Of a stretch of 34,286 bases of DNA, positions 1 through 34,286 are shown piece after piece. The position numbers and the translations under genes are program-made. The notes beneath the pieces were generated by a model, which had not been told where the DNA came from, ran no database searches, and was given only the letters and a program-made list of their open reading frames with translations. Source of the DNA: an uncultured Bacilli bacterium (GTDB taxonomy: Bacteria > Bacillota_I > Bacilli_A > ML615J-28 > CAG-313); the NCBI GenBank assembly GCA_944326155.1, contig CALVCV010000015.1, positions 1 through 34,286 on the forward strand, given 5' to 3'. The first letter of the stretch is position 1; every line of letters starts with the position of its first letter.

Positions 1-96
1 AATGGTGTATAACCTTGTTTTTATTTTGCCTTATATAAAATATTATAGATATTACTTCTTAAGTTGATGATATTAACTTTACAGTCAATTAGAAAA

Positions 97-124
97 AAGA
101 ACCTAATCTTTCGATTAAGTTCTT
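97..124 (-). terminator. Rho-independent terminator of tRNA-Arg
   Basis: A 12-bp inverted repeat (arms 97-108 and 113-124, loop TTTC) lies just downstream of the minus-strand tRNA. Read on the minus strand it has one G-U pair and is followed by a U run (the A run at 93-98). The T run after 124 means it could also work on the plus strand. Confidence 0.8.
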
Positions 125-136
125 CATTTTTCATTA

Positions 137-213
137 TGGCGTCCCAGAAGAGATTCGAACTCCCGACACACGGCTTAGAAGGCCGTTGCTCTATCCGACT
201 GAGCTACTGGGAC
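137..213 (-). tRNA. tRNA-Arg (anticodon TCT), CCA encoded
   Basis: The reverse complement folds as a tRNA: acceptor GTCCCAG pairs with CTGGGAC, the D-arm carries AGTCGGATA, the anticodon loop is CTTCTAA (anticodon TCT), and the T-loop is TTCGAAT. The discriminator base is G and the 3' CCA (plus-strand 137-139) is encoded in the gene. It should read AGA/AGG codons; AGA is the commonest arginine codon in the neighbouring genes. It has its own promoter and terminator, so it is a single-gene unit. Confidence 0.96.
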
Positions 214-226
214 ACTAACCATATAA

Positions 227-255
227 AGTATACACTTTTTTTATAAATTTGTAAA
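227..255 (-). promoter_or_regulatory. Promoter of tRNA-Arg
   Basis: On the minus strand TTTACA (plus 250-255) and TATACT (plus 227-232) are separated by exactly 17 bp, and the tRNA begins 13 bp after the -10 box. This is a good match to the vegetative sigma-A consensus. Confidence 0.8.
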
Positions 256-308
256 GTTATTTGACTATTAATTATTTTTTTTGCAAAATTAGCTTGAAAT
301 ATATATTA

Positions 309-322
309 GTAAAACGTTTACA
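309..322. promoter_or_regulatory. Inverted repeat upstream of livJ, possibly cre-like
   Basis: GTAAA-ACG-TTTAC is a perfect 5-bp inverted repeat centred on a CG. The right half matches the CcpA cre consensus fully; the left half matches only partly. It lies about 75 bp before the livJ start and upstream of a TATAAT at 358-363 that may be the livJ -10 box, for which no clear -35 box is seen. Carbon control of the importer is only an inference. Confidence 0.3.
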
Positions 323-394
323 TTACTGAAAATAAATAAAAAAAATAAAAATTATTATATAATAAAACTAAATAATTTCTATGTGGAGGTATAT

Positions 395-1576
395 ATGAAT
401 AAAACATTTAGAAAATTAGCTATGATTATAATAGCATTTACTTTATTATTTGTTATTACATCATGTAAAAAGAATAATAAAGACACTATTAGAATTGCAT
501 CAGTTGGACCATTATCTGGTGAGGTATCTATTTATGGAACTTCAGCAAAAAATGGTATTGAACTTGCAATTGAAGAAATTAATGCGGCTGGTGGTATCAA
601 AGTTGGCGATAAACAAATGAAAATTGAATGGCTAGGCATGATAGATGATGAAGCAATTGCCGATAAAGCTGCTACAGCTTTCAATACACAATATGCAAAA
701 AATATTGATTTAATGTTAGGTGCCATTACTTCTGGAGCAACTGAAGGATTAGTAGGTCAAGCAATTGGTAAAAACGTTTTAGTCATTACACCTACAGGTA
801 CGGCTGATTATATTACAGTTGGTATGGATGGTGATGAACGAGATTTAAGAACCAATATTTTTAGAGCTTGTTTTAATGACTCTTATCAAGGTGAAGTTGC
901 GGCAAAATTTATTAATAATAATTTAAAGAAAACAAAGGTTGCTATTTTATATAATAACGAAGATTCTTATTCAAGAGGCTTATATGAATCATTTATTGCT
1001 GTAGCTGCTACAAACAATATTGAACTTGTTTACCAAGGTGCATATCAAGCAACAACTGTTGACTTTAATAGTCAATGGGCGGCTGTTAAAGCAAGTGGTG
1101 CTGAGGTTGTTTTCCTTCCAGAATATTATGAAAAAGTTGTAAATATTGTTTCTCAAGGCCGTGCAGCAGATTATACTGGTATGATTGTTGGTGCAGATGG
1201 ATGGGATGGCGTATTAGACGTAGATGGTGTTAATGCTACTGATTTTAATAATTGTTATTTTACTAATCACTTTGCTTTAGATTCAGATGCTGAAGTTGTC
1301 AAAGATTTTGTTGCTGCATACAATAAAAAATATGCTAAAGACCCAACATCATTTGCCGCACTTGGATATGATGCAGTATATATTTATAAAAAAGCAGTAG
1401 AAGTTGCACAGTCGGTTGAATTTGATGAAGTTTTAGAAGTATTCAATAGTGCTGACTTCTATGCTGATGTTGTTACCGGTAGAATTAGTTTTGCTACTAA
1501 TGGTAATGCTATTAAGCCAGCTGTTGTAATGACTTTTGAAGGTAATGAATATAAATATTATACAACTGTTGAATAA
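395..1576 (+). CDS. livJ: Branched-chain amino acid type ABC transporter substrate-binding lipoprotein (LivJ-like)
   Basis: A 393-residue extracytoplasmic binding protein of the Leu/Ile/Val-binding (periplasmic-binding-protein type I) family. It has a lysine-containing N-terminus, a hydrophobic stretch and lipobox ITSC, so Cys24 is the likely lipidated residue. The mature part starts with the family hallmark IRIASVGPLSG followed by GIELAIEEINAAGG. A GTG at 383 is in frame, but GGAGG at 385-389 overlaps it and lies 5 bp before ATG 395, so 395 is the start. It is first in the livJHMGF cluster, separated from livH by a hairpin that would favour excess binding protein over permease. The substrate could be any amino acid or small amide; relatives bind urea or amides as well as Leu/Ile/Val. 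Confidence 0.9.
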   Translation: MNKTFRKLAMIIIAFTLLFVITSCKKNNKDTIRIASVGPLSGEVSIYGTSAKNGIELAIEEINAAGGIKVGDKQMKIEWLGMIDDEAIADKAATAFNTQYAKNIDLMLGAITSGATEGLVGQAIGKNVLVITPTGTADYITVGMDGDERDLRTNIFRACFNDSYQGEVAAKFINNNLKKTKVAILYNNEDSYSRGLYESFIAVAATNNIELVYQGAYQATTVDFNSQWAAVKASGAEVVFLPEYYEKVVNIVSQGRAADYTGMIVGADGWDGVLDVDGVNATDFNNCYFTNHFALDSDAEVVKDFVAAYNKKYAKDPTSFAALGYDAVYIYKKAVEVAQSVEFDEVLEVFNSADFYADVVTGRISFATNGNAIKPAVVMTFEGNEYKYYTTVE

Positions 1577-1609
1577 AAAAAATAGCATAGAAATTCTATG
1601 CTATTTTTT
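1577..1609 (+). terminator. Hairpin between livJ and livH (attenuating terminator)
   Basis: A perfect 14-bp inverted repeat (1577-1590 with 1596-1609, loop AAATT) ends in TTTTTT and starts at the base after the livJ stop. livH follows only 21 bp later with no visible promoter, so the hairpin probably lets part of the transcription through and protects the livJ 3' end. Confidence 0.8.
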
Positions 1610-1630
1610 AAATAATTAAGGAGAATATTT

Positions 1631-2506
1631 ATGTGGAATAATTTATATAATGGTTTAATAAATGGTCTTGGAATGGGTAGTATATATGCTCTTATAGCAA
1701 TAGGTTATACAATGGTATATGGTATCGCTAGAATGATCAATTTTGCACATGGAGAATTTATCACAATTGGTGCTTTTGTTTCATATGGAATGGCTTCTTT
1801 AATAGGGGCCAATCCTATTACAATGATAATTTGTATTATTGCTTCTATGTTGATATGTGCAATTGTCTCTATCATTACTGAAAAATTGGCTTATTATCCT
1901 TTGAGAAAACGAAATACAAAACGAATTACTGCACTAATTACTGCAATTGGTGTCAGCTATATTATTTATTCACTTTTTAATATTCAATTTCAAGAAATAA
2001 AAAGTTCACCTAAATTTTTGAACTTATCAAATACGAATTTAACAATTTTAACAATAGTAATTACGCTAGTTACTGTCGTATTATTAACTTTATTTATAAA
2101 TAAAACTAAATTTGGTAAAGCAATGCGTGCTACATCTGAAAATCCTTCTGCAGCAAAACTTATGGGAATCAATAATGATGCGATGATTACTTTGACTTTT
2201 GCCATAGGAGCAGCACTTGCCGGACTTGGAGCTGTTGTTTATTGTCTTAGAATACCATATTTTAAGTTTTCAGTTGGTAGTGATGCTATAGGATTAATTC
2301 CCTTTGTTGCAGCCGTAGTAGGCGGAATTGGTAGTCTTCCAGGTGCTGTTATTGGTGGCTTTATAATTGGTATTATTCAACAAATTTCAGTTGCTTTTCC
2401 AGAAACATCACCGTGGACACCTGCTATCCTATATAGTATTTTAATCTTGATTTTAATTATTAAACCTACAGGCATTCTTGGAAAATCAATAGGAGAGAAG
2501 GTATAA
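1631..2506 (+). CDS. livH: Branched-chain amino acid ABC transporter permease LivH
   Basis: A 291-residue polytopic membrane protein of the LivH family. The N-terminal GLGMGSIYALIAIGYTMVYG and the RMINFAHGEFITIGAF segment are diagnostic, as are the GAALAGLGAVVY cytoplasmic coupling region and the late GGIGSLPGAVIGG segment. It should pair with LivM to form the heterodimeric channel that binds the ATPases LivG and LivF. AAGGAG at 1618-1623 sits 7 bp before the ATG. It is separated from livM by a single base, which implies co-translation. Confidence 0.93.
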   Translation: MWNNLYNGLINGLGMGSIYALIAIGYTMVYGIARMINFAHGEFITIGAFVSYGMASLIGANPITMIICIIASMLICAIVSIITEKLAYYPLRKRNTKRITALITAIGVSYIIYSLFNIQFQEIKSSPKFLNLSNTNLTILTIVITLVTVVLLTLFINKTKFGKAMRATSENPSAAKLMGINNDAMITLTFAIGAALAGLGAVVYCLRIPYFKFSVGSDAIGLIPFVAAVVGGIGSLPGAVIGGFIIGIIQQISVAFPETSPWTPAILYSILILILIIKPTGILGKSIGEKV

Positions 2507-2507
2507 T

Positions 2508-3635
2508 ATGATAGCAAAAATTGAATCTAATCGAAACAACCATTTAAAGCCAAATTACAAAAGATATTTATTAAATGGTTTATGCAGTGTATTGATTGTC
2601 GTTGTCTTAAGCCTTTTAACAAATAATTTGTCTCTTAAAATTATTATTCCGCAAATTATAATTTTTTCAATCGCTGCATTGTCTCTTAACATCGTTTGTG
2701 GATGTCTTGGGGAAATGGTACTTGGTCATGGTGGTTTTATGCTTGTGGGTGGTATTGTTGCAAGTTATGTTTCCCAAAAAATTTATCAACTTGTAATGGA
2801 GAAAAATAATTTTTCATCTAGCCAGATGCGGGAAATATTTTATAATATTGGCAATGGTGAAGTTCATTTTGCTGGATATATTTTAGTTATTTTTGCAGTT
2901 ATTGTAGGTGCTATTTTTACAGGTGTAATTGGTTTTTTGATTGGAGTTGCCGTTCTTGGTAGAATGAAGGGGGATTATCTTGCAATTATAACTTTAGGTA
3001 TTGGATTAGTATTTGTTTCAATCGCTAATAATTTGCAAACCATCGATGGATTTAAATATGGTGTGGATGGACCATCATATTATACAAGAATAGCTGGAAA
3101 TACGCCAATCTTTGCTAGTTTTTTAATTTTAACTCTAATATGTTTTATTATGATTTTTAAATCAAGATATGGTAGGGCAATTTTATCGATTAGGGAAGAC
3201 GAAATTGCCTCTGAAGCATCAGGTATCCCGGTAAAAAAATATAAGATATTCACCTTTACGCTTTCTGCAATTTTTGCAGGTCTTGCAGGAGGGCTATATT
3301 ATCACTTTGCTTCTTATTTAGGCACTTCACTTTTTTCACAAGATCGTTCCATAGAGTTATTAGTATTTATTGTTCTTGGTGGATTAGGTTCTTTTACAGG
3401 AACATTAATATCTACTGCTTTATTAACTTTTGTATCATATAAATTACTATTGAATGCACCTGGTGGCTATCAACTTTTAATTTATGGAGTAATTTTAATT
3501 ATTGTGATGTTAATTAGACCAGAAGGTTTGTTTGGAACAAAAGAATTGACTTGGGATTTTATTAAAAAGGTATTTAAAATAAAAAAGAAACCTAAAAAGA
3601 TTGTAGAAGAGGAAATTATACATGATAACAAATGA
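2508..3635 (+). CDS. livM: Branched-chain amino acid ABC transporter permease LivM
   Basis: A 375-residue LivM-family permease. Family segments include the early SLNIVCGCLGEMVLGHGGFM, RMKGDYLAIITLGIG, the REDEIASEASGIPVKKYKI coupling region and GGLGSFTGTLI. The N-terminus is basic and polar (first ~20 residues) and the C-terminal tail is lysine-rich. An AGGAGAGAAGG Shine-Dalgarno region precedes it. Its 3' end overlaps livG by 14 bp, consistent with translational coupling inside the liv operon. Confidence 0.93.
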   Translation: MIAKIESNRNNHLKPNYKRYLLNGLCSVLIVVVLSLLTNNLSLKIIIPQIIIFSIAALSLNIVCGCLGEMVLGHGGFMLVGGIVASYVSQKIYQLVMEKNNFSSSQMREIFYNIGNGEVHFAGYILVIFAVIVGAIFTGVIGFLIGVAVLGRMKGDYLAIITLGIGLVFVSIANNLQTIDGFKYGVDGPSYYTRIAGNTPIFASFLILTLICFIMIFKSRYGRAILSIREDEIASEASGIPVKKYKIFTFTLSAIFAGLAGGLYYHFASYLGTSLFSQDRSIELLVFIVLGGLGSFTGTLISTALLTFVSYKLLLNAPGGYQLLIYGVILIIVMLIRPEGLFGTKELTWDFIKKVFKIKKKPKKIVEEEIIHDNK

Positions 3636-4392
3636 TGTAGTTTTAGTAGTAAAAGATCTCTCAATTGAATTTGGCGGTTTGAAAGCAGTTACCAATTTTA
3701 ATATGGAAATATTTAGAAAAGAATTGGTAGGTTTAATTGGTCCAAATGGTGCAGGCAAGACAACCATTTTTAATTTAATAACTGGTATATATCAACCAAC
3801 ATCAGGAAAAATCCAATTAGATGGGGAAGATATCACACATGTGGTTACTCATAAAAGGGTTAAAAAAGGTATTGCTAGAACATTTCAAAATATTCGGTTA
3901 TTTAAACAAATGACAGTTTTAGAAAATGTAAAAGTAGCCTATCATAATAATATGACATATGGCATTTTTGCAAGTATTTTTAGAACCAAAAAGTATTGGG
4001 TTGAAGAGAATAAAGCACATCAAAAGGCACTAGAAATACTAGAAGTTTTAGGCCTTTTAGAATATAAAGATGAACTTGCTCAAAATTTACCATATGGTAA
4101 ACAAAGAAAATTAGAAATTGCAAGAGCTTTAGCGTCTAATCCTAAATTACTTTGTCTAGATGAACCAGCTGCAGGTATGAATCCTCATGAAACAGAAGAG
4201 TTAATGGAAACTATAAAAATTATTCAAGATAAATTTCAAGTTACTATTTTATTAATTGAGCACGATATGAAATTTGTTATGGGTATTTGTGATCGTATTT
4301 ATGTTTTAAACTTTGGCGAATTAATAGCCAAAGGTACACCTAAAGAAATTCAAACAAATAAAGAAGTTATTAAAGCATATTTAGGAGAATAA
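3622..4392 (+). CDS. livG: Branched-chain amino acid ABC transporter ATP-binding protein LivG
   Basis: A 256-residue ABC ATPase. It shows Walker A GPNGAGKT, the Q-loop region ARTFQNIRLFKQMT typical of LivG, the altered signature LPYGKQRKLEIARALA, Walker B LLCLDEPAAGMNP and the switch histidine in IEHDMKFVMG. Length and motifs are normal for the family. The start lies inside livM, preceded by an AGAGGA ribosome binding site. It should act at the cytoplasmic face of LivHM together with LivF. Confidence 0.94.
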   Translation: MITNDVVLVVKDLSIEFGGLKAVTNFNMEIFRKELVGLIGPNGAGKTTIFNLITGIYQPTSGKIQLDGEDITHVVTHKRVKKGIARTFQNIRLFKQMTVLENVKVAYHNNMTYGIFASIFRTKKYWVEENKAHQKALEILEVLGLLEYKDELAQNLPYGKQRKLEIARALASNPKLLCLDEPAAGMNPHETEELMETIKIIQDKFQVTILLIEHDMKFVMGICDRIYVLNFGELIAKGTPKEIQTNKEVIKAYLGE

Positions 4393-4394
4393 TT

Positions 4395-5309
4395 ATGTTA
4401 AAAGTTGAAAATTTATCCGTTTCTTATGGTAAAATTAAAGCAATTGACAAAATCAATCTAGAAGTAAATAGTGGCGAAATCGTGGTTTTAATAGGGGCAA
4501 ATGGTGCTGGTAAAACGACAACTTTAAAAGCCATAAGTGGACTAGTAAAATGCGAAGTAGATTCTCATATTAGATTGGATTTATCTATGCTAACTGATAA
4601 AAGGACCCTAAATCGCTTTGTTGGTAAAAAGGCAACGGACTTATTATTAAAAGTATATCATTCATCCGAAGTTGCTTTTGAAAAAATAAATAGTAATGAA
4701 GATATTACAAAAGAACTTTTTGCTAAAAATAGTAAATTAAATCAAATCAAATTAAAAAGAATAAGAAAAAAGTATAATTATTTTGTAAAAGCTGATTTAT
4801 TAAAGGTAAAAGCACATCGCATTTCTAGTTATGGTATTGCACATGTTCCAGAGGGAAGACAAGTGTTTGCCAATTTGACAGTGCAAGAAAATTTGGAAAT
4901 GGGTGCTTTTAAAAGACATTCAAGAAAAAAAATAACAGAAGATTTAGAAAAAATCTATGAACTTTTTCCACGATTAAAAGAAAGAAAAAAACAAAAAGCT
5001 GGTACTTTATCAGGTGGTGAACAACAGATGTTGGCAATTGCAAGAGCAATGATGTCAAAACCTAAAATTATTTTATTAGATGAGCCATCTATGGGTCTTG
5101 CTCCAATCATTGTTAAAGAAGTGTTTGAAATAATAAAAAAATTAAATGAAAGTGGTATTACAATTGTTTTAGTAGAGCAAAATGCAAAATTGGCTTTATC
5201 CATTGCTGATAGAGGTTATGTACTTGAAACTGGTAAAATAATTTTAAGTGGAACTGGAGAAGAACTATTAAATAATGAAAATGTTAAAAAAGCTTATTTA
5301 GGTTCATAA
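4395..5309 (+). CDS. livF: Branched-chain amino acid ABC transporter ATP-binding protein LivF with large internal insertion
   Basis: A LivF-family ATPase of 304 residues, where the family is usually about 235-240. Conserved parts are Walker A GANGAGKT (34-41), the LivF hallmark GIAHVPEGRQVF (147-158), LSGGEQQMLAIARA (205-218), Walker B IILLDEPSMGLAP (225-237), the LVEQNAK segment (259-265) and C-terminal KKAYLGS. Between about residues 53 and 138 the usual short TSGRI-type strand is replaced by some 85 lysine-rich, probably helical residues, a net gain near 65. The reading frame and base composition look uniform, so this is not an obvious frameshift. It is the last gene of the liv operon and is followed by a terminator. 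Confidence 0.9.
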   Translation: MLKVENLSVSYGKIKAIDKINLEVNSGEIVVLIGANGAGKTTTLKAISGLVKCEVDSHIRLDLSMLTDKRTLNRFVGKKATDLLLKVYHSSEVAFEKINSNEDITKELFAKNSKLNQIKLKRIRKKYNYFVKADLLKVKAHRISSYGIAHVPEGRQVFANLTVQENLEMGAFKRHSRKKITEDLEKIYELFPRLKERKKQKAGTLSGGEQQMLAIARAMMSKPKIILLDEPSMGLAPIIVKEVFEIIKKLNESGITIVLVEQNAKLALSIADRGYVLETGKIILSGTGEELLNNENVKKAYLGS

Positions 5310-5316
5310 ATCATTG

Positions 5317-5358
5317 AGCAATTTCTAATATTTATATTAGAAATTGCTTTTGTTTTTT
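5317..5358 (+). terminator. Terminator of the liv operon
   Basis: A perfect 14-bp inverted repeat (5317-5330 with 5335-5348, loop TTTA) is followed by a T-rich tract to 5358. It begins 8 bp after the livF stop. Confidence 0.9.
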
Positions 5359-5426
5359 ATATTGGTTATGATATTATTTAAAAATTTATTTCATTTAAAG
5401 TAAATTGATATTAAAAAAAATAAACT

Positions 5427-5456
5427 TATGTTAAAATATTACAAAGTATGTTAAAA
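5427..5456 (+). repeat. Direct repeat TATGTTAAAA x2 upstream of the Na/Pi transporter
   Basis: TATGTTAAAA occurs at 5427-5436 and 5447-5456, spaced 20 bp apart (about two helical turns), with ATTACA at 5438-5443 between the copies. The region lies 43-72 bp before the transporter start. It could be a binding site for the response regulator encoded two genes downstream. No promoter boxes are convincing here. Confidence 0.35.
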
Positions 5457-5498
5457 ACTAAATTCAGGAAATTGATAAATTAAAGAGGTATTTTATAG

Positions 5499-7133
5499 AT
5501 GAACAATATTATATTAGCAATTATTGAATTATTGGGAGGAATGGGAGCTTTTCTTTTGGGTTTTAAAGTTCTATCAGAAAGCATTGAAAAATTAGCTAGT
5601 GCTGGGTTAAAACGTTTATTTAATAAAACTTCAAAAAATCGTTTTATAGGTGTTGGGATAGGTGCTTTAGTCACTGCAATTATTCAAAGTTCTAGTGCCA
5701 CTACCGTTATGATTGTTGGATTTGTTAATGCAGGTGTTATGAATTTATTTCAAGCTACCACAATGATTATGGGAGCCAATATCGGAACTACGATTACAGC
5801 CCAAATTGTGGCTTTACAAAGTTTTGATATTGTTGCATATGTTGCTATTCTTGCTTTTATAGGTATTTTCATGAATATGTTAGGGAAAAAGGATAAAACT
5901 AAAACGATTGGTTTATCATTGGCAGGATTAGGACTTGTATTTATTTCACTTGAAATTATGTCTGGTTCGATGGAAGCAATGAAAGAATCAGAGCAAGTCA
6001 TTCATCTTTTACAAAGTGTCAATAATCCTTTTTTATTGGTTTTAATAGGAGCAGGAATTACAGCAATTGTTCAAAGTTCATCAGCGGTTACAACAATTTT
6101 AATTTCCATTGTTGGGGCGGGAATTACAATTGGTAGTGATCCTAATGCTGTTTTATTTGTCGTTTTAGGTACTAATATTGGGACTTGTGTTACTGCTCTA
6201 ATTTCATCGATTGGTGCTTCTGTCAATGCTAGACGTGCTAGTTTAATTCATTTGTTGTTTAATATTTTTGGTAGTATTATTTTTATTATTATTTTATTAA
6301 TTTGGAAAGATTTTATGGTTGATACGCTCCAAAAATGGTTTAGTTCGCCAACTACTCAAATTGCGATGTTCCATACTTTATTCAATGTAGTTTCTACGAT
6401 TCTTTTTATTGGATTTGTTAATGTTTTTGTAAAACTATCAGAGTTGATAATTAAAGATAAAAAAGAAGACAAGAAAACAACTTATCTTGATGAACGTTTT
6501 ATTCATACTCCAGGAATAGCTATTAATCAAGCAATTAAAGAAACTGTTTTACTTGGTGAATTCGCCATGAATACTTTAGATTTAGCAATAACAAAATTTG
6601 TTGAAAAAAGTATCCTTGCAGAAGAGGAAATAAAAGAAAAAATTTCTGATATTGAAATAGTAAATAGAGAAATTATTACTTTTTTAGTTAAAGTATCATC
6701 TCAAGATGTAACAATTGAAGATGAAAAAACAATTTCGGCTCTTCATCATAGTCTAAATGACTTCATTCGTGAGGCTGAAATTGCCGATAATATGGTGAAA
6801 TATACTCGTTCAGTTATAAATAATAATATTGAATTTTCAGATTCCGTATATGAATCAATTAAAAAACTCCAAGGAATGTTAAAGGAGCAATTTGCCAATA
6901 TTAAAAAAATAATGTTATATTCTGATTATAGTTTGATTGGCAAAGTAAAAGATTTGGAAGATGAAATTGATCATATGCGTAGTACTTTAATAAATGGTCA
7001 TATTAAACGTTTGGAAGAAGGTAAGTGTAAGCCTCAAAGTAGTGGTATTTTTATTAATTTAATATCAAATTTAGAAAGAGCCGGAGATCATTTAGATTAT
7101 ATTGCCGATACGATGGTTAATAGCTTAAAATAG
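5499..7133 (+). CDS. Na+/phosphate cotransporter with C-terminal PhoU-like domain
   Basis: A 544-residue Na/Pi-cotransporter (NptA/PNaS family) membrane protein. It has the two inverted family repeats, each with a QSSSA motif (IIQSSSATT about residue 62-70 and IVQSSSAVTT about 190-200), and GANIGTT/GTNIGT motifs. From about residue 340 the protein is soluble and helical and ends in the PhoU-like LISNLERAGDHLDYIADTM. It should import phosphate with sodium at the cell membrane, with the tail sensing or gating. GAGG at 5485-5488 precedes ATG 5499. The response regulator follows 7 bp later, tying this transporter to phosphate signalling. Confidence 0.9.
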   Translation: MNNIILAIIELLGGMGAFLLGFKVLSESIEKLASAGLKRLFNKTSKNRFIGVGIGALVTAIIQSSSATTVMIVGFVNAGVMNLFQATTMIMGANIGTTITAQIVALQSFDIVAYVAILAFIGIFMNMLGKKDKTKTIGLSLAGLGLVFISLEIMSGSMEAMKESEQVIHLLQSVNNPFLLVLIGAGITAIVQSSSAVTTILISIVGAGITIGSDPNAVLFVVLGTNIGTCVTALISSIGASVNARRASLIHLLFNIFGSIIFIIILLIWKDFMVDTLQKWFSSPTTQIAMFHTLFNVVSTILFIGFVNVFVKLSELIIKDKKEDKKTTYLDERFIHTPGIAINQAIKETVLLGEFAMNTLDLAITKFVEKSILAEEEIKEKISDIEIVNREIITFLVKVSSQDVTIEDEKTISALHHSLNDFIREAEIADNMVKYTRSVINNNIEFSDSVYESIKKLQGMLKEQFANIKKIMLYSDYSLIGKVKDLEDEIDHMRSTLINGHIKRLEEGKCKPQSSGIFINLISNLERAGDHLDYIADTMVNSLK

Positions 7134-7140
7134 GATCGTT

Positions 7141-7794
7141 ATGAATTATAAAGTATATGTATTAGAAGATGATGAAAGTATTCGTGAATTAGTCACGATG
7201 GCATTAGAAATGGCACAAATATCAATAAAGAGTTTTTCTAAAATATCTGATTTTTTAGAGGCCATTGATAAAGAACTTCCAATAGTAATTTTACTAGATA
7301 TTATGTTACCAGATGGAAATGGATTAGATGTATTAACAAAGGTAAAGGCGAAATATCCTCATATTCAGTGCATTATGTTAAGTGCTTTAAGTCAAGAATT
7401 AGATAAAGTTAAAGGGTTAAATAGTGGTGCTGATGATTATATTACAAAACCATTCAGTACGCTTGAACTAATTGCTAGAGTAAAAGCAGCTTTGAGAAGA
7501 TGTGTAAATGAAGAAAAAATTTTAGATGATTTAATTATCAATAAAGATAAAATGGAAGTTACTTATAAAGGTAAAGTATTAGAATTAAATAATAAAGAAT
7601 ATCAGTTACTTTTATATTTTGTTGAAAATCCTGATGTAGTTTTATCAAGAGAGCGTTTGATTAATGCAATTTGGGGATATGATTATTTAGGTGAATCACG
7701 AACAATAGATAACCATATTTTAAGACTTCGAAAATTAGGTTTTTCTCAAATTGAAACTATTTTTGGTGTTGGATATAAATTTAGAACAAAGTAG
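7141..7794 (+). CDS. OmpR/PhoB-family response regulator (PhoP-like)
   Basis: A 217-residue response regulator. The receiver domain has the acidic pair Asp10/Asp11, phosphoacceptor Asp53 in LLDIMLPDGNG, Ser81 and Lys103 in ITKPF. The winged-helix domain (about 125-215) has the typical LNNKEYQLLLYFVENPDVVLSRE start and the RTIDNHILRLRKL recognition helix. It probably controls the pst genes and the cotransporter on phosphate limitation: it sits between the two transporters and is followed 10 bp later by its kinase. The Shine-Dalgarno (AGGA) is weak and overlaps the previous stop, suggesting coupled translation. The target assignment is inferred from position. Confidence 0.88.
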   Translation: MNYKVYVLEDDESIRELVTMALEMAQISIKSFSKISDFLEAIDKELPIVILLDIMLPDGNGLDVLTKVKAKYPHIQCIMLSALSQELDKVKGLNSGADDYITKPFSTLELIARVKAALRRCVNEEKILDDLIINKDKMEVTYKGKVLELNNKEYQLLLYFVENPDVVLSRERLINAIWGYDYLGESRTIDNHILRLRKLGFSQIETIFGVGYKFRTK

Positions 7795-7804
7795 GCTAAT
7801 TTAA

Positions 7805-9442
7805 ATGAAAAAAAGAATTTTATTTGTATTTATTATCATTATCTTTACTTCTACATTTATTTTTTCTATTATTTCATCTCGGATATATTATGAAAAATTT
7901 CTAGAAGATGCGAAGAACAATTTGTATATTTATATGAATCAATATAGTGAAGAATTTTCTTGGGATGTTGCTGGTGCAGAATCATATTCTCGTAAATTAA
8001 ATGGAGTAAGGGTTACTTTTATAGATAAAAATGGTGAAGTTGTAGGTGATAGTGAAGAAAATTTACCTCTTGATAATCATTTAAATAGAGAAGAAGTTAA
8101 AATTGCAAGTCTTGAAGGTGAAGGATTTGCCATTAGAAAATCAGATACTTTAGCACAACAGATGGTATATTTTTGTAAAAGTGTCAATGATGGATATGTT
8201 AGGGTTGCTGTAAAAACATCAACATATAGTCAAATATTTATTGATAGTATTCCATCACTGATTTGGTTTTTTATTATTGAAATCATTGTTTGTTTGCTAT
8301 TCACTTGGATATTAGTAGACTATATCATTAAACCTATTGAAAAACTTTCTATTGAAGGTGCAAGTGGTCAAAAAGTTAGTAGTACTTATCCCGAATTTTC
8401 TCAAATTGTAAAAATTATCAATAATATGAATGAAAGAATTGATGATAAAATATCAAAAATTAAAGAGGATAAAAAAATTGAAAATATTGTTTTAAACAAT
8501 ATGGAACATGGTATTATCATTTTGGGTCTTGATAATCATTTAATTTTAGCAAATAATATTGTAAATGAACTTTTTGGATATAGTGAGGTGGGGGAAAATT
8601 TGCCATTTTTTAAAGATGATCAAGAAATTTTAGAAGGTATTGAACAAGAAGAACAATTTCTTTTTTATCGGAAAAAAAATGATAAAGAATATGCAATTAG
8701 ATTTACTAAAAGCGAAAATGCAAAAGTCATTTTAGTTACTGATGTAACTGAAATAAAAAGAATGGAAAATTCTAAAAATGATTTTATTGCTAATGTTACG
8801 CATGAAATGAATACACCTCTTACTAGTATTAAAGGTTTTGCTGAAATGATTTTAACGGGTAATCTTGATAAGGAAAAAATTCAAAAATCTTGTGAAATAA
8901 TCTTGAAACAAACAAATCGTTTGAGTAATTTAATTAAAAATATTATTCATTATAGTTTGCTTGAGAGTGATAATCTTCCAAATTATCCAGTATGTATAAG
9001 TACGATTTTAATTGATATTTTACATAATTTTGAGGCTGTTTTTCCTGAAAAAAATTTAAAGGTTACGACCTTGATAGAAGAGAATCTCTTTATCTTATCA
9101 AGAACAGAGAAAATTTTTGAAATTATAAGTAATATTTTAACGAATGCAATTAAATATAATAAAATAAATGGTGAAATTGAAATTCATTTAAAAAAAGATG
9201 ATGATAAAATTATTTTAAAAATTAAAGATACAGGTCATGGCATTAAACAAGGTGATTTAGATAAAATTTTTGATCGATTTTATACTATTGATAAATCTCA
9301 TAATGAGCATAGTACAGGATTTGGTTTAGGACTTGCTATCGTTAAAAAAATTATAAATCAATCTGGTTGGAAAATATCAGTTGAGAGTGAATATGAAAAA
9401 TATACAATGTTTACCGTTGAGTTTAGTCCAATTATGAAATAA
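7805..9442 (+). CDS. Sensor histidine kinase (PhoR-like)
   Basis: A 545-residue membrane kinase. Order: TM1 (about 5-25), an extracytoplasmic sensor segment (about 26-155), TM2 (about 156-178), a linker, a PAS-like segment (about 220-315), a HisKA domain with His333 in ANVTHEMNTPLTSIKG, and an HATPase domain with N box ISNILTNAIKYN, DTGHGI, IFDRFY and TGFGLGLAI. The layout matches PhoR/WalK-type kinases. It should phosphorylate the adjacent regulator; phosphate as the signal is inferred from the locus. A terminator follows directly. Confidence 0.88.
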   Translation: MKKRILFVFIIIIFTSTFIFSIISSRIYYEKFLEDAKNNLYIYMNQYSEEFSWDVAGAESYSRKLNGVRVTFIDKNGEVVGDSEENLPLDNHLNREEVKIASLEGEGFAIRKSDTLAQQMVYFCKSVNDGYVRVAVKTSTYSQIFIDSIPSLIWFFIIEIIVCLLFTWILVDYIIKPIEKLSIEGASGQKVSSTYPEFSQIVKIINNMNERIDDKISKIKEDKKIENIVLNNMEHGIIILGLDNHLILANNIVNELFGYSEVGENLPFFKDDQEILEGIEQEEQFLFYRKKNDKEYAIRFTKSENAKVILVTDVTEIKRMENSKNDFIANVTHEMNTPLTSIKGFAEMILTGNLDKEKIQKSCEIILKQTNRLSNLIKNIIHYSLLESDNLPNYPVCISTILIDILHNFEAVFPEKNLKVTTLIEENLFILSRTEKIFEIISNILTNAIKYNKINGEIEIHLKKDDDKIILKIKDTGHGIKQGDLDKIFDRFYTIDKSHNEHSTGFGLGLAIVKKIINQSGWKISVESEYEKYTMFTVEFSPIMK

Positions 9443-9447
9443 AATAT

Positions 9448-9474
9448 GAATCCGTTATGACGGATTCTTTTTTT
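9448..9474 (+). terminator. Terminator after the histidine kinase
   Basis: GAATCCG (9448-9454), loop TTATGA, CGGATTC (9461-9467), then seven T residues. It separates the transporter/two-component unit from the pst operon. Confidence 0.88.
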
Positions 9475-9488
9475 ACATTTTTTTTACA
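9472..9488 (+). promoter_or_regulatory. Possible PhoP boxes: two TTTACA at 11-bp spacing
   Basis: TTTACA occurs at 9472-9477 and 9483-9488, an 11-bp period, which is the arrangement of TT(A/T)ACA repeats known for Bacillus PhoP. A third, out-of-phase ATTACA is at 9512-9517. They lie upstream of the pstS -10 box, a sensible place for an activator, and the regulator gene is nearby. Confidence 0.45.
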
Positions 9489-9530
9489 AATATAATAAAA
9501 AAAATAAACGAATTACAAAAAAATATTTGA

Positions 9531-9536
9531 TATAAT
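9531..9536 (+). promoter_or_regulatory. pstS: -10 box of the pst operon promoter
   Basis: A consensus TATAAT lies 62 bp before the pstS start. At 17-bp spacing the -35 position is ACGAAT, a poor match, as expected of a promoter that needs an activator. AAAGGAG lies just before the ATG. Confidence 0.55.
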
Positions 9537-9598
9537 GTTTTCGTAAAAAGTTATTGATAACTTTTATAATAATTATTTAATATTTAAAGGAGAAAAAA

Positions 9599-10537
9599 AT
9601 GAAGAAAAATTTAAAAAGTGTTTTATGTATAGTATTTTTAGCCGTTTCCCTATTCGGAATTGTTGGTTGTAAAGATGATGAAAAATTTGACTCAAGTGCT
9701 AAAATTCAATTATACACTCGTGATAAGACAAGTGGTACGCGTGATGGTTTTTTCACAAATATTCATTTTACTGATGCTGTAAGTGATAATAGTGTATTAG
9801 GTAGTGGCATTTTAGAAGCTAAAAATAATGGTGCCATGGTTGAAAGCGTTAAGAATGATGAATATGGTATAGGTTATATTTCACTTTCTTCCCTTAAAGA
9901 TTCTGGATTAAAGGGATTAATTTATGAAGGCGTTGCTCCAACTGAAGAAAATGTTTTAAATGGAAGTTATAAACTCACAAGAAATTTTAACTATATTGTT
10001 AGAAACGAATTTGCAACAGAAAAAGAGCAAAAAATTGTTGAAGCTTTTCTTGCTTTTTTAAAAACATCAGATGCTTTAATAACAATTCAAAGTAAAGATG
10101 GAATTGTTGATATTACCGGTGATGAACCATCATGGGATTCAATAAAAGACAACTATCCTATTTGTCTTGAAGATAATTCAAATATTACAATTAAATTTGG
10201 TGGTTCAACATCTGTAGAAAAAATAGCTAACGAATTGTCAAGAGAATTTTCTACTAAATGTGGTAATTTTGTAGCAGAGCATAATCATACAGGATCAGGA
10301 GATGCTTATAAATTTACTCAAGGAGAAGGAAAAGATTCAGCAACTTTTCTACACATTGCTTTTGCTTCACGAGAATTTAAAACAACGGAACAAGGTGCAG
10401 AAGGAACATATGGTAAAATTTGTGTTGATGCAATCGTTGCGGTTGTAAATGAAATTAATCCATTAGATAGGGTTACTGCTGATATGCTTAAAAAAATATA
10501 TGATGGTACTTATAGTAAATGGGAAGAAGTCAAATAA
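9599..10537 (+). CDS. pstS: Phosphate-binding lipoprotein PstS with circularly permuted domain order
   Basis: A 312-residue lipoprotein (lipobox GIVGC, Cys24). Right after the signal, residues 35-166 match the half that is normally C-terminal in PstS: IQLYTRDKTSGTRDGFF (phosphate loop), YGIGYISL, PTEENVLNGSYKLTRNF. Residues 198-312 then match the normally N-terminal half: KFGGSTSVEKIANELSREF, HTGSGDA, IAFASRE, DAIVAVVNEINPLDRVTA and final IYDGTYSKWEEVK, which in ordinary PstS runs straight into the TRD-SGTRD strand. Both phosphate-contact loops are therefore kept but the order is swapped, with a ~30-residue linker (167-197). No other half-gene lies nearby. It should capture phosphate outside the membrane for PstCAB. 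Confidence 0.88.
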   Translation: MKKNLKSVLCIVFLAVSLFGIVGCKDDEKFDSSAKIQLYTRDKTSGTRDGFFTNIHFTDAVSDNSVLGSGILEAKNNGAMVESVKNDEYGIGYISLSSLKDSGLKGLIYEGVAPTEENVLNGSYKLTRNFNYIVRNEFATEKEQKIVEAFLAFLKTSDALITIQSKDGIVDITGDEPSWDSIKDNYPICLEDNSNITIKFGGSTSVEKIANELSREFSTKCGNFVAEHNHTGSGDAYKFTQGEGKDSATFLHIAFASREFKTTEQGAEGTYGKICVDAIVAVVNEINPLDRVTADMLKKIYDGTYSKWEEVK

Positions 10538-10540
10538 CTA

Positions 10541-11380
10541 ATGCCTAAAATATTATCAATTCAAGATTTATCATGTTATGGTCAATGTTCAAATAGTGTT
10601 GCTTTACCTATATTATCGACTTTTGGTATTGAAACAATTATCTTGCCCACAATGATTTTATCAACTCATACAGGTGGTTTTAAAAATATATATATTCAGG
10701 ATTTATCAGAAAGTATAGATAAGATATGTCAAAGTTGGCAAGATAATAATATTAGTTTTGATGCAATATATATTGGATATTTGGGCAGTACAAAATTAAT
10801 AGAAAAAACAATTACCATCATTAAATTATTTAAAAAGAGAAATACGTTAGTATTTTTTACTCCTGCTTGTGCCGATAATGGTAAATTATATCAAGGATTT
10901 AATGATAATTATCTTGAAAAATTAAGGTCTTTGTGCTTTTATGCCGATTATATTGTGGCAAATGTCACAGAGGCCTTTTTCTTAATGAATTGTGAATATC
11001 AAGCTATCAATCATCCTAATAGAATTTATGAACTGATTCATGAATTGACAAAGAAATTTTTAACAAACATGATTATTACGGGAATAGAAATGAATAAAGA
11101 TGAAATTTATGTTTTATTTAAACAATACCATAGTCATCAAATTACTTCCTTCAAAGAGCAAAAAATAAATGGTAATTATCATGGCACAGGAGATATTTTT
11201 TTAAGTTATATGATTGGAAAATATTTTATTTCTCATGAGATGAATATATCAATCCAAGAAGCAATGAAATTTGTTAAAGACGCAATTGTTTTGACCAAAG
11301 AGGATACAAATCATTCATATGGTATTAAGTTTGAAAAAGTTTTACGAGGTTTTTATGAAAAAGCAAACCAATCAAAGTGA
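10541..11380 (+). CDS. Pyridoxal/pyridoxamine kinase family protein (ribokinase superfamily)
   Basis: A 279-residue PfkB/ribokinase-type kinase of the pyridoxamine-kinase (PdxK/PdxY) group. Diagnostic segments are ILSIQDLSCYGQCSNSVALP at the N-terminus, ILSTHTGGFKN, DAIYIGYLGS, CADNGKLYQGF, ANVTEAFFL, and the catalytic anion-hole motif HGTGDIF near residue 213. The usual DP(V) before ADNGK is TP here (FFTPACADNGK), a change at a position near the metal site. Members phosphorylate vitamin B6 vitamers in the cytoplasm to give PLP or PMP. It starts 3 bp after pstS with only a weak Shine-Dalgarno (GGAAGAAG) and overlaps pstC by 26 bp, so it is a true pst operon member. A different substrate is possible. 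Confidence 0.82.
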   Translation: MPKILSIQDLSCYGQCSNSVALPILSTFGIETIILPTMILSTHTGGFKNIYIQDLSESIDKICQSWQDNNISFDAIYIGYLGSTKLIEKTITIIKLFKKRNTLVFFTPACADNGKLYQGFNDNYLEKLRSLCFYADYIVANVTEAFFLMNCEYQAINHPNRIYELIHELTKKFLTNMIITGIEMNKDEIYVLFKQYHSHQITSFKEQKINGNYHGTGDIFLSYMIGKYFISHEMNISIQEAMKFVKDAIVLTKEDTNHSYGIKFEKVLRGFYEKANQSK

Positions 11381-12293
11381 TATAACCATTAAAAAAAGTA
11401 TAATGGATAAAATTTGGCGTTATTTCTTTTTAACAGTTACTTTAATTTGTTCATCGGTCATTATTTTTATAGTTTTGTTTATTTTAATAAAGGGGTTAAC
11501 TCCTTTTATCAAAAGTTATCATATTAATGGTGCTTTTTATAAGGTTGATTTTATTAAATTTATATTTGGAAGTAGATGGTTTAAAAATCCTAATATTTAT
11601 GGTATCGGTTTTATTATTGTCAATACAATTTATGTTACTATTATATCACTACTTATGGCTATTCCAATTTCAATTTTAACAGCACTTTTTATCGCAAAAA
11701 TTGCACCTAAAAAAATTAGTACAATTTTAAGTTATATTATTGAATTGCTATCAAGCATTCCTTCGGTTATTTATGGGATGTTTGGAATGGGAGTTGTAAC
11801 TAAAATAGTAAAAGCGTTGAGTAATTTTTTTGGGTATCAAAGTGCTGGAGGGCTTTCGGTATTAACGGTTGCAATTGTACTGGCAATAATGATTATTCCA
11901 ACGATTACGATGATTTCGGTTTCTTCCATTCAAGCAGTCAAAAAAGCATACATTGAAGGTTCTCTTGCACTTGGAGCCTCCATTACGCAAACCAATTTTA
12001 AAATTGTTTTATCAAGTGCTAAAAATGGAATATTTTCTGGTGTTATATTAGGAATAGGTAGAGCATTAGGTGAGGCAACTGCAGTTTCAATGGTTGCTGG
12101 AAATCCTAGTTCAGGTCCTAATTTTCATCCATTTGAGGCTACTAAAACTTTAACATCTACAATGCTTCAAGGTCTAACAGAGGCAGAAGGTTTGGAATAT
12201 GATATAAGGTTTAGTGTAGGTATTGTTCTAATTATGTTAATTTTAGGTAGTAACTTACTTTTAAACTTAATTAAAAGGAGAATAAAGATATAA
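11355..12293 (+). CDS. pstC: Phosphate ABC transporter permease PstC
   Basis: A 312-residue permease with about six membrane segments. The family marks are SSIPSVIYGMFGMG, the EAA-type loop IEGSLALGASITQTNFKIVL and GIGRALGEATAVSMVAGN. An upstream in-frame ATG at 11319 exists, but GAGG at 11346-11349 with 5-bp spacing points to ATG 11355, inside the end of the kinase gene. It forms the phosphate channel with PstA. The stop shares one base with the pstA start (TAATG). Confidence 0.92.
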   Translation: MKKQTNQSDITIKKSIMDKIWRYFFLTVTLICSSVIIFIVLFILIKGLTPFIKSYHINGAFYKVDFIKFIFGSRWFKNPNIYGIGFIIVNTIYVTIISLLMAIPISILTALFIAKIAPKKISTILSYIIELLSSIPSVIYGMFGMGVVTKIVKALSNFFGYQSAGGLSVLTVAIVLAIMIIPTITMISVSSIQAVKKAYIEGSLALGASITQTNFKIVLSSAKNGIFSGVILGIGRALGEATAVSMVAGNPSSGPNFHPFEATKTLTSTMLQGLTEAEGLEYDIRFSVGIVLIMLILGSNLLLNLIKRRIKI

Positions 12294-13531
12294 TGCAAGT
12301 AGCAAATAATAATTTGTTCAAAAGATTAAAAAAACGAAAAATGAAAGATAGTATTTTAAATAGTATTACTTGGATTGTTTCAAGTTTTGGCTTCATTGTT
12401 TTAATAACTTTATTCATATTTATTTTTGCAAAAGGTAGCAAAACTTTATCTTTTGATTTACTTTTTAGTAATTATTCAAAAACAACTTATTCTCTAGAAA
12501 AAACGCATAATTCCTTGCAATTATTTACAAATCCCAAATTAGAAAATACATATTTTTCTAATATTTGGGGAATATCATTACAAGACGATAAAGATGCAGA
12601 GGGATTAGATGTTGTAACCATTGCCTATATTGATGAAAATTCTCCTTTTAATCAATTAATAGAAAAGAATTCTGGTGCAACAATTAAAATTAAAGTAGGT
12701 TCTCAAATCTCCAAAATAGTTTTAATGAAAGAAGATGGTAAAACAATTTATACAATTGCCAAAAAGGGTGCATCCGAGATGGTTGAGTGCTTAAATCAAG
12801 CAAAAATAATTTCAGATATGATTATTACAACAGGTGGAGGAGGAATACGTGGTTCGCTCCTAACAACAATTTATCTCATTATTATAACGCTTATTATTGC
12901 CATACCATTAGGAGTTGGAGGAGCTATATATTTAAATGAATATGCAAAAGATAATAAATTTACGACTTTAATTAGAACAATGATTGATATGACATCGGGA
13001 ATTCCTTCGATTATCTTTGGTTTAGTAGGAGCCATTATCTTTATTCCTATCTTTAATAAGGTCATTCATTCAAGTGGTGGCAGTATTATATCAGGGGCTT
13101 TTACAATGTCAATTATTTTATTACCAATTATAATTAAAACAACAGAAGAGGCTTTGAAAGCAATCCCACAAGATTATCGAAATGCTTCTTTGGCACTGGG
13201 TGCATCTAAAATTCAAACAATTTTTAAGGTAATCCTACCTAGTGCATTAAATGGTATCTTAACTGCTACCTTACTTTCAATTGGAAGAATTATTGGAGAA
13301 TCGGCAGCCCTTATCTATGCGATTGGTACTGCTATTAAAGATAAAGCAATTTTGAATGAAAAATCTACAACTTTAGCTGTTCATATTTGGACTTTACTTG
13401 AAGGAGATAATCCTAATTATGAACATGCATGTGCTATTGCAATTGTTATTTTATTAACAGTCTTACTTTTGAGTATTTCAATAAAAATTGTTTCAAAATG
13501 TTTTAATAAGGAGAAAAATAATGCTGTCTAA
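12293..13531 (+). CDS. pstA: Phosphate ABC transporter permease PstA with extra extracytoplasmic domain
   Basis: A PstA permease of 412 residues, against roughly 280-300 for common forms. TM1 spans about 25-47. Then about 115 extra residues (about 62-178) are expected outside the membrane before the conserved transporter core that starts [15 protein letters not shown]. The core has [14 protein letters not shown], the EAA-type loop [19 protein letters not shown] and [12 protein letters not shown]. Within the insert, [27 protein letters not shown] and [11 protein letters not shown] resemble the start, ENSP turn and carboxylate-loop region of a PDZ domain; this is tentative. Overlaps: 1 bp with pstC, 11 bp with pstB. 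Confidence 0.9.
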
Positions 13532-14297
13532 AGAGAATATTCAAAAAACATTACCAATTTTTGAAATAAGAAATGTTAATCTTAATTATGGTGAAAAACA
13601 AGTTTTAAAAAATATTGATTTAAATATTTATAAAAATAAAGTAACTGCTTTCATCGGTCCTTCAGGTTGTGGTAAATCTACTTTACTTAGGTGTTTCAAT
13701 CGTATGAATGATTTAATTGAAAATTGTACAATAGAAGGAACCATAACATATAAAAAAGAGGATATAAATCAAATAAATCCAATTGATTTAAGAACTAAAG
13801 TGGGAATGGTTTTTCAAAATCCGAATCCTTTTCCTATGTCAATTTTTGATAATATTGCTTATGGTCCTAGGTGCCAAGGCATAAAAAATAAAGAAAAATT
13901 ACGCTTGATTGTCGAGGATTCATTAAAGAAAGCAGGACTTTTTGAAGAAGTAAAAGATCGTTTAAAGGATAATGCTTTAGGATTATCAGGTGGTCAACAA
14001 CAACGTTTATGCATCGCTAGATGCATTGCAATGGCTCCAGAAGTAATTTTAATGGATGAACCTACATCAGCGTTAGATCCAATCGCAACTATCAAAATTG
14101 AGGAGTTAATTAATAGTTTAAAAAAGGATTTTACAATAGTAATCGTAACTCATAATATGCAACAAGCAAGTAGAATTTCGGATTATACAGCATTTTTTAT
14201 GTTAGGTGAAATTGTGGAATTTAATGAAACAATTCATTTATTTAGTAATCCTTTAAATAAAAAAACAGAAGATTATATTACAGGAAGGTTTGGATAA
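13521..14297 (+). CDS. pstB: Phosphate ABC transporter ATP-binding protein PstB
   Basis: A 258-residue ATPase. It has Walker [10 protein letters not shown], the PstB-specific [12 protein letters not shown], the Q-loop [14 protein letters not shown], signature [16 protein letters not shown], Walker [14 protein letters not shown] and switch [19 protein letters not shown] at 13508-13513 fixes the start at ATG 13521; an upstream ATG at 13488 lacks such a site. It should energise the PstCA channel from the cytoplasm. Confidence 0.95.
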
Positions 14298-14298
14298 G

Positions 14299-14928
14299 AT
14301 GCAATTACAAAGTGAGATTAAATATTTAAAGCAAATGTTGATAAAAATGGCTGATCAAGTAAAAAATAATATTACTGATGCAGTAGCCTTTTATACCAAA
14401 AAAACAAAACCAATTATAATTAATGATAAAATTGTTAATCAATATGAAGAATTGATTGATGAAATTTGTTTTAACCTTTTAATTAAAGAAAGGTTATTTG
14501 CCAAAGATTTGCGAGAAGTTATTGCTATTTTAAAACTTGTTTCAGATATTGAAAGAATAGGTGATCATGCCGAAGATATCATGGAATTTAGTCAAAAATT
14601 GGAGGCCATTGATATTAAAAATAGTGAAAATATTCATAAGATGGTTCAAATTGCTTTAAAAATGATAAATGATGCTATTCTCAGTTTCGTTAATGAAGAT
14701 ATTGAATTAGCTAAGAAAACAATTTTATTAGATGATGAAGTTGATTGTATCTATGCTAAGATTGTCTTCGATTTGACTAATTTTGATAAAAACGCAGAAT
14801 GTGCTATTCCTTATATTATATATACTACTCTTATTGCAAAATATATTGAAAGAATTGCTGATCATGCATCAAATATTGCTGAGTGGGTGAGTTATATGAT
14901 TGATGGATCTATATTTAAAAATAACTGA
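14299..14928 (+). CDS. phoU: Phosphate signalling/transport regulator PhoU
   Basis: A 209-residue all-helical PhoU with two repeats. Each ends in a metal-binding motif: SDIERIGDHAEDIMEF in the first and YIERIADHASNIAEWV in the second. PhoU restrains Pst uptake and relays the transporter's state to the PhoR kinase. The frame is open from a TTG at 14290, but that lies next to the AGGAAGG site (14282-14288), so ATG 14299, 1 bp after the pstB stop, is the better start. It is the last gene of the pst operon, and the second PhoU-like domain of this locus. Confidence 0.93.
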   Translation: MQLQSEIKYLKQMLIKMADQVKNNITDAVAFYTKKTKPIIINDKIVNQYEELIDEICFNLLIKERLFAKDLREVIAILKLVSDIERIGDHAEDIMEFSQKLEAIDIKNSENIHKMVQIALKMINDAILSFVNEDIELAKKTILLDDEVDCIYAKIVFDLTNFDKNAECAIPYIIYTTLIAKYIERIADHASNIAEWVSYMIDGSIFKNN

Positions 14929-14946
14929 CATTAAAATGTCAGTTAT
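14921..14946 (+). terminator. Inverted repeat at the end of phoU, probable terminator
   Basis: ATAACTGACATT pairs perfectly with AATGTCAGTTAT (14921-14932 with 14935-14946) and includes the phoU stop codon. The tract after it is AT-rich but lacks a clean U run, so termination may be partial. Confidence 0.6.
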
Positions 14947-14991
14947 AATATTTATTATTAAATACATTTTATACATAATGATACATTTGAG

Positions 14992-15020
14992 TTGAAAAAG
15001 AAAGACAAATATAGTATAAT
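14992..15020 (+). promoter_or_regulatory. Promoter of the ABC exporter operon
   Basis: TTGAAA (14992-14997), 17-bp spacer, TATAAT (15015-15020): a near-consensus vegetative promoter, 29 bp before the ATG. GGAG at 15039-15042 is the ribosome binding site. Confidence 0.85.
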
Positions 15021-15049
15021 AGATTTACTATTTACGAAGGAGATAAAAG

Positions 15050-15829
15050 ATGGAAGAAATATTAATAGTAAAGGATTTGAAGAAAACTTTTAAATTGACT
15101 GCAAAACAGCGAAAAATTAATAAAACGAATGATTTGTATAAAATTGCTGTAGACGGTTTATCTTTCAAAGCATATAAGGGGGAAATTTATGGCTTGTTAG
15201 GACCAAATGGTGCAGGAAAGACAACAACTCTTAGAATTATATCAACATTGATTAAAGCAGATAGTGGTGATGTATTTGTTGATGGTATTGATATTGCCAA
15301 AAACCCTGATATGGTTCGCCAAAAAATTGGTTTTTTGACTAGTGAGTTAAAATTAGAAGATTTTTTTACTCCTAATTATTTGTATGATTATTTTTCTGCT
15401 CTTCATAAAATTGAAAAAACACTATCAGAGCAAAGAAAAAATTATTTATTTAAAAAATTTGGCATTGAAGATTTTAAAGAGGTTAAAATTGGTGATTTGT
15501 CAACAGGAATGAAACAAAAGGTTTCACTTGTAATTTCAATTGTTCATGATCCAGAAATTATTATTTTTGATGAGCCAACGAATGGGTTAGATGTTATTAC
15601 AGCAAAATCCGTTACAGATTTTTTAATTGAATTAAAAAAAGAAGGAAAGACAATCATTCTTTCAACACACATTTTTTCACTTGTTGAAAAATTATGTGAT
15701 CGTGTAGGAATTATCTTTGATGGGAGAATGATTAAAGATGATAGTTTAACAAATTTGACAAAAGAAAAATCATTAGAAGATGTCTTTTTTGAATTATATG
15801 ATGAAAGGATTGGTGAAAAATATGAGTAA
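15050..15829 (+). CDS. ABC exporter ATP-binding protein (NatA-like)
   Basis: A 259-residue ABC ATPase with Walker A GPNGAGKTTT, signature LSTGMKQKVSLVISIV, Walker B IIIFDEPTNGLDV and switch region LSTHIFSLVEKLCDR. A polar segment (about residues 14-28) lies before the first core strand. The sequence is closest in pattern to NatA, the ATPase of the Bacillus sodium-efflux ABC system. It overlaps the permease gene by 8 bp, so the two proteins should form one exporter. The substrate is not determined by the sequence. Confidence 0.85.
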   Translation: MEEILIVKDLKKTFKLTAKQRKINKTNDLYKIAVDGLSFKAYKGEIYGLLGPNGAGKTTTLRIISTLIKADSGDVFVDGIDIAKNPDMVRQKIGFLTSELKLEDFFTPNYLYDYFSALHKIEKTLSEQRKNYLFKKFGIEDFKEVKIGDLSTGMKQKVSLVISIVHDPEIIIFDEPTNGLDVITAKSVTDFLIELKKEGKTIILSTHIFSLVEKLCDRVGIIFDGRMIKDDSLTNLTKEKSLEDVFFELYDERIGEKYE

Positions 15830-16991
15830 TATATGGACAATTGTAAAAAAAGAATTAAAAAGATTTTTTACAGATCCAAGAATGATTATAGGTTTAGTAT
15901 TACCTGGAGTTTTAATATTTGTTATCTATAATTTGATGGGAAATATTTCAATGGAGAAAATAGCACCTACAATTACTGATTTTACAGTTTATGTTGAGAA
16001 TGAGCCAACAGAGTTCCAATCTTTTCTAAATAAAGATGGCTGGAATATCAATAAAAATAAAGAAAATTTATCAAAAGATAAGATTATTGATAAGATAAAA
16101 GATAAAGAGGCTGATTTATATATTATTTATGAAGAAGATTTTTATCAAAAGATGCTTGCTTATGATATAGATACAGGAAAGATGGCACCTAATATTGAAA
16201 TATATTATAATTCTACTTCAGAATCATCTAATTTATTTTATAGTTATTATTTAGAAATATTAAATCAATATGAAAGTAATATTTCAAATAAATTTGATAT
16301 TAACAGGGATTTAGATATTAAATATGATGTAGCAAAAAAAGAAGATACAACAATTCAAATTATTTCAATGATGCTACCTTTTTTATTAATGGCTTTTCTT
16401 TTCTCAGGGGCAATGGGAGTTTGTAGTGAATCTGTAGCAGGCGAAAAAGAAAGAGGAACTATTGCAACATTATTGATAACGCCAACTAAAAGAAGTCATA
16501 TTGCTATTGGAAAAATATTGTCACTTGGAATTACTTCTTTAGTTTCAGCGCTTGTAAGTTTTTTAGGTTTAATGCTATCATTGCCAAAATTAATGGGAAC
16601 AGATTTTTCATTTCAAGCATATGGTTTATCAACGATTCTTTTGATGTTAGTTTTGATTGTTATGACAGTATTATTATTTACAACGCTTCTTACAATTGTT
16701 TCAACTTTTGCAAAAAGTGTCAAAGAAGCAACATCCTATGCAATACCTCTGATGATGATAGTGTTGCTAGTTGGTATTACTAATTTTATGTCAACGACGG
16801 CTACTAGTAATAAATTGTTGTATATCATTCCTATTTATAATATTGTTCAGTGTTTAATTGGTGTATTTAGTATTACAATAGATCCCGTTTCTTTTCTTAT
16901 TTGTATAACGAGTAATATAGTTTATATTGGACTTGGTGTTTTCTTATTGACTAAAATGTTTAATAATGAACGTGTAATTTTTAATAGGTAG
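15822..16991 (+). CDS. ABC-2 type exporter permease (NatB-like)
   Basis: A 389-residue permease: TM1 (about 20-40), a large extracytoplasmic domain (about 45-190), then a block of five or so membrane segments. The family segment LPFLLMAFLFSGAMG followed by SVAGEKERGTIATLLITPTKR is typical of NatB and related ABC-2 permeases. An in-frame ATG lies at 15780, but ATG 15822 overlaps the preceding stop, has GGTGA 5 bp upstream and gives the normal NatB N-terminus (WTIVKKELKRFFTDPR). Function with the preceding ATPase is likely Na+ or drug/lipid efflux. Confidence 0.82.
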   Translation: MSNIWTIVKKELKRFFTDPRMIIGLVLPGVLIFVIYNLMGNISMEKIAPTITDFTVYVENEPTEFQSFLNKDGWNINKNKENLSKDKIIDKIKDKEADLYIIYEEDFYQKMLAYDIDTGKMAPNIEIYYNSTSESSNLFYSYYLEILNQYESNISNKFDINRDLDIKYDVAKKEDTTIQIISMMLPFLLMAFLFSGAMGVCSESVAGEKERGTIATLLITPTKRSHIAIGKILSLGITSLVSALVSFLGLMLSLPKLMGTDFSFQAYGLSTILLMLVLIVMTVLLFTTLLTIVSTFAKSVKEATSYAIPLMMIVLLVGITNFMSTTATSNKLLYIIPIYNIVQCLIGVFSITIDPVSFLICITSNIVYIGLGVFLLTKMFNNERVIFNR

Positions 16992-16997
16992 AAATAT

Positions 16998-17918
16998 ATG
17001 GATAAAATAATTGAGATAAATCATCTTAATAAAAGTTTTGGTAAAATAAAAGCAGTAGATGATTTGAGTTTTTGTGTTGAAGAAGGTGAATTATTTGCCT
17101 TTTTAGGAATAAATGGTGCAGGAAAGAGCACTACTATTTCAATTATGTGTGGACAACTTGAAAAAGATAGTGGTCAAATTATAATTGATGGTTATGATAT
17201 TGATAAAATATCAAATGTTAGTTTAATCAAAAAAGAAATCGGTATTGTTTTCCAAGATTCGGTTTTGGATAAATCATTGACTGTATACGATAATTTGGAA
17301 AGTAGAGCTGCTTTATATGGAATTTATAAGGAAAAATTTATTGAGCAACTGAAAAAAGTTTCTAAAATTTTAAATTTTGAAAATTTATTAGATCGTCCAT
17401 ATGGTAAATTATCTGGTGGTCAAAAAAGAAGAATTGATATTGCAAGAGCAATTATTCATAATCCTAAAATTTTAATTTTAGATGAACCTACGACAGGATT
17501 AGATCCACGTACAAGAACTCTTGTATGGAATGCAATTGAAAGTTTAAGAAAAGAATTAAAAATGACAGTTTTTTTGACGACTCATTATATGGAAGAAGCA
17601 AGTGATGCCGATTATGTTGTTATTATTGATGAGGGGAAAAAAATTGCAAGTGGAACTCCTTTAGATTTGAAAAATAAATATACTGGTGATTTTATAACTT
17701 TATATAATATTTGTGAAGATGATATCAAACAAATGCATCTTTCATATCAAAAGATTAATGACTATTATCGAATATTAGTTTCTAATACAAAAGAAGCAGT
17801 GCATCTCATTCATAAATATCCTGATTTATTTGTTGATTTTGAAATCACTAAAGGAAAAATGGATGATGTTTTTCTTGCGGCAACAGGAAAGGTTTTAACA
17901 GGAGGAGATTGTTTATAA
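16998..17918 (+). CDS. ABC exporter ATP-binding protein (DrrA-like)
   Basis: A 306-residue ATPase. It has Walker A GINGAGKST (Ile in place of the usual Pro), GIVFQDSVLDKSLTVYDNL, signature LSGGQKRRIDIARAI, Walker B ILILDEPTTGLDP, switch TTHYMEEASDADYV, and a C-terminal extension (about 220-306) as in DrrA/multidrug-type ATPases. AGGTAG lies 6 bp before the ATG. Its stop shares one base with the next permease start. Its partner is that permease, giving a second export pair in the same operon. Confidence 0.87.
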   Translation: MDKIIEINHLNKSFGKIKAVDDLSFCVEEGELFAFLGINGAGKSTTISIMCGQLEKDSGQIIIDGYDIDKISNVSLIKKEIGIVFQDSVLDKSLTVYDNLESRAALYGIYKEKFIEQLKKVSKILNFENLLDRPYGKLSGGQKRRIDIARAIIHNPKILILDEPTTGLDPRTRTLVWNAIESLRKELKMTVFLTTHYMEEASDADYVVIIDEGKKIASGTPLDLKNKYTGDFITLYNICEDDIKQMHLSYQKINDYYRILVSNTKEAVHLIHKYPDLFVDFEITKGKMDDVFLAATGKVLTGGDCL

Positions 17919-18826
17919 TGAGAACAATGGGATATTTGATAAAACGTAATATGAAGTTATTTTTTAAAGATAAAGGAATGTTAATCTCATCATTAATTAC
18001 TCCAATTATTTTGCTTGTTTTGTATATTACTTTTTTAGGACGTGTTTATAAAGATATTTTTATCCAAAATTTTCCTGAAAGTTTTGAAATTGATGATAAA
18101 CTGATTAATGGATTTGTCAGTAGTCAATTGTTTTCTTCTTTATTTGCGGTTAGTTGTATTACGATTTCTTTTTGTAATAATTTAATTATGATTCAAGATA
18201 AGGTGACAGGAGCAAATAATGATTTCATTACATCTCCAGTAAGAAAACCACTAATTATTGGTAGTTACTATTTTTCCACCATCTTTAGTTCCTCTATTAT
18301 TTGTTTTTTGGCAATGATTGTCTGCTTTATATATATGGGGATTGTAGGATGGTATTTATCAGTAATTGATGTTTTATTAATTATGTTAGATATTGTTTTA
18401 TTAGTTTTATTTGGTACTACTCTTTCGACTATTCTTTGTTATCCTCTTAAAACTCAAGGTCAGATGTCAGCAGTTGGGACTATGATAAGTTCAGGTTATG
18501 GTTTCATATGTGGTGCTTATATGCCGATATCACAATTTGGAAGTGTTCTTCAAAATATTTTGTCATTTTTTCCTAGTACTTATGCAACTTCATTAATTAG
18601 AAATCATACAATGAGAGGAATCATATTTGAGATGGAAGAAATTGGTTTTCCCAATGAAGTGGTTACTAATATTAAGAATTCGGTTGATTATAATACTTAT
18701 TTTTTTGGTAATTTAGTTGAAGTGTGGCAAATGTATTTAATTTTAGGTGGATTTATTATTATTTTCATTATGTTTTTTATTGTATTTTATAAAATAAAAC
18801 TTAGAAATCGAAAAAAAATTAGTTAA
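17918..18826 (+). CDS. ABC-2 type exporter permease (DrrB-like)
   Basis: A 302-residue ABC-2 permease with about six membrane segments. It starts MRTMGYLIKRNMKLFFKDKG, has an extracytoplasmic loop (about 40-65), then MIQDKVTGANNDFITSPVRK, which is the coupling region, and GYGFICGAYMPISQFG late in the protein. GGAGGAG (17901-17907) sets the start at ATG 17918; a TTG at 17909 is too close to it. It is the last gene of the exporter operon. The substrate is unknown. Confidence 0.82.
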   Translation: MRTMGYLIKRNMKLFFKDKGMLISSLITPIILLVLYITFLGRVYKDIFIQNFPESFEIDDKLINGFVSSQLFSSLFAVSCITISFCNNLIMIQDKVTGANNDFITSPVRKPLIIGSYYFSTIFSSSIICFLAMIVCFIYMGIVGWYLSVIDVLLIMLDIVLLVLFGTTLSTILCYPLKTQGQMSAVGTMISSGYGFICGAYMPISQFGSVLQNILSFFPSTYATSLIRNHTMRGIIFEMEEIGFPNEVVTNIKNSVDYNTYFFGNLVEVWQMYLILGGFIIIFIMFFIVFYKIKLRNRKKIS

Positions 18827-18834
18827 ATTATTTT

Positions 18835-18880
18835 AAATCATTAGCAAATTAAAAGTTTGTTAATGATTTATTTTATTTTT
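18835..18880 (+). terminator. Terminator of the ABC exporter operon
   Basis: A 14-bp inverted repeat with one G-U pair (18835-18848 with 18856-18869, loop TTAAAAG), followed by a T-rich tract to 18880. Confidence 0.78.
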
Positions 18881-18970
18881 TAAAATAAAATTTACGATGA
18901 ATAAGATGATTATTTATTTTATCATTTTTTATATATAATAAGGCATCTTTTTAGTTAAATTAAAAAAATG

Positions 18971-18979
18971 TGATATAAT
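18971..18979 (+). promoter_or_regulatory. Extended -10 promoter of the phosphopantetheinyl transferase gene
   Basis: TGATATAAT (TG-n-TATAAT), 31 bp before the start codon. The -35 position (TTAGTT, 18951-18956) is weak, as is common for extended -10 promoters. Confidence 0.65.
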
Positions 18980-19009
18980 ATAAATGATAGTCATTATAAG
19001 GTGAATAAA

Positions 19010-19588
19010 ATGTTACATATTTATTATGCAAAAATTAGAGAAAATTATCATATCGATATTGAAATATTTCCCGATATAATAAAGGACTACTTGTTGAGAA
19101 AGAAAAATCAGAAAGCATTGTATTCTTCAATATTTTCATGGTATTGTTTAGATTTGATTGTAAAAAAACATTATCATAAAAATTTAAAAGATTTAGATTT
19201 TTATTTTACAAAACTCGGTAAACCTATGGTTAGATTATTTTATTTTAATATCAGCCATTCAGCAGATTTTTGTGTTGTTGCAATTTCTAATAAAAAAATA
19301 GGAATAGATGTAGAGAAAGTTAGAGAAATTGATAATATTGAAAATATTGTTAATAAATTATTTTGGTGTTTACCATTAAATAATAAAAATTTGTTAATGA
19401 ATTTTTTTATTGGCTTTACTCAATATGAGGCACTAATTAAATATAATGGAAAAACGATAGGATATCCCAAAAAACAGTTAATGATAAGAAAAGATGTTGA
19501 AACAAATTTAATCAACTATAACAATAACTTATATGTGCTTTCTTATAAAGGGTGTGAAAAAGCTAAGATAAGTGAGATTATTATTTAA
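19010..19588 (+). CDS. Sfp-type 4'-phosphopantetheinyl transferase
   Basis: A 192-residue protein that should move phosphopantetheine from CoA to a serine of carrier proteins. It shows FNISHSADFCVVAIS (79-93), the magnesium motif IGIDVEKV (Asp100, Glu102) and FTQYEALIKYNG (136-147), the equivalent of the W-x-x-K-E-x-x-x-K motif. In that last motif Trp is Phe and the first Lys is Tyr, but the Glu (140) and second Lys are kept. It is shorter than Bacillus Sfp (about 224). AAGGTG lies 6 bp before ATG 19010; a GTG at 19001 overlaps that site. No carrier protein or synthase is in the window, so the target (fatty acid ACP or a secondary-metabolite carrier) is open. Confidence 0.85.
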   Translation: MLHIYYAKIRENYHIDIEIFPDIIKDYLLRKKNQKALYSSIFSWYCLDLIVKKHYHKNLKDLDFYFTKLGKPMVRLFYFNISHSADFCVVAISNKKIGIDVEKVREIDNIENIVNKLFWCLPLNNKNLLMNFFIGFTQYEALIKYNGKTIGYPKKQLMIRKDVETNLINYNNNLYVLSYKGCEKAKISEIII

Positions 19589-19619
19589 AAAATTTGAATA
19601 GAAAAGAAAGGAAAAAATT

Positions 19620-21422
19620 ATGCGAGCATTAAAAAAAATTATTTTTGTGATTGCAATTAGCGTTTTGACACTTTGTGTTGCTAGTTGTGATAATTGTCAA
19701 GGTGAACTAGATCCTGCTACTTTTGATGATGTTGCTAATCAAGTTTTTATGTTATTAATAGGTAACGATGAAATGACTTCTAATTTTTTATTTGAACATC
19801 CAGAAAATTTTGGTTTAGAACACTATGAACCTTCGCTACCAACACCAGGATTAACATCGGATGCTAGTAAGGTACTGATAAACTTAACTATTGGTAGTAT
19901 TAAACGATATGATTATAATAAGTTAAATGAGGATCAAAAAATGACTTATAATATCATCGTTGATTTAGTTGATAATATTAACGCTAAAACGATGGAAATG
20001 GGATATTTAAGTAATAATTATTTGGGTTCTTATCTTGGATATCAAGCACAATTACCATTACTTTTAGTAGAATATAAATTTAGAACAAAATTAGATATTG
20101 AAAATTATTTTAAATATTTGGATTTGGTGCCACAAACATTTAAATCATATGTTGATTTTGAAATTGAAAAAGCTGATCATGGGTATGGCATGCCTGATTT
20201 CGTAATTGATAAAGTTGTAATGCAATGTCAAAACTTTATAACTTCTGTAGATGTTGCAAATCATTTTATGATATCTACTGTAAATAAGAAAATAGATGAG
20301 TGTCAATTTTTGACAGCAGAGGAAAAAACTGCCTATAAAAATACTAATATTGATAAAGTAACCGGTCCACTAATTGAAGGTTATAGATATGTTTTAAATG
20401 AATTACCAAAGTTAAAAGGTAAAGCAACCAATAATATGGGCCTTGCTCACTATGTTACTGAAGATGGGTTTGAAATTGGAAAAGCTTATTATGAAATCAA
20501 TTTCCAAGATACAGTAGGATATAAGATTACTGTGGATGAAGCAATTTCATATATAGAAGACAAAATTTTAGCATGTGAACAAAAATTAGAATATTATAGA
20601 AATTTAGTTATGACCGATAGTGATTTTAGAAATGAAGTGATGTCTTATCAATTAATGAATACAACCCCTGAAGAACAACTTGCCTATTATCAGACAGCAT
20701 TTGATAACTATTTTCCACCGCTAACTTCAAAGCCAAAAATAACTGTTAAATATATTGATGAAGCAATGGAAGATAATTTTAGTCCAGCTGCTTACATGAC
20801 AAGTCCAATAGATAACTTTACTGAAGAGTTCATTTATCTAAATAATGCTGAAATTAAAGATGAATTTGGCAATTTAGATTATAATTACTTATATACAACG
20901 TTAGCTCATGAAGGTTATCCTGGACATTTATACCAAAATGTTTATTTTAAAAATAAAGATGTTAATCTTTTAAGAAAAGTTCTTGGTTCAAGTGGTTATA
21001 AGGAAGGATGGGCAACTTATGCGGAAATTTTTAGTTTTGAATTACTTCGTGGACAATATTCAGATGACTTTGTAGATTATTTAATTTTACAAGAAGAATA
21101 TAATGCTGCAATCTATTCACGTATGGATATGGGAGTTCATTATGACGGATGGGATTTAAATGAATTTAAAAATTTTATTTTAGATTTTAATCCAAATGTA
21201 AGTGAGAGCGCAGTCGTTGCAAGTTTTGAGCAACTAGTTGAAATTCCTAATAATTTTCAAACTTATTTCTTTACTTATTTTAAAATTAAAGACTTGCAAT
21301 TAAAGGTAAAAGAAATGGCTGGTGCTAGTTTTGATTATAAACAATTCCATACTTATATTTTAGATTGTGGGCCTGCTCCTTTACGTTATGTAGAAGAATA
21401 TGTTTTATCAAAATATGAATAA
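19620..21422 (+). CDS. DUF885-family putative metallopeptidase lipoprotein
   Basis: A 600-residue lipoprotein (lipobox VASC, Cys23). The DUF885 zinc-site pattern is present: HEGYPGH at 430-436, the HExxxGH form, and the downstream GYKEGWATYAE with Glu462 as a likely third ligand. The C-terminal GPAPLRYVEEYV is also typical. DUF885 proteins are thought to be carboxypeptidase-like zinc peptidases; here it would act on the outer face of the membrane, perhaps on peptides. A GAAAGGA site precedes the ATG. It probably shares the transcript of the transferase gene 31 bp upstream, with no functional link evident. Confidence 0.87.
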   Translation: MRALKKIIFVIAISVLTLCVASCDNCQGELDPATFDDVANQVFMLLIGNDEMTSNFLFEHPENFGLEHYEPSLPTPGLTSDASKVLINLTIGSIKRYDYNKLNEDQKMTYNIIVDLVDNINAKTMEMGYLSNNYLGSYLGYQAQLPLLLVEYKFRTKLDIENYFKYLDLVPQTFKSYVDFEIEKADHGYGMPDFVIDKVVMQCQNFITSVDVANHFMISTVNKKIDECQFLTAEEKTAYKNTNIDKVTGPLIEGYRYVLNELPKLKGKATNNMGLAHYVTEDGFEIGKAYYEINFQDTVGYKITVDEAISYIEDKILACEQKLEYYRNLVMTDSDFRNEVMSYQLMNTTPEEQLAYYQTAFDNYFPPLTSKPKITVKYIDEAMEDNFSPAAYMTSPIDNFTEEFIYLNNAEIKDEFGNLDYNYLYTTLAHEGYPGHLYQNVYFKNKDVNLLRKVLGSSGYKEGWATYAEIFSFELLRGQYSDDFVDYLILQEEYNAAIYSRMDMGVHYDGWDLNEFKNFILDFNPNVSESAVVASFEQLVEIPNNFQTYFFTYFKIKDLQLKVKEMAGASFDYKQFHTYILDCGPAPLRYVEEYVLSKYE

Positions 21423-21433
21423 AGCCTATAACT

Positions 21434-21462
21434 TGAAAAATAACAAAAAAATTGATATAATA
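21434..21462 (+). promoter_or_regulatory. tig: Promoter of tig
   Basis: TTGAAA (21434-21439), 17-bp spacer, TATAAT (21457-21462), with TG at the extended -10 position: a very strong vegetative promoter, fitting a highly expressed chaperone gene. Confidence 0.87.
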
Positions 21463-21490
21463 ATAAAAGAAAACTTTAAGGAGAGATAAA

Positions 21491-22810
21491 ATGAGTATAA
21501 ATGTAGAACGCTTAAGCGAAAATTCAGTAAAAATTAACGTAGAAGTTAGTGCTGAACAATTCGATAAAGCATTAGATAAAGCTTTTGAAAAAGTCGTAAA
21601 AGAAGTAAAGGCTGATGGTTTTAGACCTGGTAAAATGCCCAAAACAATTTTCATCCAAAGATATGGTTGGAATGCACTATATCAAGATGCACTACAATTT
21701 GTTTTTGAAGAAACTTATCCAAAAGCAGTGATGGAAGCAAAAGTCTATCCAACAGATGAACCAAAAGTTGATTTGGATTATACGTCGCTTGAAAAAGGAA
21801 AAGGATTTTCTTATACTGCTGAAGTTGATGTGTGGCCTGAAGTACATTTAGGTCAATATAAAGGTATCAAAGTAAAACCACTTTCAACTAGAGTATTAAA
21901 AAAAGATGTAGACGAGGCTGTTAAAAAAGTTCTTGATAGTAAAGTAGAAAATGTTATTAAAGATACACCAGCTGAAAAAGGAGATACAGTGGTAATTGAT
22001 TTTGAAGGGTTCGTAGATGGAGTTGCTTTTGAAGGTGGAAAAGCTGAAAATTATACTCTTGAACTTGGGTCTAAAACTTTTATTCCTGGATTTGAAGATC
22101 AACTTATTGGTGTAAAAAGTGAAGATGAAGTAAATGTAAATGTCACATTTCCTAAAGATTATCATGAGAGTTTAGCCGGAAAAGATGCCACATTTAAAGT
22201 AAAAGTTCATGAAGTTAAATCGAAAGTATATCCAGAATTAACAGATGATTTAGTCAAAGAATTAGAAATTGCTAATGTAGATAATGTAAATGCTTATATA
22301 GATTATGTAAAAGCTGATTTGAAAAAACAAAAAGAACAAGATGCTAAAAGTCATTTAGTCAATAGTTTAATTGAAACTGTTTGTGCATCATCATATGCTG
22401 AATTTCCGCAATCTCTAATAAATTCGGAAGTTGAAAATCAAGTAAAACGTATTGAAGAACAAGCAAAACAATACAAGATGCCAGTGGAGGTTTTGCTTCA
22501 ATATAGTGGTATCGCTTCAATGGATGATTTTAAGAAAAGTGCAGAAGACTATGCACGTAAATCATTTTTACAAGAGTTAGTTCTTGATAAAATTATGGAG
22601 TTAGAAAATATTAATGCAACTGATGAAGAAATAGAAACTGAATACCAAAAAATTGCTGGCGTTCAAAAAGATGATCCTGATGCTTCAAAGAAAATTGCCG
22701 AAGTTAAAAAACAATATCGTGCAAATCAAGTTGCATATCAAGTAAAAGTTAACAAAGTAATTGACCTTTTAAAAGCTAACGCAATTACTAAAACACAAAA
22801 AGCTGAATAA
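21491..22810 (+). CDS. tig: Trigger factor, ribosome-bound chaperone and prolyl isomerase
   Basis: A 439-residue trigger factor of normal length. The N-terminal domain carries the ribosome-binding signature GFRPGKMPK (about 43-51). The FKBP-type isomerase domain (about 160-245) includes GDTVVIDFEGFVDGVAFEGG and FIPGFEDQLIG. The rest is the helical C-terminal chaperone domain. It folds nascent chains at the ribosome exit. A GAGAG-containing Shine-Dalgarno precedes the ATG. clpX and lon follow, the familiar tig-clpX-lon order of Bacillota. Confidence 0.95.
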   Translation: MSINVERLSENSVKINVEVSAEQFDKALDKAFEKVVKEVKADGFRPGKMPKTIFIQRYGWNALYQDALQFVFEETYPKAVMEAKVYPTDEPKVDLDYTSLEKGKGFSYTAEVDVWPEVHLGQYKGIKVKPLSTRVLKKDVDEAVKKVLDSKVENVIKDTPAEKGDTVVIDFEGFVDGVAFEGGKAENYTLELGSKTFIPGFEDQLIGVKSEDEVNVNVTFPKDYHESLAGKDATFKVKVHEVKSKVYPELTDDLVKELEIANVDNVNAYIDYVKADLKKQKEQDAKSHLVNSLIETVCASSYAEFPQSLINSEVENQVKRIEEQAKQYKMPVEVLLQYSGIASMDDFKKSAEDYARKSFLQELVLDKIMELENINATDEEIETEYQKIAGVQKDDPDASKKIAEVKKQYRANQVAYQVKVNKVIDLLKANAITKTQKAE

Positions 22811-22842
22811 GTAATTAAAAATTGATTATAAAAAAAATAATT

Positions 22843-22865
22843 CGCTCCATAATAAATATGGAGCG
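22843..22865 (+). promoter_or_regulatory. Hairpin covering the clpX Shine-Dalgarno site
   Basis: CGCTCCATA (22843-22851) pairs perfectly with TATGGAGCG (22857-22865) around the loop ATAAA. The 3' arm contains GGAG (22860-22863), the start of the GGAGCGTGAT ribosome binding region, 12 bp before the clpX ATG. No U run follows, so it is not a terminator. A role in controlling clpX translation, for example by temperature, is inferred. Confidence 0.5.
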
Positions 22866-22875
22866 TGATTACTAT

Positions 22876-24039
22876 ATGGCAAAAACCAAATATTGTTCTT
22901 TTTGTAATAATGAAATAACAATTGATAACTTAGGAATTGAAGGATTAAATGCTTGCATTTGTTTTGATTGCTTAGAGTTATATCATAAACTTGTTGAATT
23001 GCAAGCAAGTGAAACAAAAAAACAAGTATACCAACTTGATGTGAAAAATATAACACCAAAAACTATTTTTTTAGAGTTAGAAAAAGAAGTGATTGGTCAG
23101 CAAGAAGCAAAAAAAATTTTATCTGTAGCTTTATATTTACATTATTTAAGAATTACAAATTCTTCACTTCACTTAGAAAAGTCAAATATTTTAATGATTG
23201 GTCCAACAGGTACTGGTAAAACACATCTTGCGAAAACTATGGCAAAAATTTTGAAAGTTCCTATTGCTATTTGCGATGCAACTGTTTATACACAAGCAGG
23301 CTATGTTGGTGAAGACGTCGAAAATATTTTATTAAGATTGATACAAAATGCAGAATATGACATTGAACAAGCAGAAAAAGGTATTGTTTTTATTGATGAA
23401 TTTGATAAATTAGCAAGGAAAAGTGAAAATCCTTCCATTACAAGAGATGTGTCAGGTGAAGGAGTTCAAAATGCACTATTAAAAATTATCGAGGGGAATG
23501 TAATTAGTGTACCTCCTCAAGGTGGCAGAAAACATCCTTATCAAGAATGTCTTCAAATTGATACAACCAATATATTATTTATTTGTGCTGGCGCATTTGA
23601 AGGATTAGAAGAACAAACTAAGTATAGCGTTGGTTTTCAATCGTCAAAAATTAATGATCATATCAATTATCTTGAAAAGATAAAAAAATATGGTATTATT
23701 CCTGAACTTTTAGGAAGACTTCCTATAATCGCTAAATTAAATGAATTAACACTAGAAGATTTAAAACTGATTTTAACAAAACCTTCTAATGCGATTATTA
23801 AGCAATATCAAAATATTTTTAAAACTTGCAATGTCGAATTATCCTTTTTGGATAATGCCTTAGATGAAATTGCAACTAGAGCTATAAAAGAAAAAACAGG
23901 GGCTAGATCACTTAAAAAAATAGTAGAAGAAATGATGTTAGATACTTTATTTGAATTACCAATCAGTGATGGTACCAAAACTATTGAAATTACGAATAAT
24001 CAAATTATAAAAAGAAAAGAAAAAGTCATGAATGCATAA
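22876..24039 (+). CDS. clpX: ATP-dependent Clp protease ATP-binding subunit ClpX
   Basis: A 387-residue AAA+ unfoldase. The N-terminal zinc finger has Cys pairs in YCSFC and CICFDC. Then come Walker A GPTGTGKTH, the pore loop GYVGEDV, Walker B GIVFIDEFDKLARK, sensor/arginine region RDVSGEGVQNALLKIIEG, the RKH loop GGRKHP, the ClpP-docking tripeptide VGF in YSVGFQSS and PELLGRLP. The reading frame is open further upstream (ATG 22858), but MAKTKYCSFC from 22876 matches the family start and the purine-rich site. ClpX delivers substrates to ClpP, which is not encoded in this window. Confidence 0.94.
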   Translation: MAKTKYCSFCNNEITIDNLGIEGLNACICFDCLELYHKLVELQASETKKQVYQLDVKNITPKTIFLELEKEVIGQQEAKKILSVALYLHYLRITNSSLHLEKSNILMIGPTGTGKTHLAKTMAKILKVPIAICDATVYTQAGYVGEDVENILLRLIQNAEYDIEQAEKGIVFIDEFDKLARKSENPSITRDVSGEGVQNALLKIIEGNVISVPPQGGRKHPYQECLQIDTTNILFICAGAFEGLEEQTKYSVGFQSSKINDHINYLEKIKKYGIIPELLGRLPIIAKLNELTLEDLKLILTKPSNAIIKQYQNIFKTCNVELSFLDNALDEIATRAIKEKTGARSLKKIVEEMMLDTLFELPISDGTKTIEITNNQIIKRKEKVMNA

Positions 24040-24090
24040 GGCGTTTATAACTTATAATACATAATTAAAATTTTTAGAAAGGGTGATAAA

Positions 24091-26409
24091 ATGTTTAATC
24101 GATTAGAAAAAATTGATGCACAATTACCTGGAATTGTGATTAGAGATTTTGTTCCGCTTCCAAATAATGAAGTTCGTGTTGATTTTAATAATGACATGGA
24201 TTTAAAGATTCTTAAAATAGCAGAACAATACAAAAATTATCTAGTATTATTAGTTCCAGAAAAAAATAAAGCAAATTTTACTGAAAATGATTTCTACAGA
24301 CGAGCAGTTGTTGCAAAGATTTCCCTTAATATGACAAGTCCTAGCGGCACAAGAAGAGTAAAATTTCAAACTATTGTAAGATGTGATATTAAAGGTTTTA
24401 TAACGTCATCAACTGGTTTTCTGGTAGATATGCAAACAACACCTTCTACATCTACTGATAATCTAAAAGCGGATGCTACTTATGACTTAATTAAAAAATT
24501 TATGATTAAGACGGGATTAGATATTTCTTTAACCAAAGAAAATAGTAATCTTTTAAGTAAAGCCGTAACTTACGATGAATTTAGCGATATTGTTGCGAAT
24601 AATTTAAATATTGACTTGAAGTCAAAATTAAAATATTTGTTTGAATTGGATATTACAGCTCGTCTTTCGATGCTACTAGAAGATTTGTATAAACAGCAAA
24701 TGTTTAAAGAATTAGAAATTAAAATCGAAAATGATGTAAAAAAAAGTATTGGAGAATCACAAAAAGAATACTATCTTCGTGAGAAGATGAAAGCTATTCA
24801 AGAAGAGTTGGGTGAAAAAGCGAAACGAGAATCAGAAATTGATGAATTAAGAAAAAAAATTCAAGCAGCAGGTATGCCAAAAGTAACTGAAGAGAAAGCA
24901 TTGATTGAGCTTAATCGTTATTCTTCAATGCCTGGTAATTCGCCTGAATCAGGTGTTATTCGTAAATATCTTGATTTTATGATTGAACTACCTTGGAGTA
25001 AGCAGTCCATTGATTGCGAAGATATTAATATTGCGAAAGCTGAACTAGATAAAGAACATTATGGACTTGATTTGGTAAAAGATCGTATTTTAGAATATCT
25101 TGCAGTAAAAATTATGAGTCACAAAAATCCACAAACGATTTTATGCTTAGTAGGCCCACCTGGAGTAGGTAAAACTTCCCTTGCAAGAAGTATAGCCAAA
25201 GCCCTTAATAAACAATTTGTTAAACAATCATTAGGTGGCGTCAAAGATGAATCGGAAATTAGAGGTCATAGAAGAACTTATTTAGGGGCTTTACCAGGAA
25301 GAATTTTACAATCGATGGCAAAGGCAGGGACGAATAATCCAGTATTTCTTTTAGATGAAATTGATAAAATGTCTAGCGATTATAAAGGTGATCCAACTAG
25401 CGCAATGCTTGAAGTTTTAGATTCAGAACAAAATCGTTATTTTAGTGATCATTATCTTGAAGAACCATATGATTTATCAAACGTCTTTTTTATTGCGACT
25501 GCGAATTATTTAGGTAATATTCCTGCTCCACTTCGTGATAGATTAGAAATTGTAGAGGTATCAAGTTATACGGAATATGAAAAATTTGAAATTGCCAAAC
25601 GTCATTTGATAAAAAAACAATTAGCAAATAATGGTCTAGATCAAGATTCGTTTTATATTAGTGATCAAGCAATTTATAAAATTATTCAAGAATATACAAG
25701 AGAATCTGGCGTTCGTGAATTAGAAAGAATGATTGGTACTTTAGTTCGTAAGGCAATTAAAAGTATTTTAATGGATCATAAAGAAAAAGTAGATATTACA
25801 GTTGATAATGTTGAAGAATTTTTAGGTAGACCAAAATATACCCATAACATTGCAGAAGAATTAGATCAAGTAGGTGTAGTAACAGGTCTTGCTTATACAC
25901 AATTTGGTGGTGATACACTTTCAGTTGAAGCAACGCATTATAAAGGCGATGGACGATTAGTTTTGACTGGTAAGTTAGGTGATGTGATGAAAGAATCAGC
26001 TCAAGCTGCTTTGAGTTATGTCGAAACTAATGCAGAAAAATTCTCGATTGATACAAATCTTTTTAAACAAAGTGATTTGCATATTCATGTACCTGAAGGT
26101 GCAATTCCTAAAGATGGTCCATCAGCAGGTGTTACGATTGCTACTGCTATTATTTCGACTTTTAGCGGGCAAAAAGTTGATCATAATGTGGGAATGACAG
26201 GTGAAGTTACCTTAAGAGGACGTGTTCTTCCCATTGGTGGTTTAAGAGAAAAATCAATTGCGGCACATCGTAGTGGTTTAAAAACAATTATTATACCAAA
26301 AGATAATATCAAAGATTTAGAAGATATCCCTGATAGTGTTCGAAATAGTTTAAATATTATTCCTGTTGAATCTGTTGATGAAGTTGTAAAGTTTGCAATT
26401 AAAAAATAA
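24091..26409 (+). CDS. lon: ATP-dependent protease Lon
   Basis: A 772-residue LonA-type protease. It has the N-terminal substrate domain (about 1-200), a coiled helical linker, AAA+ with Walker A GPPGVGKTS, Walker B VFLLDEIDKM, and the protease domain with catalytic Ser678 in PKDGPSAGV and Lys721 in GGLREKSIAAHR. AAGGGTGAT precedes the ATG. A TATAAT at 24053-24058 could be a separate promoter, but no good -35 box is seen; read-through from clpX is equally possible. It degrades misfolded and regulatory proteins in the cytoplasm. Confidence 0.95.
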   Translation: MFNRLEKIDAQLPGIVIRDFVPLPNNEVRVDFNNDMDLKILKIAEQYKNYLVLLVPEKNKANFTENDFYRRAVVAKISLNMTSPSGTRRVKFQTIVRCDIKGFITSSTGFLVDMQTTPSTSTDNLKADATYDLIKKFMIKTGLDISLTKENSNLLSKAVTYDEFSDIVANNLNIDLKSKLKYLFELDITARLSMLLEDLYKQQMFKELEIKIENDVKKSIGESQKEYYLREKMKAIQEELGEKAKRESEIDELRKKIQAAGMPKVTEEKALIELNRYSSMPGNSPESGVIRKYLDFMIELPWSKQSIDCEDINIAKAELDKEHYGLDLVKDRILEYLAVKIMSHKNPQTILCLVGPPGVGKTSLARSIAKALNKQFVKQSLGGVKDESEIRGHRRTYLGALPGRILQSMAKAGTNNPVFLLDEIDKMSSDYKGDPTSAMLEVLDSEQNRYFSDHYLEEPYDLSNVFFIATANYLGNIPAPLRDRLEIVEVSSYTEYEKFEIAKRHLIKKQLANNGLDQDSFYISDQAIYKIIQEYTRESGVRELERMIGTLVRKAIKSILMDHKEKVDITVDNVEEFLGRPKYTHNIAEELDQVGVVTGLAYTQFGGDTLSVEATHYKGDGRLVLTGKLGDVMKESAQAALSYVETNAEKFSIDTNLFKQSDLHIHVPEGAIPKDGPSAGVTIATAIISTFSGQKVDHNVGMTGEVTLRGRVLPIGGLREKSIAAHRSGLKTIIIPKDNIKDLEDIPDSVRNSLNIIPVESVDEVVKFAIKK

Positions 26410-26422
26410 ATTAGTAAATTAG

Positions 26423-26451
26423 TAGAAATAAAATGAATTTTATGCTATAAT
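26423..26451 (+). promoter_or_regulatory. secG: Promoter of secG-rnr-smpB
   Basis: TAGAAA (26423-26428), 17-bp spacer, TATAAT (26446-26451) with an extended TGC before the -10 box. It lies 54 bp upstream of secG. Confidence 0.7.
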
Positions 26452-26505
26452 ATATTAGCGTTAGAAACTACTATATTTACAATATCAAATAGGAGGCCAA
26501 CTATT

Positions 26506-26742
26506 ATGGGTGCAATGCATTGGTATGATTATATATTATTACTTATCTCATTAGCCTTAACTTTAATTATAGTATTACAAAACTCAAAAGATGATGCTTC
26601 TAGTGCATTTTCTGGTGCAAAATCAGAAATGGCAAAGCAAAAACAAAGAGGTGCTGAGAAAGTTATTAATCAAATTACAACAATCCTTTCAATTGTTTTT
26701 TTCGTTGTAGCAATTGTTGTAGTCGTTTTACCAAAACTATAA
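26506..26742 (+). CDS. secG: Preprotein translocase subunit SecG
   Basis: A 78-residue protein with the SecG plan: TM1 (about 8-25), the conserved cytoplasmic loop with LIIVLQNSKDDASSAFSGA, a lysine-rich stretch, and TM2 (about 55-76). It assists SecYE in protein export. AGGAGG lies about 9 bp before the ATG; a second ATG at 26515 would be too far from it. Adjacency to rnr and smpB is the usual Bacillota context. Confidence 0.92.
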   Translation: MGAMHWYDYILLLISLALTLIIVLQNSKDDASSAFSGAKSEMAKQKQRGAEKVINQITTILSIVFFVVAIVVVVLPKL

Positions 26743-26748
26743 AATCAT

Positions 26749-26775
26749 AAAGGGCCATGGTATGGTCCTTTTTAT
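26749..26775 (+). terminator. Hairpin between secG and rnr, partial terminator
   Basis: AAAGGGCCAT pairs with ATGGTCCTTT (26749-26758 with 26762-26771, one G-U pair, loop GGT), followed by TTTATTTTA. rnr starts 27 bp later without a visible promoter, so read-through is likely. Confidence 0.65.
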
Positions 26776-26801
26776 TTTATGAACAAGGAGATTATAAGAG
26801 T

Positions 26802-28961
26802 ATGAAAGAACAAATTTTAGATATAATGAATAAAAAAGATTATCAGCCTTTAGATATTAATGAATTGTATCATCTTTTAAATCTCAAAACAGCCAAAGAA
26901 TTTACTGAACTTGCCAAGGCCTTAAATCAAATGGTTGATGAAAAGAAAATTGCATATAATTCAAAAGGTCAGTTTGCAACATTATCTTATTTTAATATTA
27001 CTTGTGGTATTATAGATGTTAAAGAAGCGGGCTTTGCTTTTATTGATACAGAATTTGGTGGCATTTTTGTACCTCCTGGTGCCTTAAAAGGTGCCATAAC
27101 CCATGATGAAGTAATGGTAAAATTTCATTTTGATAATAAAGGGCGCCTTGAAGGAGAAGTCACCGAAATCATCAAAAGAAATAATACCGAATTAATTGGT
27201 ATTTTAAGCAAACGTCATGGCAAGAATATTGTCAAACCACTAGATTATAAAGTCAATCTAATGGTATTTATTAAAGATGATGGTTTAAAAAATGCTAAGC
27301 CAAATGATATCGTTAAGGTCAAAGTCGATAAGTTTTATTTGAACGCAACAGCTGATGGAATAGTCCTTAAAACATTAGGAAATAAAAATTTACCTGGTTT
27401 AGATATCAGTGCTTTAGTTATGACAAGTAATGTAAAAACTGAGTTTCCGGATACATTAAATGAAGAGTTAAAATTCATTCCAAATTTTATTGACGCAAGT
27501 GAAGAATGTAAGATAAACTCAAGTCGTAAGGACTTACGTGATAAACTCATTATTACCATTGATGGTGATGATGCCAAAGATTTAGATGATGCAATTAGTA
27601 TTGAAAAATTAGCAAATGGTAATTACTTGTTAGGCGTATATATTGCTGATGTTGCAAACTATGTTAAAGAAAACTCCTTACTTGATGAAGAAGCTTTTTT
27701 AAGAGGTACAAGTATCTACTTACCAGATCGTGTCATTCCGATGCTTCCTAAGAAACTATCAAATGGCATTTGTTCCTTAAATGAAAAAGTGGATCGCCTC
27801 GTAATGGCGTGTGAAATGGAAATTGATGAGAAAGGAAAAGTCATAAATTATGATATTTTTGAAGCTATCATCAATAGTAGTCATCGAATGACATATAACA
27901 ATGTCAATAAGATTTTAGAGGATAAAGATCAAGATACTATTAAAAAATATCAAGATATCGTTCCGATGCTAAAACAAATGAAAAAACTTGCCAAGATTTT
28001 AAATATTATGCGATTAAAAAGAGGCTCATTTGAATTTGAATCATTAGAGCCCAAACTTATTTTAGACGAAAAAGGTAAAGTTGTTCGTATTGATATTCGT
28101 GTTCAAAGAACAGCCGAGAAATTAATTGAAGAATTTATGTTAATTGCCAATGAAACAGTTGCAGAGGCGATGACTTGGCTTGATGTGCCTTTTATTTATC
28201 GTGTTCATGAAAAGCCAAACGAAGAAAAAGTAACAAAACTTTTGTTTGCCCTTGATCAATTTGGCTATAATATTAAGATAAAAAATAAAAAAGCCTTACC
28301 AAAAATTCTCCAACAAATTTTATTAGATATGGAAGATCCTACAAGATTAGAAAGAAAAAAGATAAAAGATGCTATTATTTCGCGTCTTATGATTCGTAGT
28401 ATGGCTAAAGCGAAATACCAAGAAGAAAACATTGGCCATTTTGGTTTAGCAAGTGATTGTTATACTCATTTTACCTCACCAATTAGAAGATATCCTGATT
28501 TATTGGTGCACCGTTTAATTAAACAATTTATGTTTGGTAAAAAAGAGACTCTATCAACCAACCCGATGACCTATTTTGCTAGCAAAGTAAGTGCCAGTGG
28601 TATTCAGTCGAGTATGACAGAAAAAAAAGCTGAGCAGCTTGAACGCGATTGTGTGGATTTTAAAAAAACTGAATATATGAATCAATTTATTGGTCAAACT
28701 TTTAGTGGTATAATCACATCAGTTACACCATATGGATTATATATTATGCTTGACAATACGATAGAAGGTTTAGTAAAATATACTCAAATGATAGATGATT
28801 ACTACGAAGTAGATGAATTAAAAGGAAGCATAATGGGTGAGAAAACGCATAAAATTTATCAAATTGGTGATCGAGTAGTAATACGCGTTATGAGTACAAA
28901 TTTAGAAAAACGTATAATTGAATTTCGAATTTTACGAAAGGATAATAAAACTGATGAATAG
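26802..28961 (+). CDS. rnr: Ribonuclease R (3'-5' exoribonuclease)
   Basis: A 719-residue RNase R: N-terminal winged helix (about 1-65), cold-shock domains (about 70-230), the RNB catalytic domain with the four-Asp motif [11 protein letters not shown] near residue 250 and [13 protein letters not shown]-type [16 protein letters not shown], and a C-terminal S1 domain ([18 protein letters not shown]). It digests structured RNA and works with SmpB/tmRNA in clearing defective messages. AAGGAG (26785-26790) sits 11 bp before ATG 26802. The frame is open further upstream, but that stretch is the terminator hairpin. It overlaps smpB by 8 bp. Confidence 0.95.
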
Positions 28962-29406
28962 TAATACTGTCGAAAAGATTATTGCGCAAAATAAAAAAGC
29001 ATTTCATGATTTTTTTATTGATGAAAAATATGAATGTGGAATAGTTTTAACAGGTACTGAAATCAAAGCAGTTAGAGGTGGAAAAGTTAATTTACAAGAT
29101 AGTTTTTGTTATATTAAAAATGGTGAAATTTTTATTAATGGTATGCATATTTCCAAATATGAAATGGGTAATATCTTTAATCATCAACCCGATCAAACAA
29201 GAAAACTTTTAATGCATCATATAGAAATAACAAAACTTTCGAATAAAGTGATGAAAAATGGGTATACGTTAATTCCTTTGAAAGTTTATTTAAAAAATGG
29301 TCTTGCGAAAGTTGAAATAGGACTTGCAAGGGGAAAAAAATTATATGATAAACGTGAAGATTTAAAGAAAAAAGCCCATGAAATGGAAATAAAAAAAATT
29401 AGGTGA
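28954..29406 (+). CDS. smpB: SsrA-binding protein SmpB
   Basis: A 150-residue SmpB. It has [38 protein letters not shown], the ligand loop [11 protein letters not shown] and the basic tail with [18 protein letters not shown]. It binds tmRNA and carries it to stalled ribosomes. AAAGGA (28937-28942) and the 8-bp overlap with rnr support ATG 28954; a start at 28918 would add a segment encoded inside rnr. It ends in TGA. The tmRNA gene itself was not found nearby. Confidence 0.95.
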
Positions 29407-29410
29407 TAAG

Positions 29411-31306
29411 ATGAAAGATATAATTCAAGCTTTTCAACTTGTTGAAGAAGAAAAATATCAAGAGGCTTATGATGCTTTTTCAAAGTTAGTTAGTGATAAA
29501 GTAGTAGAATATGATGCTAGATATAGTAGAGCAATGATTGATATTTCGCGTCTAAAAACGCATTTTCAAGATACAATTAGTGATTTAAAAAAACTTATTT
29601 CTAAGAAAACCAAATATGCTAAAGTTTCTTACTCTTTTTTAACGCTTGTTTACGATGAATTAAATAAGATTGATGAAGTAATTGAATATGGTGAACTTGC
29701 TATTGTCAATAATTCACCCTTTGTAAATGATATTTATTTTGCTTTAGCAAGAGCTTATGCAAGAAGAGGAAATGAAGGTGATTTAACAAAGGGTTTGAAA
29801 ATGATTAATCAATGTTTAGATGATAATGAATCAACTGAGGAAATTGATTACTTAGTTTGCAAAATAGATATCTTAATATCTTTAGTAAAATTTGCAGAAG
29901 CTGAAAAGACAATTCGTCATCTTGTAAGTAGGTTTGGTTATAGTGGTGTTGTATACTATTTAAAAGCTCGACTAGCAATAAATAAATATTATCAAACCGA
30001 AGAAATTTTATTAATTGATGAAGTAATTGATAATGCAAAAATATGTCTACAATATGAAGAACAAGATTTTTTAGCAAAAACATTATTAATTGAAAGTTAT
30101 ACAATTAAAAAAGAGTATCAAACAGCTTTAGAAATCATTGATTCAATGCAAACTGATGATAATGAAGAAGATATTCTAATGGAAAAAGTAAAAGTATATG
30201 ATGATGCCAAAGCATATCAAAAAGCCTTAGATTTAATTACACCCTATCTAAAAGATCATAAGTCTTGGAAATTAAAGTATATGGAAGGGGCTCTACTCTT
30301 AGATATCGATGAACAAAATCTCGAAAAAACGCTAGATTGCTTTAAAGAAGCGTATGCTTTATTTAAAAATCATGGAATCATGCAAGATATTATAAGAATC
30401 AACCGCATGTTAAAAAAAGAAGAAGATAATTATCAATTTTTACACAGTATTTTAAAAGAACAAGATGAAGGCATCGTTTACTTTAATTTAGCTGATGTAG
30501 CTTTAAGAATCAATCGTCCTTATGATGAAATTATATCCTATTATCAAAAGTCATATGAAAAAGGTTATATTGATGAAATTGAGTATTATGATTCTATTTG
30601 TAATTATATTAATTCTTTTAAAATAAATAAAATGATTAAAAAAAATGAAAATAAAGCACTTAAAAGTGAATCTATTTGGTCAAAAAGGAAAGTAGCCATC
30701 CGCTATATTTATCAAGAAAATGGTTATCGCCAAAATTTAAAAAAAGGTAAAAAAATTATTGCTAAATGCTTAACTGAGTTTGGCGACGATCCGTGTACTT
30801 TAAGTTTATATGCAAGATCTTTGGATTTGTTAAATAATAAAAAATTGGCTTTTGAGTATTATCAAAAAGCTTATCATACGATAAGCAAAATTACAGAACC
30901 TGATTGTGATTGTGCCTATGGATATTATGCCTATGCAAAAATAAAAGGTATTGCTACAGATATTGATTTAGAAGAAGCTAAAAATATTATTTTAAAAACT
31001 ATTGAACAAAGTGGAAAATATACTTGTTCACATATTGTTTATTTATATGCCTATTTTTATTTATTAAATGATGAAAGATTTAGTGGTGAAATAGCCAAAG
31101 AAATGTTAGAAGGAAATTATCCATTTTATCGCTATGAAATATCTAGAATTGTTTTGTTATCACAAGTAATACATAAATTAAAAAGGAAAAGTGATAAATT
31201 AACTGAATTATTACAAGAATTAAATCAATATGATAAAAATGAATTACGATATTACAACGAAAATATAACAAAAGAGGTTTCCTTACCTTACTGGAAAAAT
31301 ATTTAA
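29411..31306 (+). CDS. Tetratricopeptide-repeat (TPR) protein, function unknown
   Basis: A 631-residue soluble helical protein with no signal peptide or membrane segment. It is built of TPR/Sel1-like helix pairs, for instance EEKYQEAYDAFSKLV (residues 11-27), KEYQTALEIIDSMQ, KAYQKALDLITPYL, KTLDCFKEAYALF, IISYYQKSYEKGY and LAFEYYQKAYHTI. Such repeats usually hold protein partners. It starts 4 bp after smpB with AGGTGAT as ribosome binding site, so it belongs to the secG-rnr-smpB operon and may act in RNA or translation quality control, but only position supports this. Its stop codon overlaps the stop of the gene on the other strand. Confidence 0.75.
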   Translation: MKDIIQAFQLVEEEKYQEAYDAFSKLVSDKVVEYDARYSRAMIDISRLKTHFQDTISDLKKLISKKTKYAKVSYSFLTLVYDELNKIDEVIEYGELAIVNNSPFVNDIYFALARAYARRGNEGDLTKGLKMINQCLDDNESTEEIDYLVCKIDILISLVKFAEAEKTIRHLVSRFGYSGVVYYLKARLAINKYYQTEEILLIDEVIDNAKICLQYEEQDFLAKTLLIESYTIKKEYQTALEIIDSMQTDDNEEDILMEKVKVYDDAKAYQKALDLITPYLKDHKSWKLKYMEGALLLDIDEQNLEKTLDCFKEAYALFKNHGIMQDIIRINRMLKKEEDNYQFLHSILKEQDEGIVYFNLADVALRINRPYDEIISYYQKSYEKGYIDEIEYYDSICNYINSFKINKMIKKNENKALKSESIWSKRKVAIRYIYQENGYRQNLKKGKKIIAKCLTEFGDDPCTLSLYARSLDLLNNKKLAFEYYQKAYHTISKITEPDCDCAYGYYAYAKIKGIATDIDLEEAKNIILKTIEQSGKYTCSHIVYLYAYFYLLNDERFSGEIAKEMLEGNYPFYRYEISRIVLLSQVIHKLKRKSDKLTELLQELNQYDKNELRYYNENITKEVSLPYWKNI

Positions 31307-31599
31307 TTTTGTTTTTTTAATTTTTTGATTTCTGCTTTTAAATTTTCAATATCTGCAAGCAGTTGATTATATTGATTTGCTGAGGGTGTGGCACTTGCTT
31401 GGGCGGATATGGTTAAAATAATTTGTCCTACTAGTTCTAACCAATTTCCAAAAGCATTTTGCGCATTAATTGTCAAATTTGGTGCTATAATATATGCGAT
31501 AATAACGGCTGATAAACTATATTCATAAGGTGGAATTGAATCTAGCCATGTAGAGAAAGATTGAATAGTTTCTTTAAATTCATCATAATTATTGTGCAA
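31303..31599 (-). CDS. Small conserved-looking protein, unknown, with C-terminal coiled coil
   Basis: Predicted 98 residues from a TTG start (plus CAA 31597-31599). The in-frame ATG at 31626 overlaps an AAGGAGG site (plus 31607-31613), which sits 8 bp before the TTG, so the TTG is favoured. The protein has an acidic N-terminus with SFSTWLDSIPPYEYSLSAVI, a weakly hydrophobic segment (about 25-65) including NAQNAFGNWLELVGQIILT, an Ala/Ser-rich linker and a Lys/Leu/Glu coiled coil at the end (LLADIENLKAEIKKLKKQ). It is the only minus-strand protein gene of the window and is convergent with the TPR gene. I do not recognise a function. Confidence 0.7.
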   Translation of the reverse strand: MHNNYDEFKETIQSFSTWLDSIPPYEYSLSAVIIAYIIAPNLTINAQNAFGNWLELVGQIILTISAQASATPSANQYNQLLADIENLKAEIKKLKKQN

Positions 31600-31621
31600 A
31601 TTTAATTCCTCCTTATATACT
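31592..31621 (+). promoter_or_regulatory. Promoter of the thioesterase gene
   Basis: TTGTGC (31592-31597), 18-bp spacer, TATACT (31616-31621), 42 bp before the start. It overlaps the ribosome binding site and first codons of the minus-strand gene, so the two genes may interfere with each other. Confidence 0.5.
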
Positions 31622-31663
31622 ATCATACGAAAAAAAACGTAAATTCATACATAGAGGTTACAA

Positions 31664-32152
31664 ATGAAAGTTTTAAAAAAACAAACAAATAGTAAAATGT
31701 GTTATGTTTGTGGGATGAATAATCCATTTGGCTTAAAAGCCCCATTTTATGAAATGGAAGATGGCAGTTTAATAAGTATTTTTGAATATAAGGATATACA
31801 TCAAAGCTATCCGGGACGTACACATGGTGGCTTGATTACCGCAATGTTAGATGAAATTGCCGGAAGGGCAATTTGGATAACTGAACCATCAACATGGGGT
31901 GTAACGATGAATTTAAATGTTAAATTTAGAAAAAGTGTTCCCTACAATGATACATTAAAAGCAGTTGGTAAAATTATAAAAAATACCAAAAGAGGTTTTG
32001 TAGGTGAGGCCAAAATTTATGATATAGAAGGTAACATATTAGCAGAAGCCCAAGTAACATATATTAAACTACCACTTGAAAAAATATCAAGTGAAGAAGT
32101 ACATGAAGATGTAAATATATATTATCCTGACAATGTTACTGAAATTAATTAA
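31664..32152 (+). CDS. PaaI-type hotdog-fold thioesterase
   Basis: A 162-residue single hotdog-domain protein. It has an N-terminal MCYVCGMNNPFGLKAPFY motif, the hotdog helix GRTHGGLITAMLDEIAGRAI, and strands TMNLNVKFRKSVPYNDTL and EAQVTYIKL. Members of the 4HBT/PaaI group hydrolyse acyl-CoA or acyl-carrier thioesters in the cytoplasm, with the Asp in MLDE and the HGG turn at the active site. AGAGG (31653-31657) is 6 bp before the ATG. It is followed by a hairpin and tRNA-Leu. The acyl substrate is unknown. Confidence 0.85.
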   Translation: MKVLKKQTNSKMCYVCGMNNPFGLKAPFYEMEDGSLISIFEYKDIHQSYPGRTHGGLITAMLDEIAGRAIWITEPSTWGVTMNLNVKFRKSVPYNDTLKAVGKIIKNTKRGFVGEAKIYDIEGNILAEAQVTYIKLPLEKISSEEVHEDVNIYYPDNVTEIN

Positions 32153-32167
32153 AAAGTTAAATTGAAA

Positions 32168-32194
32168 AAACAATTTTCGCTTTGAAAATTGTTT
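32168..32194 (+). terminator. Hairpin between the thioesterase gene and tRNA-Leu
   Basis: A perfect 11-bp inverted repeat (AAACAATTTTC, 32168-32178, with 32184-32194; loop GCTTT). The T run after the stem is only its own three T residues, and the tRNA starts 3 bp later. It may be a weak terminator or a processing signal for a joint transcript. Confidence 0.5.
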
Positions 32195-32196
32195 AT

Positions 32197-32283
32197 GCAA
32201 TCGTGGCGGAATAGGTAGACGCGCTACTTTGAGGGGGTAGTGTTCGTACGAACGTGTGAGTTCGAGTCTCATCGATTGCACCA
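32197..32283 (+). tRNA. tRNA-Leu (anticodon GAG), CCA encoded
   Basis: An 87-nt class II tRNA. Acceptor GCAATCG pairs with CGATTGC, the D-stem is GCG/CGC, the anticodon arm CTACT-TTGAGGG-GGTAG gives GAG, the long variable arm is TGTTCG-TACG-AACGT, the T-loop is TTCGAGT, the discriminator is A, and CCA is encoded. It reads CUC/CUU. No clear own promoter is seen, so it may be co-transcribed with the thioesterase gene. Confidence 0.95.
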
Positions 32284-32375
32284 TTAGAATGTGTCTATAA
32301 GTCATCAATATAAATCATAGATTTATAATACTTATAGTAGAAATATAACGATTTTAACATCAAAATCAAGGAATT

Positions 32376-32408
32376 ATGCATCTTTTTAGGTGCATTTTTT
32401 TATTTTTC
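32376..32408 (+). terminator. Terminator downstream of tRNA-Leu
   Basis: ATGCATC (32376-32382), loop TTTTTA, GGTGCAT (32389-32395; one T-G pair), then TTTTTTTATTTTT. A clear Rho-independent terminator about 95 bp after the tRNA. Confidence 0.78.
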
Positions 32409-32435
32409 AGTAAAGATTAGAGTTTTGTTCATTTA

Positions 32436-32498
32436 ATGGGATTTGAATATAGGGTATTTTAGTGATGTTGGAAATTTAGTCGGTTGATGGGATTTGAA
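32436..32498 (+). repeat. Two ATGGGATTTGAA repeats resembling a reversed tRNA T-arm
   Basis: The 12-mer ATGGGATTTGAA is at 32436-32447 and 32487-32498. Its reverse complement, TTCAAATCCCAT, matches the conserved T-loop plus 3' T-stem of tRNAs (GTTCAAATCCC in the second copy). The rest of a tRNA cannot be folded around either copy. Confidence 0.4.
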
Positions 32499-32505
32499 CT
32501 AATGT

Positions 32506-32520
32506 CTAACATAATGTTAG
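32506..32520. repeat. Perfect 15-bp palindrome CTAACAT-A-ATGTTAG
   Basis: Seven-base arms around a single A. It sits at the -35 position of a potential promoter (TATAAT at 32536-32541). It could be an operator; nothing else supports that. Confidence 0.35.
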
Positions 32521-32616
32521 TAATAATTATGAAAATATAATATAATAATAGTAATATCACGCTTTGATTGATTTTTTATCATCAAATGAGTTATGGTTAT
32601 TTCCAATTAAACAATA

Positions 32617-32644
32617 TATAATATTAGTGTAATTGGCCATTACA
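32617..32644 (+). promoter_or_regulatory. -10 box and operator-like palindrome before the XRE regulator
   Basis: TATAAT at 32617-32622 is followed by TGTAAT-TGGCC-ATTACA (32628-32644), an inverted repeat placed at the expected transcription start. No strong -35 box is seen. Autoregulation by the downstream HTH protein is a reasonable inference. Confidence 0.5.
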
Positions 32645-32669
32645 ATACATTAATAAAGGAGAAATTATT

Positions 32670-33761
32670 ATGAATATAAGTTCAATAATAAAAGAATTAA
32701 GACAAAAGAAAAAGATGTCTCAAGAAGAGCTTGCAGAATATTTAGGTGTATCAACACAAGCTGTATCAAGATGGGAAACATCAGTAAGTTATCCTGATAT
32801 TACTTTATTACCTCTTATAGCTAATGTGTTCAATGTAACAGTTGATTATTTGTTAGGTACTGATAAGTTTAAAAATGATAAATTAATTGAAGAAGTTAAA
32901 AAAGAATATCATAAATACCAAGTTAAAGGTGATAATGTTGGAGCACATAAATATATGAAGGAAATTTATGAGAAATATCCACACGTAGAAAAGTTGCAAC
33001 TAATATATGCAGACGCATGTAATTGTGCGTATAATGTAAATAGACAATATATTGATGATGCTATAGAAATAATTGAAAGATTAGTTAGAACTACACTTAA
33101 TGATGATATTAAATTTGAAGCATATGATACATTATTCTGGTTGTATAATAAAAAAGAAAACAAAGAAAAGATGAAGGATATTTTTAATAATCATATAAAA
33201 GATAAATTGAAAAAAGACTATTATTCTGAATTTATATTAGAAGGTGAGGAATTAACAATTTATTCTCAAAAAGAAATAAAAAATGTTGTTGATATGTTAT
33301 GGAGTGTAATGTTATCATTTAGATCAAATAATTCTTATGACTTAGAAACTAATATTATATTAACTGATAAGTTCAACAAAATAATGACTATATTATATGA
33401 ACATGAAGACTATGGTTTACAGGAATTATGGTTATTGAACACAATAAATCTTTTTACAGCAATTGACTGTTTAAAACTAGATAGAATAGATGATGCTTTG
33501 AACTATATAAAATTATCAGTAAAATATGCTATTGAACGAGATTCACGTCCAAATGAATTTAAACATAAATCATTATTATTAAATAGATTAGTTGATAAAC
33601 AAGACAATGTTACTTTTAGTGGAAATAAACAAATATATGGAAACAATTGTTTTACACTCTATGAAGATTTACAACGTGGTGATTTTGTAAAATTAAAAGG
33701 TAATGAAGAGTATATAAAATTATTAGAAGAATTAGCAAAACATAAAAGACAATACAATTAG
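32670..33761 (+). CDS. XRE-family helix-turn-helix regulator with long C-terminal helical domain
   Basis: A 363-residue regulator. Residues 5-62 form an HTH_3 domain: IIKELRQKKKMSQEELAEYL, then GVSTQAVSRWETSVSYPDI, ending in the VTVDYLLG motif. The remainder (about 70-363) is charged and helical, of a TPR-like character, and in such proteins usually senses a peptide or protein partner. AAAGGAG lies 8 bp before the ATG. The gene stands alone between a palindromic promoter and a terminator, beside a tRNA gene, which suggests an acquired module. The regulated genes are unknown. Confidence 0.85.
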   Translation: MNISSIIKELRQKKKMSQEELAEYLGVSTQAVSRWETSVSYPDITLLPLIANVFNVTVDYLLGTDKFKNDKLIEEVKKEYHKYQVKGDNVGAHKYMKEIYEKYPHVEKLQLIYADACNCAYNVNRQYIDDAIEIIERLVRTTLNDDIKFEAYDTLFWLYNKKENKEKMKDIFNNHIKDKLKKDYYSEFILEGEELTIYSQKEIKNVVDMLWSVMLSFRSNNSYDLETNIILTDKFNKIMTILYEHEDYGLQELWLLNTINLFTAIDCLKLDRIDDALNYIKLSVKYAIERDSRPNEFKHKSLLLNRLVDKQDNVTFSGNKQIYGNNCFTLYEDLQRGDFVKLKGNEEYIKLLEELAKHKRQYN

Positions 33762-33766
33762 TTGTT

Positions 33767-33805
33767 AAGTCAGTTAACTCAAAATAAAGGTTAGCTGGCT
33801 TTTTA
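33767..33805 (+). terminator. Terminator of the XRE regulator gene
   Basis: A 12-bp inverted repeat with two G-U pairs (33767-33778 with 33790-33801), ending in a T run to 33804. It starts 6 bp after the stop. Confidence 0.8.
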
Positions 33806-33878
33806 CTTTCTCATTTGTCTGGACTTAAATCAAGTTTTAGTACATAATTACTTGAACTACTTAAGAAAGGAGCAAATG

Positions 33879-34109
33879 ATGGAGAATAATCTTATAAGTG
33901 ATGAAGAAAGAAGAAGAGAAAAAGAGAAGATGAATAGGCTTATGGATTCAGAGTTAAGACTAAGAACTATTCACGAATTAAGATGGATATTACTTGGACT
34001 ATCGGAAGACATCAAAGATCATGATGTATACATAGAAGGACAAGAAATATTAAGTGAAATGGAAAGACAAGTATGGAAATACATTAATGGAGAAATTGAA
34101 AACTACTAA
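33879..34109 (+). CDS. Small charged helical protein, unknown
   Basis: A 76-residue protein with no cysteine, no signal peptide and no membrane segment. It is rich in Glu, Arg and Lys (SDEERRREKEKMNRLMD) and looks entirely helical, with a middle section RTIHELRWILLGLSEDIKDH and an end EMERQVWKYINGEIE. GGAG at 33869-33872 is 6 bp before ATG 33879; the adjacent ATG 33876 is only 3 bp away and less likely. A terminator follows. I do not recognise the family. Confidence 0.6.
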   Translation: MENNLISDEERRREKEKMNRLMDSELRLRTIHELRWILLGLSEDIKDHDVYIEGQEILSEMERQVWKYINGEIENY

Positions 34110-34117
34110 TGTGGATG

Positions 34118-34136
34118 AAAGGCTATAATGCCTTTT
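34118..34136 (+). terminator. Short terminator after the 76-residue gene
   Basis: AAAGGC (34118-34123), loop TATAAT, GCCTTTT (34130-34136). The stem is only 6 bp but the T run and position fit. Confidence 0.55.
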
Positions 34137-34212
34137 GTCGTTTGAAATAGAAAATTCTCACTTTGGTTAACAAGTAGCTCATCATTTGGTTTATGGTAAT
34201 ATAAAAATATTG

Positions 34213-34221
34213 TGATATAAT
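34213..34221 (+). promoter_or_regulatory. Extended -10 promoter near the window end
   Basis: TGATATAAT, the same form as the promoter at 18971, with no gene start before the window ends. It should drive a gene outside the window. Confidence 0.5.
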
Positions 34222-34259
34222 AAACATAAGTATTCAAGTAATATGATAATAAAAAAATA

Positions 34260-34277
34260 CTCATTTCGAAAAATGAG
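34260..34277 (+). other. Hairpin in a 5' leader at the window end
   Basis: CTCATTT (34260-34266) and AAATGAG (34271-34277) around CGAA. It lies about 32 bp after the predicted transcription start, so it may be a leader hairpin of a gene beyond the window, or a terminator whose T run is not visible here (none follows). Confidence 0.4.
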
Positions 34278-34286
34278 CGTGACAAG

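Follow-up and report, generated by a model that had tools for sequence, protein, structure and literature searches.

The gene at positions 9599..10537 (+) of the window, by which we mean the whole stretch of 34,286 nucleotides analysed here, encodes a 312-aa lipoprotein (ATG start) that profile, PDB and fold matches identify as a circularly permuted PstS. The permutation itself is established, and we consider it very probable that the gene represents a genuine, naturally permuted PstS which serves a PstSCAB importer as its lipid-anchored phosphate receptor.

Order of the halves and predicted fold

The signal peptide reaches to the lipobox cysteine C24 (residues 1-24, 9599..9670 (+); LFGIVGC, read directly from the sequence), which marks the product as an exported lipoprotein; C24 is invariant in alignment A1, and a lipobox is present in 110 of the 122 permuted open reading frames described below. 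The stretch that follows, residues 34-170 (9698..10108 (+); TIGR02136, half-profile scan), corresponds to what is the second half in canonical PstS, moved to the front in this protein, and contains TRDKTSGTR and GIGYISL. It is joined by a new linker, which bridges the former C- and N-termini (residues 171-194, 10109..10180 (+)), to the canonical first half, which is placed last (residues 195-312, 10181..10534 (+); PF12849, half-profile scan), contains GGSTSVEK, HTGSGDA and ASRE, and ends in WEEVK. In the Pfam family PF12849, profile positions 11-125 align with residues 197-310 and positions 129-263 with the stretch upstream; in the NCBIfam family TIGR02136, profile positions 161-293 align with residues 33-170. 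The score against the latter (119.8 bits) is below the curated cut-off of 206.6 bits, as expected for a match that is split. Both halves of the PBP_like_2/PstS domain are thus present, while the canonical order, first half before second half, is not, and we have therefore filed the protein as a permuted variant of PstS and not as canonical PstS.

Canonical PstS carries a conserved motif, W-s-e-v-G-G-x-d-x-x-I-v-v-x-R, at the junction of its halves, and the gap between the two half-profiles has a median of 4 residues. Permuted PstS proteins end C-terminally at the W of this motif and start, past the lipid tether, at its I, and the linker uniting the old ends comprises 14-29 residues (median 19). 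The residues of the two phosphate loops (R41, S45-G46-T47-R48; G202-S203, S205; S233; S257-R258), and likewise D277, are invariant among 36 aligned sequences. These residues, assigned from known PstS structures, are presumably the phosphate contacts.

An AlphaFold model of the window protein, built with 35 permuted relatives, was obtained at a pLDDT of 92.6 and a pTM of 0.84. Its top fold match in the PDB is 4h1x (Foldseek E 5.4e-23, TM 0.84 by target length, about 21% identity in the fold alignment), and in the PDB sequence match residues 5-265 of 4h1x_A cover residues 30-312 of the window protein as a single collinear block (E 1.7e-13). The second-ranked fold match, OpuAC, has an E-value weaker by over 16 orders of magnitude, and canonical PstS appears among the fold matches of the model only at E of about 1e-3. 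With the second half first, a cut at the W..I junction and a collinear fold match to 4H1X, the window protein falls into the 4H1X-like group of permuted PstS. According to its PDB title, 4H1X is SP_2084, deposited as a phosphate-binding protein of Streptococcus pneumoniae under the molecule name pstS 2. We take SP_2084 to be the gene directly following pnpRS in TIGR4 and, hence, the Pst1 protein. The PDB molecule name and the naming in PMC4913102 (PstS1) appear to differ.

The sequence-only reading of this gene had claimed that the halves of PstS are swapped, that both phosphate loops are retained and that the fold could still close. The reversed order is borne out by Pfam, NCBIfam and the canonical PDB chains: the canonical structures 4q8r, 4gd5, 1twy and 4n13 each matched as two blocks in reversed order. 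The residue coordinates and motifs it had given proved accurate, both loops are present and invariant across the 36 aligned sequences, and normal closure of the fold is supported by a confident model and by its collinear match to the permuted 4H1X.

Genomic context and proposed role

The gene is preceded on the same strand by genes for an NptA-like Na/Pi cotransporter with a PhoU domain (5499..7133 (+); PF02690, PF01895), a PhoB-like response regulator (7141..7794 (+); PF00072, PF00486) and a PhoR-like histidine kinase (7805..9442 (+); PF00512, PF02518). A terminator-like hairpin with a T run, read directly from the sequence, lies 3' of phoR (9449..9474 (+)), suggesting that pstS may have its own promoter. 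A pattern search of the window yielded, ahead of pstS, a direct repeat resembling a Pho box, TTTACA-N5-TTTACA (9472..9488 (+)), the single match in the window versus 0.08 expected. With 0-1 mismatch, the same repeat occurs upstream of 27 of 35 window-type permuted pstS genes and of 34 of 44 clostridial ones (0.3 expected in either set), and the repeat in the window agrees with TTTACACAATCTTTACA, the Pho box published for the pneumococcus (PMC4913102). The pneumococcal Pst1 system, located downstream of pnpRS, is strongly induced by low phosphate and contributes to phosphate uptake (PMC4913102).

Downstream follow PstC (11319..12293 (+), likely start 11355; PF00528, operon comparison), PstA (12293..13531 (+); PF00528 at 207-405), the PstB ATPase (13488..14297 (+); PF00005) and PhoU (14290..14928 (+); PF01895), so that the permuted pstS is encoded together with pstC, pstA, pstB and phoU, presumably under Pho control, as read from the Pho box and the operon. 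The interval between pstS and pstC additionally harbors a pyridoxal/HMP-kinase-like gene (10541..11380 (+); PF08543), which, among the loci compared, occurs in that of the window only.

In the model, PstA displays an extracytoplasmic insert at about residues 60-180. This insert of about 120 residues is beta-rich and common to the window-type clade; sequence and fold searches identified no domain in it, and a PDZ domain, which was considered, found no support in the sequence. The top fold match of the PstA model is E. coli PstSCAB (9k3s_A), in a search dominated by the membrane part. Operon comparison revealed PstA lengths of about 390-430 aa in most members of the window-type clade, of mostly 270-330 aa in permuted clostridial operons and of 272-291 aa in nearly all canonical operons. 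Since the insert is missing from the permuted clostridial operons, it follows a clade and does not result from the permutation, and we reject the idea that it is an adaptation to permuted PstS. The sequence-only reading had expected permuted PstS to present a different face to PstCA; the insert is the one peculiarity of PstA that came to light in this respect.

Based on the phosphate loops, the operon, the Pho box and the genetics of the pneumococcal relative, the window protein most likely works as a normal phosphate receptor of the Pst system whose termini have been relocated. As such it would bind phosphate in the cleft between its two lobes in the manner of a Venus flytrap and would hand it to PstC/PstA as ordinary PstS does. 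The permutation would only shift the lipid tether at the N-terminus away from its customary chain end and place it at the W/I junction of the two halves. Permuted PstS offers a natural test of how strongly docking on the importer depends on the position of the lipid tether and of the chain ends.

Distribution, rearrangement and origin

The proposed search for relatives with the same order of halves was rewarding, as the permuted form turned out to be widespread across Clostridia and Bacilli. In a half-profile scan, the second half preceded the first (order 2-1) in 122 open reading frames and followed it (order 1-2) in 50 canonical ones, numbers that include some loci more than once; the canonical proteins belong to the same classes as the permuted ones. 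By manual count of the match lists, permuted PstS is encoded in 20 out of the 99 Clostridia genomes sampled and, among the matches listed, in at least 38 of 295 Bacilli genomes. Order 2-1 is found in the relatives of the window type (Acholeplasmatales, Izemoplasma-type bacteria and Erysipelothrix) and also in a second, clostridial clade comprising Lachnospiraceae, Oscillospiraceae, Tissierellia and Gordonibacter; some genomes, such as that of Coprococcus comes, harbor permuted and canonical PstS together. The four genomes of the same genus as the window yielded no match, which indicates that permuted pstS is patchily distributed. It is easily overlooked in family annotation because its split matches stay below cut-offs or are taken as partial.

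Fused double PstS, which the earlier reading had suggested looking for in related genomes, does occur, as does a triple, in all cases built of units that are already permuted. Doubles (2-1-2-1) were identified in L030, L031, G186, G203, G054 and G156 (loci L030, L031 and L126, L127, L128, L129), with a frameshifted double in G392 (L185). The triple (2-1-2-1-2-1; 905 aa, L253:3796-6510 (+), G576:C93) is located directly upstream of pstC-pstA-pstB, and its copies are 77-91% identical by half. In a first tree the two copies inside each double cluster together, indicating that fusion occurred several times or that the copies were homogenised. In every intact concatemer the copies of the second half are closer to each other at the protein level than those of the first half, which suggests that gene conversion has occurred or that the halves are under different constraint. 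In L130 (G321) and in L095 (Fibrobacteria GUT77), two permuted pstS genes stand in tandem but unfused, an arrangement that would precede fusion. In G016 (L255:5905-6963 (+), G016:C33; also L010 and L020), a permuted PstS continues into a C-terminal tail resembling PhoR. Because G576, of the same genus, carries the triple, this apparent chimera probably stems from misassembly where a concatemer collapsed, and short-read assemblies may collapse such pstS arrays.

A further order, 2c-1-2ab, is encoded in G271 (G271:C3:139845-140771 (-), corresponding to L117:1495-2421 (-)), a member of the same genus as the double-bearing G186. This protein is the only PstS of its genome, has its own lipoprotein signal and stop, is encoded in an intact pst-phoU-phoBR operon (L184) and nests among permuted relatives in the trees. 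Cutting back a 2-1-2-1 protein from both termini yields exactly this order. This second permutation is known from one genome; searches of 88 genomes of the family and 394 genomes of the class returned no second example.

Taken together, the doubles, the triple and the second cut resemble intermediate stages of permutation by duplication that have survived to the present. It appears somewhat more probable than not that permuted PstS of the Acholeplasmatales-type Bacilli is still being reshaped through duplication and trimming, with one to three fused units in different lineages, and that at least one of these, G271, trimmed a concatemer to the 2c-1-2ab form that is now its only PstS. For the first permutation, the tandem duplication, fusion and loss of the outer halves proposed by the sequence-only reading are our best inference: doubles, triple and second cut in the relatives speak for this route, while the part calling for a double of ordinary units did not find its counterpart, as the fused units are already permuted and a canonical 1-2-1-2 fusion was not seen among the loci and genomes surveyed. 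Duplication as the source of the first permutation is thus deduced from what happened later within this family. Order 2-1 would have a single origin, in a tandem duplication that was fused in frame and then trimmed; fused doubles and triples of 2-1 units are still being made in relatives, and one lineage appears to have cut a concatemer down to a third order, 2c-1-2ab. Were the family indeed still rearranging in this way, a single textbook protein would display every stage of permutation by duplication except the first, with doubles, triple and second cut point as extant intermediates for its study, and the multi-copy forms would constitute multi-receptor phosphate importers.

Other routes to order 2-1 have to be weighed against this scenario. 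Fission and re-fusion, or the cut-and-paste of one half, would likewise produce it; a route of this kind is accepted in the literature alongside duplication (PMC3320104), and the missing 1-2-1-2 ancestor fits it. However, fused tandem copies recur in this family, the 2c-1-2ab protein is what a trimmed 2-1-2-1 concatemer would leave, and a split pstS pair was not noticed among the loci compared, so that we regard this route as rather unlikely. A similarly low likelihood is assigned to two separate origins of the order with an identical cut point, one in the clade of Acholeplasmatales/Erysipelotrichales type and the other in the clostridial one. The window-type and the clostridial clade are each well supported, and free trees place canonical rows between them (weak support of 84/84; two changes in another tree), the branching between canonical and permuted forms being weak. 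Uniting all permuted rows in a single clade, on the other hand, raised the lnL by 11.55 above the free tree (AU test, p-AU 0.735), which favors but does not prove one origin, and cut point and linker position are identical in both clades. In an early tree the divergent canonical proteins L096 and L097 fell inside the permuted clade on long branches; they were left out of later trees.

More basic doubts concern whether the protein is real and what it binds. Two pstS genes joined head to tail during assembly would simulate a permuted reading frame, and the window does stem from a 37-contig draft, and the relative contig of G016 (L010/L020), where PstS runs into a PhoR-like tail, does look chimeric. 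Yet the same order recurs in many independent assemblies, including the complete chromosomes of Tenericutes MO-XQ and Erysipelothrix HDW6A, and in the crystal structure 4H1X, which refutes misassembly as an explanation for the permuted group; the window gene, moreover, is the sole PstS gene found in its genome. An artefact is thus scarcely conceivable. That the protein binds an oxyanion other than phosphate, or acts mainly as a sensor, draws on its low identity to solved PstS, 4h1x included, which leaves phosphate specificity a prediction. Against this stand the invariance of all phosphate-loop residues, an operon with PhoU, PhoB, PhoR and a Na/Pi transporter, the Pho box upstream and the deposition of the best solved relative, 4H1X, as a phosphate-binding protein, and we consider such a role quite improbable compared with that of a phosphate receptor.

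Relation to known systems

With canonical PstS (TIGR02136/PF12849; 4gd5, 4q8r, 1twy, 4exl), the window protein shares the halves, the phosphate loops, the lipoprotein signal and the operon; it differs in the reversed order of halves and termini and in missing the TIGR02136 cut-off. With 4H1X it shares the permuted order, collinear over window residues 30-312, but the latter is of low identity, shorter and, like L011/L012-type relatives, devoid of the insertions of the window clade. Searches of the open-access literature found no paper naming 4H1X and no text describing PstS as permuted, the latter being weak evidence of absence. The next-best collinear fold match to the model is OpuAC of Bacillus subtilis (E 1.7e-6), with a TM of only about 0.4-0.55 and with glycine betaine as its ligand, unlike the phosphate predicted for the window protein. 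OpuAC and ProX are themselves reported to be permuted with respect to one another.

A natural permutation also characterizes the 'Type Ic' binding protein Tp0684 (MglB-2) of Treponema pallidum, which is likewise lipid-tethered and serves an ABC importer; Type Ic proteins also occur in Gram-positive gut bacteria (PMC4990184). Tp0684, however, has a Type I fold, a glucose ligand and another cut point and is not homologous at the family level. The window protein lacks the Type I (MglB) fold with N-lobe permutation that defines Type Ic, its matches being to PstS and type II binding proteins. Natural permutation of a binding protein is therefore already known (Tp0684, PMC4990184), and a permuted PstS has been crystallised (4H1X); new are the fused doubles, the triple and the second cut point (2c-1-2ab of G271) in related Bacilli. 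Permutation by duplication is predicted, and documented, to leave duplicated and partly trimmed intermediates as its signature, as described for DNA methyltransferases and saposin/swaposin (PMC3320104); these proteins are unrelated to PstS, whose concatemers, in contrast, consist of an already-permuted unit.
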